This document shows, in pieces, positions 1-64,000 of a stretch of 64,000 nt of DNA. The first letter of the stretch is position 1. The number at the start of each line of letters is the position of its first letter. The notes under the pieces were generated by a model. It was not told where the DNA came from. It searched no databases and saw only the letters and a list, made by a program, of their open reading frames with translations. The position numbers and the translations under genes were made by a program. Origin of the DNA: Mucilaginibacter aquaedulcis (GTDB taxonomy: Bacteria > Bacteroidota > Bacteroidia > Sphingobacteriales > Sphingobacteriaceae); contig NZ_JAUFPR010000002.1 of NCBI RefSeq assembly GCF_030409325.1, positions 2,170,001-2,234,000 of the forward strand, written 5' to 3'.

Positions 1-682
1 ACAGGTAGTTGTAATCGCCAATACGCACGTTACCAGCAGGGGTATTCTGGTTATTTTCGCGCAGGGCGGCAACTATCTGATCGGGGGTTAAGTTGTGCGA
101 ACGCAGCAATCCCGGATCAACCTTGATAACTACGGTACGCTGGTTACCACCAAAAGGTGCCGGTGCAACCAAACCTGGTATTGATGTAAATGACGAGCGC
201 ACATAAACCAGCGCAAAGTCTAATAATTCGTTATTTGAACGTGTTGGGCTGCTTAATACCAACTGACCTACAGGTAGTGTTGAAGCATCAAAACGTAAAA
301 TGAACGGAGGCTGCGACCCCGGCGGGAAGGCCGCCTGGGCACGGTTGGTATAGGCCGTGACCTCCGCCGCGGCCTGTGCCATATTTGTACCTTCGTAAAA
401 TGTAACTTTAATAAGTGTTAAGCCTTGTATATTTTTGGTTTCGATGCTTTTTACACCCGAAACAAACAGCAGCAAGTTCACATACTGTTTACCAAAATAA
501 GCTTCCATCTGGTTTGGGGTAAAACCGCCGTATGGATGGGATACATAGATAACCGGCAAATTCAGATCAGGAAAGATATCTATCTTGATAGTACGTACCG
601 CATTGATCCCGAAAAAAAATAGTCCGGCTACTATAACCAATATGGTAATTGGTTTCTGGAGCGCCCCTTTTATCATTCCCAT
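1..682 (-). CDS. RND family efflux pump permease, N-terminal part (cut by window start)
   Basis: The reading frame is open from an ATG at 682 to the window edge, giving 227 residues of a protein that is normally above 1000. It begins with a basic stretch and a first membrane segment (ITILVIVAGLFFFGINAV), followed by a DIFPDLNLPVIYV segment and the porter-domain stretch on anchoring in a multi-partner pump, the usual start of AcrB/HAE1-type inner-membrane pumps. Known family role: proton-driven export across both membranes with an adaptor and TolC. The TolC-like gene lies 21 bases upstream on the same strand, so the two are co-transcribed. The adaptor (membrane fusion) gene is not seen and may lie beyond the window. 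Substrate cannot be told from this part. Confidence 0.9.
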   Translation of the reverse strand, partial: MGMIKGALQKPITILVIVAGLFFFGINAVRTIKIDIFPDLNLPVIYVSHPYGGFTPNQMEAYFGKQYVNLLLFVSGVKSIETKNIQGLTLIKVTFYEGTNMAQAAAEVTAYTNRAQAAFPPGSQPPFILRFDASTLPVGQLVLSSPTRSNNELLDFALVYVRSSFTSIPGLVAPAPFGGNQRTVVIKVDPGLLRSHNLTPDQIVAALRENNQNTPAGNVRIGDYNYL

Positions 683-703
683 TATAAATGTGTATAGCTA
701 TTG

Positions 704-2104
704 TTAAAAATTATTGATGAATAAGCCAAAATCGCCGGTAGCAGCCGACTTGAACAGTAAAGCCTGCCATACATTGTTAAAGGTAATATAGCGGTCAACC
801 TCGGCCCTGTTCAGTGTATAAAGGGCTTGTGTAAAATCAACTATGTTAGCCAAACCGTTTTTATACAGGGTATACTTTTGCTTGTAGGCATCGCTCGCGG
901 CCGAAACCTCAACAGGTACTTCTTTATAATTTTTCAAAGCATTCCCTATGCGGGTATCTGCCAGTACCTGTTGCGCGGTTAAGCGTTGTTCAACTACGTC
1001 ATAATCATTTTTAAACTGCTCTGAAGTATATTTTTGCGATTGTACCTGGTAATGTACCCTGAACGGGCTGGTCAGGTTCCAAACCATGGCAACACCAAAC
1101 AGGTAGTTATAACGGGTTGGGTTTGCACCGGCACCATAACTGCTACTGTAGCTATTTAAGTTTGTACTGTAATCAGCGTTAAAGCCCGATCCCCTGCCTT
1201 GGTAAACACCGAAAAGGCTAAAGGTAGGTAGTGCAAAGGTTTTCAGGTATTTAGCCTGCTCATTGCTCACGCCTATACGATTCTTTAAAAAGCGTAGTTC
1301 TGGATGATCACCGATCTGAACTGAACTTTGCGCCGAAAGATTGCCGGGCAGCTTAGTAACAAAAGCGCTGTCGAGCTCAAACTCCTGCGATGGGATGCCC
1401 AGATAAATTGATAATTGATTGCTTTGATCCTGAACCGTTTGTAAAGTGTTGGTTAAGGAAATTTTAGCATTTGATACCTCTGCATTAGCCAATGCCGAAT
1501 CAACACCAGGGTTTAAGCCATTTTTTACACGTGCCGCAACCACTTTTTGAAGATCCATAGCGCGGTTAAGGTTATCCTGCTGCGCTTTGGCCAATTGCTG
1601 TGCTGCCAGTAAATTAAGGTAGGTGCTTGCTACCCTTACTTCATGCTGAAACTGTTCCTGAGAAAGGTCCGTTTCGTTCAATGAAACCACATTGCGCTGT
1701 ACCTTTACGCGTTCAACAGCTTTGCCAAAGCTGAAAAAATCCCAGCTCACATTGCTCAGATACAGTGAACCAAAGGCCGCGTTCCAATTTTGTTTGGCTA
1801 ATGCCGGGCCCGATGAGGCTACCGATAAACCATGATAACCGTACAGCGGGCCGTTTTGACCGTTTGCTGTTCCGTAATCTTGTTGGGCCGAGATACTTAC
1901 ATCCGGTAAATATTCTGTTCGTGTTTCTTTTAAGTTTGCCTTAGCAGCATTTAGCTGGTTTGCTTTGGATTTAATGGTACCGTAATTAGCGAGCGCCATT
2001 TGTTCAGCATCTTTGATATTTAAAACTTTTTGCTGAGCCTGAGCCTGGAAGACTGAGAAAACACCTAAAAACAGAAGTAGTTGTTTTGAAGGTATGTTGA
2101 ACAT
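704..2104 (-). CDS. TolC family outer-membrane efflux channel
   Basis: This 466-residue protein starts with a signal peptide ending AQAQ and carries the two Ala/Asn/Gln-rich, coiled-coil OEP repeats typical of TolC. Residues such as the DAEQMALANYG segment and repeated long helices (for example around LLAAQQLAKAQQDNLNRA) show this. An upstream in-frame ATG at 2128 exists, but it sits on the likely -7 promoter element (2126-2133), so the ATG at 2104 is preferred; it also gives a clean signal peptide. It forms the outer-membrane exit duct for the RND pump encoded next on the same strand. Divergent transcription from the LysR gene 90 bases away suggests that regulator controls the pump operon. 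Confidence 0.92.
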   Translation of the reverse strand: MFNIPSKQLLLFLGVFSVFQAQAQQKVLNIKDAEQMALANYGTIKSKANQLNAAKANLKETRTEYLPDVSISAQQDYGTANGQNGPLYGYHGLSVASSGPALAKQNWNAAFGSLYLSNVSWDFFSFGKAVERVKVQRNVVSLNETDLSQEQFQHEVRVASTYLNLLAAQQLAKAQQDNLNRAMDLQKVVAARVKNGLNPGVDSALANAEVSNAKISLTNTLQTVQDQSNQLSIYLGIPSQEFELDSAFVTKLPGNLSAQSSVQIGDHPELRFLKNRIGVSNEQAKYLKTFALPTFSLFGVYQGRGSGFNADYSTNLNSYSSSYGAGANPTRYNYLFGVAMVWNLTSPFRVHYQVQSQKYTSEQFKNDYDVVEQRLTAQQVLADTRIGNALKNYKEVPVEVSAASDAYKQKYTLYKNGLANIVDFTQALYTLNRAEVDRYITFNNVWQALLFKSAATGDFGLFINNF

Positions 2105-2125
2105 TATTGTGTATTTTGTACACTG

Positions 2126-2133
2126 CAAAGGTA
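2126..2133 (-). promoter_or_regulatory. Bacteroidota -7 promoter element for the tolC-RND operon
   Basis: Read on the minus strand this is TACCTTTG, an exact match to the Bacteroidota -7 consensus TAnnTTTG. It lies 21 bases before the ATG at 2104. A convincing -33 element was not identified. The match is short, so the call rests on position as well as sequence. Confidence 0.5.
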
Positions 2134-2162
2134 TCTCTATATAATATATGAAAAAAATGAAT

Positions 2163-2170
2163 TAATTTTG
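2163..2170 (+). promoter_or_regulatory. Bacteroidota -7 promoter element for the lysR gene
   Basis: TAATTTTG matches TAnnTTTG exactly and lies 24 bases before the ATG at 2195. With the opposite-facing element at 2126-2133 it makes a compact divergent promoter of about 90 bases, where a LysR protein would normally bind. Confidence 0.5.
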
Positions 2171-2194
2171 TCATAATCATTAGCAAAATTCATA

Positions 2195-3142
2195 ATGAAT
2201 ATAGCACTCCACCATTTCCGCCTGGTTGATACCATATCTAAGGAGGGAACATTGACTAAAGCCGCTGAGGCTCTGCATCTTACACAGTCTGCCCTTAGTC
2301 ATCAACTTAAAGAACTTGAACGTGAACTTGATATAGAGGTTTTCCATCGTCAGGGTAAAAAGTTACAATTGTCTGAGATTGGTTACCGTTTTCTGCGCAG
2401 CTCAGAAAAAATAATTTCTGAGATCAGAACAATGGAAGAGGATATCCGCAATTATAAGAACGGGAAAACAGGAAAGCTTAACATCAGCATGCAGTGTTAC
2501 ACCGCATATCACTGGTTACCAGGGGTTATCAAAGACTTTAAAAGCCAGTGGCCCGATATTAATATCAACATTGTTTCTGATGCTACACAAAGGCCGCTTG
2601 AATACCTCATGCGCGGCGATCTGGACCTGGGCATTGTGCGTACACAAATGGTGAATACCAAAATAAACTATGAGCCAATTTTTGAGGATAGGCTGAATGT
2701 GATTTTACCGGCAGATCATCCGCTTGTTGCAAAAGAGGTGATTGACATTTGCGATTTTCAGGATCAGGACCTGATCCTGGCACTTTATGACCCAACCTAC
2801 CAGGATACGCCACTAATTGAAACCCTGATCCAGGAGCAGCATGTAAGGCCTAAAACGTTAAACCGCATACATTACACCGATGCTACCATTGAAATGGTAA
2901 ATGCAGGCCTGGGCATAAGCGTAATGGCCGATTGGATAGTTAGACCATATTTAAAAAACAGAAATGTAGTGGCCAAACCACTGCACCATAGTGTTGCTAA
3001 AAGAACATGGTATGCTGCAACCTGCAAAGACACCCCGGTTATACAGAATTTTTTATCATGCCTTAAATTGTATTTCAACGAAAATCAAATGTGCATGGAA
3101 CCCGAAAGACTTGAGGAACTTTTGCAGTTACAAATGGTTTAA
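2195..3142 (+). CDS. LysR family transcriptional regulator
   Basis: The 315 residues have the family layout: an N-terminal winged helix-turn-helix (about residues 5-65, with KAAEALHLTQSALSHQLKEL as the recognition region) and a periplasmic-binding-like effector domain (about 90-295). It is divergent from the TolC/RND operon, the classic arrangement for a LysR regulator and its target. The C-terminal tail is longer than the effector domain needs and overlaps the start region of the downstream GH8 gene, so the two are probably on one transcript. The effector is unknown. Confidence 0.92.
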   Translation: MNIALHHFRLVDTISKEGTLTKAAEALHLTQSALSHQLKELERELDIEVFHRQGKKLQLSEIGYRFLRSSEKIISEIRTMEEDIRNYKNGKTGKLNISMQCYTAYHWLPGVIKDFKSQWPDININIVSDATQRPLEYLMRGDLDLGIVRTQMVNTKINYEPIFEDRLNVILPADHPLVAKEVIDICDFQDQDLILALYDPTYQDTPLIETLIQEQHVRPKTLNRIHYTDATIEMVNAGLGISVMADWIVRPYLKNRNVVAKPLHHSVAKRTWYAATCKDTPVIQNFLSCLKLYFNENQMCMEPERLEELLQLQMV

Positions 3143-4340
3143 CAGCCTTGTATTGATGCTTTTTGCCGCCGCGCAGGTTAATGCGCAGCTGCAAAAGCCC
3201 TTTCCGCAGCATAGCTTGTATGCCAATGGCAGCATCAGGCCTAACCATTTATCGCAACAGCAGCTGGATAAACAGGTAAGCGTTTTTTATGATCAATGGA
3301 AGGCACGATACGTAAAACCGGGCTGCGATAAAAACCAAAACTACATTTGGTTTGAAAAACCGGGCAAACAATGTGTGTCTGAAGGTCAGGGATATGGTAT
3401 ACTGATCACTGTGCTGATGGCCGGTTATGATAAAACCGCTCAAAGCACCTTCAACAATTTGTACCGTTATTACAAAGCGCATCCGGCTAAAACATCACCT
3501 TATTTAATGGCCTGGGCCCAGGGTAAAAACTGTAAGGATCTTGACCGCAGTACCGCCACAGATGGAGATATGGATATTGCCTACTCCCTCCTGTTAGCTG
3601 CCAAACAATGGGGTAACGACGGGCAGATCAATTACGCGCTGGAAGCTAAAAGCATGATAACAGCCATCATGCAGCACGAAATAAACCCTGCCACCTACTC
3701 TATTCTAATAAGTGATGCCATTGAGCATGATAGTCGTGACTATTTTGACACGCGATCATCTGACTTTATGCCAGCGCACTTTAAGGCTTTTGAAAACACT
3801 TTAAAGGATGGCAAATGGCAAAAAGTTATCAGTAGCAATTACCGGCTTTTCAGCCTGATGCAAAGCAAATATAGCCCGGATGCGGGCATTGTGCCCGATT
3901 TTATCCGCAACGTTAATAAAGTGCCACGCCCTGCGCAAGCCAACTATCTTGAATCGGCTTATGATGGTTTTTATAATTATAATGCCTGCCGGGTGCCATG
4001 GCGTGTAGCCAGTGATTATTTACTATATGGCGATAAAAGGGCATTGGCCATGGTTACCAGGATCAATAGCTGGATACGCCAAACTACCAATGGCAATCCT
4101 GATAATATTTCAGCGGGTTATACCTTGGCGGGTAATGATATTAAGAGGCGTTATTTTGAAGCTTTAAGTTTTATAGCGCCATTCACAGTATCTGCCACCG
4201 TTGATAAAAGCAACCAGGTTTGGCTCAACAAACTTTGGGATTATCTGGTAGCCTTTAAACTGCGCGATTATGATTATTATGACAACAGCATCAAAATGCT
4301 GGATATGATCATTGTATCGGGCAATTACTGGAAGCCATAG
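3111..4340 (+). CDS. Glycoside hydrolase family 8 (endoglucanase type), exported
   Basis: The GH8 hallmarks are clear: CVSEGQGYG (the Glu is the family's general acid) near base 3381 and ATDGDMDIAYSLL a little further on. The family cleaves beta-1,4-glucans, xylan or chitosan with inversion. Start choice is uncertain. An open frame runs from GTG 2991, but that would overlap lysR by 152 bases. TTG 3111 gives a complete signal peptide (RNFCSYKWFNSLVLMLFAAA, then QVNAQ). ATG 3156 is the first ATG after the overlap but leaves only about ten residues of signal. I chose TTG 3111. The gene ends one base before the convergent amine oxidase stop. The linkage to lysR is unusual for a polysaccharide enzyme. 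Confidence 0.85.
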   Translation: MRNFCSYKWFNSLVLMLFAAAQVNAQLQKPFPQHSLYANGSIRPNHLSQQQLDKQVSVFYDQWKARYVKPGCDKNQNYIWFEKPGKQCVSEGQGYGILITVLMAGYDKTAQSTFNNLYRYYKAHPAKTSPYLMAWAQGKNCKDLDRSTATDGDMDIAYSLLLAAKQWGNDGQINYALEAKSMITAIMQHEINPATYSILISDAIEHDSRDYFDTRSSDFMPAHFKAFENTLKDGKWQKVISSNYRLFSLMQSKYSPDAGIVPDFIRNVNKVPRPAQANYLESAYDGFYNYNACRVPWRVASDYLLYGDKRALAMVTRINSWIRQTTNGNPDNISAGYTLAGNDIKRRYFEALSFIAPFTVSATVDKSNQVWLNKLWDYLVAFKLRDYDYYDNSIKMLDMIIVSGNYWKP

Positions 4341-4341
4341 G

Positions 4342-5628
4342 TTACCTTATTTTCTCAGCAACATTTTTTCCGCTGGTTAAGGCTGCTTCAACCGTTCCCA
4401 TGGCTGGGCCTTCATACAGATATTCGCCGGCAAAAAACACGGTATCATTAACGGAAGTATTAAGTGTTTTGCGTGCGAAAGGGGCCTCTACTGTATCATA
4501 GGCATAGGAGCCCTGTATAAATGGCCTGCTTGTCCAGTTTATTACATGCCACGATCTGATCTGGCTTTGCAGTTCATCAATATCTTTTTTAAAAATATTA
4601 GCAATTGATTGCAGCGACTCCGCCAATAACTCATCATCGGTTGCATCTTTTTTGGCCCAGGCGTCGGGCCCTCCTACCCAACCGGTAAATACGGTTGAGC
4701 GCTCCGGGAACTGTGACCACCAGGTAGGTATCTCTTCCTGCGAAAACAGGTAGCCCATATCTCTAAGGCTTTTACCATCATCCGTTTGCACGTTCTCCCA
4801 AAAAGCCTCATTAAAATCGATCAATATTTTTATAACCGCGCCAAAACCCATTTGGTGTATGGCATCTTGCTGTTCTTTAACCAGCGGGTGAAACACAATA
4901 GTTCCTTTTGTAACTGCATCTGTTTGCAGAACACCAAGCGGGATAGCTATAATGGCCCTTTCGGCATGGTACGTTATGCCATCAACAGCTATTGCAGAAA
5001 CCTTTCCCGGCTCCCAATAAATATCTTTTACCGCACTGTTCAGCTTCATTTGGCCACCATTTGCCTCACATTCGGTAGCCAGGTAGCTCAATAGTTTTAT
5101 GTATCCGCCTTCAATGCGATGCTGTGCGTTTTCATCTTCACTTTGCCATTCCTTTCGCAGGGCAAAGCTGCTTGCGTTTTTAGGGTTAGCCGTATCGTAG
5201 CCCGAAACAAATTGCCGTACTGATTCCCGGAGTTCGATGTATTTATCACCCGGAAACTCTGTTTCTATAAAATCATGAATGCTGGTATCCTGCTCCAACT
5301 TATTGAGTTTATCAATAAACTCATCCCAATGGTCAATAAACACTTCAGTGGTAGTAAACTTTCCATTATCGTACCTCCACATTGATGCCGAGGCCGAATG
5401 GTATTTAATACCGCTTTCCTTAAGCAGGTTAAGCGTAACAGGTAAATCGCCGTGTACAAATTCGGCTCCAAGCTCTATAACTTTTCCATTTTCATAGATG
5501 GTATGTATGCGGCCGCCAATCCGGTCCTGAGCCTCCAATACAATTACCTTTTTGCCCTTAACTGCCAATTCGCGGGCTGCCATCAAACCTGCAGCACCTG
5601 CACCTATTATCAACACATCGGTATTCAT
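4342..5628 (-). CDS. FAD-dependent amine oxidase (flavin monoamine oxidase family)
   Basis: This 428-residue protein opens with the dinucleotide-binding motif IIGAGAAGLMAARELAVKG, then EAQDRIGGRI and LGAEFVHGD, the FAD-contacting signature of the monoamine/polyamine oxidase family. The C-terminal FAD site is VFFAGEYLYEGPAMGTVEAA. The family oxidises primary or secondary amines to imines with release of hydrogen peroxide. No signal peptide is visible, so it is probably cytoplasmic. It lies 20 bases after the start-proximal neighbour's stop on the same strand and may be co-transcribed with the FG-GAP lipoprotein gene. The amine substrate is not determinable. Confidence 0.9.
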   Translation of the reverse strand: MNTDVLIIGAGAAGLMAARELAVKGKKVIVLEAQDRIGGRIHTIYENGKVIELGAEFVHGDLPVTLNLLKESGIKYHSASASMWRYDNGKFTTTEVFIDHWDEFIDKLNKLEQDTSIHDFIETEFPGDKYIELRESVRQFVSGYDTANPKNASSFALRKEWQSEDENAQHRIEGGYIKLLSYLATECEANGGQMKLNSAVKDIYWEPGKVSAIAVDGITYHAERAIIAIPLGVLQTDAVTKGTIVFHPLVKEQQDAIHQMGFGAVIKILIDFNEAFWENVQTDDGKSLRDMGYLFSQEEIPTWWSQFPERSTVFTGWVGGPDAWAKKDATDDELLAESLQSIANIFKKDIDELQSQIRSWHVINWTSRPFIQGSYAYDTVEAPFARKTLNTSVNDTVFFAGEYLYEGPAMGTVEAALTSGKNVAEKIR

Positions 5629-5648
5629 GATTCAAATATCCAAAGAAT

Positions 5649-7196
5649 TTATTTGGCCTTAGTACCTGATGTATTCTTTAATATGATAAATGGATGGTGG
5701 GCATTCCAGGTTGGGGTAAACTTTTCTTCATTAATAAAGCCAAAAGAAAAATTACCTAATAAAACATCAGGTTTGCCATCTCCATTGTAATCATTAACAT
5801 CCATACATATCCACCGGCCATAATTAAAAATTGGCGGGTTGTGCGGTATAAAGTGCATAGGACGATCTTGCTCAAAGTAAGTAAAACCTTCTCCGGGATT
5901 ATTTTTCAGATCGGAGAAGAAAGCGATGACAGCTATATCCAATTTGCCATCTCCGTTAAAATCAGCCGCTATGGCCTTCGTAGCTCCATTTACAGGATAA
6001 AAGTATGCTTGTTTATATTTAAAGTTACCCTGATTCAGATATATATAAACGCCATGAAAGGGCTTTAATATTTTGGAATAGTCGCTATTATCGCCGCTGG
6101 TATACAATATATCAAGCTGCCCGTCATTATTAAAATCAACCAGCTGAAAACTGCTTGAACCGTAAACCGGTGGAAGCCTGATCAGATTACTTTGTGTAAA
6201 CCCTCCCTTATGATCATTTAAAAACATCCACACACCCTCATCAGCCTGTGCAAAAAGGCAGGCAATATCGGGCCAGCCATCATGATTAAAATCACCAATA
6301 ACAGCCTGCTCTGCTCCTGGTATAGAACTGATGACCATCTTTTCAAATTTTTTGCCGGGCAGCTGCTTGTACCAATATAAACCACCAAAATTATGACCAA
6401 AACCGCACACCACCCTGTCAGTTAAACCATCCTTATCCAGATCTACCTGTATTGACTGTAAAGGGCGGGGTAATTTATCGGCTATGGTATCGGCTTTCTT
6501 CATACCGGGTTTACTCAAGTCAAAATCGGCAACATAACCGTTGGCCACATCTATGGCAAGCATGGTGCCTATAAATGTAAATGAACCATGCTCGGTTCCA
6601 TTAGTATCCTTTGTAAACTGAACATTAACCGCAGGCGAACCAAACTTGTTAGTAGCAATTAGTTTTGACTTGTCGTTCCATTGATATAAACCATTATTCA
6701 TCATATCACTTGTAAAAATGCGATGACTAATGCTATCAAACGTTATCATGGTAGTTGTGGCTACCGGTACAGTATCTTTTGAAAGGGGCACGAGTGTAAA
6801 AACACCCCAATCTTTAAGCGGCACAACAGGAGCTTTGGCCGGCTTAATAGTCTTAGGAGCTGTTTTAGTATAATAATCAACAATCTTAAGCCACTCATCA
6901 TAGGTCACAGTACTTTTTGCCGATGGATTATTCACATACTGATCATCCGCATAAACCTCAATACCCAGACGCTTGGCCATGGCCGGCAGCACATGCTTTG
7001 TCCATGTTACCTGATCAAGCATTTGGGGGGCAACGTATTTGTGACAGCTGACGCAATATTTTTCTGAAAGTGACTTGCCATCAACCGCAACATCGGCTGG
7101 CGGCTGGTCATTATTACAGCTTAAAACTGTTGAACAAATGCCAATTGCCGATAAAATAATAAACGTGATAGTAGCTTGCTGTTTGCTGAATAACAT
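5649..7196 (-). CDS. Lipoprotein with c-type haem site and FG-GAP/VCBS repeats
   Basis: The 515-residue product has a signal peptide with a likely lipid-anchored Cys27 (TVLSC), a single CVSCH haem-binding motif at residues 48-52 in a short cytochrome-like domain, and then repeated DFNHDGWPDI / DFNNDGQLDIL / DFNGDGKLDIAV / DYNGDGKPDVLL segments. Those repeats are calcium-binding-type FG-GAP/VCBS blades that would build a beta-propeller. It should sit on the periplasmic side or cell surface. The exact role is unknown; proteins of this build are common in Bacteroidota. A strong terminator separates it from susD upstream, so it is not simply part of the SusCD transcript. Confidence 0.8.
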   Translation of the reverse strand: MLFSKQQATITFIILSAIGICSTVLSCNNDQPPADVAVDGKSLSEKYCVSCHKYVAPQMLDQVTWTKHVLPAMAKRLGIEVYADDQYVNNPSAKSTVTYDEWLKIVDYYTKTAPKTIKPAKAPVVPLKDWGVFTLVPLSKDTVPVATTTMITFDSISHRIFTSDMMNNGLYQWNDKSKLIATNKFGSPAVNVQFTKDTNGTEHGSFTFIGTMLAIDVANGYVADFDLSKPGMKKADTIADKLPRPLQSIQVDLDKDGLTDRVVCGFGHNFGGLYWYKQLPGKKFEKMVISSIPGAEQAVIGDFNHDGWPDIACLFAQADEGVWMFLNDHKGGFTQSNLIRLPPVYGSSSFQLVDFNNDGQLDILYTSGDNSDYSKILKPFHGVYIYLNQGNFKYKQAYFYPVNGATKAIAADFNGDGKLDIAVIAFFSDLKNNPGEGFTYFEQDRPMHFIPHNPPIFNYGRWICMDVNDYNGDGKPDVLLGNFSFGFINEEKFTPTWNAHHPFIILKNTSGTKAK

Positions 7197-7237
7197 TTTG
7201 ATAGTAGATGTTGAAAAACTAAAGATAGATTTTTAAC

Positions 7238-7277
7238 ATAATAAAAAGAGCCGGTAAATACCGGCTCTTTTTATTAT
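7238..7277 (-). terminator. Rho-independent terminator after susD
   Basis: A near-perfect hairpin with 19-base arms (AAAAAGAGCCGGTA paired with TACCGGCTCTTTTT at the core, AT-rich ends) lies 20 bases after the SusD stop. It ends in a T run on the minus strand and, being symmetrical, could also work on plus. Confidence 0.88.
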
Positions 7278-7297
7278 AATGATATTAAAGGTTGTTA

Positions 7298-9076
7298 TTA
7301 ATAACCTGGGTTTTGTTTCAATGTAGATGTTTTACCATCTGATTGCAGATCTAACTGTGCTTGTGGTATTGGGTAATATTCATTTTTACCAGGAGTAAAG
7401 TGTGCACCTGCAATATCGGTAATCACTTTGCCATCAACTGCAAAATAAGTAGCCAGAGCTTGTTGTGCAATACCCCAACGTGAAATATCAAAGAAACGAT
7501 GACCTTCAAGCGCTAACTCCAGTTTACGTTCAAAGTAGATTGCTTTTAAAGCCAGATCCTTACTTGTAAAATAACCTCCAGGATAAGGGCTAACTACATA
7601 ATGTGCTGCAGGTGTAGTTGTATAACCACCTGTTGGATTAGCCGGATCTTTATAAGTATATACAAAGCCTGATGGATTTGCGGCCCTGGTACGTACGCGG
7701 TTAACATAAGCTAAACCCATATCGCCAGAACCCAATTGAGCTTTAGCTTCTGCAGCCATTAACAATACATCAGAAAAACGGATGATGTTAACCTGGTTTG
7801 CATTACCTGGTGCCCATGAATGCGCATCGCCATAAGTACCTTTTGATGCCTGGAAGTAAACATTCTTTTTAGCTGAGTACGGACCAGCAGAAGATTGCTC
7901 ACGAATCCAGTTTTGACCTGGGTGATTACCCCAATCAAGGAATGGAATGCCACGACGGCCAACTGTCCAATCAAAACGAGGGTCGATGTTACCGGCATCA
8001 AGTGTGAAAGCAGCATTTGAAGCTATACCCTGATCCTGAGCAATTGGATGTGAATTATAATCGTCAAGATAAGGTAAACCATTTGCATCTGTACGGAATG
8101 AGTTTGCCAGATCTAAAGTTGGCTGGAAGAAACCGCAGCAACCGAAAGGGCTGTTGTAAGGATAGTTTAACATATCGCCATTATTAGCATTACTGATGGT
8201 GTTGGTACCATCATTAGCAGCCTGCTGAATAGCAAATACTGTTTCCTTGTTGTTTTTAGTAGCAGCGTTAAAGTTGTCAAAATAATTTGTATTCAAGTCA
8301 TAAGCAACGCCAGCAGAGTTAGTACCTGTTGTTATTACTGTAGTAAATAACGCGTCAGCGTCGGTGTATTTCTTTTCAAACAAATAAGTTTTTGCAAGAT
8401 ATGCACCTGCCGCCCATTTATTAACACGGCCTACTTGTGCTTGAGTTGCTGGTAAATTGGCATAAGCAAATTTGAAATCATCTTCAATTTTCGGCCAAAT
8501 ATCAGTAGTGTTTGGCTGTATAAAATTGGTGGTAGATTCATCAATGTAAGGCACATTGTTAAACATTTTTTTCAGGTCGAAATAAAAATGTCCGCGTAGA
8601 AATCTTGCCTGTGCAATGATTATTGCTTTGTTCGCATCAGTTATACCAGTAGCGGTGGCTACTGCTTTTAACACGTTATTTGCCCTGTTCACACCTTCAT
8701 AATCAGCTCTCCATTTGGTATTCATGAAACCATTACTCGCATCAACTGTGAAAGCCGCAATGGAGTTAATTGGTGGCTGATCCGTTCCGGAACTACCTTT
8801 GTGCGCATCACCGCCGGCAACGCTGCCATAAATCCAGTTATCAGGAGATGACTCCCAGGGGCCGCCGCCACCGATGGCCGCGTTAGTTCCCTGCTGCCCA
8901 GTAAGTATGGCGTAAGCACCTATTAATAAACCATCCACACCAGCCGCTGTAGTAATTGTTGTTGAGCTTAGGGCACCTATTGCCGGTTGTTGCAAATAGG
9001 ACTTTTTACATGAACTTGGTAACACACCAGCGGTTGCGATTAATGCAAAGACTGATAAACGTTGTATACTTTTCAT
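7298..9076 (-). CDS. SusD/RagB family surface glycan-binding lipoprotein
   Basis: 592 residues. The signal peptide ends in a lipobox with Cys23 (LPSSC), as in all SusD proteins. The family's N-terminal TPR-like region and the C-terminal SusD domain are recognisable, including the DISRWGIAQQAL segment and the ending YYPIPQAQLDL with a final NPGY. It caps the SusC transporter at the cell surface and binds the oligosaccharide or peptide to be imported. It follows susC by 13 bases on the same strand, so the two are co-transcribed. The ligand is not predictable from sequence alone and no glycoside hydrolase is in the same operon. Confidence 0.96.
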   Translation of the reverse strand: MKSIQRLSVFALIATAGVLPSSCKKSYLQQPAIGALSSTTITTAAGVDGLLIGAYAILTGQQGTNAAIGGGGPWESSPDNWIYGSVAGGDAHKGSSGTDQPPINSIAAFTVDASNGFMNTKWRADYEGVNRANNVLKAVATATGITDANKAIIIAQARFLRGHFYFDLKKMFNNVPYIDESTTNFIQPNTTDIWPKIEDDFKFAYANLPATQAQVGRVNKWAAGAYLAKTYLFEKKYTDADALFTTVITTGTNSAGVAYDLNTNYFDNFNAATKNNKETVFAIQQAANDGTNTISNANNGDMLNYPYNSPFGCCGFFQPTLDLANSFRTDANGLPYLDDYNSHPIAQDQGIASNAAFTLDAGNIDPRFDWTVGRRGIPFLDWGNHPGQNWIREQSSAGPYSAKKNVYFQASKGTYGDAHSWAPGNANQVNIIRFSDVLLMAAEAKAQLGSGDMGLAYVNRVRTRAANPSGFVYTYKDPANPTGGYTTTPAAHYVVSPYPGGYFTSKDLALKAIYFERKLELALEGHRFFDISRWGIAQQALATYFAVDGKVITDIAGAHFTPGKNEYYPIPQAQLDLQSDGKTSTLKQNPGY

Positions 9077-9089
9077 AATTTCTTAATAA

Positions 9090-12000
9090 TTAAAATTTAA
9101 CTTGTACACCTAATAAATAAGTACGCACTGGCGAATAGTTACCACGATCTACACCAAAATTGGTGGTACTTGCCGTGTTACTGTTCTGCGCGCCGCCTAC
9201 GATTTCCGGATCCACACCTGAGTATTTAGTTATAGTAATTAAGTTAGCACCTGATAAATAAATTTTCAACTTGTCAATACCAATTGATTTTAGAATTTGC
9301 GGATCAAAAGTATAACCGATTTGTGTATTACGTAAACGCAGGAAAGAACCGTTTTCTACATAATATGAATTTGGTACTGTACTGGTACTGAATGAACCAT
9401 CAATTTCCTGTACAGGAGCTTTAGCATTCTGGTGAGTAGGAGTCCATGAGTCATATAAAGCAGTTTTGCTTTTTGCACCCAGGAAGTTGGTGTAAAAATC
9501 TGTCCACCATCTGGTATCATTCCAGATTTTGTTACCATAAGAACCATACCAGAACATATTCAGATCCCATCTTTTGTAAGAAAAGTCAAGATTTAAGCCA
9601 CCTGTAAATTTAGGGTTAGGATTGCCCAATTTTGTACGGTCATCGGCAGTGATCTTTCCATCACCATTAATATCTGCGTATTTGAAACGGCCAACAGCAG
9701 CATCATTCTGATACGTACCGCCTGCTTTAGCATTTGCAGCATCAATTTCGGCTTGTGAGTTCCAGAAACCTGCGGTTTGGTAACCAAAGAAAGCACCTAC
9801 CGGACCACCTACCTGGTTACGTATAATTGAACTACCATTAAAACGGCCGCTATTTACATCAAAATAAGGCTGTCCTGCGGTAACTTTCTTGATTACGTTA
9901 TGATAAGTAGTGAATGTTAATGTTGCATTCATTTTTAAATCATGTGACAGGTTATGGTGAGTACCAACAGTAATGTCCAAACCTGTATTATCCATAGCAC
10001 CAATATTGCTGTATGGAGCTGTAGCAGCACCATAGGTACCAGCTAAATTTGGATTGAACAACAGGCCTGTGATGATCTTTTTATAATAATCTGCAGAGAT
10101 CTCTAATTTTTGGTTGAAGAATGAACCGTCAAAACCAATGTTAAAGTTTTTATCAGATTCCCATTTTGCACCAGGGTTACCTATACGTGTTTGTGTAAAA
10201 CCAGGAACTGTTGCAGTTGATGTACCACCGATATCATAATAAGAGTTCACTTTGCTTGCACCAAATGTAGTAAAAGCATTGGCAGGGTCAACGTTTAATT
10301 GGTTACCCATGATACCGTAACCACCACGGATTTTTAAGTCATTTATCCAGTTAACTCCTTTTAAAAAGCTTTCCTGAGATACACGCCAGCCGGCACTTAC
10401 CGCAGGGAACCAACCATATACGTCATTTACAAAACGGGTTGAACCGTCACGGCGTATAGTAGCGTTTAAAAGATATTTGTCATTATAAGTATAATCCAAA
10501 CGACCAATCAGTGAAGATATCCTATCTTTTTGCAATGTACTGTAAGCAGTTGGCGTTCCAGTACCTGTAGTTATAGTGGTATAGTTTGGATCAAATGTAA
10601 AGTAACCTGTATTTGTGGCACCTAAAGTTTGATACCTGTTTTTGTATGCTTCTGTACCAACCAATAATTTAATATCATGCTTGGCAATAATCTGATGATA
10701 AGTTAATGTGTTTGTCCAGGTGTAGTTATATCCGTTATATGAATTCTCTGCATAAGTGTTTACTGTGTTATTTTCAGAGTTTTCATATTCAGGGAAAGTA
10801 AAGTTGTGATCGTAATCTGAATAATACTCACCACCAAATTGAGTACGTATTGTGAAATATTTCAGGAAGTCAACCTCACCAAACATATTTCCAAATACCC
10901 TGTTTACAGAGCCATAATTATTTAAGGTACGTGTTGCAATGGCAACTGGGTTACGCGCATTACCTAAGTTGGCTGTATTTGAACCTGCAAAGTTACCTTT
11001 GATATCATATACAGGAATAATTGGTTGCTCACGGAATGACATACCGATAGCGGTACCTTCGTCATTTTCGTTAACTTTAGGATTTTCAGTTACGGAGTAT
11101 GAAATATTTTCACCTACTCTGATGTGTTTAGCTATATTATAGCTGGTATTTGCTCTTACGGTATAACGTTTATTGTAAGTACCTAATAAAGTACCTTGTT
11201 GATTAAAGTAATTTGCAGAAAACAGATAAGTTGCATTTTCTGTGCTACCGCTCATGTTTAAGTTATGGCTTTGTATAGGAGCTGAGCTGAATATTTCATG
11301 ATACCAGTCTGTACCTGATTTATTAGCCCTGGTTATACGGTAAAAACCAGACGGGTCACCAGAAGTGTAAAATGGATTAACGCTGTATTTTGCAGGATCA
11401 ACTGCAGGGTCGCCATCATGTATACCAAAAGGTCCTGCTCCGCCTGCATTGATATAGTCAGGCAAAACGTTACCAGTAGGGCCATATAAGTTACTTGACA
11501 AATCAACCGGAATGTTTTTTAACCTGGCTGTATTTTGAATTGCAAGCGTTCTTAAACTCATCATTTCGGTAGGGTTTAGCAAATCGTAAACATTGCCACC
11601 TTTTGGAACCTGAGTACCATAATAAGCATCGTAAGAAACAGTTGTTTTTCCGTTACCTTTTTTGGTTGTAATGATGATTACACCATTTGCTGCACGAGCA
11701 CCATAAATTGAGGCAGAGCTCGCATCTTTCAGTACCTGCATATTTGCAACGTCATTTGGGTTAATGTCTGTTACGTTAGTTGTAGGTACACCGTCAACAA
11801 CGTACAATGGCTGGTTGTTTCCGAAGGTGTTGGCACCACGAATTTTAACAGCCGGAGCTTCACCTGGCTGACCTGATGCTACAACTGTAACACCCGCTGC
11901 CTGGCCTTGTAATTGGTTTTCAACAGATGCTGATGGCTGCCTGGTTAAAGCCGCTACATCTACTACTGCAACCGCACCAACCAAGTCCTTTTTACGTGAA

Positions 12001-12350
12001 GAACCGTAACCAGTAACAACAACTTCATTTAATGAGTTGCTGCCGGCTCTTAAAGTAACATTTAATGTGGTATTTGAGCCTACAGTAATATCTGTGGTTT
12101 GATACCCGATGTAGCTAATAGTTATTACATCACCTGATTTTAGGGTTAAGGTAAAATCGCCGTTAACATCAGTTACAGCGCCCGTGGTAGTACCTTTAAC
12201 GCGTATAGACGCGCCAACTACAGGTAATTTATCATCGCTGCCGATAACTTTACCTTTGTACTTTGTTTGGGCTGTAACTACTAACGAAGAAACCAGGCAG
12301 CATAGTAGCACGCCCAGGAATCTTCCTTTAAGGAGTAAACTTTTAAACAT
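9090..12350 (-). CDS. SusC/RagA family TonB-dependent outer-membrane transporter
   Basis: The 1086-residue protein has a signal peptide ending TAQ, an N-terminal carboxypeptidase-regulatory-like domain (VVGASIRVKGTTTGAVTDVNG), a SusC signature around LNEVVVTGYGSSRKKDLVGA, a plug domain with LKDASSASIYGARAANGVI, and a C-terminal beta-barrel ending in aromatic VKF. It imports ligands captured by SusD using TonB energy. No sigma factor or anti-sigma gene flanks it and the N-terminal signalling (STN) domain is absent, so it is not of the transmembrane-signalling type. The 866 bases upstream are non-coding. Confidence 0.97.
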   Translation of the reverse strand: MFKSLLLKGRFLGVLLCCLVSSLVVTAQTKYKGKVIGSDDKLPVVGASIRVKGTTTGAVTDVNGDFTLTLKSGDVITISYIGYQTTDITVGSNTTLNVTLRAGSNSLNEVVVTGYGSSRKKDLVGAVAVVDVAALTRQPSASVENQLQGQAAGVTVVASGQPGEAPAVKIRGANTFGNNQPLYVVDGVPTTNVTDINPNDVANMQVLKDASSASIYGARAANGVIIITTKKGNGKTTVSYDAYYGTQVPKGGNVYDLLNPTEMMSLRTLAIQNTARLKNIPVDLSSNLYGPTGNVLPDYINAGGAGPFGIHDGDPAVDPAKYSVNPFYTSGDPSGFYRITRANKSGTDWYHEIFSSAPIQSHNLNMSGSTENATYLFSANYFNQQGTLLGTYNKRYTVRANTSYNIAKHIRVGENISYSVTENPKVNENDEGTAIGMSFREQPIIPVYDIKGNFAGSNTANLGNARNPVAIATRTLNNYGSVNRVFGNMFGEVDFLKYFTIRTQFGGEYYSDYDHNFTFPEYENSENNTVNTYAENSYNGYNYTWTNTLTYHQIIAKHDIKLLVGTEAYKNRYQTLGATNTGYFTFDPNYTTITTGTGTPTAYSTLQKDRISSLIGRLDYTYNDKYLLNATIRRDGSTRFVNDVYGWFPAVSAGWRVSQESFLKGVNWINDLKIRGGYGIMGNQLNVDPANAFTTFGASKVNSYYDIGGTSTATVPGFTQTRIGNPGAKWESDKNFNIGFDGSFFNQKLEISADYYKKIITGLLFNPNLAGTYGAATAPYSNIGAMDNTGLDITVGTHHNLSHDLKMNATLTFTTYHNVIKKVTAGQPYFDVNSGRFNGSSIIRNQVGGPVGAFFGYQTAGFWNSQAEIDAANAKAGGTYQNDAAVGRFKYADINGDGKITADDRTKLGNPNPKFTGGLNLDFSYKRWDLNMFWYGSYGNKIWNDTRWWTDFYTNFLGAKSKTALYDSWTPTHQNAKAPVQEIDGSFSTSTVPNSYYVENGSFLRLRNTQIGYTFDPQILKSIGIDKLKIYLSGANLITITKYSGVDPEIVGGAQNSNTASTTNFGVDRGNYSPVRTYLLGVQVKF

Positions 12351-13160
12351 GAGATTGAGATTTAGTTGATTAATATATTTGATTTAAGATTGTAAGTCGA
12401 TAATTGATGTTTTATGTTGGAAAACGGACATTATAATACCTCAGAATAAACCTTTTGCGGGGGGCAAGCGTGTATATTCCATTGCTCTGGTTAAGCAATT
12501 CTTTAAATTCAGAAGACTCAGAAAATAAAAAATGTAAAAGTTTAATCATATGATCTTCTCGTAATAAATTTTAAACTTATCCTCTGCACCGTTCCTTTTT
12601 TAACGCTACCTGAAACAAGAGCGTAAACCCTTAAATGTTATTATTAATATTAGATTTTGTATGATTTCTGATGTTTCAGAAATTTATATTGGCTATGCAA
12701 CTAATGTAATGAAGGTGTATTGTTTACACAAGGGAAAAATGCAGATTTACAAATTAATTATTGGTAAATCATTTAAGCAAAGAAACATTGTAATTTGAGA
12801 TTACTTTATTAATAATTTCTTAATAAAAGAATAACTTTTGTAAAAATTTTGTAATGTAAAAATGGTATAGATAATGATAACATATCCTTTAAAAACGGTT
12901 TGAACGTATAATTCTGGTTACATAGCCCCAAAAAGCCATTTTATTTTTACTTTTTTGAGCCTGTTAAACTTAAATGCCGTTTTGAATTTTCAGTACTGAA
13001 TACCATCATACACAGACAGTAATGTCATTATAACATTTATTATTTTCGATTAAAGAAACCCCTGGATACTAAAATTCATAAATAATATTAAAATAATAAA
13101 TGTAACCAAAACAGTTATTGACAATTGTAAACAAAAACCTATAAGCTAAATTACCCACAA
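12351..13160. other. Long non-coding gap upstream of susC
   Basis: About 800 bases of AT-rich sequence between the susC start and the terminator of the GH3 gene. No open frame with recognisable content, no tRNA and no strong hairpin was seen. It presumably holds the susC promoter and a long 5' leader, but no clear -7 element was found close to the start. Long leaders on SusC genes can carry regulation, which is inference here. Confidence 0.5.
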
Positions 13161-13191
13161 CAAAAAGCGCCGGTATTTTCATATCGGCGCT
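13161..13191 (-). terminator. Rho-independent terminator of the GH3 gene
   Basis: On the minus strand, AGCGCCG pairs with CGGCGCT across a 12-base loop and is followed by TTTTTG. It lies 25 bases after the GH3 stop codon. Confidence 0.8.
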
Positions 13192-13216
13192 GTCTTTGTT
13201 AATACTGTTTATATGC

Positions 13217-15526
13217 TTATTTACTCCATTGCACACTTGCAGTATGGGTATCGGCAGAGTTGGTACCTATCTGTATAATAAACTCACCAGCCTCCCAATC
13301 ATATTTAAGCTGACTGTTGTAAAACTTCAACTCCTCAGGTGTAATATTAAAGGAAACTTCTTTTTGCTCGCCAGGTTGCAGGCTTATCTTTTTAAAGTTT
13401 TTTAATTCTTTTACAGATCTGCTGATGCTGGCTACCGGATCGCTAATATATAATTGTACTACTTCTTCGCCGGCATATTTACCGGTATTGGTTACATTAA
13501 CACTGGCTGTAAGGGTTTCATTTCCCTTCAATTTGCTTTTGCTTAGTTTAACATCGCTATATCCAAAGGTTGTATAGCTCAAACCATAGCCAAACGGATA
13601 AAGCGGATCATTGGAAATATCCAGGTAGTTTGATTTGAATTTTGACGGACCTTTACCATCATAAGGTCTACCTGTATTTTTATGGTTATAATATATAGGT
13701 ATTTGCCCTACGCTGCGCGGAAAGGTGGCGGTTATTTTACCGGCCGGGTTATAATCGCCAAACAGTACATCAGCAATGGCGTTACCGGCTTCGGTACCCG
13801 GGGCCCACACATCTAATATAGCATTGGCATGTGTATCTTCCCAGGTTAAGGTAAGCGGCCTGCCATTAAATAATACGATCACCAGCGGCTTGCCCAATTT
13901 GGCCAGTTCCTTCAGCATATTCTTTTGGCTCTCGGGAATATCAATATCCGAACGGCTTGATGATTCGCCCGACATACTTTGCGACTCACCTACCACCGCT
14001 ACAATAACGTCTGATTTTTTAGCCGCGTCAACCGCTTCTTTCAATAATACATCGGCCGGTTTAGGATCAACAGAAACCATTCCGGGGCCAAAATTTAGTC
14101 TTTTGATAAAAAGGCTGTCTTCTGTAATGTTTGCTCCTTTAGCATAATTGATAGTTACATTGCTGCCGGCCACATTTTTAATACCTTCCAGTACGCTTAC
14201 CGATTTTTCCCACTCGCCCGCAATAACCCAGGTGCCCAGCATATCACGGTGGTTATCAGCCAGCGGGCCAACCAGTGCAATAGAAGCTGTTTTTTTGAGC
14301 GGCAATGTTTGCGCTTCGTTTTTTAGCAACACAAACGAATGTTTAGATATGTTGCGTGCCTGAGCGCGTGTTTCGGGAGTTAAAACTTCTTTGGCCCTGC
14401 TGGCATCAATTGATTTATAAGGATTATCAAAAAGCCCCAGTTTATATTTAGCCTCCAGTACGCGGCGGCAGGCCAGGTCAATTTCCTGGTTGGTTACCTT
14501 ACCCTCAGCAAGCGACTTTTTCAGGGTAGTTAAAAAGCCCTCGCCTACCATGTCCATATCCAGCCCGGCTTTTAATGCCAGGGCTGAAACCATTTGCAGA
14601 TCGCCAAGTCCGTGAGCTATCATTTCGTTAACCGCGGTATAGTCTGATACCACAAAGCCTTTAAAGCCCCATTGTTTACGCAGTACATCGGTTAGCAGCC
14701 ATTGGTTGGCTGTTGCAGGTACACCATCAACAGTATTAAATGAACTCATAAAGCTACCCGCACCGGCATCAAGAGCTGCCTTATAAGGGGGCAGGTAATC
14801 CTGGTACATTTTAATCCGGCTCATATCAACCGTATTGTATTCCCTGCCAGCTTCGGCACCGCCATACAGGGCAAAGTGTTTTACGCAGGCCATTACAGCG
14901 TCGGCATTTTTCATGCTGCTGCCCTGGTAACCCTGTACCATAGCTTTGGCTATTTGTCCGCCGTACCAAGGGTCTTCACCCGATCCTTCAGAGATACGCC
15001 CCCAGCGTGGGTCGCGGGCTATATCAACCATTGGCGAGTAAACCCAGTTAAGTCCTTCGGCTGTTGCCTCTTTGGCTGCTATCTGGGCCGATTGCTTGAT
15101 CAGACCCATATCCCAAACGGCCGACATGCCCAGTGGGATCGGGAAAATAGTGCGGTGCCCATGTATAACATCAAGCCCAAAAATAAGCGGGATATGCAGC
15201 CTTGAGTTTTTAACGGCCAGGTCCTGCACTTCCTTTACACGGTCGGCTCCCCAAACGCCAAACACACCACCTATAGAACCTTTCTTTATTTTTTCTTCAA
15301 CACCTTTATTTACCACCGAGCCTGTGGTTGCCGCCCCAATGGTTACCAGGTTAAGTTGTCCTATTTTTTCGTCGACCGTCATTTTACCCATGAGGCCGGT
15401 AACGAACGTATTCATTTTAGCGTCATCTGCTTTGGTTTGGGCCGCTACCTTGCTCAAAGGTAACAGCACTGCAACACAAAGCGGGATAGCCTTGCTAACA
15501 AGCCGGGTTGAAAAATACTTTTTCAT
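13217..15526 (-). CDS. bglX: Glycoside hydrolase family 3 beta-glucosidase, BglX-like, exported
   Basis: 769 residues, close to E. coli BglX length. A signal peptide ends VAAQ. The GH3 N-terminal barrel has GLDVIHGHRTIFPIPLG, the KHFALYGG substrate-binding segment, and GFVVSDYTAV with the nucleophile Asp295. The C-terminal alpha/beta domain (from about 400) and a fibronectin-III-like domain (about 670-760) follow. The family removes terminal beta-linked glucose (or related sugars) from oligosaccharides, here in the periplasm. It is divergent from the Nudix-type regulator and two candidate operators lie between them, so it is the likely target of that regulator. The symbol is by family resemblance. 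Confidence 0.93.
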   Translation of the reverse strand: MKKYFSTRLVSKAIPLCVAVLLPLSKVAAQTKADDAKMNTFVTGLMGKMTVDEKIGQLNLVTIGAATTGSVVNKGVEEKIKKGSIGGVFGVWGADRVKEVQDLAVKNSRLHIPLIFGLDVIHGHRTIFPIPLGMSAVWDMGLIKQSAQIAAKEATAEGLNWVYSPMVDIARDPRWGRISEGSGEDPWYGGQIAKAMVQGYQGSSMKNADAVMACVKHFALYGGAEAGREYNTVDMSRIKMYQDYLPPYKAALDAGAGSFMSSFNTVDGVPATANQWLLTDVLRKQWGFKGFVVSDYTAVNEMIAHGLGDLQMVSALALKAGLDMDMVGEGFLTTLKKSLAEGKVTNQEIDLACRRVLEAKYKLGLFDNPYKSIDASRAKEVLTPETRAQARNISKHSFVLLKNEAQTLPLKKTASIALVGPLADNHRDMLGTWVIAGEWEKSVSVLEGIKNVAGSNVTINYAKGANITEDSLFIKRLNFGPGMVSVDPKPADVLLKEAVDAAKKSDVIVAVVGESQSMSGESSSRSDIDIPESQKNMLKELAKLGKPLVIVLFNGRPLTLTWEDTHANAILDVWAPGTEAGNAIADVLFGDYNPAGKITATFPRSVGQIPIYYNHKNTGRPYDGKGPSKFKSNYLDISNDPLYPFGYGLSYTTFGYSDVKLSKSKLKGNETLTASVNVTNTGKYAGEEVVQLYISDPVASISRSVKELKNFKKISLQPGEQKEVSFNITPEELKFYNSQLKYDWEAGEFIIQIGTNSADTHTASVQWSK

Positions 15527-15575
15527 TTTTTAAATTTAGATATAAGAGAATTGGTTAAACAAATATGGACATAAA

Positions 15576-15593
15576 ATATACACGACTGTATAT
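15576..15593. promoter_or_regulatory. Candidate operator 1 between the GH3 and Nudix-regulator genes
   Basis: A perfect inverted repeat, ATATACA then four bases then TGTATAT, 50 bases before the GH3 start. Its core TACA-N4-TGTA recurs in the second site at 15665-15676, which supports a shared DNA-binding protein. The Nudix-type regulator next door is the natural candidate (inference). Confidence 0.5.
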
Positions 15594-15654
15594 CACTTAC
15601 TTATTTTGATAAAATTTTGACGGTTTGAATTAGAAAATGTAAAAAAACCTCATC

Positions 15655-15676
15655 GTGTACAAAGTACACAATTGTA
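15655..15676. promoter_or_regulatory. Candidate operator 2, before the Nudix-regulator promoter
   Basis: Two overlapping dyads: GTGTAC-AAA-GTACAC (15655-15669) and TACA-CAAT-TGTA (15665-15676). The second has the same TACA-N4-TGTA form as operator 1. It lies just upstream of the -7 element at 15701, a position suited to autoregulation. Confidence 0.5.
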
Positions 15677-15700
15677 AATATTATAACTAAATAATCAAAC

Positions 15701-15708
15701 TATTTTTG
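15701..15708 (+). promoter_or_regulatory. Bacteroidota -7 promoter element for the Nudix-type regulator
   Basis: TATTTTTG matches TAnnTTTG and lies 13 bases before the ATG at 15722. The leader would be very short, which fits a Bacteroidota promoter with little or no Shine-Dalgarno use. Confidence 0.4.
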
Positions 15709-15721
15709 TAGAATAGCACAA

Positions 15722-16483
15722 ATGTTAAGCAAAGAACGACTTATTGAATTCAGCGATGATGCCCGCAAAAACTATCTCGATCATATTTCGATTGATTGTG
15801 TAGTTTTTGGTTTCCACGGCGGACAGATGAAAGTGTTGCTGTTAAAAACCCCTGATGAAGAGAAATGGTACCTTCCTGGCGGATTTGTGCTTAAACAGGA
15901 GCCCATTGATGATGCCGCAACAAGGATACTACAAGAGCGAACCGGCCTTGATAAAATATTTTTACAGCAGTTTAGGGTATTTGGTGATCCCGATCGTTCA
16001 AAGTTTCATAACGACCTGTACAGGGATATGCTGCCTGCGGGCGAAAACTGGTTTTCGGGCAGGTTTTTATCTATAGGATATTATGCACTTGTTGATTTCT
16101 TTGACGTTAACCCACAGCCCGACCAATTTTCGGAACTATGCGCCTGGCGTGATCTGGATGATATGCCCGAATTACAGCTTGACCATGAGCTGATATTTAA
16201 AAGTGCCCTTGACACACTGCGCCTTCAGCTCAATTACCAGCCTATTGGCTATAACCTGATGCCCAAGGATTTTACCATGCCCGAACTGCAAAAGCTATAT
16301 GAAACCATATTGGATAAAAAGCTGGACAGGCGTAACTTTCAACGGCGCGTACTTGCCTTTGGTATACTGACCCGTGCAGATAAACCACGTAAAGGCGGTG
16401 CGCATAAAGCGCCCTACCTATACTCTTTTGATCTTGAAAATTACACTAACGCGTTAACCGAGGGCTTTAAAGGAGGCTGGTAA
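15722..16483 (+). CDS. Nudix-domain transcriptional regulator (NrtR/AraR-like)
   Basis: 253 residues: a Nudix fold (about 20-155) followed by a C-terminal winged helix-turn-helix (about 170-245, FTMPELQKLYETILDKK then RRNFQRRVLAFGIL). This is the layout of NrtR-type regulators, which in Bacteroidota often control sugar-use genes. The Nudix box starts at Gly54 and keeps Glu60 and Arg68, but the catalytic Arg-Glu is Arg-Ile (69) and the Glu-Glu pair is Glu-Arg (72-73). It has therefore probably lost hydrolase activity and works as a ligand sensor (inference). It is divergent from the GH3 gene, with repeated dyads between them. Confidence 0.85.
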   Translation: MLSKERLIEFSDDARKNYLDHISIDCVVFGFHGGQMKVLLLKTPDEEKWYLPGGFVLKQEPIDDAATRILQERTGLDKIFLQQFRVFGDPDRSKFHNDLYRDMLPAGENWFSGRFLSIGYYALVDFFDVNPQPDQFSELCAWRDLDDMPELQLDHELIFKSALDTLRLQLNYQPIGYNLMPKDFTMPELQKLYETILDKKLDRRNFQRRVLAFGILTRADKPRKGGAHKAPYLYSFDLENYTNALTEGFKGGW

Positions 16484-16502
16484 TGGTTTATTCTATATAG
16501 GT

Positions 16503-16739
16503 TTATTCGGCTATATATTCCAGTTTTACCTGTATATGTAAATCCTCATTCATTTTTGCAAACTGCCGTGGGTTACGGGTAAAATCCGCATCCGTATCCA
16601 TATACATGTTAATTATTTTAACCTCCTCAGGGTGTTTCTCCGTTCCAATATTATATGTAAGACCATCACCGCCTTCCAGGCGTTGTTTTAACTCCAGGTA
16701 TTGTTTGCCTGTAATCATGATCATCTTTTCTGCAGTCAT
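16503..16739 (-). CDS. Small conserved-looking protein of unknown function
   Basis: I do not recognise this 78-residue protein. The frame is open further upstream to 16796, but the added part is a hydrophobic run out of character with the rest, so ATG 16739 (MTAEKMIMITGKQYLELK) is preferred. The body is charged with no signal peptide or membrane segment in the short form. It converges on the Nudix-regulator gene with a 19-base gap. Codon use looks normal for the neighbourhood. Confidence 0.5.
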   Translation of the reverse strand: MTAEKMIMITGKQYLELKQRLEGGDGLTYNIGTEKHPEEVKIINMYMDTDADFTRNPRQFAKMNEDLHIQVKLEYIAE

Positions 16740-16872
16740 CAGTTTAATTAGTTTGAGTATAATGGTTATAGGCAATTGTAAATAAGTAAAAGTCACCTAT
16801 CTGCGCAATTTGCTTTTCTGTTTATCCTGTTTGTTATATTTACATCAAATATAACTGATATAATCTCTCTTA

Positions 16873-18741
16873 ATGATCAACCTTAAAAAATTACTCGCTA
16901 TAATTTTATTATCAGGCAGTACGGTCACTTACGCTCAGGTTACACTGCCCATAGCCGTAAATTTACAAAACACTTACGTGAAAGGGACCCGCAGCCCTAA
17001 GGGCCAGCCCGGTAAAAACTACTGGCAAAACACGGCCGACTATACTATTAAAGTAAGCTTCAACCCGCAAAACCGAAACCTTACAGGCACCGTTGGTATA
17101 GATTATATTAATAATAGCCCGGATACGCTTAACCAGGTACAATTTAAGCTCTACCCTAATTTATACGAAAAAGGAGCCATTCGAGATATGGCTGTAAAAG
17201 CTATAGACTTAACCGATGGTGTAAAAATTGAGTCGCTTAGTATTAATAACCAGTTGCAGGATAGCGTTAAACGCAAAATTGATGGTACCAATATGGTACT
17301 TCAGGTGCAGCCTATAATGCCTAAACAAAAAACACATTTTGAAATAGCTTATTCCTACACGCTTAATCAAACATCCCACATACGTACCGGTCAAATTGAT
17401 ACAGGCGCGTTTTTTATAGCCTACTTTTTTCCGCGGATAGCTGTTTACGATGATATAGATGGATGGAATAAGTACCCTTACCTCGGTTCGCAGGAATTTT
17501 ACAATGATTTTTGCCACTTTAACGCCGAGATCACCGTACCCGGCAATTACCAGGTTTGGGCAACAGGGAACCTCAAAAATACGGATGAGGTGTATGAATC
17601 CAAATATGCCAAACTGATAACTCAGGCAGGTATAAGTGATAAGGTAACCGATATCATCACCGAAGCCGATTTAAAAACAGGCCATATCACCAAAAACAAT
17701 CCAACCAATACCTGGAAATTTGAGGCCGATAGTGTAACCGATCTTGTTTTCGCGCTTAGCAATCACTATACCTGGAAAGCGTCAAGCCTCGTGGTTGATC
17801 CTAAAACACAAAGACGCACCAGGGTAGACGCGGTATTTAACCCTGCTCATAAAGACTACTTTGAAGTGGTAAACTATGCCCGTAAAACGGTAGAAAACAT
17901 GAGCTACCAATTTCCGAAATGGCCATACCCCTACCCGCATGAAACCGTGTTTGACGGGCTCGACCAAATGGAATACCCTATGATGGTAAATGATAACCCG
18001 CTTGAAAACGCAGAAGATGCCATTGAATTAACCGACCATGAGATATTTCATACCATGTTTCCTTTTTATATGGGAACTAATGAAACAAAATACGGATGGA
18101 TGGATGAAGGTTGGGCCACTATTGGCGAATGGCTGACCAGCCCCGTTATTGATAAAAAAATTGTAGATACTTATGGCGTAGCGCCTACCGAAAACAGTGC
18201 AGGCACCGAGCAGGACGTTCCTATCATGACACTTACGCCCGGGCTTACCGGAGCAGCCAAATTTACAGATAGCTATCCCAAACCGGCCATGGCCTATTAT
18301 TATATCAAGGATATGCTGGGCGACGAGCTGTTTACCAAAGCTTTGCATTATTACATAAACCAATGGCACGGCAGGCATCCTATGCCTTATGACTTTTTTA
18401 ACTGTATCAACACAGGCTCAGGTATAAACCTTAACTGGTTCTGGAAAAACTGGTTCTTTGATAACGGTGTACCTAACCTTGCCATCAGCAAGGTAAATCA
18501 TCAGCAGCAAAAATACGTAGTAACCATTACCAGCATAGGCAACAAGGCGGTACCGGTAAATTTAACCGTTTATTACATCGATGGCAGCAAACAACTGGTT
18601 CATCAAAGTATAGCCTGCTGGGCAAATGGTAATAAAGCTACAAATGTTGAGTTTACCACTACCAAGCCTATAAAACAATTGCTTTTAGGCACAACCTATG
18701 ATCCCGACGTGGATAAAAAAGATAATGTTTGGAAACCTTAA
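16873..18741 (+). CDS. M1 family metallopeptidase (aminopeptidase N-like), exported
   Basis: 622 residues with a signal peptide ending TYAQ. The zinc site is HEIFH (389-393) followed at the usual 18-residue distance by Glu412 in WMDEGWATIGEW, the gluzincin pattern. The N-terminal region (about 40-240) is the saddle-like beta domain of the M1 fold. The usual GxMEN exopeptidase motif appears only as a loose form (DQMEYPMMV), so a strict aminopeptidase activity is less sure. It is expected in the periplasm or on the surface, digesting peptides. It stands alone between a small unknown gene and a convergent tetR gene. Confidence 0.88.
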   Translation: MINLKKLLAIILLSGSTVTYAQVTLPIAVNLQNTYVKGTRSPKGQPGKNYWQNTADYTIKVSFNPQNRNLTGTVGIDYINNSPDTLNQVQFKLYPNLYEKGAIRDMAVKAIDLTDGVKIESLSINNQLQDSVKRKIDGTNMVLQVQPIMPKQKTHFEIAYSYTLNQTSHIRTGQIDTGAFFIAYFFPRIAVYDDIDGWNKYPYLGSQEFYNDFCHFNAEITVPGNYQVWATGNLKNTDEVYESKYAKLITQAGISDKVTDIITEADLKTGHITKNNPTNTWKFEADSVTDLVFALSNHYTWKASSLVVDPKTQRRTRVDAVFNPAHKDYFEVVNYARKTVENMSYQFPKWPYPYPHETVFDGLDQMEYPMMVNDNPLENAEDAIELTDHEIFHTMFPFYMGTNETKYGWMDEGWATIGEWLTSPVIDKKIVDTYGVAPTENSAGTEQDVPIMTLTPGLTGAAKFTDSYPKPAMAYYYIKDMLGDELFTKALHYYINQWHGRHPMPYDFFNCINTGSGINLNWFWKNWFFDNGVPNLAISKVNHQQQKYVVTITSIGNKAVPVNLTVYYIDGSKQLVHQSIACWANGNKATNVEFTTTKPIKQLLLGTTYDPDVDKKDNVWKP

Positions 18742-18753
18742 TTAAAGAGCGGA

Positions 18754-18805
18754 ATTGCAAACGTTAGGTATTTAAAACTTGTTAAATACCTAACGTTTGT
18801 GCAAT
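18754..18805. terminator. Long bidirectional hairpin between the peptidase and tetR genes
   Basis: A 22-base left arm (18754-18775, AACGTTAGGTATTTAA core) pairs with 18782-18805 with only a two-base bulge; the loop is six bases. The right arm is the last coding bases and stop codon of tetR (18782-18805). It can end both convergent transcripts, although no long T run follows on plus. Confidence 0.65.
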
Positions 18806-19390
18806 CCAAACAGGAATAAGCTTTTTGCGCTCCTGCATCATTTGTTCAAATTCTTCTGCGTTAAACTTCCCCGATTTTAGAAGCGGTGGCCGGCTGATGA
18901 AAGGAAAAATGATCATGCCCGCCAAATTCATAATCACATGATAAGGATGATAAGCTATTTTACCATCTGTATTTAAAGCTGCCAGTTGCCGGGCAAAATG
19001 TGATTTTAACAAAGGCTCTAAATTCTTGATCAGAGGCAGGTTGTTTGAGCCCGACATTACCTCTCCGATAATAAAGAACGGGTAATCCGGATTATTTAAA
19101 ACCAGGTCGATATAGAACGCTACCAAAAATTCAATTTTTTGAATAAGTGTGGTGGTGCTATCATTTACCACAGGGATGGCCTTATCAAAAAGCTGCTGAA
19201 CAGCCTCGGTCATGATGATTTCAAACAACTTTTCTTTACTGCGGAAATAATAATTAACAGAAGCAAGATTAATATCGGCCTGTAAGGCAATATCCCTGAT
19301 CTTGGCACCCTGGAAACCTTTTTGTGTAAACACAATTCTCGCGGCTTCCTTAATTTTTTCTTCTGTTGATATATCTGTAGCAGAACTCAT
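18782..19390 (-). CDS. TetR/AcrR family transcriptional repressor
   Basis: 202 residues. The N-terminal helix-turn-helix runs from about 15 to 60 (KGFQGAKIRDIALQADINLA then SVNYYFRSKEKLFEIIM), typical of the family; the rest is a helical ligand-binding domain. It follows the MFS exporter by 83 bases on the same strand and most likely represses that operon by binding the dyad at 21048-21067. The inducing drug or metabolite is unknown. Its last codons form one arm of a long hairpin with downstream DNA. Confidence 0.93.
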   Translation of the reverse strand: MSSATDISTEEKIKEAARIVFTQKGFQGAKIRDIALQADINLASVNYYFRSKEKLFEIIMTEAVQQLFDKAIPVVNDSTTTLIQKIEFLVAFYIDLVLNNPDYPFFIIGEVMSGSNNLPLIKNLEPLLKSHFARQLAALNTDGKIAYHPYHVIMNLAGMIIFPFISRPPLLKSGKFNAEEFEQMMQERKKLIPVWIAQTLGI

Positions 19391-19473
19391 GGCAAATTTT
19401 TAATCAGCTCAAATCTATATATTGTTAACACAAATAGCATGATTTAATTATTTACCCTCTGAATAGCCTGTTA

Positions 19474-21021
19474 TTAATGCCCGCCGGTGATTGCCTTTTG
19501 TCCTTTTTTGATCGGAGCCATGAATAATAACGGTATGGAAAACAGCATCACCAACCCAACAATCCAATACGCATCATTGTAAGTAAGCAATGCGCTCTGC
19601 TGGTTCACTACCCTTTCAACCGCGCCATAAGCCATTCGTGTTGCATCAGAAGCTGATTTCCCTTTGGCCATAAATACGTGCACATAATCGTTAAATCGCT
19701 GTATGAAGTGCAGGTTGGATGGTTCAATATTGGTTAAAAGGTTATTACGGTGAACAGCCTGCCTGATGTGTATCAGGGTAGTTAAGCCAGCAATACCAAA
19801 TGAACCGCCTAACTGGCGCATCATGTTATTTAAGCCTGCTCCCTGCCCAATTTCTGCACCATGCAGATCGCCGATGGCCAGTGTAGTTAAGGGTACAAAT
19901 AAAAGTGCCATTGCAATACCTCTGATGGCTAAGGGCCAAAAGAAATCGCTGCTGCCCATACCCAAAGTAGAATTGCTTAGCCATGCCGAAAATGCAAAAA
20001 ACAATAACATCCCTACCATAGCCAGCAATTGCGCGGGGACACCCTTATTCAAAAACATCCCCATAAATGGAATTACCGCAATGGTGAACAAACCGCCGGG
20101 AAATAAAACCTCGCCCGTTTGCTGTGCCGAAAAACCTAATAAATTTTGTGTAAAAACCGGAAACACAAAAGTCGATCCATATAGCCCCACGCCCAAAATA
20201 AAGGAGGTAAGCATACCAATAGCAAAGCTACGGTGCCTCATGATACTAAAATTGATGATCGGGTATTTCGTGCTGAGTTCCCGCCAAATAAACAGCAATA
20301 AGCCAAAAACTGTGGTTACCGATAACACGGTTATGTAAGGTGTGGCAAACCAGTCCTCGTCTTCGCCTTTTTCTAATACAGTTTGCAGGCTGCCGACAGA
20401 AACAGCCAATAATATAATACCCCACCAATCAACAGGGTTATCCCTCCCCTCTTTAGGAGTTGGCCGTACAAACAGGTAAGTACAGATAGCGGCTATGGCA
20501 CCTACCGGAAGATTCACGTAAAAGATCCATGGCCATGAGTAATTATCCGTTATCCAGCCCCCGATAGTTGGGCCCAGCGTTGGGCCAACAATAGCACCCA
20601 GACCAAATAACGCGGTCGCGGTACCTACCTGTTCTTTTGGCCAGGTATCCAGCAGTATGGCCTGTGCCGTTGATATCAAACCACCGCCTGCCATGCCCTG
20701 CAGAATACGAAAAGCTACCAGCTCGGTAAGCGTATGCGAGTTACCACATAAAAATGAGGCTATGGTAAAAACGATAATTGAGGTAAGAAAATAAGTTTTG
20801 CGGCCAAAGTAACTGCCAAGCCAGCCAGACATAGGCAGTATAATAACGTTGGCCACACTATAACCGGTAATGACCCAGGCAGCATCGGTTAATGTTGCCC
20901 CAAGGTTTCCCTGTATTTGTGGTATGGAAACGTTTACTATAGTAGTATCAATGAGTTCGAGTAATGAAGCGGTAATAACCGTAATGGTGATAATCCATTT
21001 TCTAAATCCAGTTTCAGCCAT
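19474..21021 (-). CDS. DHA2-type MFS drug exporter (EmrB/QacA subfamily)
   Basis: The 515-residue form from ATG 21021 begins MAETGFRKW and has about 14 hydrophobic segments. Motifs of the 14-TMS drug:H+ antiporters are present: ELIDTTIVNVSIPQIQGNLG in TM1, GSYFGRKTYFLT in the loop between TM2 and TM3, and the antiporter motif GLGAIVGPTLGPTIGGWI. An upstream in-frame start at 21087 would overlap the operator dyad and is rejected. EmrB-type pumps usually act with an EmrA adaptor and TolC; neither is adjacent here, so partners must be elsewhere or the pump works alone. Regulated by the tetR gene behind it (inference). Confidence 0.93.
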   Translation of the reverse strand: MAETGFRKWIITITVITASLLELIDTTIVNVSIPQIQGNLGATLTDAAWVITGYSVANVIILPMSGWLGSYFGRKTYFLTSIIVFTIASFLCGNSHTLTELVAFRILQGMAGGGLISTAQAILLDTWPKEQVGTATALFGLGAIVGPTLGPTIGGWITDNYSWPWIFYVNLPVGAIAAICTYLFVRPTPKEGRDNPVDWWGIILLAVSVGSLQTVLEKGEDEDWFATPYITVLSVTTVFGLLLFIWRELSTKYPIINFSIMRHRSFAIGMLTSFILGVGLYGSTFVFPVFTQNLLGFSAQQTGEVLFPGGLFTIAVIPFMGMFLNKGVPAQLLAMVGMLLFFAFSAWLSNSTLGMGSSDFFWPLAIRGIAMALLFVPLTTLAIGDLHGAEIGQGAGLNNMMRQLGGSFGIAGLTTLIHIRQAVHRNNLLTNIEPSNLHFIQRFNDYVHVFMAKGKSASDATRMAYGAVERVVNQQSALLTYNDAYWIVGLVMLFSIPLLFMAPIKKGQKAITGGH

Positions 21022-21047
21022 TGTTTTAATGAATAAATAATGGACAA

Positions 21048-21067
21048 AATTAATCAATCGATTAATT
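21048..21067. promoter_or_regulatory. Candidate TetR operator before the MFS exporter
   Basis: A perfect inverted repeat with 8-base arms, AATTAATC and GATTAATT, around a 4-base spacer, ending 26 bases before the exporter ATG at 21021. A second perfect palindrome, AAACAATTGTTT, follows at 21069-21080. Position and symmetry fit binding by the co-encoded TetR protein. Confidence 0.6.
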
Positions 21068-21220
21068 AAAACAATTGTTTGAAACAATAACTTGAAACAG
21101 TTTTACAATTCTATGTTATTAGTTTCACAAACTGCTGTTTGCGCCTCGGAAATATGCAAGTTTACAGCCTGGCCATATGGTTCCATTGGCGTAGGCGGGA
21201 CGAATTATTTATAAAAAAAT

Positions 21221-21238
21221 TTTATGTATATACATAAA
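21221..21238. promoter_or_regulatory. Perfect 18-base palindrome upstream of the sterol-desaturase-like gene
   Basis: TTTATGTATATACATAAA reads the same on both strands and ends 51 bases before the ATG at 21290. It is a plausible operator. Between it and the start lies GCGTTATA (21251-21258), the half-site also found in the dyads near the ModE-type gene. Confidence 0.4.
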
Positions 21239-21289
21239 TACATATATATTGCGTTATAAATCAGTAAACCAATTATAAACTTTAATGCT

Positions 21290-22354
21290 ATGGATTTTTT
21301 AGAGGCCATATTCAAGAACTTCGTAGGCTTTTTCGGCTTTAATAGTTTGATTGCTATCATCAAATCAGGCGATTACGATAAACTGCTCACTTACGAGGGG
21401 TTTAAATCGCTCATGTTCCCGATTATGCCGTTTTTACTGGTAATTGAAATTATACGTGCCGGCTTTTATAAACGGTTTAAGGTTATTCACTACAAGTTGC
21501 CGTTTTTCTCGTACGTTTTAAATGCTTTTGTAGGCCGCGTAATTGCAATTGCAATGGTTGGTCTTTGTATTGGCTTATTTGAGAAATACGCCATTTTTAA
21601 ACTCTCATTCACCTGGTATTGGTTTATTTACGGCTATATAGTTTGGGAGTTTGGCCATTTTCTTTACCATTATTGGGGTCATAAGGTAAGGTTGTTCTGG
21701 TGCTTGCACTCAACTCACCATGCCCCCGAAACCATGAACCTATCAGTAAGTTATGCTCACTTCTTTTTGGAAGGTCCATATGCCGATTTTATCCGCACAA
21801 CGGTTTGTATCTTGTTGGGGGTACCTCCTGCCATGTTGTTTGTAATTATGTTTATTGATGGTTTCTGGGGAGGTATGATCCACATTGGCGAAAATTTGGT
21901 AAATGATGGTCGCTTAGGTTTCCTGAACAATATCATACTTACACCATCGCACCACCGGGTACACCATGCTAAAAATCCGTTGTATATGGATACCAATTTC
22001 TGTAACCTGCTTCCTATATGGGATAAGGTATTTGGCACCTACCAGAATGAAGACCGCAAAATCCCGATTGAATACGGTATTAGCCGCCCTATGATCAAAA
22101 ACAGCTTTCTGGATGCTTATTTTGGCGAAATTGTGGCCCTGGCTAAGGATGTACATAAGGCACCCGGCATTAAAAATAAATTCCTTTACCTTGTTATGCC
22201 TCCAGGCTGGAGCCATACCGGCGATCATAAAATGACCACTGTAGTTAAAAAGAAATATTTTGAGGAACTGCAGCAAACAGGAAAACAACCGGAAGCAAAT
22301 ACCAACAATAACATACCAGAATCGCAAGGTGGCAACCCGGTTGCCCTGTCATAA
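21290..22354 (+). CDS. Sterol desaturase / fatty acid hydroxylase family membrane enzyme
   Basis: 354 residues with several membrane helices in the first 200. The di-iron histidine clusters are in order: HFLYH, HSTHH, and HHRVHH, the eight-His pattern of the fatty acid hydroxylase superfamily. These integral-membrane enzymes hydroxylate or desaturate lipid chains with O2. The usual bacterial substrates include fatty acyl groups, carotenoids or ether lipids; the sequence does not decide which. The last 90 residues form a polar tail. A palindrome sits upstream. The ModE-type gene starts 64 bases after the stop on the same strand. Confidence 0.9.
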   Translation: MDFLEAIFKNFVGFFGFNSLIAIIKSGDYDKLLTYEGFKSLMFPIMPFLLVIEIIRAGFYKRFKVIHYKLPFFSYVLNAFVGRVIAIAMVGLCIGLFEKYAIFKLSFTWYWFIYGYIVWEFGHFLYHYWGHKVRLFWCLHSTHHAPETMNLSVSYAHFFLEGPYADFIRTTVCILLGVPPAMLFVIMFIDGFWGGMIHIGENLVNDGRLGFLNNIILTPSHHRVHHAKNPLYMDTNFCNLLPIWDKVFGTYQNEDRKIPIEYGISRPMIKNSFLDAYFGEIVALAKDVHKAPGIKNKFLYLVMPPGWSHTGDHKMTTVVKKKYFEELQQTGKQPEANTNNNIPESQGGNPVALS

Positions 22355-22392
22355 AATACCGAAGGCAATTCAATACCTTTTTGCTTTTAATC

Positions 22393-22435
22393 AAAATAGC
22401 GTTACTTTCATTACTATAATGAGTAACGCTATTTT
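22393..22435. promoter_or_regulatory. Long perfect dyad spanning the start codon of the ModE-type gene
   Basis: AAAATAGCGTTACT (22393-22406) is exactly mirrored by AGTAACGCTATTTT (22422-22435) with 15 bases between. The ATG at 22419 lies inside the spacer and the right arm codes the first residues. Such a site would allow tight autorepression, or the RNA hairpin could hide the start codon. The GCGTTA half-site recurs in the dyad before the TonB receptor. Confidence 0.65.
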
Positions 22436-22763
22436 TAATTTAAACGGCAGGGTTTGGATAGAAACTGCTGATGAAAAAATACTTGGACACGGGCGCATAG
22501 AGTTGTTGGAGCGTATTCAGGCTTCCGGTTCTATCAGGCAGGCGGCTTTGCAAATGAAAATGTCATACAAACAAGCCTGGGATCTGGTTAACCATATGAA
22601 TAACCGTTTTGGCCAGCCTCTCGTAACATCTCACCGCGGAGGCAAAGGTGGTGGCAAAGCCATTGTTACTGAATATGGCTTAAAAGTGATCAATCATTTT
22701 CATGTGCTGCACCAAAAATTACAGGAGTTTTTAAAAGAAAATTTACAAAACCTGACATTTTAA
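22419..22763 (+). CDS. ModE-type winged-helix regulator without a molybdate-binding domain
   Basis: The 114-residue product aligns by eye with the DNA-binding half of ModE: SGSIRQAALQMKMSYKQAWD, then HMNNRFGQPLV and the GGKGGGKAIVTEYG signature (about residues 73-87). The TOBE domains that bind molybdate or tungstate in E. coli ModE are absent. The open frame starts earlier (22260) inside the preceding gene, but ATG 22419 matches the family start and sits in a large dyad. Role by family: control of molybdate uptake or molybdoenzyme genes. The next three genes on the same strand are likely targets. Confidence 0.88.
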   Translation: MSNAIFNLNGRVWIETADEKILGHGRIELLERIQASGSIRQAALQMKMSYKQAWDLVNHMNNRFGQPLVTSHRGGKGGGKAIVTEYGLKVINHFHVLHQKLQEFLKENLQNLTF

Positions 22764-22836
22764 GAGCCGTAATCTCCCTCTTTTGTCAAAAAGCAAACTG
22801 ATTTCTTCATATAATCAGCCAAAATTGCGATTTTGC

Positions 22837-22858
22837 GTTATATTTTATTTTATATAAC
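22837..22858. promoter_or_regulatory. ModE-box-like inverted repeat before the TonB receptor gene
   Basis: GTTATAT-N8-ATATAAC is a perfect inverted repeat 13 bases before the ATG at 22872. It resembles, from memory, the CGTTATAT...ATATAACG boxes bound by proteobacterial ModE. The left arm continues as GCGTTATAT, sharing GCGTTA with the dyad at the ModE-type gene. Confidence 0.6.
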
Positions 22859-22871
22859 CAAAATCTTACAT

Positions 22872-24875
22872 ATGAAAAAAATCTTACGCTCCATCATTTT
22901 ACCTACTGCATTTTTTGCCCTTTTAAATACTGATCTCAGGGCTCAAAATGCCGATACCTCCCGGCATGTTTTCCAACTGGGTCAGGTTAATATCATCGGC
23001 ACCCGGGATAGCCTCCGGTCTGATAAATTGGGGGCGGGTACCATCAACCGGTACAACAGGCTTACTGTTTCAAATGCATTAAATCTGCTGCCCGGCATTA
23101 CCCTGACAGCGGTTGGCCCGCGTAATGAATCGGCGGTAAGTGTGAGGGGGTTTGACGTAAGATCGGTGCCTATTTATCTGGATGGTATCCCGCTATATGT
23201 ACCTTATGATGGTTATGTTGATCTGGCCAGATTTAACACCTTCAATCTATCGGAGATACAGGTAGCCAAAGGCTATTCATCAGTTTTATACGGGCCAAAC
23301 GCTGAGGGTGGCGCTATTAACCTTATCAGCCGTAAACCGGTTAAGCCCTTTGAGTTTAATGCCGTTGCTGGCTGGTTAAGCGGAGGTTACAGGTTAAACA
23401 CCAACATTGGTTCAAACCTGGGCAAGTTTTATTACGAAGTTTCGGCATCACAACTCAAACGTAACTGGTACCCGCTATCGCATGATTTTAAGCCTGTTAA
23501 AAATGAAGACGGCGGCCACCGCGATAATTCCTATAACAATGATGTGGCTGTGAGCGGTAAAGTTGGCTTTACCCCCACCGCTAATCAAGAATACGCCATA
23601 GGTTACAGCTACCAACACGGTACTAAAGGAACACCGGTTTATGCAGGTGATGATGCCTCAAACTCACTGTTTAAAAGTCCGCGGTATTGGAAATGGCCCA
23701 ACTGGGATACCCAAAGCCTTTACTTACTGAGTAATAACCGCATTAACAGCACCAACGTGATCAAAACACGCTGGTATTATGACCAGTTTAAAAATAACCT
23801 GCAAAGCTTTGATGATGCATCCTACAGCACTATGACCAAACCATATGCCTTTACCAGTATTTATAACGATTACACCCTGGGCAGCAGCATCATGTTTGAA
23901 AACACTTCATTCAAAAATAACAGCTTTAGCCTGGCGGGGCATTTTAAACAGGATGTACACCGCGAGCACAACGTTGGTGAGCCTACCCGCCGTGATGCGG
24001 ATAATAACTTTACCGTTGGAGCAGAGGATACCTATCATATTACATCGGCATTTAAAGCCAATGCTGGTGTAAGTTACATGAACAGGCACAGCACCGATGC
24101 TCAGCAATATACCAACGGCGTAATAAGCGATCTGCCTGCTAACAGTAACAGCGCCTGGAACTTGCAGGGATTATTGCAGTATGATATTGATACCACCAAT
24201 ACGCTGAGCCTTTCGGTAGCACGAAAAACCAGGTTCGCTACTATTAAAGACAGGTATTCATACCGTTTCGGCACCGCTATTCCCAACCCTGACCTGAAGG
24301 CTGAAAACGCTGTAAATTATGATCTTAGCTACCGCACCCTGCTGGTAGGAAAGTTGAATATACAAGCATCGCTGTTTTATAGCAAGATCAACAACCTGAT
24401 ACAAACTGTAAATAATGTGCAGGTAGATCCCAAAACAGGTACCCAGCAATCGCAGGTGCAAAATGTTGGTCGCGCCGAGTATTATGGTGCCGAATTTGCC
24501 ATTGGCTACCCAATTGCCAATCAGTTAAGAATAGATGCCAATTACACTTACCTGAAACGTAAAAACTTATCAAGCCCCAATATTTTCCTGACAGATGTAC
24601 CGCAGAACAAAGTGTTTGGATCAATCCAGTACACACCTATCAGCAAGTTATATGTCATGGCCAGTGAGGAATATAACTCCAAACGTTACAGCACCAGCTA
24701 TGGCACCGTATCCGGAGCGTTTTATCTGACCAATGTAAAGGCGCACTTAACACTGATAAAGGGCTTTTCTATTGAAGGTGGTGTAAATAATTTGTTCGAC
24801 AGGAATTATACCCTGGTAGAAGGTTTCCCTGAGGCCGGAAGAAACTATTTTGCCAACGTGATATTTAATTATTGA
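22872..24875 (+). CDS. TonB-dependent outer-membrane receptor
   Basis: 667 residues from ATG 22872; an upstream in-frame start at 22833 falls on the dyad and is rejected. A signal peptide ends LRAQ. The plug domain carries SVRGFDVRSVPIYLDGIPLY and VLYGPNAEGGAINLISRKPV; the remainder is a 22-strand-type barrel ending in NVIFNY with a terminal aromatic. The size and lack of the carboxypeptidase-like N-terminal domain place it with siderophore/cobalamin/metal receptors, not SusC. The ModE-type regulator just upstream suggests its ligand could be molybdate, tungstate or a chelate of them (inference). Confidence 0.92.
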   Translation: MKKILRSIILPTAFFALLNTDLRAQNADTSRHVFQLGQVNIIGTRDSLRSDKLGAGTINRYNRLTVSNALNLLPGITLTAVGPRNESAVSVRGFDVRSVPIYLDGIPLYVPYDGYVDLARFNTFNLSEIQVAKGYSSVLYGPNAEGGAINLISRKPVKPFEFNAVAGWLSGGYRLNTNIGSNLGKFYYEVSASQLKRNWYPLSHDFKPVKNEDGGHRDNSYNNDVAVSGKVGFTPTANQEYAIGYSYQHGTKGTPVYAGDDASNSLFKSPRYWKWPNWDTQSLYLLSNNRINSTNVIKTRWYYDQFKNNLQSFDDASYSTMTKPYAFTSIYNDYTLGSSIMFENTSFKNNSFSLAGHFKQDVHREHNVGEPTRRDADNNFTVGAEDTYHITSAFKANAGVSYMNRHSTDAQQYTNGVISDLPANSNSAWNLQGLLQYDIDTTNTLSLSVARKTRFATIKDRYSYRFGTAIPNPDLKAENAVNYDLSYRTLLVGKLNIQASLFYSKINNLIQTVNNVQVDPKTGTQQSQVQNVGRAEYYGAEFAIGYPIANQLRIDANYTYLKRKNLSSPNIFLTDVPQNKVFGSIQYTPISKLYVMASEEYNSKRYSTSYGTVSGAFYLTNVKAHLTLIKGFSIEGGVNNLFDRNYTLVEGFPEAGRNYFANVIFNY

Positions 24876-24915
24876 TGATAATCCGGCATTATTTAGCCTC
24901 GCTAAAAAAATCATA

Positions 24916-25003
24916 TCATTGCGAACGTAGTGTGGCAATCGTAAACTTTACAGAAAGGACTGCTCAGTTCGCGATTGCTTCGTCGTTCCTCCTCGCAATG
25001 ACA
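24916..25003 (-). repeat. REP-like inverted repeat, family A (copy 1)
   Basis: About 88 bases bounded by TCATTGCGA and TCGCAATGA. Read on minus its first 32 bases are identical to the start of copy 2 at 31336-31424, which is on the opposite strand. The inner part differs but keeps CGATTGCCAC. It lies between the TonB receptor and peroxidase genes. Confidence 0.85.
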
Positions 25004-25095
25004 TGTTTAACTACCCTTCTTTCCGCCGCAGAATAAGAGAGGGTGGTCGAGCGTAGCGATGACCGGGTGAGTCCATTATTTCATTAAATTTGTTC

Positions 25096-26241
25096 ATGAA
25101 TACCGGCAAAAAGCAAAATCTGTTCGCCAAAGTGTGGCTTAAAAAAAGCCACACTTTGCTTGTGCTGTTTATATTCATGATTCTTTTATCGGGCCTCAGC
25201 TTCACTTCAAACCCGGTTGAAACAGGACCTTACAACCTGGTGTATCCGGCAAACTTTGGTAACCGGATCAGCATCCCGGCAGATAACCCTACCACTAAGC
25301 AAGGCGTTTATTTAGGGCGGATGTTGTTTTACGAAACCAGGCTATCAGCGAATAATACACTTTCCTGCAACAGCTGTCATCAGCAAAACAAAGCTTTTAC
25401 AGATGGTCTTGCTTTGAGTAAAGGAGTTGATGGAGTGCTTACACCGCGCAATTCCATGTCATTGGCCAACTTGTTATGGGCGCGTAAATTCTTTTGGGAT
25501 GGCCGGGCCAACGGGCTTGAAGAGCAGGCTGTTACCCCCCTCACAAATCCGCACGAAATGGGGCAGTCGTTAGCCATATCAGCGCAAAAACTTAGTAAAA
25601 CAGCCACTTATCCCACATTATTCAAACTGGTTTATGGTGATGAACACATTACCGGCGATCGTATAGTTAAAGCCATATCGCAGTTTGAACGTACACTCAT
25701 CTCCGCCAATTCCCGCTATGATCAATACCAGCGAGGCGCGTATAAACCAACTGATGACGAGTTAAAAGGCATGGAGTTGTTTAATAATGGACCTCAACCA
25801 GAAAAAGGTATCCGTGGAGCCAACTGCGGCCATTGCCACGGCGGGCCTAAAACTTATATGGAGCTTTTTCATAACAATGGATTAGACAGCCTCCCCAAAG
25901 ACTCAGGCATAGCTTCATTTACCCACTTGCAAACTGACCAAGGCCGCTTTAAGGTACCAACCCTGCGCAACATTGCCCTTACCGCACCCTATATGCACGA
26001 TGGCCGCTTTAAAACCTTAGCTGAAGTGGTTGATCATTACAGCGATCATATCCTGGAGTCTGCTTCTCTCAGTACTTTTCTTCGCGGCGAATCAAACGAG
26101 GTTGGAGGTAAAAGCCTGAAACTCCTGCCAATTGAAAAAAAGCAGATCATTGCTTTTTTAAATATGCTTACAGACAGTACCTTTATCAATAATCCCGAAT
26201 TTGCTGATCCGAACTCATTAACCGCAAAAACCAAACACTAA
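25096..26241 (+). CDS. Dihaem cytochrome-c peroxidase (MauG/CcpA family)
   Basis: 381 residues from ATG 25096. A single N-terminal hydrophobic segment (about 20-37) exports or anchors it. Two c-haem sites are present, CNSCH (91-95) and CGHCH (244-248), and the electron-entry region ends with the APYMHDGR segment holding the likely distal Met. Family reaction: reduction of hydrogen peroxide, or oxidation of a partner as in MauG, in the periplasm. It is 220 bases after the TonB receptor, with a REP element between, and 13 bases before the molybdopterin-domain-like gene, with which it must be co-transcribed. Confidence 0.93.
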   Translation: MNTGKKQNLFAKVWLKKSHTLLVLFIFMILLSGLSFTSNPVETGPYNLVYPANFGNRISIPADNPTTKQGVYLGRMLFYETRLSANNTLSCNSCHQQNKAFTDGLALSKGVDGVLTPRNSMSLANLLWARKFFWDGRANGLEEQAVTPLTNPHEMGQSLAISAQKLSKTATYPTLFKLVYGDEHITGDRIVKAISQFERTLISANSRYDQYQRGAYKPTDDELKGMELFNNGPQPEKGIRGANCGHCHGGPKTYMELFHNNGLDSLPKDSGIASFTHLQTDQGRFKVPTLRNIALTAPYMHDGRFKTLAEVVDHYSDHILESASLSTFLRGESNEVGGKSLKLLPIEKKQIIAFLNMLTDSTFINNPEFADPNSLTAKTKH

Positions 26242-26254
26242 TAACCATACACCC

Positions 26255-26746
26255 ATGAAAAAGCATTTGATAATAGCCTGTTTAGCTTTACTAAGTTTTA
26301 CGGCCATTCCGTTTATAACGCAGGCACAAACCATTAAAGTAAGTGGTGAGGTTACCACTCCCCTAACCATTGACGCGGCTTATCTGCAAAAACTCGCCCC
26401 AACTACCGTAACCCGTAAGGACAGGGATGGAAAAGACCATACTTACACCGGTGTGATATTGGCCGAGATACTCAAAAACGCAGGTGTTACCTTAGGCCCG
26501 GAACTTAAAGGTGAAAACCTAACCAAATACTTACAGGTGGAAGCCAGCGACGGCTACCAGGTAATCTTTGCCCTGGCCGAACTGGATAAAAGCTTTACCG
26601 ACCGCACCATCATCCTGGCAGATAAAGTTGACGGCCAACCCTTAGCCCCCGGCGATGGCCCCTACCGCATCATTGTTCAGGACGAAAAGAAACCCGCCCG
26701 CTGCATTAAGCAGGTAACTGCCATGCAGGTGCATTTTGTGAAGTAG
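26255..26746 (+). CDS. Periplasmic molybdopterin-binding-domain-like protein
   Basis: 163 residues with a signal peptide ending TQAQ. The mature part resembles the oxidoreductase molybdopterin-binding domain of the sulfite-oxidase fold: YTGVILAEILKNAGV, then ASDGYQVIFALAELD, ILADKVDGQPL and GDGPYRIIVQD. The Cys that holds molybdenum in true sulfite-oxidase-type enzymes should precede the YTG segment but is missing; the only Cys of the mature chain is Cys150 near the end. It is therefore probably not a standard molybdoenzyme. It may bind a pterin cofactor or have become a structural partner of the peroxidase (inference). It follows the peroxidase gene by 13 bases. Confidence 0.82.
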   Translation: MKKHLIIACLALLSFTAIPFITQAQTIKVSGEVTTPLTIDAAYLQKLAPTTVTRKDRDGKDHTYTGVILAEILKNAGVTLGPELKGENLTKYLQVEASDGYQVIFALAELDKSFTDRTIILADKVDGQPLAPGDGPYRIIVQDEKKPARCIKQVTAMQVHFVK

Positions 26747-26770
26747 AGGACATAAATGCGTAAAAAGGAA

Positions 26771-26891
26771 TTGTCATTTCGACGAGGAACGAGGAGAAAT
26801 CTTCTACGCCCTTACACAGTGAATTTCAAGGTGTAGAAGATTTCTCTTTCGCGCCAAGCTCATATCCACCCCTGCTCTATCGAAATGACAA
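26771..26891. repeat. REP-like inverted repeat, family B
   Basis: About 120 bases bounded by TTGTCATTTCGA and TCGAAATGACAA, with an inner dyad GAGAAATCTTCTAC / GTAGAAGATTTCTC. This fills most of the gap between the molybdopterin-like gene and the ankyrin gene. No other copy is in the window, but the build matches dispersed repeats common in Bacteroidota genomes. Confidence 0.75.
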
Positions 26892-26924
26892 CATAGAGAT
26901 ACTACGTAACGTCGTAGAGGAGCC

Positions 26925-27572
26925 TCAACTCAAAATCTCCGCAATCTCTTCAAAACCCTTTTCTCTTGCCAGGTCGGCAGGAAGTTTGCCCCCTTCCATG
27001 CGCACATTGGTAAGCGCGCCGTGTTCAAGCAGCAAAATAAGCAGATCTATATTGCCATGTTGGGCGGCAGTATGTAATGGTGTAGCACCAGCCTGCTGTT
27101 TTACATTTACTTCGGCACCATTATTAACCAATATACGGGCTATGGCGGTATTGTTATCGGCACAGGCCGAATGTATAGGAAAAACCCGGAAACCGTTGTT
27201 AGAAGACAGATTAACATCAGCACCACTGGCTACCAGGTAACGGGCAACGGCTTCGTGACCAAAATAACATGCCAGGCCCAGGGCAGTAAAACCATCAGGC
27301 GCGTAATCATCAAGCGAGTTGGGGCTGGTTTCTACAAAGTGAGTTACTACTTCCAGTTTTCCGGCGGCAGATGCTTCAAATAAATTGATCTCATTCACGT
27401 ATCGCAGCATTACATCAGTAACCGAAGGTTTTTTATAATAACAAGAAAGCATCAGCGGCGAAACACCATGGCTGGTTTGTGTAGTAGCCAGTGCGGGGCT
27501 TTGCATCAGCAGGGTTTCCAGCTTACTTAAATCGGCAGTAGTAATGTATTCTTCCAGCTTTTCTATACTCAT
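26925..27572 (-). CDS. Ankyrin-repeat protein
   Basis: 215 residues, no signal peptide, made of about five ankyrin repeats. Clear ones include DGFTALGLACYFGHEAVARYL, then GFRVFPIHSACADNNTAIAR and GATPLHTAAQHGNIDLLILL followed by EHGA. Ankyrin repeats bind other proteins; the partner is unknown. In some other bacteria a small ankyrin protein is encoded beside catalase or peroxidase genes; here it converges on the peroxidase/molybdopterin-like pair but is on the other strand, so a link is only a possibility. Confidence 0.9.
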   Translation of the reverse strand: MSIEKLEEYITTADLSKLETLLMQSPALATTQTSHGVSPLMLSCYYKKPSVTDVMLRYVNEINLFEASAAGKLEVVTHFVETSPNSLDDYAPDGFTALGLACYFGHEAVARYLVASGADVNLSSNNGFRVFPIHSACADNNTAIARILVNNGAEVNVKQQAGATPLHTAAQHGNIDLLILLLEHGALTNVRMEGGKLPADLAREKGFEEIAEILS

Positions 27573-27870
27573 TATTTACGTTAAGTGATAGGCGTTTTTA
27601 TTGGTTACGCATACAATAAACCCGTTTTAAGGGTGCATGAACTGATGGTTTTCAATAATACTAAAAAATTAAAAATACGACTAAATATTTGTTTAATCTG
27701 CTAACTTTATAGGAAAGAATCTTGAATATAGGGTGTTCAACTTAGGATTTGATCTGTGTAAAAAAAAGGTTTTTGCATCTTTAAATTAAACAAATCCTAA
27801 ATCGAACGTCCTAAATCTTAAATTCTCAAAAAAGTGGATATGTTGTTTTTGCAAAGTTTACATAGGTGAA
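27573..27870. other. Non-coding gap upstream of ftsK
   Basis: AT-rich intergenic DNA between the divergent ankyrin and ftsK genes. It contains a loose inverted repeat (TAGGATTTG near 27743 and CAAATCCTA near 27790) but no reading frame of note and no RNA gene. Confidence 0.5.
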
Positions 27871-27878
27871 ATTTTATG

Positions 27879-27886
27879 TAAGTTTG
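27879..27886 (+). promoter_or_regulatory. Bacteroidota -7 promoter element for ftsK
   Basis: TAAGTTTG matches TAnnTTTG, 24 bases before the ATG at 27911. A TTTG at 27848-27851 could be the -33 element, but the 27-base gap is longer than usual. Confidence 0.5.
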
Positions 27887-27910
27887 CAGTTAAAGGATGT
27901 TACATCAGCG

Positions 27911-30502
27911 ATGCCGGTAAAAGGAAATCAGTTTAAATCAAATAGTTTTAAGGACGAAAATCAGCCCCGGCAAACGGGTAAAGCTGAAAAAGAGCGTATA
28001 TCCAAACGGAGGCTCCCAAGCATGCCCCAGCTTGATATGGAGAATGGCCGTGCCGTAAAAATAGCAGGTCTGCTGTCGCTTCTGATGTCTATATATTTTC
28101 TTATAGCGTTCACTTCTTACCTGTTTACCTGGCAGGAAGATCAGAGCTATATTGCAAGCACCAATGGCGGCTGGCATAACCTGGCCACCGGCAAAACAGT
28201 GCAGGAACTTGCCGATAACGGAGGCAACCCGCAGATAGCGCAAAACTGGCTGGGCAAATTTGGGGCACTGCTCAGTAATCAGTTCATTTACGAGTGGTTT
28301 GGGGTAGCCTCATTCCTGTTTGTGTTTGTATTTTTTGTGCTTGGCTATCGCCTGCTGTTCAAGGTAAAGCTATTTTCTATTACCAAAACAATCGCCTACT
28401 CGCTTTTTTGTATCGTATTTATATCAATAGCTATCGCTTATTTCCATGCCTTTATTATTGATTATCCGCATTATTTGGAGGGTGGTTTCGGCTTTTGGTG
28501 CAACCGCCTGCTTGATGCCCAGATAGGCCCTGCCGGTACCGGAGGGTTATTGGTATTTGCCGCCCTTGCCGTATTGGTAATTGCATACAATATCGATTTT
28601 AAACTGCCTGCCCGTAAAGAAAAAGCTGTGGCAGCCATGGCTGTAGATAATATAGCACCCGAGCCTGTTGAATTAGACGAGGAAGACAGCGACGAGGATG
28701 AACCATCTATCCCTATTGAGTGGCCTCGCGGAGGTACCAACCGCGTTAAAGATATGCTGGCAAGTCAGCAGGAAAATATGGTAAAGCCTGAGCCGATGAA
28801 GCAACAGCCATTGGTGCAAACCCCAATTTATCATGAGCCTGTGGTATTAACACCAAGTACACAGCATGAACCGGAGGAAGAAACGGAGATACCGCTTACC
28901 ATTGATGTGAACCGCCCGCTGCCTGAGCTCAGTGTTGAACAAGCTGATGAAGTTAAAGCGAAAGACCTGGTGAGCCAGTTTGGTATTTATGATCACCGGC
29001 TCGATCTGGCATCATATAAATTCCCGCATCTGGAGTTACTGGAAAATCACGGTTCAAACAAAATATCAGTTAATGCAGAAGAGCTGGAAGCCAATAAAAA
29101 TAAGATTGTTGAAACGCTGAACCATTATAATATTGAGATAGATAAGATCAAAGCGACAATTGGACCAACGGTTACATTGTACGAAATTATTCCGGCACCG
29201 GGTGTGCGTATCTCCAAGATCAAGAACCTGGAAGATGATATTGCCTTGAGCCTTGCCGCCCTCGGTATCCGTATCATTGCGCCTATGCCGGGCAAGGGAA
29301 CTATTGGTATTGAGGTACCAAACCAAAACCCTGAGATGGTTTCTATGCGCTCTATTCTGTCTACAGAGAAGTTCCAGAATACCACGATGGATCTGCCGAT
29401 CGCGCTTGGTAAAACCATTTCCAACGAAGTATTTATTGCCGACCTGGCCAAAATGCCTCACTTATTGGTGGCAGGTGCTACAGGCCAGGGTAAATCGGTT
29501 GGTATTAATGCTATATTGGTGTCGCTGTTATTTAAAAAGCACCCAGCCGAACTCAAATTTGTATTGGTTGACCCTAAAAAGGTGGAGCTTACGCTTTTCC
29601 GCAAAATTGAAAGGCACTTTTTGGCTAAGCTGCCTGATGAAGCTGATGCCATTATTACAGATACTAAAAAAGTAGTGAACACCCTCAATTCGCTTTGTAT
29701 TGAGATGGATCAACGTTATGACCTGCTGAAAGATGCCCAGGTACGTAACCTGAAAGAGTACAACGCCAAATTTGTTAACCGCAAAATAAGCGATCCTGAA
29801 AAACACCGCTACCTCCCTTTCATCGTATTAGTGATAGACGAGTTTGCCGACCTGATGATGACCGCCGGTAAAGAGGTGGAAATGCCTATTGCCCGTATTG
29901 CCCAGCTGGCCCGTGCGGTGGGTATTCACCTGGTTATTGCTACACAAAGGCCTTCGGTTAATATTATTACGGGTACCATTAAAGCCAACTTCCCATCAAG
30001 GCTGGCATTCAGGGTACTTTCTAAAATAGATTCACGTACCATTTTGGATGCGGGTGGTGCCGATCAGCTGATTGGTCGCGGGGATATGTTGTTTAGTACA
30101 GGAAGTGATCTGATACGCTTGCAATGCGCGTTTGTGGATACGCCAGAGGTTGAAGCTATATCTGATTATATTGGTAATCAAAAAGGCTATCCTACTGCCT
30201 TACTCCTGCCTGAATATTTGGGTGAGGGTGAAACCAGCAGCGCCAAGGAGTATGATCCGGATGATCGTGACCCAATGTTTGAAGAAGCTGCCCGCCTCAT
30301 CGTAATGCATCAGCAGGGTTCAACCTCACTTATACAACGCAAAATGAAACTTGGATACAACCGCGCCGGCCGTATCATTGACCAGCTGGAAGCTGCCGGT
30401 ATTGTTGGCGCCTTTGAAGGCAGTAAAGCCCGCGATGTGCTATATCCTGACGAATACAGCCTGGAACGTTACCTGGAAACCCTTCAAAAACCTAAAGATT
30501 AA
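27911..30502 (+). CDS. ftsK: DNA translocase FtsK
   Basis: 863 residues from ATG 27911, chosen because an earlier in-frame start (27866) overlaps the likely promoter. Four membrane segments lie in the first 240 residues, followed by an acidic/proline linker (about 250-350). The RecA-like motor has Walker A GATGQGKSVG and Walker B FIVLVIDEFADL, and the C-terminal gamma winged helix includes IQRKMKLGYNRAGRIIDQLE. It pumps chromosome ends through the division septum and activates dimer resolution. The gene pair ftsK-lolA is common in Bacteroidota; lolA follows by 70 bases. Confidence 0.97.
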   Translation: MPVKGNQFKSNSFKDENQPRQTGKAEKERISKRRLPSMPQLDMENGRAVKIAGLLSLLMSIYFLIAFTSYLFTWQEDQSYIASTNGGWHNLATGKTVQELADNGGNPQIAQNWLGKFGALLSNQFIYEWFGVASFLFVFVFFVLGYRLLFKVKLFSITKTIAYSLFCIVFISIAIAYFHAFIIDYPHYLEGGFGFWCNRLLDAQIGPAGTGGLLVFAALAVLVIAYNIDFKLPARKEKAVAAMAVDNIAPEPVELDEEDSDEDEPSIPIEWPRGGTNRVKDMLASQQENMVKPEPMKQQPLVQTPIYHEPVVLTPSTQHEPEEETEIPLTIDVNRPLPELSVEQADEVKAKDLVSQFGIYDHRLDLASYKFPHLELLENHGSNKISVNAEELEANKNKIVETLNHYNIEIDKIKATIGPTVTLYEIIPAPGVRISKIKNLEDDIALSLAALGIRIIAPMPGKGTIGIEVPNQNPEMVSMRSILSTEKFQNTTMDLPIALGKTISNEVFIADLAKMPHLLVAGATGQGKSVGINAILVSLLFKKHPAELKFVLVDPKKVELTLFRKIERHFLAKLPDEADAIITDTKKVVNTLNSLCIEMDQRYDLLKDAQVRNLKEYNAKFVNRKISDPEKHRYLPFIVLVIDEFADLMMTAGKEVEMPIARIAQLARAVGIHLVIATQRPSVNIITGTIKANFPSRLAFRVLSKIDSRTILDAGGADQLIGRGDMLFSTGSDLIRLQCAFVDTPEVEAISDYIGNQKGYPTALLLPEYLGEGETSSAKEYDPDDRDPMFEEAARLIVMHQQGSTSLIQRKMKLGYNRAGRIIDQLEAAGIVGAFEGSKARDVLYPDEYSLERYLETLQKPKD

Positions 30503-30572
30503 ACCAAACACCATTTAATTGCTCTAAACCAATAACTATTGTTAATAATAGTTGTTGATGAAATAAACACTA

Positions 30573-31250
30573 ATGAAAAAGATAGTCCTATATTCCATTT
30601 TAGCGTTAAGCACCTGCAGCAACGCGTTTGCACAAAAAGATACCCAGGCCAAAGCCATATTGAGCCAGGTAAGCCAGAAATATAAATCATACGATGCTAT
30701 AAAAACAGATTTCAGCTTTACTTTAGATAATCCACAGGCCGGGGTTAAAGAAACCCAAACAGGCACCCTGATCTCCAAAGCCAAAGCCGGTAAATACAAG
30801 GTTACCTTATATACTTCGGCGAGTGCAAAAGATGTAGATAAAGAGATCATCAGCGATGGTAAAACCCAGTGGACCTACCTTAAAAAAGATAAAGAGGTAC
30901 AGGTTGGCGATGCTCCTAAAGGCGGCGATGGTGTTAACAACCCATCCCAAATTTTCACCATTTATGAACATGGTTACAAATACCTGTACACCGGCGAACA
31001 AAAGATTGCAGGCAAGGCTTACCAGGCTATTGACCTTACTCCAGAAAACGATAAACAAAATATTTTCAAGGTTCGCCTGCTAATAGATAAAGAGAAAAAA
31101 CAGATTTACAGCGCGCAATTATTTGATAAAAACGGCAACAAATACAACTATACCGTACGCAGCTTTACCCCCAACGCTCCAATAGCTGATAACGCCTTTG
31201 CCTGGGATGCCAAAGCACACCCCGGTGTTGAAGTGGTGGATTTGAGGTAA
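30573..31250 (+). CDS. lolA: Outer-membrane lipoprotein carrier protein LolA family
   Basis: 225 residues with a signal peptide ending AFAQ. The mature chain is the half-barrel of LolA: FSFTLDNPQAGVKETQTGTL, KYKVTLYTSASAKD, DGKTQWTYLKKD, and the later DLTPENDKQNIFKVRLLID. It carries lipoproteins through the periplasm from LolCDE to the outer membrane. It follows ftsK on the same strand and is ended by a strong terminator. Proteins of this family in Bacteroidota are divergent from E. coli LolA, so the symbol is by family. Confidence 0.9.
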   Translation: MKKIVLYSILALSTCSNAFAQKDTQAKAILSQVSQKYKSYDAIKTDFSFTLDNPQAGVKETQTGTLISKAKAGKYKVTLYTSASAKDVDKEIISDGKTQWTYLKKDKEVQVGDAPKGGDGVNNPSQIFTIYEHGYKYLYTGEQKIAGKAYQAIDLTPENDKQNIFKVRLLIDKEKKQIYSAQLFDKNGNKYNYTVRSFTPNAPIADNAFAWDAKAHPGVEVVDLR

Positions 31251-31289
31251 GAAGTTTTACGTTAGGCGTAGTACGTTTTACGCAATAAC

Positions 31290-31322
31290 AAAAAGAGCGA
31301 TGGTTTTACCATCGCTCTTTTT
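31290..31322 (+). terminator. Rho-independent terminator after lolA
   Basis: A perfect hairpin, AAAAAGAGCGATGG pairing with CCATCGCTCTTTTT around a five-base loop, 40 bases after the LolA stop and ending in T5. Confidence 0.93.
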
Positions 31323-31335
31323 GTTTACTCTCTTT

Positions 31336-31424
31336 TGTCATTGCGAGGAGGAACGACGAAGCAATCGCAAACTGTGCAATTCTCTCTGCCCACGTGCGAT
31401 TGCCACGCTACGCTCGCAATGACA
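31336..31424 (+). repeat. REP-like inverted repeat, family A (copy 2)
   Basis: 89 bases bounded by TGTCATTGCGAGG and CGCTCGCAATGACA. It is the second copy of the element at 24916-25003, in the opposite orientation. It lies directly behind the lolA terminator. Confidence 0.88.
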
Positions 31425-31462
31425 TGATTTTAAATAAAGGTACTACATACAACCAAAACTCA

Positions 31463-31729
31463 CTACTTCCCTTCGGGCTGTGTACCTTCTTGTTTAGGTG
31501 TTCTTTTATCAGGCATAGGACCGCGTTGGTGAATGATCAATCCGTTCAGAAAGTTACGGAGTATCTGATCGCCGCAAGGTTTAAAGTTCGGATGGTCATC
31601 GGCACGGAATATGGCGCCCAGTTCTGTTTTGGTGATCCTGAAATTAACCAGCGCCAAAACTTTTATAATATCATCGTCGGTAAATTTCATCGCTACACGT
31701 AGCTTTTTCATGATATCATTATTGCTCAT
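31463..31729 (-). CDS. DUF1456 family protein, single-repeat form
   Basis: 88 residues. The segment NNDIMKKLRVAMKFTDDDII and KVLALVNFRITKTELGAIFR, then FLNGLI, matches one repeat of the DUF1456/YehS family; typical members are about 150 residues with two such repeats, so this is half length. The tail is rich in Pro, Lys and Gln. Function of the family is unknown. It lies 15 bases after the helicase gene on the same strand, so both are probably in one transcript. Confidence 0.8.
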   Translation of the reverse strand: MSNNDIMKKLRVAMKFTDDDIIKVLALVNFRITKTELGAIFRADDHPNFKPCGDQILRNFLNGLIIHQRGPMPDKRTPKQEGTQPEGK

Positions 31730-31744
31730 GCTCTTCTTGGTTTA

Positions 31745-33046
31745 TTATCTTGAAATATCTATTTTAACTTTTTTGTTTTTGATCTTTTCACCTTTGATCA
31801 GCTGTACAGCACGCTCAATACGGTTACGTTTAACTGCCGCGTACGATGAATGGTCAAGTACCTCTATCAAGCCCACATCCTCTTTATCCAGCTCAGCCTT
31901 TTTAAGCAGCAGGCCAACAATATCAATTTTGTTTACCTTATCTTTTTTACCGGCGGCAACATACAATGTAGCCCAGGGAGATAACGGCGGCAACTGCGGA
32001 TTTTCTGGCAGTTCCTCAATCTCAGGCATCTCCCTTAAATAAGCCGGTTTTTCATCAGGCGATAATATCAGGTATGAGGTACCCTTGGCATGCATACGGG
32101 CTGTGCGGCCATTGCGATGGGTGTAAGCTTCTTCGGTATGTGGTAACTGGTAATGAATCACATGCTCAATTTCGGGTATATCCAGGCCGCGTGAGGCCAG
32201 GTCGGTAGTAATGAGCAAACGATGGCTCCCGTTCCTGAACTTTAATAATGCGCGTTCCCGGTCATCCTGCTCCATGCCACCGTGAAATATATCATGCGGC
32301 AGGCCCCGGTCATATAACAGATCACTGATGCGCTCTACCGCTTCTCGGTGATTGCAGAATACCAGTGTTGCCTTATCCCCTATTTTACAGATCAAAGCAA
32401 ACAAGGCATCCAGTTTATCGGCAGCCTCGGCAATTACCGCTTTTTGTTTCAGATCGGGCGTAGAGGCGGCGTTTGTGAGGTAATCCAATTCAATTGGTTT
32501 TACCATACCTGTAAAAGATGGAATTTCGTCCATCCGGGTGGCGGATGTCAATATCCTTTTTTTGATGGCCGGCATTTGCCTGATGATATAGGTCATATCC
32601 TCCTGGAAACCAAATTCCAGGGCTTTATCAAACTCATCTAATATCAGGGTGTGGATGGTATCGGTACTGAAGCTTTCGCGGCGCAGGTGGTGCGCGATAC
32701 GGCCGGGCGTACCAATTAACACCGCAGGAGGCTGCGACAGGTTATTACGCTCAATTTTTACCGGGTGACCACCATAGCAGCAGTTAACTTTAAAACCACT
32801 ACCTATGGCCCTAAAAACCTGCTCTATTTGCAAGGCAAGTTCACGTGAGGGCACCATAATAAGCGCCTGCACCGTTGGCACATCGGGGTCAAGCAAACTG
32901 AGCAAAGGCAATAAAAAACCCAGCGTTTTACCCGAGCCTGTAGGCGAAAGCAAAATTACATCGCTTTTTTTGGCCGCGCTGATAGCAGCCTCCTGCATAG
33001 GATTAAGGGCATTTATTTTGAGGTTCAGGAGGGCTTGCTTTATCAT
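31745..33046 (-). CDS. DEAD-box-type RNA helicase, DbpA-like
   Basis: 433 residues. Helicase motifs in order: Q motif near the N-terminus, SPTGSGKT (I), PSRELALQIEQV (Ia), GTPGRIAHHL (Ib), LILDEFDKALEFG (II), TSATR (III), HREAVERISDLL (IV region), TTDLASRGLDIP (V) and HRNGRTAR (VI). The signature box II reads DEFD instead of DEAD. The last 75 residues (KKDKVNKIDIVGLLLKKAEL on) form a DbpA-type RNA-binding domain that in relatives recognises 23S rRNA hairpin 92. Expected role: large-subunit ribosome assembly. Co-directional with the DUF1456 gene. Confidence 0.92.
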   Translation of the reverse strand: MIKQALLNLKINALNPMQEAAISAAKKSDVILLSPTGSGKTLGFLLPLLSLLDPDVPTVQALIMVPSRELALQIEQVFRAIGSGFKVNCCYGGHPVKIERNNLSQPPAVLIGTPGRIAHHLRRESFSTDTIHTLILDEFDKALEFGFQEDMTYIIRQMPAIKKRILTSATRMDEIPSFTGMVKPIELDYLTNAASTPDLKQKAVIAEAADKLDALFALICKIGDKATLVFCNHREAVERISDLLYDRGLPHDIFHGGMEQDDRERALLKFRNGSHRLLITTDLASRGLDIPEIEHVIHYQLPHTEEAYTHRNGRTARMHAKGTSYLILSPDEKPAYLREMPEIEELPENPQLPPLSPWATLYVAAGKKDKVNKIDIVGLLLKKAELDKEDVGLIEVLDHSSYAAVKRNRIERAVQLIKGEKIKNKKVKIDISR

Positions 33047-33137
33047 TATCTGTGTTGGAATATGCGCAAAGATAAGGTAAATAAAATCATCGGTGATTTT
33101 GGGTTATACACCATGCCAGTATAGCTTGCAAAAAGAC

Positions 33138-33211
33138 TGTCATGGTGAGCTTGTTGAACCATGGTGGGCAAAGGCCTCTGCGTACAAGTCTTCGATAAGC
33201 TCAGGCTGACA
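33138..33211. repeat. REP-like inverted repeat, family C
   Basis: A loose dyad bounded by TGTCATGGTGAGCTTGTTGAA and TTCGATAAGCTCAGGCTGACA. This is a third type of intergenic repeat in the window. It lies between the helicase start and the small gene at 33237. Confidence 0.65.
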
Positions 33212-33236
33212 TATCCATTTTATTGCCTTACAATTG

Positions 33237-33491
33237 CTAACGAACCTGCCCCTGTATAAATGTGGCAATCTCCAGGGCCTGCTCATGGGTCAGGTCGCCA
33301 AGCCCGGTGTATTCCCATTGGCGCATTTCATCGTCAAAAACAATCTCACCCAGATCAACCATACCCTCCTTCAGCTTAAAAACACCGGTTACGTTTAAGG
33401 AGCTTCCGGGCAAATGTTGATGGACGGGTTTTATGCTGATAGATCGGTCGCCGTCTGGTGTATATAAATTATAATTTGCAAGCTTGACCAT
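33237..33491 (-). CDS. Small protein of unknown function
   Basis: I do not recognise this 84-residue acidic protein. It begins MVKLANYNLYTPDGDRS and has no signal peptide, membrane segment or Cys. The composition is that of a folded globular protein and the frame is intact from ATG to stop, so it looks real. It lies between the helicase and pseudouridine synthase genes, all on minus, but repeats and gaps on both sides argue against tight coupling. Confidence 0.6.
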   Translation of the reverse strand: MVKLANYNLYTPDGDRSISIKPVHQHLPGSSLNVTGVFKLKEGMVDLGEIVFDDEMRQWEYTGLGDLTHEQALEIATFIQGQVR

Positions 33492-33565
33492 CTGTTAATG
33501 CATTTACATTACAGTACAATTGCTTACTGCTTTTGTTTAATTTATTACATCAAAAAGCTTTTGTT

Positions 33566-34243
33566 TTACCAACCCATTATTTGCATTACCCGCTCAAATT
33601 CAGGCTGTAGCCCAGCATTAATTTTTACCTGCTCATTTGTAACCGGATGGGTAAACTCCAGGTATGAAGCATGCAGCAACATGGTGTTCATATCCCAGGT
33701 TTCGGTAAATAGCTTGTTTTGCTTGTTGCAACCATGGGTACGATCGCCAATGATGGGATGAAAAATATGGCTAAAGTGTTTGCGCAGCTGGTGCATACGC
33801 CCGGTAGCAGGCACAGCCTCTACCAACGAATAACGGGACGTAGGGTGCTTACCCAAAGCAATATTGAGTTCGGCCCGTTTTAGCGTGGTGTATTGCGTAA
33901 AAGCATCCTGCAGGGTACCGTTCTCCTTACGTAAAGGATAATCAATTTCTTCGATGTCGGCTGTGTGGCCACGCACTATGGCCAGGTATTTTTTATGTAC
34001 CTGGTTTTCCATAAACTGTTGCTGCATGGCTATCTCAGCTTGTTTATCCAATGCAAAAAGCAGTATGCCGCCTGTTTTACGATCGATACGGTGAGCAGGA
34101 TTTACCTTTTGCCCTATCTGGTCGCGCAGCAATTGCAAAGCAAACTCGCTGGCATCAGCTGCAATGGGCGACCGGTGTACCAGCAATCCATGTGGTTTGT
34201 TAATGGCGATCAGGTATTCATCGCGGTATATGATCTCTAACAT
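33566..34243 (-). CDS. truC: RluA-family pseudouridine synthase, TruC-like
   Basis: 225 residues from ATG 34243; the frame opens earlier at 34285 but MLEIIYRDEYLIAINKPHGL is the family start. The catalytic Asp is in HRIDRKTGGILLFAL, a variant of HRLDxxTSG, and RMHQLRKHFSHIFHPIIGDR is the second conserved block. There is no S4 domain, as in TruC, which modifies U65 of tRNA. The short length and start fit TruC better than RluA or RluD. It acts in the cytoplasm and stands as a single gene. Confidence 0.88.
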   Translation of the reverse strand: MLEIIYRDEYLIAINKPHGLLVHRSPIAADASEFALQLLRDQIGQKVNPAHRIDRKTGGILLFALDKQAEIAMQQQFMENQVHKKYLAIVRGHTADIEEIDYPLRKENGTLQDAFTQYTTLKRAELNIALGKHPTSRYSLVEAVPATGRMHQLRKHFSHIFHPIIGDRTHGCNKQNKLFTETWDMNTMLLHASYLEFTHPVTNEQVKINAGLQPEFERVMQIMGW

Positions 34244-34377
34244 CGGCTCTGTTTCAAAACGCGAAGTTACAACGCTTCGTAACAATTTTATTTTATAAAG
34301 TATGGTTGGCTAAAAAAAATATTTTAAATAGTGTCCTTTTTATATCTTTAGTAAATCACTAAATCCTTTTCAAAAAA

Positions 34378-35529
34378 ATGACCACTACAACAAGCTCATC
34401 TGCAGGCAATACCGCGCCTGATGATATTAACACAGCGCCAACGCGCTTATTTTCATTAGATGCCCTGCGTGGGTTTGATATGTTTTGGATAATGGGCGGC
34501 GAAGAGATCTTCCATACCCTGGCAAAAGCAACAAAATCGCCATTTTGGGAGGCCATTGCACTACAATTTACCCATCCCGACTGGAATGGCTTCCACCTTT
34601 ACGATCTGATATTTCCATTGTTCCTGTTCATGGCCGGCGTATCAACACCATTTTCTGTAGGCCGCGAACTGGAAAAGGGCAAGAGCAGGCAGCAACTTAC
34701 ACTTAGGGTTATTAAAAGAGCATTCATTTTGGTGTTGCTGGGCCTGGTGGTAAATAATGGCCTTACTATAATGCCTATATCGCAAATACGCTTTGCCAGT
34801 GTACTGGGGCGCATTGGGATAGCTTACATGTTTGCCAATATCATTTACCTGTATAGTAAAGAGCGTATGCAGATGGTATGGTTCGCCTTTTTCATTATTG
34901 CTTACTGGTTGTTATTAAAATTCACCTCAGCGCCGGGCTTTCCGCACGGTGATTTAACCATGCAGGGTAACTTTGCCTCCTACATGGATCGCCTGATTTT
35001 ACCAGGCAGGTTATATCTTGGCATTCATGATCCTGAGGGATTATTCTCCACCATACCGGCCATCAGTACCGGTTTGCTGGGCATATTAACGGGGCAATTA
35101 TTAAAAAAGACCGGGATAAGGCAAATGCGTAAAGTGGCTATCATGTCGGTTACGGGAGTTATCTTCCTGATCATAGCACAAATATGGAACCTGGATTTTC
35201 CCATCAATAAAAATCTGTGGAGCAGTTCGTTCGTGATGCATGTGGGTGGCATAAGCCTGCTGCTGATGGCGCTGTTTTATTATATTATTGATGTGCTGGG
35301 TTATAAAAAATGGGCGTTTTACTTTAAGGTGATCGGTATGAACTCTATACTTATCTACATATCAGGTCACTTCATTAAATGGCAGTATACCACCAACGGT
35401 TTTTTTGGCTGGATAGGCCAGCTTGTTGGCGACCCCTATAATCTGGTAGTAATGGCTGTTTGTTTTGTAATGGTGAAATGGGTTTTCCTTTACTATCTAT
35501 ATCAGAAGAAAACCTTTTTACGTGTGTGA
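34378..35529 (+). CDS. DUF5009-type membrane acyltransferase (heparan-alpha-glucosaminide acetyltransferase-like)
   Basis: 383 residues with about ten membrane segments. The N-terminal RLFSLDALRGFDMFWIMGGE block and the following LYDLIFPLFLFMAGVSTPFS are typical of the DUF5009/HGSNAT-like group, which moves acetyl groups across a membrane onto amino sugars. The Asp-Ala-Leu-Arg-Gly-Phe start is shared with the wider acyltransferase-3-like group. The substrate is unknown. It is divergent from the pseudouridine synthase gene and followed by an intergenic inverted repeat. Confidence 0.85.
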   Translation: MTTTTSSSAGNTAPDDINTAPTRLFSLDALRGFDMFWIMGGEEIFHTLAKATKSPFWEAIALQFTHPDWNGFHLYDLIFPLFLFMAGVSTPFSVGRELEKGKSRQQLTLRVIKRAFILVLLGLVVNNGLTIMPISQIRFASVLGRIGIAYMFANIIYLYSKERMQMVWFAFFIIAYWLLLKFTSAPGFPHGDLTMQGNFASYMDRLILPGRLYLGIHDPEGLFSTIPAISTGLLGILTGQLLKKTGIRQMRKVAIMSVTGVIFLIIAQIWNLDFPINKNLWSSSFVMHVGGISLLLMALFYYIIDVLGYKKWAFYFKVIGMNSILIYISGHFIKWQYTTNGFFGWIGQLVGDPYNLVVMAVCFVMVKWVFLYYLYQKKTFLRV

Positions 35530-35560
35530 CCGTGAGTGGAATGATTACGCTGATTGTTGA

Positions 35561-35683
35561 CCGTTGATTATTTTGATTACGTTGATTTCGCTGATCTTAT
35601 ACTTGCTTAAGAAGATCAACGAAATCAAAAAATCATTTTCAAATCAACGGTCAAAAATCATCATAATCAAAAATAATCAACGG
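35561..35683. repeat. Complex inverted repeat between acyltransferase and rlmF
   Basis: Outer arms CCGTTGATTATTTTGATTA and TAATCAAAAATAATCAACGG, inner arms TTGATTTCGCTGATCTT and AAGATCAACGAAATCAA. The right end runs into the last codons of rlmF. It could fold into a long hairpin that ends both convergent genes, but the make-up is of a dispersed repeat. Confidence 0.7.
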
Positions 35684-36639
35684 TTTATCCAGTGTTGTTG
35701 ATCTTCAGTTGAAAGGAATGTCCAGGCCATGATGCGGCTTACTTTTTGACCTTGCGACATGTTAATGGTTTGCACATCTGCAGCGCCAGCCTTTTGCAGG
35801 GCATTATATAATATGCGCAGGTTTTCCTTTTTAGATACCAGTGTAGTAAACCATAGGCATTGTTTGGCAAAGTGGGTACTTTGGGCCGCCATTTGTTTTA
35901 AAAACGCGGCCTCGCCTCCGGGATACCACAGCTCTGCGTTTTGACCACCAAAATTAAGTACAGGCTCTTTCTCCTTACCGGTTTTTAATCCAAGATTATT
36001 CCATTTGCGACGTGAACCTTCCGCAGCTTCTTTGATGGATGCATGGAATGGTGGGTTGCAGATAGTAAGATCAAACCTTTCGCCGGGTTTTATGGCGAAT
36101 AAAAATATATCGGCGCGGTGTTTTTGAAGGCGCAGCTCAATAGCATTTTTCAGCTCTTCATTATCATCAATAATTTTCTGTGCCGACTGGATAGCTTCTT
36201 CATCAATATCTGTACCTACAAAGCTCCAGCCGTATTCCTGGTGACCTATAATAGGATATACACAGTTGGCTCCTACGCCAATATCCAGCACCCTTACTTT
36301 TTTTCCTTTGCGTACAACACCGTTATTGGTTGAAGCCAGCAGATCTGCGGCGTAATGAATATAATCGGCACGGCCGGGGATAGGCGGGCATAAATAATCA
36401 GCAGGAATATCCCAATGTTCTATATTGTAATGCAGCTTTAACAATGCCCTGTTCAGCATCTTTACCGCATCGGGATTGGCAAAGTTGATAGTTTGATTAT
36501 CATACTGATTTACCGTTACAAAAGGCCGTAGTTGTGGTACAGCCTTTAACAGCGCTTTAAAATCATACCCCATGCGGTGCCTGTTACGCGGGTGCATGGT
36601 AACTTTAACTTCTGAGGGGTTTGGGGTTGATTCTGCCAA
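35677..36639 (-). CDS. rlmF: 23S rRNA (adenine(1618)-N6)-methyltransferase RlmF
   Basis: 320 residues with the RlmF-specific start MHPRNRHRMGYDF and the block DYLCPPIPGRADYIHYAADL. The SAM-binding region is VRVLDIGVGANCVYPIIG and the catalytic adenine-methylation motif is NPPF in LTICNPPFHASIKEA. It methylates A1618 (E. coli numbering) of 23S rRNA. It starts 25 bases after the MazG-like gene's stop on the same strand. Confidence 0.96.
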   Translation of the reverse strand: MAESTPNPSEVKVTMHPRNRHRMGYDFKALLKAVPQLRPFVTVNQYDNQTINFANPDAVKMLNRALLKLHYNIEHWDIPADYLCPPIPGRADYIHYAADLLASTNNGVVRKGKKVRVLDIGVGANCVYPIIGHQEYGWSFVGTDIDEEAIQSAQKIIDDNEELKNAIELRLQKHRADIFLFAIKPGERFDLTICNPPFHASIKEAAEGSRRKWNNLGLKTGKEKEPVLNFGGQNAELWYPGGEAAFLKQMAAQSTHFAKQCLWFTTLVSKKENLRILYNALQKAGAADVQTINMSQGQKVSRIMAWTFLSTEDQQHWINR

Positions 36640-36663
36640 GTTGATCTATATTTAAGTATGATA

Positions 36664-37134
36664 TTACCCTACAATACTGCTCAAATTGGCAGGTGAGTAG
36701 TTAATTGATTTCAATGTTTTATTATCGGCAGTTCGGTAAACCAGGAATAAGCCGTCAATCTCTTTATAGTGCGATTCGGTACCGGCTGTGTTGCGGTAAT
36801 GCTCAATAGTTTGATTAGCTTCCTCCACTGTTTTACAGGCTTTGCTCATGTTTGAGCGATGCACCTCATCAAACAACTCCTTAAATTTTTCGGCAAAGCC
36901 AAACTCCAATACGGCTCCCGAAAGTACATACTGCAGATCGCAAAGGGCATCGGCTATTTCAACCAGGTTGTTATCGTTTACGGCTTGCTGTAATTCTTTT
37001 AATTCTTCGGCCAGTAATTCAATACGCAGTTGACTACGCTCCTTTGAAGGTATTTGCGGCGATGCAACAATAGGGTGTTTAAAGGTGGTATGAAATTCAG
37101 CTACCTGGTTTAAGGAATTTAAATCTTTGATCAT
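36664..37134 (-). CDS. MazG-like nucleotide pyrophosphohydrolase
   Basis: 156 residues from ATG 37134 (an upstream in-frame start at 37170 adds 12 residues with no family support). The all-alpha NTP-pyrophosphatase metal site is visible: EELKELQQA followed by EIADALCDLQYVLSG, giving EExxE and ExxD. A C-terminal extension (from about residue 115) is not recognised. Members hydrolyse (d)NTPs or similar compounds to monophosphates, as house-cleaning enzymes. It is upstream of rlmF and probably shares its transcript. Confidence 0.85.
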   Translation of the reverse strand: MIKDLNSLNQVAEFHTTFKHPIVASPQIPSKERSQLRIELLAEELKELQQAVNDNNLVEIADALCDLQYVLSGAVLEFGFAEKFKELFDEVHRSNMSKACKTVEEANQTIEHYRNTAGTESHYKEIDGLFLVYRTADNKTLKSINYSPANLSSIVG

Positions 37135-37406
37135 GGATATTGAAGCATTTTTAGCCTGCAAAGTTATCAATTAACCTAAAACCTTTACAAAAATCATTTC
37201 TGGTTTAATTGTTTAAATGTTTTATAAGAGTATATAATAGCTGGCCCATCTGTTAAAGAAACTATTATCATATCATGATATATTCAATAAAAACGAAATT
37301 AGCGCCTTAAAAATGAACAAGATAGCTTGATAATTTGATAATATTTTCTTAACATTGATATGTGTTGTTAACATAAACATAATGTTAAAGTCACTATTTA
37401 TTAACC

Positions 37407-37414
37407 TAACTTTG
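37407..37414 (+). promoter_or_regulatory. Bacteroidota -7 promoter element for the basic-protein gene
   Basis: TAACTTTG matches TAnnTTTG, 47 bases before the ATG at 37462, within an AT-rich stretch of about 290 bases after the divergent MazG-like gene. Confidence 0.5.
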
Positions 37415-37461
37415 CATCGAAAAATAAATCCACAATAAGCAGAGTTTCCTTATACCACAAT

Positions 37462-37800
37462 ATGAAGAACAATAAAACCAAATCGGCCGCTAAAGAGGCG
37501 CGCAAAGCTCTTAAAAAACAATTAAACGACAAGATTTTTGCCCAAATTAAAACCATAGTTGGTGAGTTTGAACCAGAATTTAAGAAGGTAAGTAAAGCAG
37601 TTGAAAAAGCTTCAAAAAATTTAGCTAAAACACTTGCTGCAAAAATCAGCACGGATAATGCTGCCTCTGATGAAAAAGCAGCCAAACACAAAAAACATTC
37701 GGAAACAGCAGAAATAAAAGCGCCTGCTAATGCAACCGACAAGAAAACTGCACCAGCACCAGCTGCCAAAAAGAAAGCGGAAACTGAACCAGCAAAATAA
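37462..37800 (+). CDS. Small Lys/Ala-rich basic protein (histone-H1-like composition)
   Basis: 112 residues. The first 65 are a charged, probably alpha-helical region (KKQLNDKIFAQIKTIVGEFE, SKAVEKASKNLAKTLAAKIS). The last 45 are a low-complexity tail of Lys, Ala, Pro and Glu. No signal peptide. This make-up recalls bacterial H1-like nucleoid proteins, but I cannot assign a family. It stands alone with its own -7 element and a very strong terminator, as a highly expressed gene would. Confidence 0.7.
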   Translation: MKNNKTKSAAKEARKALKKQLNDKIFAQIKTIVGEFEPEFKKVSKAVEKASKNLAKTLAAKISTDNAASDEKAAKHKKHSETAEIKAPANATDKKTAPAPAAKKKAETEPAK

Positions 37801-37810
37801 TCTCATTTAT

Positions 37811-37847
37811 AAAAGATAAAAGCCGTAAACAACGGCTTTTATCTTTT
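37811..37847 (+). terminator. Strong Rho-independent terminator
   Basis: Perfect 16-base arms, AAAAGATAAAAGCCGT and ACGGCTTTTATCTTTT, around a five-base loop, 10 bases after the basic-protein stop. It may also serve the GH78 gene reading toward it from the other side. Confidence 0.93.
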
Positions 37848-37937
37848 TATCTTAATTCGCATAATTCCTTAATAGGCATTCATGTTTGGCCTATTCAGCA
37901 ACAAAGGCAATCAAATCAATTACCTTCGATTAACCTT

Positions 37938-40694
37938 TTATTTTGCTCTGTCTTTTTCTTTCTCCTTCTCTTTAACCACAATCCACGGATAGCTAAAAGT
38001 ATAATCGCCCGAGCCGAGTTTTATGGTTGCACCTTCTTCATTTTTTATCCCGGTAACATTAAATACACCAGTAATGGATTTACCATCTGCCTTCACATCC
38101 TCAGGGCGGGCAGCAGGCAGGGTAATATCTGCAGTACTATTGGCCGGTATTTTAACATGAACGTGCATGGTTCCGTTGTTTACTTCCCATGATGATAACA
38201 CCTGCCCATACATGGTTTCAAATGTGGCTTTGGCAAAGCTGAACTTGTGATTGGGTTGTGGCTTAATAACAATATTTTTATAGCCCGGAGCACCTATCTG
38301 CAAGCCTGCCATTTGCTGATACATCCAATCGCCAACGGCTCCGTATGAGTAATGATTAAAGGAATTCATACTCTTGTCCTGGAAAGTACTATCGGTTTTA
38401 ATGCCATCCCAGCGTTCCCAAATGGTGGTTGCCCCCATTTTTACCGGGTATAACCATGACGGATATGTTTTTTGCAGCAACAAATCGTAAGCTACATTAC
38501 TATATCCGTTTTGCGATAACACCTGGCACAAATAAGGTGTACCTAAAAAGCCGGTAGATAAGTGATTATTCCTGCTGCGCACATCCTCCACCAGGTAGGC
38601 GGCCGCTTTGGCCTTCAGGCTATTGGGAACCAGGTCAAATTTTAATGCCAGTACATAACCTGTTTGCGAATCGGCAAATACCCGGCCGGTTGGCGTAATA
38701 TAATTATGAATAAAAGCCTTTTTTACCGACTCAAAAATATCGTTATATTTCTTTTCGTCGGCAGTATTGCCTAAAACACCCGCTGCCTGGCTCAGTAGTT
38801 TAGATGAGTAAGCGTAAAAAGCAGTAGCGATCAGGTCGGGATTTGTATAACCGTTTGGTTCAGAAAAATCATAGATACCAGGGCGGTAAAACAACCAGTC
38901 GCCAAATAAACTGCCACCATGCCATATGTATTTATCACCAGCCTTTTTGGTTATATAATCTACATAAGCCTTCATGCTGGGATATTGTGTTTGCAGGATA
39001 CCTTTATCGGCATAAACCTGGTACATAGTCCATGGCACAATAACAGCAACATCTCCCCATCCTGCCGATGTAGACTCGTTAGTTGGCAAATTATCGGGTA
39101 CTACAAAAGGTATGCCTCCACCCTTAAACTGATCGGCAGCAACATCCTTCATCCATTTGGCAAAAAATGGTGCTACCTGCATGTTAAATGCTGCAGTGCG
39201 CGAAAATACCTGAGCATCGCCCGTCCAACCCAACCGTTCATCCCGCTGAGGGCAGTCTGTGGGGATATCCAGAAAGTTACCCTTTTGCCCCCATTGTATA
39301 TTATGCTGCAGTTTATTGATCATGGTATCTGAACAGGTAAACTCGCCTGTTACCGGCATATCTGAATGAACAACAACTGCCGTAAAGTTTTCAGGCTTCA
39401 GTTTGCCGGGGTAACCTTCAACAGCTATATATCGGAAACCCATGAAAGTAAAGTGTGGTTCAAAGGTTTCTATGCCACCGCCTTTTAATGTATAATTGAT
39501 GCAGGCGGTTGCCGAACGCAAATTGGCGGTATAAAACTCACCGAACTTATCCAGTACTTCAGCATGGCGGATATTTACCGTTTGCCCGGCCTGTCCGCTT
39601 ACTTTAAAGCTTACCCAACCGGTAAGGTTCTGACCAAAATCAATTATTTGAGTGCCTTTCGGACTTTTAAATATGGCAATTGGCTTTATCTCCTGAATTT
39701 TATGTACAGGTACACTCTCAACCCCAACCAACATTTTGTTATCATAGGTTACCTCACTTACTGGCTGCCATGTGGCATCGTTAAAGCCTTTAATGTCCCA
39801 ACCTGTTATTTCTTTGCGGGCATCATAGTTTTCACCATCGTAAATCCCGTCAAGCGTTATAGGCCCGTTTTGGGTACTTTTCCATGAGCCGTCTGAATTT
39901 ATGTATTGTACCGATCCGTCGGCATAGGTAATCTGTAACTGACATAGCAGGGCAAGTTTTTTACCCCAAACGGCCCACTGAGAGGCAAAACCTGTTGTGC
40001 CGCGAAACCAGCCATCGCCAAGCATAGCCCCAACCACATTATCGCCCTGCTGCAGTAAGGGGGTAATGTCATAAACCTGGTATTGCAGCCGTTTCTTATA
40101 CTCTGTCCAGCCGGGGGTGAGCTGCTGATCACCTACCCTTTTACCATTAAGGTGCAGCTCATATAAACCATGAGCTGTGGCATAAGCACGTGCCGATACA
40201 ATCTTTTTTGATACCGTAAATTGTTTACGAAGCATCACAGCAGGTATTTTGCGCAAAGTATCCTGCTTAGGCAGCATCCAGGTGGCTTTCCAATCGGTTG
40301 GTAAAAGCAGGCCGGTTTCAAAATAGGCCGGTTTACTCCAGGCCGAAGCATGGCCATGATTATCCCAAACTTTCACCTGCCAGTAATACCTTGTACCTGA
40401 TTTTAAAGCCGTGCCATTGTAAGTTATCAGTACGGATGAATCGGCCTTTACCTTACCTGTATTCCATATTGTTTTTGAAGGTGAAAAAGCAACATCTGTA
40501 GCCACCCTGATATTATAGGCTTGCTGTAAGGTATTTCTTTGTGGAGTGTTTATTTTCCAGCTCAGGCGTGGATGCAATGCATCAATACCCATTGGGTTGG
40601 TCAGATAATCGCAGGTTAAACTTTCTGCAACAGGTGTTTGCGCCATGCACACTACCGGGAACATCAGCAAGAGATAAAGGAATATACGCTTCAT
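37938..40694 (-). CDS. Alpha-L-rhamnosidase, glycoside hydrolase family 78
   Basis: 918 residues with a signal peptide ending VCMAQ. Domains in order: N-terminal beta-sandwich (about 20-130), the two Bac_rhamnosid N-terminal sandwich domains (about 140-440), and the (alpha/alpha)6 catalytic domain with DCPQRDERLGWTGDAQVF, whose Asp/Glu residues include the general acid. The C-terminal sandwich follows, ending in a lysine-rich tail. It frees L-rhamnose from glycosides, probably in the periplasm or at the surface. It lies near, but not in, the fucose operon; no rhamnose catabolic genes are visible here. Confidence 0.95.
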   Translation of the reverse strand: MKRIFLYLLLMFPVVCMAQTPVAESLTCDYLTNPMGIDALHPRLSWKINTPQRNTLQQAYNIRVATDVAFSPSKTIWNTGKVKADSSVLITYNGTALKSGTRYYWQVKVWDNHGHASAWSKPAYFETGLLLPTDWKATWMLPKQDTLRKIPAVMLRKQFTVSKKIVSARAYATAHGLYELHLNGKRVGDQQLTPGWTEYKKRLQYQVYDITPLLQQGDNVVGAMLGDGWFRGTTGFASQWAVWGKKLALLCQLQITYADGSVQYINSDGSWKSTQNGPITLDGIYDGENYDARKEITGWDIKGFNDATWQPVSEVTYDNKMLVGVESVPVHKIQEIKPIAIFKSPKGTQIIDFGQNLTGWVSFKVSGQAGQTVNIRHAEVLDKFGEFYTANLRSATACINYTLKGGGIETFEPHFTFMGFRYIAVEGYPGKLKPENFTAVVVHSDMPVTGEFTCSDTMINKLQHNIQWGQKGNFLDIPTDCPQRDERLGWTGDAQVFSRTAAFNMQVAPFFAKWMKDVAADQFKGGGIPFVVPDNLPTNESTSAGWGDVAVIVPWTMYQVYADKGILQTQYPSMKAYVDYITKKAGDKYIWHGGSLFGDWLFYRPGIYDFSEPNGYTNPDLIATAFYAYSSKLLSQAAGVLGNTADEKKYNDIFESVKKAFIHNYITPTGRVFADSQTGYVLALKFDLVPNSLKAKAAAYLVEDVRSRNNHLSTGFLGTPYLCQVLSQNGYSNVAYDLLLQKTYPSWLYPVKMGATTIWERWDGIKTDSTFQDKSMNSFNHYSYGAVGDWMYQQMAGLQIGAPGYKNIVIKPQPNHKFSFAKATFETMYGQVLSSWEVNNGTMHVHVKIPANSTADITLPAARPEDVKADGKSITGVFNVTGIKNEEGATIKLGSGDYTFSYPWIVVKEKEKEKDRAK

Positions 40695-40776
40695 GATTTA
40701 AATTGGTAAATCAAGTATATCAATACTATTTTGCAACCGCAACCCCGTCTATCTTCTTGCTAAAACGTGGCAAGCG

Positions 40777-41919
40777 TTATACCCCGTTATTTTTCCCTTT
40801 AAGCAGATCCAATGAGTAAAAACTATCGCGCCAGTAAATACCCCCCTGCCTGATGGTTATCAATGCCGATTTTAAACTAACATACGCCATAAGCAAGCTG
40901 CCAAAAGGGATCATGAGTGCATACCACCATTTATTGGGGCGAACAGCTACCATGTAAATTACCTGAAACAGAAATACCACTCCTGCCATCAAGCGTATTT
41001 CTGACGATCCGAAAATTAACATAAGAGGGATTGGTAAGGTAAAACATACCAATGCCATTGTGGCATTTAAGATTGACTTACTAAGTTTATATTCGGCTAT
41101 AGCAAACGAGTTTTTCAGGAGCCCGTTATTAAATTGTTGAACGCTTTTATACCATTCCAAACAAACATATTGCTGCCCACCCAGCACATCCTGTCTTAAA
41201 CCTGACGACTTGATATCCTGGCCAAGCTGCAGATCATCATCGGGCCTTAATTTGATACGGGCATGAGTTCCTATCTTTTCATATGCACTGCGCCGCACTA
41301 AGTTAAATGCTCCTATGCCTGCAAAACCTTTTGCCTTGGGATCTTTGGCCTGCCAGGGTTTCATATGAACCATTAACATGATACCAAATGTCCCCAGTAC
41401 GCTATTTAAGATCGTAGATCGGGATATAGCCTCGGGCAGTATGGTTAAATGGTCAAGCTGATTTCTTACTGCAAATCCTACAGCCTTGTTAATGGCATCG
41501 GGATGAAAAACGATATCTGCATCGGCAAAAAGCATCCATTCTTCTGTACTGCTCAAATACCCCTGATATAACGCATTATTTTTACCAAGCCAACCCTCTG
41601 GCAGAGTGCTTATTGTGGTAACTGTAAGTTTGGGATAATGTGAAATAAAACCCTGTAATATACTGGCAGTACCATCTGTTGAACGATCATTTACTACTAT
41701 GATACGATGGTTATTATAATTGATATTGCAAACGCTTTGCAAGGCATTTTCAAGGTCTTCTTCCTCATTACGCACAGCGATAATGATAGCCAGCGGTGGT
41801 TCAGTTTCAATTAAAGGCTGTGTTTTTACCTGCTTGATCTTTTTCAGATTGATGAGCAGGTAAATAACCATACCCACCCATGAAAAGCTAACCCATATGC
41901 TGTAGCCAAGAAAAATCAT
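40777..41919 (-). CDS. Family 2 glycosyltransferase with membrane segments
   Basis: 380 residues. A first membrane helix is followed by a GT-A domain (about 42-270): LAIIIAVRNEEEDLENALQS, VVNDRSTDGT, the metal site FADADIVF and the acceptor-side RPDDDLQLG; then three further hydrophobic segments. The pattern resembles the CrtQ-like or hopanoid-associated glycosyltransferases that modify membrane lipids such as carotenoids. The donor and acceptor are not determinable. It is 82 bases upstream of the GH78 gene on the same strand. Confidence 0.88.
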   Translation of the reverse strand: MIFLGYSIWVSFSWVGMVIYLLINLKKIKQVKTQPLIETEPPLAIIIAVRNEEEDLENALQSVCNINYNNHRIIVVNDRSTDGTASILQGFISHYPKLTVTTISTLPEGWLGKNNALYQGYLSSTEEWMLFADADIVFHPDAINKAVGFAVRNQLDHLTILPEAISRSTILNSVLGTFGIMLMVHMKPWQAKDPKAKGFAGIGAFNLVRRSAYEKIGTHARIKLRPDDDLQLGQDIKSSGLRQDVLGGQQYVCLEWYKSVQQFNNGLLKNSFAIAEYKLSKSILNATMALVCFTLPIPLMLIFGSSEIRLMAGVVFLFQVIYMVAVRPNKWWYALMIPFGSLLMAYVSLKSALITIRQGGIYWRDSFYSLDLLKGKNNGV

Positions 41920-42069
41920 ATGTAATGGGATTTACATAAAGGTGAGTAAAATTGCAGATTTTTTCAATAAATCTTTCATTCACAAAACCTGTTGACATAG
42001 GGCTGTCATCATCGTGTTGTTACTTTGAATCATCAACAAAAACTCAGTTTAAATTTAAACAACAAAGCC

Positions 42070-42273
42070 ATGTCAATATCAATCACCGCATTAGTATCAG
42101 AAAAAACAGAACAGGATGCTCAAACAACCTGCAAAAGGATGATCCGCATACCAGAAAATAAATACTATTGTTTAACGCTTGAAAAAAAGCTGATCATGCA
42201 GCACACTGAATTACCAGCCTGGGTTACGCGGGTGCTTGCTACCGATCATGTTGATCTGCCGATAACAGATTGA
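42070..42273 (+). CDS. Small protein of unknown function
   Basis: 67 residues from ATG 42070 (an in-frame ATG at 42025 would add 15 residues). I recognise no family. It has two Cys (an Ala-Gln-Thr-Thr-Cys and a Tyr-Tyr-Cys context), no signal peptide and no membrane segment. It is divergent from the glycosyltransferase gene. Codon use is ordinary, but evidence that it is real is only moderate. Confidence 0.45.
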   Translation: MSISITALVSEKTEQDAQTTCKRMIRIPENKYYCLTLEKKLIMQHTELPAWVTRVLATDHVDLPITD

Positions 42274-42399
42274 GAATAGCACTGATTTACTGAAGTTTTT
42301 TGAAGAGTGACCAACCAGCGAAAATCCAGACTGGGAGAGATATGGTTACAATAGTCGTATAACCAGCTATTGGCTGAATGCCAACAAGTATTTTTAAAA

Positions 42400-42444
42400 T
42401 AAAAAAGCGGAAACCATCATATTACCTAATACAAGGGCTTCCGC
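42400..42444 (-). terminator. Terminator of the small membrane protein gene
   Basis: On minus, GCGGAA pairs with TTCCGC, with two further pairs inside and a long loop, and is followed by a T6 run (A run at 42401-42406 on plus). It lies 15 bases after the stop at 42459. Confidence 0.65.
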
Positions 42445-42458
42445 ATTGCACAACACTA

Positions 42459-42656
42459 TTATCTGTGATTTGATAGTTTGTTTACGTTAATTTCTTCCAG
42501 AAAACCATCTTCATTAATGGCGTAGCGGGCATACTCTGTATTGGTATCAATCTTATAGGCTGACTTTGATCTTTTTTTGAATTTTTTACGGACAACCAAT
42601 AATGGCAAAATAATTACGGCAAGCAGGGCGGTAACTTCTAATAAAATAATATACAT
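42459..42656 (-). CDS. Small single-pass membrane protein, unknown function
   Basis: 65 residues. A membrane segment fills residues 3-22 (IILLEVTALLAVIILPLLVV) and is followed by a basic cluster RKKFKKRSK that should face the cytoplasm, then an acidic tail. I recognise no family. It has its own terminator. The 313 bases upstream before the fucose operon end hold no gene. Confidence 0.55.
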   Translation of the reverse strand: MYIILLEVTALLAVIILPLLVVRKKFKKRSKSAYKIDTNTEYARYAINEDGFLEEINVNKLSNHR

Positions 42657-42861
42657 GACTTTGTTTAATAAATGTTATCGATAGCATCGGCACAATTATT
42701 AAACTGATAGGATCATTGTGCTGCCGCGATCAGACAATTAACAGCTAAATATGTGCCATGTTTTTAACTGACGTGATTTATTTGCTTTTATTATGATACA
42801 GATCATAAATAACTGATCTATTGACAAATAAAATTTGATCTTATTGATAATCTTAAAATAA
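42657..42861. other. Intergenic region without a gene
   Basis: AT-rich DNA between the small membrane protein start and the terminator of the fucose operon. No open frame or strong hairpin seen; it must contain the promoter of the small gene. Confidence 0.5.
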
Positions 42862-42896
42862 AAAACCTTGCTATTTAATATCGAAAGCAAGGTTTT
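42862..42896 (-). terminator. Terminator of the L-fucose operon
   Basis: AAAACCTTGCT pairs with AGCAAGGTTTT over a 13-base loop, 73 bases after the lactonase stop, with a T run on the minus strand. It marks the operon's end. Confidence 0.8.
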
Positions 42897-42969
42897 AATG
42901 CGAATTTAATATGAAAGTAATTTTTGATCCCTTATAAAAATATTTTACTTATAAACCTGACATACAAGA

Positions 42970-43800
42970 CTATAAGTCATAAAACACTGTAGCATTATCG
43001 CCCCAAAACAACTCCTGTTCTGTGGCTGATAACTTTGAAGTGTATTCATTTACAACCTGCATGGTACCCTCGTAGCCCCCCGCCAGTAAACACACCGGCC
43101 AGTCGGACCCAAACATTATCCTGCTGCTGCCAAAGGCATTGAAAACCACATCAAGATAAGGCGTAAAATCAGTTATTTTCCAGGCAGTCCAATTGGCCTC
43201 GGTTAACATTCCTGAAATTTTGCAATGCACATTTTCATGCATGGCCAACGCTTCAATATCTCGCCGCCATTCAGTTATGTCCTGATCTTTAATATGAGGC
43301 TTAGCCAGATGATCAACCACAAAAGGCTGATCAGGAAAAGTTTTTACCAGTTGCCCAGCATAAGGTAAGTGTTCCGGATAGATAAGGATATCATAAGTAT
43401 AACCATGCTTTTGCAAACTGGCTATGCCCTTTTTAAACTCCGATTGCAACATAAACTGCTTATCGGGCTCCGATTGCAAAATATGCCTGAATCCTTTCAG
43501 CTTATCATACTGCTTAAAATACTCCAGGCGCGCTTCCAGATCATCAGCCTTCAGATCAACCCAGCCCACTACCCCTTTCACAAAATCATTCCCTACAGCC
43601 TGTTTTAACAGGAACAAGGTCTCTTCTTCCGACTGGCTGGCTTGTACCGCAACACAGCCATCAATGCCATTTTGCTGTAACACGGGCAACAAATCGGCAG
43701 GTAAAAAATCTTGTTTGATCACCAGCATTTCATCGTTGATCCAGCTATCTCTAACCGGGTCAAATATCCAGAAATGCTGGTGCGCATCAATTTTAGGCAT
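42970..43800 (-). CDS. Amidohydrolase, probable L-fucono-1,5-lactonase
   Basis: 276 residues of the amidohydrolase-2 family: metal-binding DAHQHFW at the start, PFVVDHLAKPHIK in the middle, CKISGM, and MFGSDWPVCLLAGGY near the end. This set is typical of L-fuconolactonase and L-rhamnonolactonase. It opens the lactone formed by fucose dehydrogenase to give L-fuconate. The start overlaps the FAH gene's end by eight bases, so translation is coupled, and it is the last gene of the fucose operon. The substrate is assigned mainly from context. Confidence 0.88.
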   Translation of the reverse strand: MPKIDAHQHFWIFDPVRDSWINDEMLVIKQDFLPADLLPVLQQNGIDGCVAVQASQSEEETLFLLKQAVGNDFVKGVVGWVDLKADDLEARLEYFKQYDKLKGFRHILQSEPDKQFMLQSEFKKGIASLQKHGYTYDILIYPEHLPYAGQLVKTFPDQPFVVDHLAKPHIKDQDITEWRRDIEALAMHENVHCKISGMLTEANWTAWKITDFTPYLDVVFNAFGSSRIMFGSDWPVCLLAGGYEGTMQVVNEYTSKLSATEQELFWGDNATVFYDL

Positions 43801-44638
43801 ATGCTACAACATTTTGTTTTGATTCGCCAAGGCCATCAATGCCCAGCTCAACCACATCACCCGGTTTTAAATAAAATGGAGGTTGCATGCCCAGGCCCAC
43901 ACCTGCAGGTGTTCCTGTTGAAATAATATCGCCGGGCAGCAGTGTCATGAACTGGCTCGTGTATGAAATTAAATGAGGCAGGTTAAAAATAAAGTTTGAT
44001 GTAGTACCATCTTGCAGGGTTTTACCATTCAACTTAAGCCACAGGCGCAGGTTATGAGGATCGGCAATTTCATCTGGTGTGGCCAGGAACGGACCAAGCG
44101 GAGCGAATGTATCACAGCCTTTTCCCTTATCCCAGGTACCGTTGCGCTCTAACTGAAACTCACGCTCAGATACATCATTATGCAGTACATATCCGGCCAC
44201 ATAATCCATCGCGTTTGCTTCGTCAACATAGGATGCTTTTTTACCTATCACCACAGCCAGCTCCACTTCCCAATCGGTTTTTACGGAATTTTTAGGGATC
44301 ACAATATTATCATTAGGGCCTACGATAGCTGTAGTGGCTTTCATGAAAATTACCGGCTCTGGTGGCAGCGGTGCATTGGTTTCTTTAGCATGATCGGCAT
44401 AGTTAAGCCCAATACAAACAATTTTTGACGGACGAACTATCGGGCTGCCCAAACGTACATCCTCACCTACTTCCGGCAGTTGTTTATCTTTTATAAAGGC
44501 TGCTAAGCGGGCTACACCATCAGTTTCAAAAAACTGCTCAGTGTAATCTTCACCAAAGGCTGATACATCGTACCTTTTATCGTTAATAATCAGTCCTGGT
44601 TTCTCTTGTCCGTTAGCGCCAAATCGTATAAGCTTCAT
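43793..44638 (-). CDS. Fumarylacetoacetate hydrolase family, probable 2,4-diketo-3-deoxy-L-fuconate hydrolase
   Basis: 281 residues. The FAH-fold metal and active-site stretches are present: CIGLNYADHAKETN, EPVIFMKATTAI, DWEVELAVVIG and GDIISTGTPAGVG. Family members cleave C-C bonds next to keto groups. In L-fucose breakdown this member splits 2,4-diketo-3-deoxy-L-fuconate to pyruvate and L-lactate. Assignment to this substrate rests on the neighbours. It is between the SDR dehydrogenase (121 bases upstream) and the lactonase (overlap). Confidence 0.88.
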   Translation of the reverse strand: MKLIRFGANGQEKPGLIINDKRYDVSAFGEDYTEQFFETDGVARLAAFIKDKQLPEVGEDVRLGSPIVRPSKIVCIGLNYADHAKETNAPLPPEPVIFMKATTAIVGPNDNIVIPKNSVKTDWEVELAVVIGKKASYVDEANAMDYVAGYVLHNDVSEREFQLERNGTWDKGKGCDTFAPLGPFLATPDEIADPHNLRLWLKLNGKTLQDGTTSNFIFNLPHLISYTSQFMTLLPGDIISTGTPAGVGLGMQPPFYLKPGDVVELGIDGLGESKQNVVAYA

Positions 44639-44666
44639 GTTGTTGTAGTTGTTTATTGGTTATATA

Positions 44667-44757
44667 TTTTACGTTGTACGTGATACGTTTTCCTCATTTA
44701 TTTGAGCGGTTGTTGTTCGTGTTCAACGTACAACCTATAACGTAAAACGTACAACCT
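44667..44757. repeat. ACGT-rich intergenic repeat
   Basis: Short elements TTTTACGTT, AACGTACAAC, AACGTAAAA and ACGTACAAC alternate in direct and inverted order between the SDR and FAH genes. A similar run (GTTTTACG, TACGTTTTACG) occurs at 31255-31282 after lolA. It looks like a dispersed repeat within the operon, with a possible effect on mRNA folding. Confidence 0.6.
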
Positions 44758-44759
44758 AC

Positions 44760-45524
44760 TTAGTTGTTCAGGGTAATAAATCCGCCGTCAATAGGATAAT
44801 CGGTACCGGTGATGAAACCGGCCTCGTCTGAGCAAAGGTATAGTGCCAGTGCCGCAACCTCTTCAGATTTAGCCATACGGCCAATTGGCTGGCTTTTTGA
44901 AAGTTTCTCAAATATTTCTGCTTCCTGGCCAGCATAGTTCTTTGCAATAAACCCATCTACAAAAGGAGTATGTACCCTTGCAGGCGATATGCTGTTACAC
45001 CTGATATTATCATGGATATAATCGCGCGCTACGGAAAGCGTCATGGCGTAGATGGCTCCCTTACTGGTTGAATAAGCAAACCTGTCGGTAATACCTACAC
45101 TTGCCGCTATGGAGGCTGTGTTTAATATTACACCACCGCCATTAGCCTTAAAAATAGGAATAACCGCGAAAAGGCAATTGTAAGCACCCTTTACGTTCAC
45201 ATTAAATACACGTTCAAAATCTTCTGTGCTGGTATTATCTACCCGCCCAATGTGAGCAATACCCGCGTTATTGATTAAAACATTGATAGCGCCTATCTTG
45301 CTAAAAGTGTCGATCACCTGTTGCTGATTGCTAACATCACAAGCGTAACCTGTTGCCTTGCCACCGGCTGCTTCAATTTCATGTACGGTATCGGCAGCAG
45401 CCTTATCATTTAGTTCGATGATATGCACTATGGCACCTTGCTGTGCAAACAGGATAGACATCGCCTTGCCTATGCCGCTGCCGCCTCCTGTGATTACTAC
45501 CGATTTATTGGTTAATTTAAACAT
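44760..45524 (-). CDS. SDR-family dehydrogenase, probable 2-keto-3-deoxy-L-fuconate dehydrogenase
   Basis: 254 residues. The Rossmann motif TGGGSGIG is at 12-19, NNAG at about 87-90, and the catalytic YxxxK is in FAYSTSKGA. Short-chain dehydrogenases of this size oxidise 2-keto-3-deoxy-L-fuconate at C4 in the non-phosphorylated pathway, though some oxidise L-fucose itself. As only one dehydrogenase is in the operon, it may do either job or both (inference). It lies between the UxaA-type dehydratase and the FAH hydrolase. Confidence 0.88.
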   Translation of the reverse strand: MFKLTNKSVVITGGGSGIGKAMSILFAQQGAIVHIIELNDKAAADTVHEIEAAGGKATGYACDVSNQQQVIDTFSKIGAINVLINNAGIAHIGRVDNTSTEDFERVFNVNVKGAYNCLFAVIPIFKANGGGVILNTASIAASVGITDRFAYSTSKGAIYAMTLSVARDYIHDNIRCNSISPARVHTPFVDGFIAKNYAGQEAEIFEKLSKSQPIGRMAKSEEVAALALYLCSDEAGFITGTDYPIDGGFITLNN

Positions 45525-45600
45525 GTTTGGCCCCCTCTAAATCTCCCCCTAAAGGATGAGATTTTTTTGTTATTTAATGTTACTAATTCGTTCTCTAAAG

Positions 45601-45620
45601 CCCTCTCCTGAAGGAGAGGG
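45601..45620. repeat. Small hairpin in the fucose operon spacer
   Basis: CCCTCTCC pairs with GGAGAGGG across TGAA, 12 bases after the uxaA-type gene's end on minus. The surrounding CCCCCTCTAAATCTCCCCC-type text (45534-45550) is typical of dispersed Bacteroidota repeats. It could also stabilise processed mRNA ends. Confidence 0.5.
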
Positions 45621-45631
45621 TTGGGTGAGGC

Positions 45632-47293
45632 TTATAAAGATACACCTCTTTTCCAGGGTATAAAATCGTCCTGACCTAACTTTACCGCTTTTGGTTCTGT
45701 TTCGCCGCTGGCTACCTGTATCACATAATTCAGTATGCGCTCACCAGCCTGCTGAATGGTTTCGTCGCCTTCAATGATGGTACCGCAATTAATATCGATA
45801 ATATCAGGCATACGCTCAAACATAGCAGTATTGGTTGATAATTTCACTACCGGTGCAATAGGATTTCCTGTAGGTGTACCCAAACCCGTTGTAAACAAAA
45901 CAATATTAGCGCCTGAACCTACTTCGGCTGTGGTACTTTCCACATCGCTGCCTGGAGTGCAAAGCAGGTTAAGACCTGGTTTGGTTACCTTTTCAGGATA
46001 ATCAAGCACGGCAGTTACCGGTGATGTACCACCCTTTTTAGCTGCCCCTGCCGATTTAATGGCATCAGTAATTAAACCATCTCTGATATTCCCAGGTGAA
46101 GGGTTGGCGTAAAAACCCGATCCATCTGCCTCTGCTTTTGCGTTATAGGTGGTCATGAGGTGCATAAAGCGATTAGCTGTTTCCTCGTCGGTACAGCGAT
46201 CACTTAGTTCCTGCTCAACCCCGCAAAGTTCCGGGAACTCAGCCAGGATCACCGAACCGCCCAGCTTTACCAAAATATCAGACACATAACCTAAAGCCGG
46301 GTTTGCGGAAATACCCGAGAAACCATCGGATCCTCCGCATTCCATACCTATGCAAAGCTTTGATAGCGGTGCAGGTTGGCGCTGCGTTTGATTGGCCTGC
46401 ACCAAACCGGCAAAGGTTTGCTTTAAAGCCTGTTGTAACAACTCGCTTTCGGTACCTACCTTTTGTTGCTCCAGCACTACCATCGGCTTGCTGAAGTTAG
46501 GATCACGCTTAGCTATTTCAGCTTGTAAAATACTTACCTGGGCATGTTGGCAGCCTAAGCTAAGTACCGTAGCCCCAGCCACGTTAGGATGGGTAATATA
46601 CCCAGCTATTAAGCCGCAAAGCGCGTCAGAATCATCCTTGGTGCCCCCACAACCCATGCTGTGGTTCAGGAATTTGATACCGTCGATATTTTTGAATAAA
46701 CGTTTTGAATCGGGCCTATCTGTAGATGCCTGGATATCTGCATTCAGGATCTCCTCTACAGATTTACCTGCCTGATAAAGTTCCATCAGCTGCTCTACAT
46801 CACCCTCATAGCTTTTGGCTTTTTTATAACCCAGCTTATCAACCAAAGCTTCTTTAAGCACATTGATATTGCGGTTTTCGCAAAACACCAAGGGTACAAC
46901 TATCCAGTAGTTACTGGTACCTACTGAGCCATCGGCACGGTGATAGCCATTGAACGTTTTGCCTTCAAAATTGCTGGTATCGGGTTGGTGCCACTGCAGT
47001 TTGCGCTCGCCCAGATGAAAACCTTCTGATGCGTGATGAACATTTTGTGTACTCAGTAAACCACCCTGCGGTATAGTGCTTGTTGCACGGCCAACCAGTA
47101 CACCGTACATATAAATTTCCTGCGCAGGCTTTAACTCATTAATAGCGAATTTGTGCTTGGCCGCTACACGCTCTGTTAAAGCAAATGTGCTGCCCTCAAA
47201 ATTGATCAGGGTACCCTGCTCCAAATTCTGGAGGGCTACCAGCACATTATCATGCGGGTGTATCCTTAAAAATGTTTCTTTTTGTTGTGACAT
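45632..47293 (-). CDS. UxaA family (altronate-type) dehydratase, probable L-fuconate dehydratase
   Basis: 553 residues joining an N-terminal SAF-like domain (about 10-95) to the large UxaA dehydratase domain, including NHSMGCGGTKDDSD, GMECGGSDGFSG, LAEFPELCGVEQEL and DINCGTIIEGDE, with conserved Cys that could hold an iron-sulfur centre. UxaA dehydrates altronate. In fucose clusters (for instance that of Campylobacter jejuni, where it is split in two genes) this family is thought to dehydrate L-fuconate instead. The enolase-superfamily fuconate dehydratase is missing here, which supports this role. Confidence 0.88.
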   Translation of the reverse strand: MSQQKETFLRIHPHDNVLVALQNLEQGTLINFEGSTFALTERVAAKHKFAINELKPAQEIYMYGVLVGRATSTIPQGGLLSTQNVHHASEGFHLGERKLQWHQPDTSNFEGKTFNGYHRADGSVGTSNYWIVVPLVFCENRNINVLKEALVDKLGYKKAKSYEGDVEQLMELYQAGKSVEEILNADIQASTDRPDSKRLFKNIDGIKFLNHSMGCGGTKDDSDALCGLIAGYITHPNVAGATVLSLGCQHAQVSILQAEIAKRDPNFSKPMVVLEQQKVGTESELLQQALKQTFAGLVQANQTQRQPAPLSKLCIGMECGGSDGFSGISANPALGYVSDILVKLGGSVILAEFPELCGVEQELSDRCTDEETANRFMHLMTTYNAKAEADGSGFYANPSPGNIRDGLITDAIKSAGAAKKGGTSPVTAVLDYPEKVTKPGLNLLCTPGSDVESTTAEVGSGANIVLFTTGLGTPTGNPIAPVVKLSTNTAMFERMPDIIDINCGTIIEGDETIQQAGERILNYVIQVASGETEPKAVKLGQDDFIPWKRGVSL

Positions 47294-47346
47294 TGTATTT
47301 TATCTTTTCCCGCTTATACCAATAACCGGCCCGAAGGCCAGTTACA

Positions 47347-48708
47347 TTATTGCAGGGTTAATTCAATTACAGGTATTTCATAATCCGGCTTTTTAACCGG
47401 CAGGGTTAATACCAGATCCTGCTGATCATTTTCAGATGGTTTGTATAAAAGCTCTGAATGATCATTTAAAAATTGCGCGTATTTAATTTTGCCGTTATAA
47501 CCCGGCAATACAAGCTTGCCAGTATTAGGGTAGTTATATAAATGAACGTACAGGCGCTTTGTAGTTTTATTATAAGTAAGTTTAGAACTATCCGGCGCCT
47601 TGTATGTATCTGGTGCATAAGTACAGTTGTAAATAGCATTACTGTTGGCATGCATCCAATGACTCAGGCTATCGAGCGCGTTAGTTGCACGATAATCAAA
47701 TTCGCCACGGGCTGTTGGGCCCACATTGAGTATCAGGTTACCTCCGTTGCTGGTTGAGGTAATGAGCAGATCAAGCAGCTGGCGGTGTGTTTTCCAGGTA
47801 TTTTCATCACGGTAATATCCCCATGAGCCTGAAAATGTTTGGCAGGTTTCCCAGGTTTTACCACGATATTTTAACAGTTCTTTGGTACTTACCTGCTCCG
47901 GGGTTTCAAAATCGGCACCGTCTTTATATTCCTCCAGGTTAAGGCGGTTATCAACGATGATGCCCGGCTGTAGTTTTCTGATCAGTTTTAACAGCTCAAC
48001 AGATCCCCACTCATCTTTGCCCTTGCCATGACCGTCTTTACGAGGGAACGAGAAATCAAGCCATAGAATGTCGATCTTACCATATTTAGTTAGCAGCTCG
48101 GTGATCTGGTTACGCATATATTCGCGGTATTTGGCCATATCACGGTTTTTATTTAAGGCGGCGTAAGAGGCATCGCTTTTATCTTTTGGCGATTGCGGGT
48201 GGATCTCATCAATAGTATAGTCCGGATGATGCCAGTCAAGCAATGAATAATAAAAACCAACTTTTAATCCCTGCGCACGGAAAGCATTTACATACTCGCG
48301 CACCAGATCGCGTTTGGCCTGGGTATTGGGTGCTTTATAGTCGGTGTATTTTGAATCAAACAAGCAAAAACCTTCATGGTGCTTGGTGGTGAGCACGGCG
48401 TATTTCATACCCGCGGCTTTGGCCTGCTTTGCCCATTTCTGCGGATCAAACTGATCGGGATTAAACTGATCGAAATACTTTTGGTAGCCCGGGTTATCTA
48501 TCTTTTCATTATGCTTTACCCACTCATGCCTGGCCGCGCCCGAATACAAGCCCCAGTGAATAAACATACCAAAGCGGTCATCCTTCCACCACTCCATACG
48601 TTTTTCTTTCTGGGCATCTGTTTCTGTGCCAATCATTTTTTGCTGCGCCAATGTGGGCAGCGCGATAATCAGCGCAAGCGCTAATAGTAAGTGAGTTCTT
48701 TTAAGCAT
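47347..48708 (-). CDS. Alpha-L-fucosidase, glycoside hydrolase family 29
   Basis: 453 residues with a signal peptide ending TLAQQ. The catalytic barrel has WWKDDRFGMFIHWGLYSG near the start, YAVLTTKHHEGFCLFDS, and the nucleophile Asp in DILWLDFSF. A short C-terminal beta domain follows. It releases L-fucose from glycans in the periplasm or at the surface, feeding the enzymes encoded downstream. It lies 21 bases after the mutarotase gene and 53 bases before the dehydratase on the same transcript. Confidence 0.95.
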   Translation of the reverse strand: MLKRTHLLLALALIIALPTLAQQKMIGTETDAQKEKRMEWWKDDRFGMFIHWGLYSGAARHEWVKHNEKIDNPGYQKYFDQFNPDQFDPQKWAKQAKAAGMKYAVLTTKHHEGFCLFDSKYTDYKAPNTQAKRDLVREYVNAFRAQGLKVGFYYSLLDWHHPDYTIDEIHPQSPKDKSDASYAALNKNRDMAKYREYMRNQITELLTKYGKIDILWLDFSFPRKDGHGKGKDEWGSVELLKLIRKLQPGIIVDNRLNLEEYKDGADFETPEQVSTKELLKYRGKTWETCQTFSGSWGYYRDENTWKTHRQLLDLLITSTSNGGNLILNVGPTARGEFDYRATNALDSLSHWMHANSNAIYNCTYAPDTYKAPDSSKLTYNKTTKRLYVHLYNYPNTGKLVLPGYNGKIKYAQFLNDHSELLYKPSENDQQDLVLTLPVKKPDYEIPVIELTLQ

Positions 48709-48729
48709 AGTTATTTAGTTGACAATTGG

Positions 48730-49062
48730 TTACAACGCAAATATTTTATTCATCAAAACCCACTTCTCGCCTTTCAGTGCACCTTTTACGGGTTGCTGGT
48801 ATTTCCACATCAGGGTTTCCCACTCCTGCACCTTGGGGTTGGCAGCATCCGCAGCGGCTTTTTGCTCAAAGCTAAAACTATCATCAGTTTCCATGATCAT
48901 CATCAAACGCACATCAAAACGATAAATCTCCATATTGGTAATGCCCGAACCTACAATGCTTTCATGTATCTCAGGCCAAATTGCCTCATGATACTTTTCG
49001 TATTCGGCAATTAAGTTTTCGTCATCAACCAAGTCAAGTGTTAAGCAATATCTGTGGCCCAT
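48730..49062 (-). CDS. L-fucose/L-rhamnose mutarotase (RhaM family)
   Basis: 110 residues, the family's usual length. Features are the start MGHRYCLTLDLVDDENLIAEY then YHEAIWPEIHESI, the MEIYRFDVRLMMIMET block and a final MWKYQQP with a basic tail. It speeds interchange of the alpha and beta anomers of a deoxy-sugar. Being first in the operon beside an alpha-L-fucosidase, L-fucose is the likely substrate. Confidence 0.92.
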   Translation of the reverse strand: MGHRYCLTLDLVDDENLIAEYEKYHEAIWPEIHESIVGSGITNMEIYRFDVRLMMIMETDDSFSFEQKAAADAANPKVQEWETLMWKYQQPVKGALKGEKWVLMNKIFAL

Positions 49063-49166
49063 AGATGTATTATAAAATCAGGATATATTGGTAATACAAA
49101 GAAATAAAGTTTGTCCTAAAATAGTTATTCCTAAATCGTCAAAGTGTTCAGCTTTTTTGGCATCGA

Positions 49167-49297
49167 TGGACTATGGGATTATTGGACTGAGGGACTTTGG
49201 GACTACGGGATTTTGGACTATGAGATAATGGATAAAAGATTAATAGATAAAGTACTCATCCTTTGTCTATTAATCTTTTGTCCAAAAGTCCCAAAGT
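49167..49297. repeat. Mixed direct and inverted repeat upstream of the fucose operon
   Basis: Several copies of a GGACTATGGGATTATT-like unit (49167-49230) are followed by a dyad, GGATAAAAGATTAATAGAT with its near-complement ATCTTTTGTCC, and by TCCAAAAGTCCCAAAGTC. It ends at the AraC stop. It is probably a dispersed repeat, between AraC and mutarotase. Confidence 0.65.
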
Positions 49298-50163
49298 CAA
49301 TTCTTAGTAAACTCCTTTTGATATATCAGGGGGCTTTTACCGGTTACCTGTTTAAAGTGTTTGTGAAACGTGGAGAAATTATTGAAGCCGCTATCATAGC
49401 ACAGTTGCTTGATATTCAACTTATTTTCAATAAGCAGCTTACAGGCATATCCTACCTTGATCTCAATAATAAACTGTGAATACGTTTTGCGGGTTTTTGA
49501 TTTAAAATACCGGCAAAAAGAATTGGAGCTCACTCCGGCTATTTCAGCTATTTCATCAAGGTAGATTTTCTTTCTGAAATTACGTACCGAATATTCGTAA
49601 ATGTTATTGAGCCTGTCATTCTCAGACTCATCATGATCATATTTAAAACCTATGGATGTAAGGTAATTTGCAGGGTTACTTACAGCCATGGTATTCAATG
49701 CTTTAAGCAGCATAATTATCCTTTCGGCGCCATCGGTATCCAGCATGGCGGCCAGTTCTCCGGCTACCTTTTCTTTGGTGTTACCACTTATTTGCAAACC
49801 ACGTTTTGAACGTTCAAGCAAAACCTTGATCAGTTTATTTTCAGGAAGCTGTAAAAACTGGTCGCCCCAAAAATTTTCGCAAAAATGCACTACGATCATT
49901 TCAACTTCCGGCGCTTCGTCAGAAAAATAAACATCATCAAAGCGCCAGTAATGCGGCAGGTTTGACCCAACCAACACCATATCTCCGGCTTTAAACTGTT
50001 TAATGCTATCGCCGATAAACTGTGTACCGTTGCCTTTTTTAAAATAAATAAGCTCCAACTCGGGGTGGCAATGCCATCGGTTATTGATGTCGGGCAACAC
50101 ATCGTGCCTTACACTAAATGAATGTGCCGGGCCCGAAGAAACTTTTAGTAAAAGGGGTTTCAT
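49297..50163 (-). CDS. AraC family transcriptional regulator of the fucose operon
   Basis: 288 residues: an N-terminal cupin sugar-sensing domain (about 15-110, with WHCHPELELIYFKKGNGT) and two helix-turn-helix units at the C-terminus (about 185-285, LDEIAEIAGVSSNSFCRYFK and IKQLCYDSGFNNFSTFHKHF). Such proteins activate sugar genes when their sugar is bound. It is just upstream of the fucose genes on the same strand, but a 234-base gap with repeats lies between, so the operon could have its own promoter. Confidence 0.93.
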   Translation of the reverse strand: MKPLLLKVSSGPAHSFSVRHDVLPDINNRWHCHPELELIYFKKGNGTQFIGDSIKQFKAGDMVLVGSNLPHYWRFDDVYFSDEAPEVEMIVVHFCENFWGDQFLQLPENKLIKVLLERSKRGLQISGNTKEKVAGELAAMLDTDGAERIIMLLKALNTMAVSNPANYLTSIGFKYDHDESENDRLNNIYEYSVRNFRKKIYLDEIAEIAGVSSNSFCRYFKSKTRKTYSQFIIEIKVGYACKLLIENKLNIKQLCYDSGFNNFSTFHKHFKQVTGKSPLIYQKEFTKN

Positions 50164-50316
50164 TCAACTTAATTTACAATTGATTGGATAAATGTAGTTA
50201 AAATCTGTAAAAATAACTGATTTTAATAGCGTTTTCGGCATGTAAAATAATTGTTATCACAATTATTACCGATTAAATAATTTAAATATCTTAGTCAAAG
50301 AATTTAAACCTATCAC

Positions 50317-51516
50317 ATGAAAAAACTCTACGCATTGTTGTTTGCTGCAACATTATTCCCATTTTTTTTAAAAGCTCAAAGTAATTATAAACCAGGCTAC
50401 GCTATTACCGTTAAAGGCGATACGCTGAGGGGTTTTATTGATCTGCGCGAATGGCAATTAGACCCACGGAATATCAACTTTAAAACTTCGGCAAATGCCA
50501 ATGAAACCCGCATCCTCGGCCCTTCAGCTATTACTTTTTTTGATATATCCGGATTGGTTTCTTATCAAAGATATATCGGCAAGCTTAATGTAGACAGAAC
50601 CAGTACTACATTGATGATTAATGGACGCGATACCACTACTATTACCGATACATTGTTTTTAAAATTTTTGCAAAAAGGCAGCAAGGTTAGCCTATATGAA
50701 TATAATGATAAAATAAAAAACCATTTTTTTGTGGCCGATAATGTCGATGGTAAACCAACAGAACTGGTTTACAGGATATATAACGACGGTGATAAAACGG
50801 TAACAGAAACCGGTTACATACGCCAATTATACGCACTGGCCGTTAAATATGGTGTAGGCGATGCCCTAAGAATACAAATTGAAAGAGCCGACTATAAACT
50901 GCTGGATCTGGAAAAGATAACTGCTAAAATTAACAATATAGATAAAAAGGATATTGAAAAAACACCCACACTTAATAAGGGTACTACATTTTTTGTGGGC
51001 ATTGGATTAAATTTAAGTACAACTACTACTAAAGATATATTTCCGCAACATACAAGTTCAACTTCTTTTTTCCCAAGAGTATCTGTCGGTTTAAATGTAT
51101 TGGGCAATCCAAATGTGGGCCGGTTTGTATTTAGGGTTGAAGCCGCTTTCACCGGTAATAAAATTCGCAGTAACAACAACTTTAATGATCCCATCAATTC
51201 AATGAATAATGCTATGCTTGCCATTGATCAATATACCGTATCTATTATACCGCAGGTAATATATAATTTTTATAATACCGATAAATTTAAGTTTTATGGT
51301 GGAGCTGGTGCAGCATTCAGTGGATCAAAATATAACAACAACACGAATCTGATCGTAACAGACGGATGGACTTACTTCCCCCTGAAATTAGGTGTAGTGT
51401 TGAATAAAAAAATTGATATATCAGTAGCTTACAGCCCTTCAGTAGGAATTACCAATACCAATTCTTATGAAATAGCGATTTCTATACTACAAGCAGGCTT
51501 AAACTATAATTTTTAA
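50317..51516 (+). CDS. Outer-membrane beta-barrel-like protein, unknown function
   Basis: 399 residues with a signal peptide ending LKAQ. The N-terminal 200 residues begin YKPGYAITVKGDTLRGFIDL, a segment I associate with secreted Bacteroidota proteins of unknown function. The last 190 residues alternate like a small beta-barrel (FFVGIGLNLSTTTTKD, FYGGAGAAFSGSKYN, final GLNYNF ending in Phe), as in PorT-like outer-membrane proteins. It is divergent from the AraC gene. I cannot name a function. Confidence 0.75.
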   Translation: MKKLYALLFAATLFPFFLKAQSNYKPGYAITVKGDTLRGFIDLREWQLDPRNINFKTSANANETRILGPSAITFFDISGLVSYQRYIGKLNVDRTSTTLMINGRDTTTITDTLFLKFLQKGSKVSLYEYNDKIKNHFFVADNVDGKPTELVYRIYNDGDKTVTETGYIRQLYALAVKYGVGDALRIQIERADYKLLDLEKITAKINNIDKKDIEKTPTLNKGTTFFVGIGLNLSTTTTKDIFPQHTSSTSFFPRVSVGLNVLGNPNVGRFVFRVEAAFTGNKIRSNNNFNDPINSMNNAMLAIDQYTVSIIPQVIYNFYNTDKFKFYGGAGAAFSGSKYNNNTNLIVTDGWTYFPLKLGVVLNKKIDISVAYSPSVGITNTNSYEIAISILQAGLNYNF

Positions 51517-51548
51517 ACAAGAATTTAAATTGTAGTCCCAACAATCAT

Positions 51549-51646
51549 AAAAGCGTTCCGGCATCTCACCTCCGGAACGCACAGTTACCGATTAAACCAA
51601 ATTTACAGTTATTGATTAAACCAATAACAATCAACTAAATCCAGAT
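51549..51646 (-). ncRNA. Candidate structured small RNA, copy A
   Basis: On minus it reads from the core ATCTGGATTTAGTTGAT (51630-51646) to a terminator hairpin GCGTTCCGG / CCGGAACGC (51572-51580 with 51553-51561) with the loop holding GGTGAGAT and a T4 run. A 24-base tandem duplication (unit starting TTGGTTTAATC) separates the two parts. The same core and hairpin recur at 58586-58664. No gene on minus ends here, so the terminator is an orphan. Confidence 0.5.
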
Positions 51647-51664
51647 CAAGTTCATGTTTGATCT

Positions 51665-52028
51665 TTCTTATCATCTTTCTCAAGGATGATAAGGTTTTAA
51701 ATACTTTATCAGGCTTTATCTTATGTAAGTAGCGGCATCATCCAGCGCCGTTGGAGGTGATTTTATTTTATTGATAAACAAAAGACATTCCTGTTTGTTT
51801 TAAGCAATTTTCTGTTTAAAACCGTTTCAATCAAAGGATTTTACTATGCTTATCGTTATGGTACATTTTATACCTGATAATGACAGTTTAGTGTAACTTA
51901 AAACCTATTTGGGCATCCAAATTAAAAATCATGCGTATTTTAGCAAAAGCAAATCTATCAGCTTCAAGATCGATTTTGTTGTGATAACGCCTTCAATAAC
52001 ATTAAATAATTATAGCTAATTTTAATTC
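51665..52028. other. Intergenic region upstream of the kinase gene
   Basis: Apart from a hairpin CTTATCATC / GATGATAAG at 51667-51693 I see no feature. This stretch must hold the promoter for the kinase-flavoprotein-zinc finger cassette. Confidence 0.5.
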
Positions 52029-53429
52029 ATGCAAACGGTAACTGTATCCTGGCTAAAATCGCTCGAAGTTTTAAATAATGTACCTGATGATCAGTTACAA
52101 TGGCTATTAGATAATAGTAAAGACCAGTTTTTTGAAGAAGGCGAATTTTTAATGCAGCCCGAGGAGCCTATTACCGGGCCTCACATTACGGTTGAGGGCA
52201 GCATGCGTTTTTTTATGATGCAGGGTACCTCCCGCAGAGATTATACCATCATTGGTCCGGGTAACATTACCGGGTATCTCCCCTTTTCAAGAGGTAAAAT
52301 TGCCAAAGGGTATGCTCAGGCCATGACCAAACTGCATATACGCAGCCTTGATACCGGCTTAATACCTGAGATGATCAAAAATCATTATGAACTTACCCAG
52401 GCCCTGGTGAGTATCATGACCACCCGTGTGCGTGACTTTACGGCCCTGCAGCAACAGAATGAAAAAATGATGGCTTTGGGTAAACTATCTGCCGGCCTTG
52501 CACATGAGTTAAATAATCCGGCATCGGCCATTGTTCGTGATTCGTTAACCCTGAAAAAGCACTTATCAGAAGAGCCCGAAAGTATTAAGGCCATATTTTC
52601 GATGAAAATTGAACCCGAAGATGTTTCCGCCATCACCAATACCTTGTTCTCACTCATTGATGCCAAAGACCATACAAGGTTAAGCCTCAAACAACGTACC
52701 CAGCGCGAAGACGAGATCATTGAATGGCTTGATGAACATGAAATTGAAAACAGCTATGATATTGCCGAAAGCTTTGTTGATTTCAATTTCACCATTGAAA
52801 CACTGGAAACGTTTGAAAAATATTCGCCCAATAAAAACCTGACACACATTTTGAATTGGGCAAGCGATATGCTGATCACCGAAAAAATGGTACGCGATAT
52901 TCAGGAATCGGCAAGGCGGATAGCAGAACTGGTAAGCTCTGTTAAAACCTTTACCCATATGGATCGTGCGCAGGATAAGCAATATGCCGATATACATATC
53001 GGTATTCGAAACACCCTTACCATGCTGGGTTATAAAATAAGGAAAGGGAACATTAGCGTTATTGAAGACTTTGATGAAACCCTGCCGGAAGTTAAGGCCT
53101 TGATAGGTGAACTTAACCAGGTATGGACCAACCTGATTGATAATGCCATTGACGCTATGGCTGTAAACGGTAAAGGTACCCTGACTATTAAAACCCGCCG
53201 CGACCGCGAGTTTGTGGAGGTTTTTATAGTTGATGATGGCCCCGGAATTGCCCCGGAAATACAAAGCCTGATATTTGATCCATTTTTTACTACAAAAGAG
53301 ATGGGTAAAGGCACCGGCATGGGCCTTGAGGTTGTGCAACGCATTGTTAAACAGCACCGTGGCTCCATAAAAGTAAAATCAGATCCGGGTCATACCGTGT
53401 TTAGTGTTTGTTTCCTGATTGATGGATAA
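52029..53429 (+). CDS. Histidine kinase with N-terminal cyclic-nucleotide-binding-like domain
   Basis: 466 residues, no membrane segment, so cytoplasmic. Residues about 10-130 look like a CRP/cNMP-binding beta-roll sensor (FFEEGEFLMQPEEPITGPHI and the GPGNITGYLPF turn). A coiled linker leads to the H box MALGKLSAGLAHELNNPASA with His159. The ATPase domain has N box LIDNAIDAM, G1 VDDGPGIAPE, F box DPFFTTKEMGKGTG and MGLEVVQRIV. It autophosphorylates and should pass phosphate to the receiver of the next gene, 52 bases away. The ligand of the sensor is unknown. Confidence 0.92.
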   Translation: MQTVTVSWLKSLEVLNNVPDDQLQWLLDNSKDQFFEEGEFLMQPEEPITGPHITVEGSMRFFMMQGTSRRDYTIIGPGNITGYLPFSRGKIAKGYAQAMTKLHIRSLDTGLIPEMIKNHYELTQALVSIMTTRVRDFTALQQQNEKMMALGKLSAGLAHELNNPASAIVRDSLTLKKHLSEEPESIKAIFSMKIEPEDVSAITNTLFSLIDAKDHTRLSLKQRTQREDEIIEWLDEHEIENSYDIAESFVDFNFTIETLETFEKYSPNKNLTHILNWASDMLITEKMVRDIQESARRIAELVSSVKTFTHMDRAQDKQYADIHIGIRNTLTMLGYKIRKGNISVIEDFDETLPEVKALIGELNQVWTNLIDNAIDAMAVNGKGTLTIKTRRDREFVEVFIVDDGPGIAPEIQSLIFDPFFTTKEMGKGTGMGLEVVQRIVKQHRGSIKVKSDPGHTVFSVCFLIDG

Positions 53430-53481
53430 CGGCAATTTTTGAATAAAATATTAATAATTTTACGTTTAGAAAAAGTCCCCT

Positions 53482-55143
53482 ATGAGCCGCCCAATTATAT
53501 TTTCCATAGATGATGACCCGCAAGTACTGCGGTCCATAAGCCGCGATCTTCGGTCGCAGTATGGTAAAGAGTACAAAATACTGAGCACTACATCGGCAAA
53601 TGAGGCTCTTGAGACCCTTACCGAACTTAAAAACAGTTCGGATGTGATTGCGCTGTTCCTTTGCGATCAGCGCATGCCCGAAATGGAAGGCGTTAAATTT
53701 TTAGAAAAAGCAAAAAAAATATATCCGGATGCCAAGCGCGTGTTACTTACCGCCTACTCCGATACTGAAGCTGCCATAAAAGCCATTAATGATGTACAGC
53801 TTGATTATTATCTCATGAAACCATGGGATCCGCCGGAAGAAAAACTTTTCCCCGTGATAAATGATCTGTTGGAAGATTGGCATAATAATTACGTACCCGA
53901 GTTTGTAGGCATTAAAGTAGTGGGCTACCAGTTTTCGCCGCAATCGCACGTGGTTAAAGATTACCTTGCTGGTAACCTGATCCCTTACAGATGGCTTGAT
54001 GTTGAAAAGAATATTGATGCGGGCAGTTTGCTGGCATTAAATAACCTTACTACAGATTGCTTACCGCTGGTTGTGTTTGAGGATGGCAGCTATTTGGCCA
54101 AACCTACCATACAAGCCATCGCGGCAAAGCTGGATACAAACCCGCAAACGCTTACTGATGTATACGATGTGGTAATTATAGGCGCGGGCCCCGCAGGCCT
54201 TGCTGCCGCGGTTTACGGCGCATCCGAAGGGTTAAAAACATTGCTTATTGAACGTAAGGCACCCGGCGGACAAGCAGGTACCAGTTCACGTATTGAGAAC
54301 TATCTGGGTTTCCCGGCAGGCTTAAGCGGTGCTGACCTAACCAGGCGCGCCATTAGCCAGGCTATGCGCTTGGGCGCCGAGTTTCTATCACCACAATCGG
54401 TAAGTGATATCAGGCAAAAAGACGGTTATAAAACCATTGTGTTGGATGATGGACCCGAAATTATTAGTCGCACAGTGGTAATTACCACCGGTGTCGATTA
54501 CCGTAAACTGGAGGTTAATGGTGTTGAAAATTACACCGGTGCCGGCATATATTATGGTGCTGCCACTACTGAGGCTACCGCATGTACAGGTAAACAGGTA
54601 TACGTTATAGGCGGAGGAAATTCAGCTGGTCAGGCTGCTATGCACCTGTCAAAATTTGCCAAAAATGTATACATCATCATCCGTCGAGATGATCTGGTGG
54701 CTACCATGTCGGCTTATTTGATCAATCAAATTGCCGACAGGCCTAATATTGAGGTTATACCTAATACCGAAATAATTGAGGCCAATGGTACCAACAGCCT
54801 TGAAGAACTTACGCTGATGAACTGTAAAACCAAGGAAACAGTTAAAAAAACAGCCAACGCGCTTTATATTTTTATAGGTGCCAAGCCTTACACCGATTGG
54901 ATAAAGCTTGATATTATAAAAAACAGTAAAGACTTTATTGAAACCGGCCGTGAACTACGCAGTTACGAGGGGTTTGGTAAAATATGGAAACTTAAACGTG
55001 ATCCGTTTTTACTGGAAACAAGCTGCTCGGGTATTTTTGCAGCAGGCGATGTTCGCGCCGGTGCCATGAACCGGGTTGCATCTGCCGTAGGTGAAGGCTC
55101 AATGGCTATCAGTTTTGTACACAAATATTTAGCAGAAGTATAA
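53482..55143 (+). CDS. Response-regulator receiver fused to a thioredoxin-reductase-like flavoprotein lacking redox cysteines
   Basis: 553 residues. Receiver domain 1-135 with the acid pair Asp10-Asp11, phospho-acceptor Asp62 (LFLCDQRMP), Thr90 and Lys113 (YLMKPW). A glutaredoxin-like fold (about 142-222) follows, in which the CxxC position reads SPQS (152-155). The thioredoxin-reductase-like part has FAD motif GAGPAGL (234-240), NADPH motif GGGNSA (377-382) and the closing IFAAGDVRAGAMNRVASAVG. The TrxR disulfide ACATC is replaced by AATTEA (360-365). It can bind FAD and NAD(P)H but cannot do classical disulfide reduction. Phosphorylation may switch the flavin domain (inference). It is the centre of a three-gene cassette. 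Confidence 0.92.
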   Translation: MSRPIIFSIDDDPQVLRSISRDLRSQYGKEYKILSTTSANEALETLTELKNSSDVIALFLCDQRMPEMEGVKFLEKAKKIYPDAKRVLLTAYSDTEAAIKAINDVQLDYYLMKPWDPPEEKLFPVINDLLEDWHNNYVPEFVGIKVVGYQFSPQSHVVKDYLAGNLIPYRWLDVEKNIDAGSLLALNNLTTDCLPLVVFEDGSYLAKPTIQAIAAKLDTNPQTLTDVYDVVIIGAGPAGLAAAVYGASEGLKTLLIERKAPGGQAGTSSRIENYLGFPAGLSGADLTRRAISQAMRLGAEFLSPQSVSDIRQKDGYKTIVLDDGPEIISRTVVITTGVDYRKLEVNGVENYTGAGIYYGAATTEATACTGKQVYVIGGGNSAGQAAMHLSKFAKNVYIIIRRDDLVATMSAYLINQIADRPNIEVIPNTEIIEANGTNSLEELTLMNCKTKETVKKTANALYIFIGAKPYTDWIKLDIIKNSKDFIETGRELRSYEGFGKIWKLKRDPFLLETSCSGIFAAGDVRAGAMNRVASAVGEGSMAISFVHKYLAEV

Positions 55144-55418
55144 TGACACAAAATGAGGAATTATGCCAGCACCTGGCTGGTATCACTGAAGTGAAACTAC
55201 CTGAAGAACGCGTTTGTGAAGAGTGTATGAAGATACATTCATCGTGGGTGCATTTACGTACCTGCCAAACCTGTGGTGTTACACTTTGTTGCGATAGCTC
55301 ACCAAATACGCACATGACCAAGCACTTTAAAGCAACCGGTCATCCTATAGTTATCTCTGCTGAAGAAGGCGAACGCTGGATCTGGTGCTACGTTGACCAG
55401 CAGATGGTAGGTTATTAG
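55143..55418 (+). CDS. Stand-alone UBP-type zinc finger protein
   Basis: 91 residues. The start ATG shares its A with the stop TAA of the flavoprotein gene (TAATG), so translation is coupled. All zinc ligands of the eukaryotic-style ZnF-UBP fold are present: Cys8, His10, Cys25, Cys28, Cys41, Cys44, Cys49, His57, His61 and His67 in the expected order. In eukaryotes this fold binds the C-terminal Gly-Gly of ubiquitin. Bacteria lack ubiquitin, so the partner here is unknown; the C-terminus of the flavoprotein or another protein is possible. No signal peptide. It is the last gene of the cassette. Confidence 0.93.
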   Translation: MTQNEELCQHLAGITEVKLPEERVCEECMKIHSSWVHLRTCQTCGVTLCCDSSPNTHMTKHFKATGHPIVISAEEGERWIWCYVDQQMVGY

Positions 55419-55515
55419 TTTTGAGTGATTAGTTCTCCGAATATTAATCTCCCTCATTTTTTAAATGAGGGAGATTAAATATTTTACTTAAATTATATAT
55501 CTATTTTATCACTAC

Positions 55516-55962
55516 TCAAACAGAACGACTATCGTTACTCAAATATTTATCTAAAGATATCGGACCCGAACCTAATATGAGAAAGAGTACCAGCAACACC
55601 AACGCGGTTATAGAAGGCCAGGCCATAGCGTTAATGGGTTCCTGAAAAATGCTGGTTAAAAATACCGCTCCCAAAACTATAGGTATCTGAATAATACAGC
55701 CCAGGCGGGTTAATATACCAACGGCTATAAGTATGCCACCAACCATGTGGGCAAAGGTTACATAATAAACCAGTATCATTAATAGCGTAGGCGAAAGATC
55801 AATTACGTTTTGATCATCAATTAAGCCTTTGAGGTAAGCCGTATTATCCATAAAGGCTATACCTTTCAACAGTAAAAACACGCCAAGCGCAATACGTACC
55901 AAATCAAGAATTTTAGGGTGATGAGTATCGCCCCAGTTTTCAATTTTATGAACCAAGTTCAT
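55516..55962 (-). CDS. DoxX family membrane protein
   Basis: 148 residues from ATG 55962 with four membrane segments, beginning LDLVRIALGVFLLLKGIAFM and including FAHMVGGILIAVGILTRLGC, typical of DoxX. The frame stays open to 56139 but the extra residues are unlike the family and that start overlaps the next gene, so the short form is used. DoxX proteins may work with redox partners in the membrane; a precise role is unknown. It follows the acylase gene on the same strand. Confidence 0.85.
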   Translation of the reverse strand: MNLVHKIENWGDTHHPKILDLVRIALGVFLLLKGIAFMDNTAYLKGLIDDQNVIDLSPTLLMILVYYVTFAHMVGGILIAVGILTRLGCIIQIPIVLGAVFLTSIFQEPINAMAWPSITALVLLVLFLILGSGPISLDKYLSNDSRSV

Positions 55963-56135
55963 TACGGCCTCCTTTTTAAGGGTTAATTGGTTATCATAAG
56001 CAGCAGCTTCATGGAGATCAAAGGGGCTGCTTATTTTACTAAATATAGTAACAAACTTGTTATAAATGCAAATTGTTTGCTGTGGAAAATAGAAAACCTT
56101 GAAAACAGACCGTTGCTTCCTTTTCCATAAGTTAA

Positions 56136-58325
56136 TCAATCGCCAGGATGATAAACTTTTTGAACGTGTTTAAGTACATCGCTTTTATAAAATAATACAT
56201 CTTTAAACTTACCATCAATATAACCTTGTGCCTGATCGGTAAAGTTTTTTGACTTCGGATCAAAAGACTGGCCCCCGGTAATAATGCTTTTGGCCTTTAC
56301 CCTTAGGCCAAACTCCACAGCTGCTATAAAGCTATTACCTGAGTAACCATAGCGCTTTTTTGTATTAACAGCACGGCTCTGAAACGATGGCAGCTGACCA
56401 AACCCTGAGCCTGTTGCACCAACAGCAATACTCGGCAATTGATCATCAAACGTAATACCATCGGCAGGCCGTTGATACCTGTTTACCTCACCCCACGGCA
56501 TTTTCCATGTACCGAAGCTGGCTTGCAAATTTTTCAAAACCTGGGCCAAGAGTGCCAATCGCTGCTTGCCATCAGTTTGCGAAAGCTTTTTTATCCTTTG
56601 CGTAATAAAGGTACTTTGCTCGCTGCTTATTGGAGCCGGCATCAATTTCATCATCAGCGTTCCCCATTCAATAGCAAGGGTGCTGGCTATTGAGTTTGCA
56701 GCGCTGCGCTTGTCCCACTGCTGTAATAACCTAATAGGTTCGGCAAGTGATTGTTTTAAAGAATCAGGTGCATTTTCATAAGCCTCAAATAAAGGAGGTA
56801 ACAGATCATCAAAAGCAGCCAGGTAATGATCATATCCTTTTGCTATCAACCCATCCAATGTTACATGATGGGCATCTTTTAATAATCTGATAGCGGTTAT
56901 GGCCCGATAGTTTTCTCCATCAGGAGCCATATAAACAGGATATTTATTTTTATCAGGACTGCTTTTGCCCGATGCTGTGTATGGCGTTGAATTACAATTC
57001 TGTATCCAACCGGTTGCCGGGTTTATATTAGTTATTAAATCTTTAAGCGGATGTATCCCCTGCCACTCGGTGGTGGTAATACTGCCATCAACGGGCTGGC
57101 TCCAATCAAAAGCAGGGTTACGTTTAGGAATATAATTGCCATACCAAAATACAATATTGCCTTTATCATCGGCATAAAGTGTATTGTTTGATGCGTTTGA
57201 TAACAGTTCCATAGCTTTTTTATACTCGGCCAAAGTATTGGCTTTAGTGATCAGCCAGGATTCAAGCAGGGCATTATAGGATCGGTTGTTGGCTTTAAGG
57301 GCAAGCCATTTGCCATCGCGGCTACCTAATACCGGACCATGGTGAGTATAGTAACCTGTAATAGTGCGTTGCTCCGGTTTATCGCCTTTTTTAATATTTA
57401 ACAATAGCTTTCGGGTAGTAAGGGGTTTAAGTTCTCCATTATATTCATAATACCATTTACCATCTTTTTTACTCACCTTTTCGGCGTACAGATCGCCAAC
57501 ATCGGCATAGCTGCTGGTGTGCATCCAGCCGCAATGCTGGTTAAAGCCCTGGTAAATAAAAAACTGCCCCCAGGTAACTGCACCATAGGCCTGCAGTCCC
57601 TCCTCACTTACGAGTTCTACCTCGCTGCGAAAATAGAAAGGCACATGTGGATTAATATACAACAAAGCATGCCCTGAAGCAGATCGGGACGGTGCTATGG
57701 CAAATCCGTTTGATCCGGTTTCGCGTTCGTTTGCCACATCAAACTCGGGCATTGGCTTATTTAGTAACGCACCTAACCTCTCTTCACCTCTATTATAAAA
57801 ATCTTGTGTTTCGCTGAGCTTTATGTCTCCGGTTTCTGTCGCGGCCACACTTCCATCGGTAAACATTAAGGCGTACCAGGGCTCAAATCGTTTAAATACC
57901 ATCGGCTTTACTTCCGGGTGTTTATACAGGTAATAGTTAATACCATCGGCAAATGCATCCAGCAGCTTTTTAAACCATGGTGCACTGTTTTTATAATCTT
58001 TAATGGCATCTGCACTATCTGCTATGAGTTGCAGCTGAACATCGGTATACAACTTATCATCGCCATCAACTTCGGCTTGCCTGCCAAGCTGGTACAGGTA
58101 ATTACGTTCGATACCCTTAAAGTTGTCTTCGCATTGGGTATACATCAAACCAAAAACCACTGAGGCATCTGTTTTTCCATAAATGTGCGGAACTCCCCAA
58201 TTATCACGAATAATTTTTACTGTTTTCGCATATTTGCCTGCTCTTTTTATTTCCTTTTGATTAAAATTTTGAGCAAAAATTACCGCAGGAGAAAATAATA
58301 GAACAATAAATACAATATGTTTCAT
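56136..58325 (-). CDS. Penicillin-acylase-type Ntn hydrolase, exported
   Basis: 729 residues with a signal peptide ending IFAQ. The self-cleaving Ntn site is visible as GSNGFAIAP with nucleophile Ser205 after Gly204, so the mature enzyme would be an alpha chain of about 185 residues and a beta chain of about 525. Features such as NWGVPHIYG (early) and GQFFIYQGFNQHCGWMHTSS match the family. Members cleave amides such as acyl-homoserine lactones, beta-lactams or cyclic lipopeptides in the periplasm. The substrate here is unknown; quorum quenching is possible. Confidence 0.92.
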   Translation of the reverse strand: MKHIVFIVLLFSPAVIFAQNFNQKEIKRAGKYAKTVKIIRDNWGVPHIYGKTDASVVFGLMYTQCEDNFKGIERNYLYQLGRQAEVDGDDKLYTDVQLQLIADSADAIKDYKNSAPWFKKLLDAFADGINYYLYKHPEVKPMVFKRFEPWYALMFTDGSVAATETGDIKLSETQDFYNRGEERLGALLNKPMPEFDVANERETGSNGFAIAPSRSASGHALLYINPHVPFYFRSEVELVSEEGLQAYGAVTWGQFFIYQGFNQHCGWMHTSSYADVGDLYAEKVSKKDGKWYYEYNGELKPLTTRKLLLNIKKGDKPEQRTITGYYTHHGPVLGSRDGKWLALKANNRSYNALLESWLITKANTLAEYKKAMELLSNASNNTLYADDKGNIVFWYGNYIPKRNPAFDWSQPVDGSITTTEWQGIHPLKDLITNINPATGWIQNCNSTPYTASGKSSPDKNKYPVYMAPDGENYRAITAIRLLKDAHHVTLDGLIAKGYDHYLAAFDDLLPPLFEAYENAPDSLKQSLAEPIRLLQQWDKRSAANSIASTLAIEWGTLMMKLMPAPISSEQSTFITQRIKKLSQTDGKQRLALLAQVLKNLQASFGTWKMPWGEVNRYQRPADGITFDDQLPSIAVGATGSGFGQLPSFQSRAVNTKKRYGYSGNSFIAAVEFGLRVKAKSIITGGQSFDPKSKNFTDQAQGYIDGKFKDVLFYKSDVLKHVQKVYHPGD

Positions 58326-58585
58326 AGTAACAATATTTTTACTTTAACAGCTCAGGCTTTTAGTATAAATCCTGTAAAGCATTGATAATAATAACAGTAA
58401 ATTTGACAGTCAATAGCGCAATATTTACAATGCACCTGCGTTTCTTTTCAATTATTCATCATAATTGAATCGGTACCTGATCAATTCACTGCTCGGAACA
58501 GCACTAACCACAAATTAATAAAATTTTGTTTACTGCTGCCGGAGCATCAGTAATTATAAAGAGCTTGGGTAATCATAAGCATGAT
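58326..58585. other. Intergenic region around the candidate small RNA
   Basis: Between the acylase start and the small-RNA candidate. No reading frame or repeat recognised; it should contain the acylase promoter and that of the small RNA. Confidence 0.5.
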
Positions 58586-58664
58586 ATCTGAGATTTAGTT
58601 GATACAATATCATTTGATGGTATTGCAGTGCGTTCCGGGGGTGAGATACCGGAACGCTTTTTTT
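58586..58664 (+). ncRNA. Candidate structured small RNA, copy B
   Basis: Reads ATCTGAGATTTAGTTGAT (58586-58603), about 26 bases of spacer, then the hairpin GCGTTCCGG / CCGGAACGC with loop GGGTGAGATA and a T7 run, an excellent terminator. Both neighbouring genes are on minus, so no coding transcript ends here. It matches copy A (51549-51646, minus) in core, loop and stem. Confidence 0.55.
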
Positions 58665-58702
58665 ATTAGTGGTTCATTAGTATCATTGGTATACCTACTT
58701 AC

Positions 58703-59794
58703 TCAATGTACCCAATGTTTTCGTTCTGATGCCATTACCAGCAATACCATCCGGTTATACGTTTCTAAACCCTGCGGCTGATTATTGGCCTTTAAAAAAT
58801 TATCGTAAAAAATACTGCTGATGGCGCTCAGTTTATTTTGGTAGGACAACCAGTAATTACGCTCTGTTGCATAATCATGCCGAACATCTTTTGATATAGT
58901 AGCTTTCAGGGTTTTAAATGCGACAGTATCCCTATGGCTCAGCGAATACATAAACTCGCTGACAGCCAAATGATAAGCCGAATAACGTAGCAGTCTGTTA
59001 TGTGAATTTACAGCGACTGTAAAACCTGCGAAATCAGCTTCATCTTCTGCCCCATAACCCATTTGGTGCGACATTTCATGACAAGCCACAAACGGGCGAT
59101 TAAAAACCGGCATCTGGTAATTGAGCTGTGCCTCCGAAGTAAACGGGTTATAATAACCCGATGTACCTATGTAATTCAAAAACACCGTTAACAATGACGG
59201 TTTGATATCGGGATGATAAGCCCTAAAGTTAACTGAATCGGCAGAGAGCGCTTTGACGGCCTGTGTAGCGGCAGCATAAATATCGCTGTTACTTTGAGCC
59301 ATATCTGCATTGGTAACACGGGTCCTGCAAACATTTGCGCTATCAATAAGCACCTGGGTTACAGCTTTCAGGTCGGCAGTGGTAAAGGAGGTATCCCGCA
59401 GGTTTAAACGCTGAGCAGCTGATGGCCTGAAATAATTCATCCCCCAAAAAAGGTAAAACGCTAATATTCCTACCTGTACACCTATAACTAAGCCAAGCAA
59501 CAACATACCTACTTGTTTAAATTGTTTTTTAAACAGTAGCCTGAGCAGCACAACTGCTTTATAAATTAACCAGGCAACAACGGCTATATAAAGTAAATCG
59601 CCAACGCTAAAGGGGAATATATTTAAAACCGGGTGCCATATACGACTAATATATATATAAAACCCATTGGAGTAATAGCGCTCAACCAATGCCGCATCAT
59701 CTGCCAGCTGCATAAGTATAAAGATGGCCAGTGCCAACAATAACAGAATAATTATTCTTTTTAATAAGGGCTTTTTGGTTATACTATAACGCAT
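58703..59794 (-). CDS. DUF3810 family membrane protein with a zinc-protease-like motif
   Basis: 363 residues. Three membrane segments lie in the first 130. The soluble part has CHEMSHQMGYGAEDEADFAGF, a HExxH-type site with acidic residues that could complete a metal site. This matches the DUF3810 group common in Bacteroidota and Firmicutes. An enzymatic role as a membrane metalloprotease is plausible but unproven. It is preceded, upstream on minus, by the terminator of the DUF2911 gene. Confidence 0.85.
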   Translation of the reverse strand: MRYSITKKPLLKRIIILLLLALAIFILMQLADDAALVERYYSNGFYIYISRIWHPVLNIFPFSVGDLLYIAVVAWLIYKAVVLLRLLFKKQFKQVGMLLLGLVIGVQVGILAFYLFWGMNYFRPSAAQRLNLRDTSFTTADLKAVTQVLIDSANVCRTRVTNADMAQSNSDIYAAATQAVKALSADSVNFRAYHPDIKPSLLTVFLNYIGTSGYYNPFTSEAQLNYQMPVFNRPFVACHEMSHQMGYGAEDEADFAGFTVAVNSHNRLLRYSAYHLAVSEFMYSLSHRDTVAFKTLKATISKDVRHDYATERNYWLSYQNKLSAISSIFYDNFLKANNQPQGLETYNRMVLLVMASERKHWVH

Positions 59795-59887
59795 GGGGTT
59801 TGTAAATATAGCACGAATAGTGGTTTACTAAAATACTATTTACATTGATAACCATCAGGGCTAATATCACCCCCTCATGGTCATAAA

Positions 59888-59911
59888 AAAAGCCCCGTTT
59901 TCGGGGCTTTT
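59888..59911 (-). terminator. Terminator of the DUF2911 gene
   Basis: AAAAGCCCCG pairs with CGGGGCTTTT around TTTT, 30 bases after the stop at 59942, with a T run on the minus strand (A run on plus). Confidence 0.9.
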
Positions 59912-59941
59912 GTGTGATAAGGTTAATTTTAAAAAAGGTTT

Positions 59942-60469
59942 TTATTTGATGGCTACAGGCACTTCAAAAGTATCCCATTTAAGGCTAAAGCCCCCTTTAC
60001 CAATGGTGTAAGTAAGGCTTTCTTGTTTAGGGCTGGTTTTTCCCTTAACTGTTACCCTTAACTGGTCATTACTTTCTTTGTAGGTGTAGGCACCCCATTG
60101 TTTTGGATTTTTATCAAAAATGATTGTCCACTCACCACTTTTTGATGGGATAACAAAAAACGCGTATCTGCCGGCCGGAAGCGCTTTACCTTCAACCTTG
60201 ATAGCCTTGCTGGTGGTAATGCTGGTAGCCGAATCGGCACCGGCACGCCATACTTTATCAAAAGGAACCAGTTCGCCCAATATCTTGCGGCCTTTTACAT
60301 ACGGGCTGCCGTATTTAATTTTAATAGTTGAACCGGCTACAACCGCTGTTGTGCTATCATGCGGGCTGGCAGGTTTTTTATCCTGCGCAAAAGTAACCGT
60401 TGCTGTTAACAGCGCAAATGCAAACAGCAGCGCTGTCTTAATTTGAAATGCTTTTCTCATAGTTTTCAT
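59942..60469 (-). CDS. DUF2911 family exported protein
   Basis: 175 residues with a signal peptide ending TFAQ. The body contains the DUF2911 features IKIKYGSPYVKGRKILGEL, WRAGADSATSITTSKAI and AGRYAFFVIPS...EWTIIF. These proteins are common in Bacteroidota and predicted periplasmic; function is unknown. ATG 60469 (MKTMRK) and a second ATG three codons on are both possible. Single-gene unit with its own terminator. Confidence 0.9.
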   Translation of the reverse strand: MKTMRKAFQIKTALLFAFALLTATVTFAQDKKPASPHDSTTAVVAGSTIKIKYGSPYVKGRKILGELVPFDKVWRAGADSATSITTSKAIKVEGKALPAGRYAFFVIPSKSGEWTIIFDKNPKQWGAYTYKESNDQLRVTVKGKTSPKQESLTYTIGKGGFSLKWDTFEVPVAIK

Positions 60470-60681
60470 ATTTTTGTTGGCATAAATATATGATGAAATT
60501 TGGTTGATTACCTATCGCTTGATAAATAAACCATTTCCGCACATTTATGCCATAACACGCAAAAACAGTTAAAACCAATTGGCATGCGGCATTGTTATCC
60601 TTAATGAAAATCGCATTGCAGTTAGGAATTGACCTTAGGGTTTCATAGCCAAAAGGTTAAACAATTGTTGTGGTTTTTTTT

Positions 60682-60709
60682 AACCCTTGCCTCGTGGCAA
60701 GGGTTTTTT
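60682..60709 (+). terminator. Orphan Rho-independent terminator
   Basis: AACCCTTGCC pairs with GGCAAGGGTT around TCGT and is followed by T5. No gene on plus ends before it; the nearest upstream gene is on minus. A short transcript starting within 60470-60680 is implied. Confidence 0.75.
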
Positions 60710-60731
60710 ATTTTAATACCGGTGTGCTATA

Positions 60732-60935
60732 TCACAATTCAACATCTTCCCGCATTGTTTCCCAATAAATTGTTTCGCAATACAGTCCGTTTTGAATTGC
60801 CACCCGATATTTCACCTCCCGCAGCTCGGCCCTAACTTCTTCGTCGGTCCTTTCGCCGCTGATGGAGTGATAATAAATTACATAACCAGTTTTACTGTTT
60901 ATGAATTTAAAATGTTTATCGCCGGCGGATTCCAT
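60732..60935 (-). CDS. Small protein of unknown function
   Basis: 67 residues, charged, with a HFKFINSKTGYVIYYHSISG stretch and an acidic helix after it. No signal peptide or membrane segment. I recognise no family. It is a complete frame of ordinary codon use, 22 bases beyond the orphan terminator, facing the other way. Confidence 0.5.
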   Translation of the reverse strand: MESAGDKHFKFINSKTGYVIYYHSISGERTDEEVRAELREVKYRVAIQNGLYCETIYWETMREDVEL

Positions 60936-61045
60936 AACAATGATGAGCTTATATCAATACAATCAACGGTTTAAGCATATTGTTTTAAATTACATCAAAT
61001 GTTACAATATAAATTTCTCCGGTAAAAACAGGGGCAGGAAAATTA

Positions 61046-61285
61046 CTAAGTATGTTTAAAAAGCAGAGCCAGTGTGGCCAGCTCACTATCACTTATAGAG
61101 CCCGGATTTTCAAACTGCCTTTGCACAATACCTAAAGGAAGTTTAACGCTGCCCGACGATGTTTTAACCACAACCCCAGTATCAAAAACACTGTGATTTT
61201 TGTAGTTTCCTATTAAATGATTGTATTGAGATAGCCTTATCAATAATTCAACAATGGCATAAGTTGGTAATGGGCTTTTGGGCAT
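61046..61285 (-). CDS. Small protein of unknown function
   Basis: 79 residues from ATG 61285 (MPKSPLPTYAIVELLIRL); a start six residues earlier is possible. No membrane segment is convincing. I recognise no family. It is 110 bases upstream of the previous small gene on the same strand and divergent from the DUF47 gene. Confidence 0.45.
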   Translation of the reverse strand: MPKSPLPTYAIVELLIRLSQYNHLIGNYKNHSVFDTGVVVKTSSGSVKLPLGIVQRQFENPGSISDSELATLALLFKHT

Positions 61286-61474
61286 GCTGCAAAGGTATGT
61301 CAATGAATTAATAATATTAAATTAACACTACATTAACAATACCATGACCTTTAACAACAAATTAATATATACATTTAGCCGCTGTATTTTTGAGAGCTCA
61401 ATCAGTATAATTAACTAATATACAAGCTCTTGTATTCACCAGCATTTAAAACAACGATCATTAAATCAGGATCT

Positions 61475-62104
61475 ATGTCGATATTCCCCAATTCAAATAA
61501 AATTTTTTACGACTTATTTAACAAGGCTGCAGCCAATGTAGCAGAAATGGCAACGTTGTTGGATGTAGCCGTAAACACCTCAGATTTGTTTGAACAAAAG
61601 TTCAATTTCACGCACATCGATAAGCTGAAAATAACCAGCTACGGGCTTACTCATCAGATATTTGCAGAATCAGGCAAGCAACTGGTATCACCTTTTCAGC
61701 GTAAGGATATGTGCGATCTGGCTGCCGCTCTTGATGATGTTGCCGATAGTATTGCCATGGCATCGCGCCGGATACACCTTTATGATGTACCTAAAATTAC
61801 CCCGCCTATTATAAGCCTTGCAAGTTTGATATTGGAAACAAGTACCGAACTGCAAAAAGCTATTAATGCCATGAGTAATTTAAGCAACTCGGCAAGTATA
61901 TTTGAACTTTGCAGCAACATTAAACAGTTGGAATATAAAGCTGATACTGTTTACAACGAAGCTTTTGCCGACCTGCTGGCTAACGAAACCGATGCAATAC
62001 AACTTATTAAGTATACAGATGTTTTTATGGCTATGGAAACAGCTACAGATAGCTGTGAAGATGCCACCCTGGTAATTGAAAGTATCCTGATCAAGAACGG
62101 TTAA
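61475..62104 (+). CDS. DUF47/PhoU-like helical protein
   Basis: 209 residues from ATG 61475; an upstream TTG at 61430 is rejected because the short form matches the family length of about 210. All-helical with the PhoU-like metal-contact segments DLAAALDDVADSIAMASRRI and AMETATDSCEDATLVIESI. Family members accompany Pit-type phosphate transporters and may regulate them. No transporter gene is adjacent within the window. It converges on the beta-barrel gene, with a shared terminator between. Confidence 0.85.
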   Translation: MSIFPNSNKIFYDLFNKAAANVAEMATLLDVAVNTSDLFEQKFNFTHIDKLKITSYGLTHQIFAESGKQLVSPFQRKDMCDLAAALDDVADSIAMASRRIHLYDVPKITPPIISLASLILETSTELQKAINAMSNLSNSASIFELCSNIKQLEYKADTVYNEAFADLLANETDAIQLIKYTDVFMAMETATDSCEDATLVIESILIKNG

Positions 62105-62136
62105 TGATATAAATTACTATATAGGGTTTTAATCCT

Positions 62137-62186
62137 ATAATAAAAAGAGCCTCTTTTGTTAATACAAAAGAGGCTCTTTTTATTAT
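62137..62186. terminator. Bidirectional Rho-independent terminator
   Basis: Perfect 23-base arms (core AAAAAGAGCCTCTTTTGT and its complement) around a four-base loop, 33 bases after the DUF47 stop and 18 bases beyond the convergent barrel gene's stop. T/A runs on both sides serve both directions. Confidence 0.95.
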
Positions 62187-62204
62187 AACCCTAACGGTAA
62201 GGTA

Positions 62205-64000
62205 TTATTTACTTTTACCGCCGCCACCACCGTTGTTACCTTCTTTGGCTTTATCTGTTGGAGGGGTATCCGGACTGCCGTTTATATTGTCGTCTTCTTT
62301 GTTATTGTTCTCTTTCTTAAAGTCGAGCTTACCAAACTTGTAACTCAGGCTTATGCCAAATGAACGTACCGGCACCTGCCTGATATTAACCTGGTTAAAG
62401 CTACTGCCAAACGTTGTTGAACGCTGCCCAACAAAATTGGCAAACGGGTTAGAGGCGGTAAGGCCGAAGCTGAATTTTTTATTCAGGATCATTTTACGCA
62501 TGGCTATGTTGTAGAATACAAACTTAGGATTAACACCCTGAATGCCTTTTTGCGATGAATTGTAATTGCCAAAAAACTCGGCACTAAGATCATGACCAAA
62601 GTTATACTGTGCATTCAGGTTTAAACGGTATGTAAAACCGCTTACCGTGGCCGAGCCCGGATTTCTGCTGATGCGGTCAGAAAATATCATGTTGGTGCGC
62701 AGGCTTAATTTACTGGTAACCGGTAATGAACCATATAAATTGATTCCGGTACGGATCTGCGAACCTAAGTTGTACCACTGGTTTAATGAAACATCTGTGT
62801 ATGGTGTACCATTAGCATTAAAGGTTGGATAGAAAGTGGCGAACTGTTGTATATCATCAGAATTGTAGCGGTAAAATGCCGCTACATTAATATTAGCTCC
62901 TTTTTCAAATGATTTATTGTATCCAAGTTCAAAGTTGTCGCCACGCTCTGGTTTAAGGTTAGGGTTTCCTGTGCTGATGTTATGCGGATCGCTGATATTC
63001 AGGAAGGGGTTCAACGCGCCATAATCAGGCCTTTCGATGCGACGGGTATAGCTTAATTTTATTGATTGGCTATCACCTATTTTATGCGAGAATACTAAAG
63101 ATGGCACCAGGATATTATAATCAGGAATATCAGCGCCTTTAAAATCGGCCTTAATAATAGTATACTCATCTCTTAGACCTGCCTTCACATCCAAAAAATT
63201 ATGGAACAATGAGATAGTGGCCGAAAGGTAGTAAGCATATATTTTGCTATCATAAATAAAGCCATAGGTTTGATTTGCATTAGGTACAAAAGCATCGTCC
63301 TTCAGGGTATCAGTAACCACATTGTTATTGATGTGAGTAAAATCAAGCTTGGCCCCGGTTTCGATAGTAAAATTTTTGCTTACCGGATGAGTATAGTCGA
63401 TAGAAACGTTGGTTTCCCTGTCTGTACCTGGGTTATTATTTGATATACCTGATGAGGGCCTGTTTATATTTAAAAAGTCTGTTTGCTGAAACGAGCTGAA
63501 GCTGTTATTGCCAAAACTTTCAGTATATAACACATTAAGTTCCTGCCCTTCTTTTTCAAATGTTTTCTTGTAACCTACACTTACATCGGTTGACCGGCCA
63601 TTGAATTTACTGCGCGAATTACGGATATCTAAAATATTGGATAGTAAATTACCTGAGTCATCAACCTTACGGGTATCTTCATTAGTAACCCCATTGGCGT
63701 GGTTGCCAAAATGGTTAAATCCAACAGATGCATTCAAATCATCATGCTTGCTGATATTCCAGGTAAAGTTTAAACCTGATTGATAACCATTGCGGGTAAA
63801 GTTGTTGCTGCCATTTTGCAGCAGATTAGTTATATTATTTGCAGAATCTCTTGATGTACGGGTACGCGAATTAGGCGAATTACTGTTAAGCTGGGCATTC
63901 CCACTAAAAAACGCGTTCACACCAAAATTGCCTTTGCGAACATTAAGGTTAAATGATCCGTTTTCACGACGTGTACCTGCTGATAAGTTAACACTGCCGT
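62205..64000 (-). CDS. TonB-dependent-type outer-membrane beta-barrel protein, C-terminal part (cut by window end)
   Basis: The frame is open to the window edge: 597 residues of the C-terminal part, its start lies beyond 64000. Repeated long beta-strand segments (for example GYKKTFEKEGQELNVLYTES, LSYTRRIERPDYGALNPFLN) and NPNLKPERGDNFELGYNKSF match the OMP beta-barrel-3 family (PF14905 type), which are TonB-receptor relatives. An unusual feature is the tail after the barrel: about 35 residues rich in Asp, Asn, Glu and Gly, ending GNNGGGGGKSK, instead of a terminal aromatic. Substrate unknown. Confidence 0.9.
   Translation of the reverse strand, partial: GSVNLSAGTRRENGSFNLNVRKGNFGVNAFFSGNAQLNSNSPNSRTRTSRDSANNITNLLQNGSNNFTRNGYQSGLNFTWNISKHDDLNASVGFNHFGNHANGVTNEDTRKVDDSGNLLSNILDIRNSRSKFNGRSTDVSVGYKKTFEKEGQELNVLYTESFGNNSFSSFQQTDFLNINRPSSGISNNNPGTDRETNVSIDYTHPVSKNFTIETGAKLDFTHINNNVVTDTLKDDAFVPNANQTYGFIYDSKIYAYYLSATISLFHNFLDVKAGLRDEYTIIKADFKGADIPDYNILVPSLVFSHKIGDSQSIKLSYTRRIERPDYGALNPFLNISDPHNISTGNPNLKPERGDNFELGYNKSFEKGANINVAAFYRYNSDDIQQFATFYPTFNANGTPYTDVSLNQWYNLGSQIRTGINLYGSLPVTSKLSLRTNMIFSDRISRNPGSATVSGFTYRLNLNAQYNFGHDLSAEFFGNYNSSQKGIQGVNPKFVFYNIAMRKMILNKKFSFGLTASNPFANFVGQRSTTFGSSFNQVNIRQVPVRSFGISLSYKFGKLDFKKENNNKEDDNINGSPDTPPTDKAKEGNNGGGGGKSK

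Follow-up and report, generated by a model that had tools for sequence, protein, structure and literature searches.

What binds a cytosolic histidine kinase, a receiver-flavoprotein fusion and a stand-alone zinc finger of the ubiquitin-binding type together in one bacterial locus? Here we report a computational analysis of such a cassette in a stretch of 64,000 nucleotides (the window) from Mucilaginibacter aquaedulcis; the carrier genus is a soil bacterium. The three genes, termed HK, FP and ZF (Table 1), form one gene unit, in which 52 bases (53430-53481) separate HK from FP, and the FP stop and the ZF start have one base in common (TAATG). Genes, coordinates, gap, overlap and unit are all as the initial annotation had described them. 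The grouping is not a product of chance, since the same three families are found together in many genera of several phyla, as that annotation had also expected. Directly 3′ of ZF, ahead of a convergent gene, lies a terminator-like hairpin whose stem is by far the longest in the region, where the count of terminator-like matches is not above that in shuffled sequences. A plain sigma-70 scan returned 13 matches, equal to the shuffled expectation.

Table 1. Features of the cassette and its 3′ flank, in positions of the window.
Feature	Position	Strand	Basis and remarks
HK, sensor histidine kinase	52029..53429	+	466 aa, cytosolic; Pfam, family alignment, model, fold search
CRP/cNMP-type beta-roll sensor domain, HK residues 30-118	52116..52382	+	Model, alignment; weak CRP/FNR chain similarity
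His159 codon CAT, predicted phospho-acceptor (A-H-E-L-N-N-P box)	52503..52505	+	Invariant in family alignment
Helical insertion of ~80 aa between two DHp helices, HK residues ~184-265	52578..52823	+	Model; HisKA partial match; conserved
FP, receiver / glutaredoxin-fold / thioredoxin-reductase-like flavoprotein	53482..55143	+	553 aa; Pfam, alignment, model, fold search
Receiver domain, FP residues 6-118	53497..53835	+	Pfam, alignment; D10-D12, D62, T90, K113 invariant (n=38)
Asp62 codon GAT, predicted phosphorylation site	53665..53667	+	Conserved 38/38
Glutaredoxin/mycoredoxin-fold domain, FP residues 140-217	53899..54132	+	CxxC replaced by S152-P-Q-S155; P195 at cis-Pro position invariant
FAD/NAD(P)H-binding thioredoxin-reductase-like domain, FP residues 226-552	54157..55137	+	Pfam; fold search Z 30.5, 5mh4
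Site of lost TrxR CxxC, A360-A-T-T363	54559..54570	+	AATT in window; CxxC missing in every FP examined
ZF, stand-alone zf-UBP zinc finger	55143..55418	+	91 aa; Pfam, alignments; zinc-ligand Cys/His kept
Terminator-like hairpin, 16-nt arms	55444..55478	+	Inverted repeat 100% complementary, T-rich tail

An exclusive kinase-flavoprotein pair

The kinase has an H-box and an ATP-binding catalytic domain, the latter matching HATPase_c in Pfam (1.3e-23) and resembling ZraS/ThkA in a fold search with the model (Z 23); its HisKA match (3.8e-4) is under the cut-off and covers just the first 20 HisKA positions. The receiver of FP (Response_reg, 3.7e-15) has the acidic pair, the Asp, the Thr/Ser and the Lys of its class. 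His159 and Asp62, the two residues for which the initial annotation had proposed phosphotransfer, are real codons and are invariant in the family alignments.

Among 395 Bacteroidota genomes, counted raw with respect to ancestry, the set with a receiver-bearing FP and the set with such an HK are the same 48 genomes, spanning 29 genera. The two genes are adjacent on the same strand in 40 of these, and in 73 of 80 independently fetched loci (72 by script, and one, L120, by inspection); in the four exceptions on full contigs, HK is encoded elsewhere in the genome. Genomes with a receiver-less FP yielded no such HK, and several of these FPs carry a cNMP-type domain fused directly to the flavoprotein, so that coupling of a sensor to FP appears to be retained by fusion or by phosphorelay. 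HK and FP are thus a dedicated, exclusive pair by co-occurrence and adjacency, and the kinase-receiver partnership first proposed for this locus is supported by co-occurrence in 48 of 48 genomes.

Residues lost from the sensor and the flavoprotein

The sensor domain of HK resembles PF00027 but scores under its cut-off (E 2.4e-4; 21.5 bits against a gathering score of 27.5). Homologous kinases lie above the cut-off, and two class III cyclase domains are encoded in the Mucilaginibacter genome. The resemblance, the scores of the relatives and the cyclase domains favour a cyclic-nucleotide-dependent redox signalling system, in which the CRP-type domain would bind cAMP or cGMP, the kinase would control a redox enzyme and ZF would recruit peptides. 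Burroughs, Iyer and Aravind reportedly arrived at this same reading in 2011, having found ZF-UBP, cNMP-type domains and TrxR-like proteins, the same gene families, in shared gene neighbourhoods and predicted a signalling system from them. Cyclic-nucleotide dependence is, however, unsupported by the binding residues of the HK family: the Glu of the phosphate-binding cassette is missing in 34/34 HKs, and the phosphate-binding Arg in the same 34/34 and in 23/23 of a broader set of HKs or fused domains. The place of the cassette is occupied by a different, conserved loop, G-Y-L-P-F/Y-S-R. With Glu and Arg both gone, cyclic-nucleotide sensing by HK is doubtful, a canonical cyclic nucleotide is an unlikely ligand, and we regard the cyclic-nucleotide reading as a whole as improbable. 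FNR-like iron-sulphur or haem sensing was considered and rejected, the sensor domain having no conserved Cys and merely scattered conserved His.

FP is an enzyme-like flavoprotein, as had been noted, and its type can now be corrected to a thioredoxin-reductase-like domain preceded by a domain of glutaredoxin fold. The former matches Pyr_redox_2 (3.9e-34), and the family retains GxGxxG, GGGNSA and the TrxR fold, which point to an FAD- and NAD(P)H-binding fold of the TrxB kind. For the latter, residues 140-217 are predicted to run beta-alpha-beta-alpha-beta-beta-alpha, a Trx-type fold, with a match to Rv3198A (phmmer, 0.0021); the first-position Cys of a catalytic CxxC or CxxS is found in none of the sequences. 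Because whole-model fold searches returned the reductase and kinase parts only, this domain and the beta-roll of HK are assigned by secondary-structure prediction and weak similarity in sequence.

Could FP be an ordinary thioredoxin reductase placed under phosphorylation control? Its best named family is TRX_reduct, its top solved relatives are all TrxR, trxA adjoins in two actinobacterial loci, and public records name its relatives thioredoxin-disulfide reductase. Against this, FP scores 235 bits with NCBIfam TIGR01292 (TrxR), below the cut-off of 343, and the same genome has a separate TrxR with an intact CAVC (L003). As both redox CxxC sites are gone throughout the family, FP should not be a thiol-disulfide reductase; the sequence already contradicts this possibility, which we consider highly improbable, and the public label is probably wrong for the whole family. 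An AhpF was likewise rejected (152 bits with TIGR03140, cut-off 503; SPQS instead of CxxC), as was a YpdA-type single-Cys reductase: the Cys in the glycine-rich motif of YpdA corresponds to Ala238 of FP, an Ala in 38/38. By its sequence, FP is a descendant of thioredoxin reductase that has lost the cysteines defining that chemistry.

Loss of both thiol centres family-wide, together with nucleotide-binding motifs and a C-terminal region that are invariant across the family, could also mean that catalysis itself has gone. FP would then be a scaffold with FAD and NAD(P)H as ligands reporting redox state, and phosphorylation of the receiver would govern assembly of a complex with ZF. Yet ferredoxin-NADP reductases, structural neighbours with the TrxR fold, keep hydride transfer without CxxC, and Cys368 of FP is nearly conserved (34/38) in an alignment that has no invariant Cys. 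We therefore think a catalytically dead FP unlikely, and favour one in which phosphorylation would alter either NAD(P)H-to-FAD hydride transfer or the protein's conformation.

The zinc finger and its neighbours

ZF is a true zf-UBP domain (9e-13; 48.7 bits, cut-off 22.7) with its zinc-ligand Cys and His present, and its nearest solved structure is 2ida (RPA1320). With that protein and with the human ZnF-UBP domains of USP5 and HDAC6 it shares the fold, the zinc ligands and the W/Y pocket residues, and with 2ida also a bacterial signature of W35, H37, L38, R39 and CCDSS. The Arg that holds the ubiquitin C-terminus, R221 in USP5 and R1155 in HDAC6, is by contrast S, D or Q in the 18 aligned sequences. 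We found no tested function for a bacterial ZnF-UBP protein in the literature.

Is ZF part of the system at all? It is present in 30 of the 48 HK-FP genomes, 34 of the 80 fetched loci have no adjacent ZF, many ZF loci adjoin unrelated metabolic genes, and three genomes have ZF without FP; being absent or unlinked in so many cases, it is not obligatory. KefB is also found adjoining ZF where FP is absent, and the system might accordingly be HK and FP alone, with ZF a frequent neighbour that has an independent job at KefB-type antiporters. Against this stand the presence of FP in 33 of 36 zf-UBP genomes (Fisher 9e-31, ignoring phylogeny) and the occurrence of the trio as one operon, in differing gene orders, in both Bacteroidota and Actinomycetota, including FP-HK-ZF operons in Tsukamurella and Streptomyces; the cross-phylum examples are drawn from a plasmid collection only. 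An independent ZF is therefore conceivable but somewhat unlikely, and we prefer to see it as a facultative partner.

The neighbourhoods in relatives suggest what that partner might serve. Two Bacteroidota genomes have the order FP-[KefB::ZF]-HK, ClpB adjoins FP in relatives, Rhodococcus and Streptomyces have dnaJ-cbpM-clpB-trxA-ZF-cNBD::FP, and Paraburkholderia has FP-ZF-Clp-Hsp20-HdeD. These stress-type neighbours belong to the loci of other genomes: inspection of the ORFs in the window found none around the cassette, and in the Mucilaginibacter genome ZF adjoins neither an antiporter nor a chaperone. No PADLOC family was matched, and no PHROG matched ZF, and a phage-defence system was discarded. 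Islands similar to the composition described in PMC8290217 hold only distant relatives.

Proposed mechanism and relation to known systems

We propose, with a probability of roughly one half, that the cassette works in the cytosol as a dedicated two-component module whose output is an enzyme, acting as a stress-linked redox switch, and that ZF is a facultative adaptor for client proteins. The CRP-fold sensor of HK would detect a cytosolic signal, probably other than a canonically bound cyclic nucleotide, and we infer that phosphate then passes from His159 to Asp62, changing the behaviour of a former thioredoxin reductase that works without thiol chemistry. ZF may dock FP to clients by way of a peptide terminus. 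In relatives, K+/H+ antiporters of the KefB type are likely clients, as are the Clp/Hsp machines of proteostasis.

Parts of this arrangement have known counterparts. KefB/KefC antiporters have soluble flavoprotein subunits, KefF/KefG, of the quinone-reductase type; the FP-[KefB::ZF]-HK operons likewise put the gene of a putative soluble NAD(P)H flavoprotein with that of a CPA2 antiporter, and this flavoprotein is TrxR-like. AhpF and TrxB share with FP the fold and the FAD and NAD(P)H motifs, and in AhpF, as in FP, the reductase is preceded by a Trx-fold domain. FP differs in having neither CxxC and in bearing an N-terminal receiver. Receivers fused to TrxR-like flavoproteins were named by Galperin et al. 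2018 (PMC5847659) as REC-thioredoxin reductase response regulators, 'Mycobacterium-like'. That work named the architecture only, while the present analysis adds the degenerate glutaredoxin-fold domain between the two parts, the loss of CxxC, the partner kinase and ZF. A literature search found no paper treating the three-gene cassette. The exclusive pairing of HK with its receiver, the KefB fusion and the chaperone links may go beyond what the 2011 work is said to contain. The cassette is widespread and its kind has been predicted before, and its function is not established experimentally; the initial statement that no function is assigned stands for experiment and fails for prediction.

Response regulators with a flavoenzyme as output are rare, and the analysis sharpens the labels 'thioredoxin-disulfide reductase', 'cyclic nucleotide-binding' and 'ubiquitin-type finger' while naming KefB-type antiporters and ClpB/Hsp as candidate clients. 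Across the family each of the three proteins is without the residues that define its named activity, and the partnership persists across phyla. A bolder and distinctly less probable extension is that a phosphorylation-gated, thiol-less relative of TrxR serves as a switch for NAD(P)H state which, through the ZnF-UBP adaptor, would gate KefB-type antiporters and recruit Clp disaggregases. This would amount to protein-quality control without ubiquitin, ancestral or analogous to the kind based on ZnF-UBP.

Association of the kinase with the flavoprotein

Across 395 Bacteroidota genomes, the receiver (REC)-bearing flavoprotein (FP) and the sensor histidine kinase of the cassette (HK) occur in the same 48 genomes and are same-strand neighbours in 40, counts that are raw and uncorrected for shared ancestry, with a pattern patchy over many families. 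HK lies immediately 5′ of FP in 72 of 80 independently fetched loci by script and, by inspection, in locus L120; three of the remainder are contig ends, and four full-contig exceptions encode HK elsewhere in the genome. None of the five genomes with REC-less FP carries an HK of the cassette type, and among them are direct fusions of a cNMP-type domain to FP (L177, L179, L180), an arrangement also found in Rhodococcus, Streptomyces, Rhizobium and others. Coupling of sensor to FP thus appears to be kept by either fusion or phosphorelay, and nothing else argues as strongly for signalling from HK to FP; we put the probability of this partnership at about 0.9.

The initial annotation had proposed checking co-occurrence of all three families, which holds for HK and REC-bearing FP but less well for the stand-alone zf-UBP protein (ZF), present in only 30 of the 48 REC-FP genomes. 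Its link is looser than that of HK with FP, although FP is present in 33 of 36 zf-UBP genomes. Gene order also varies (HK-FP-ZF in the window, ZF-HK-FP in another large family, FP-HK-ZF in Tsukamurella and Streptomyces). Re-derivation returned exactly the gene coordinates first assigned, including the 52 untranslated bases between HK and FP and the overlap of FP with ZF. Judged by its nearest relatives, the genome belongs to Mucilaginibacter or lies very near that genus.

Features of the cassette and of two related operons
Feature	Position	Remarks
Non-coding stretch 5′ of HK	51517-52028	512 bp; with its inverted repeat, a possible regulatory region
Imperfect inverted repeat	51666-51694	within this stretch
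HK gene	52029-53429	first gene
HK beta-roll	residues 30-107	predicted
HK long helix		predicted; carries invariant His159
HK helical insertion	residues 184-265	predicted; ~80 residues, between DHp helices
HK catalytic domain		standard type
FP gene	53482-55143	second gene
FP receiver	residues 6-118	all phosphorylation residues invariant, 38 homologues
FP middle domain	residues 140-217	predicted beta-alpha-beta-alpha-beta-beta-alpha
FP thioredoxin-reductase fold	residues 226-552	5mh4: Z 30.5, rmsd 3.4, 295 residues
ZF gene	55143-55418	third gene; start within FP stop (TAATG)
Perfect hairpin	55444-55478	16-bp, T-rich tail; ahead of convergent gene
FP-(KefB-type antiporter::zf-UBP)-HK operons	L181:1923-7074; L182:1694-6754	other genomes

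Residue losses in the three proteins

Pfam matches to a kinase, a receiver, a pyridine-nucleotide flavoprotein and zf-UBP bear out the families first named, while the cNMP-type domain is above cut-off in homologous kinases but only weakly matched in the window's HK. The phosphate-binding cassette Glu and Arg are absent from all 34 HKs (the Arg also from 23/23 in a wider sampling that takes in cNBD-FP fusions), and G-x-L/M-P-F/Y-S-R is conserved instead, with P, S and R invariant in the 34. Because both residues are missing, canonical cAMP/cGMP binding is unlikely and HK is probably not a canonical cNMP sensor, although the genome encodes two class III cyclase domains. Another member of the kinase family (G000:C1:32116-33507; L163:6117-7541), 42% identical and with the same GYLPFSR loop, has neither an FP nor a ZF gene close by; it could cross-talk with the cassette.

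The receiver and flavoprotein domains of FP are both present as annotated, but a domain between them had been missed, for which predicted secondary structure and a phmmer match (0.0021) to mycoredoxin Rv3198A (2lqo) suggest a glutaredoxin-type fold. The CxxC positions read SPQS (glutaredoxin) and AATT (reductase), and neither pair occurs in any FP aligned (14 diverse, 38 close); the genome's own ordinary TrxR, L003, has CxxC at the aligned place. A single Cys, C368, is common, not universal (34/38). With both pairs lost and the FAD and NAD(P)H motifs retained, FP is expected to bind these two cofactors and very probably does not reduce disulfides in the known way. The public label "thioredoxin-disulfide reductase" is probably a misnomer for the family.

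The nearest solved structure to ZF is RPA1320 (2ida; E 6e-28), and the zinc-ligand Cys/His are conserved. The Arg with which human ZnF-UBPs grip the ubiquitin C-terminus aligns with S/D/Q in 18/18 sequences, and the W/Y pocket residues and bacterial WVHLR signature are retained. A role as ubiquitin-tail reader is not supported by these alignments; ZF may possibly read a different peptide terminus.

Genomic neighbourhoods of the zinc finger

In two Bacteroidota genomes the zinc finger is encoded, between FP and HK, as a predicted physical part of a cation/proton antiporter, and KefB adjoins ZF without FP in others. FP and ZF also lie amid protein-repair genes (dnaJ-cbpM-clpB-trxA-ZF-cNBD::FP), ClpB adjoins FP in one member of the window's own family, and FP-ZF adjoins Clp ATPase, Hsp20 and HdeD. 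The tLST stress island includes KefB, Clp, Hsp20, HdeD and thioredoxin (PMC8290217); the window does not represent an island of this type. These neighbourhoods point to putative ZF clients, and we tentatively suggest, at slightly under even odds, that ZF is an adaptor to antiporter or chaperone clients.

Other neighbours were also observed. A KefB-type antiporter, a DsbA/thioredoxin-4 protein and ZF are consecutive at L164:4377-6724, in a genome that has neither FP nor HK. Thioredoxins beside ZF-cNBD::FP (L148:5528-5980, L160:3822-4265) have an N-terminal zinc-ribbon-like CxxC pair, in which they resemble Trx2-type thioredoxins. In Nostoc and Deinococcus (L149:4992-9320, L150:4995-11566) a "low temperature requirement protein A" gene comes after the FP-HK pair, with no ZF on either record. 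ZF genes at L157:8137-9641 and L155:3173-5270 lie near genes for S-(hydroxymethyl)mycothiol dehydrogenase and glutathione-dependent formaldehyde-activating enzyme, both formaldehyde-detoxification functions.

Proposed mechanism and relation to predicted systems

Beyond the observed pairing, domain make-up and residue losses, we infer a mechanism in which the CRP-fold domain of HK would sense a signal and phosphate would pass from His159 to Asp62, controlling the NAD(P)H-FAD chemistry or the conformation of FP, which is related to TrxR but thiol-less; ZF would be a facultative partner that docks stress clients.

Bacterial ZF-UBP domains were reportedly predicted by Burroughs, Iyer and Aravind in 2011 to act in a cyclic-nucleotide-dependent redox signalling system. 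REC-TrxR fusions were named "Mycobacterium-like" by Galperin et al. 2018 (PMC5847659). Systems of this kind had thus been predicted, and the cassette is a variant of them that occurs in many genomes rather than in the window alone; to this we add residue evidence against three inherited labels, an exclusive kinase pairing and candidate clients.
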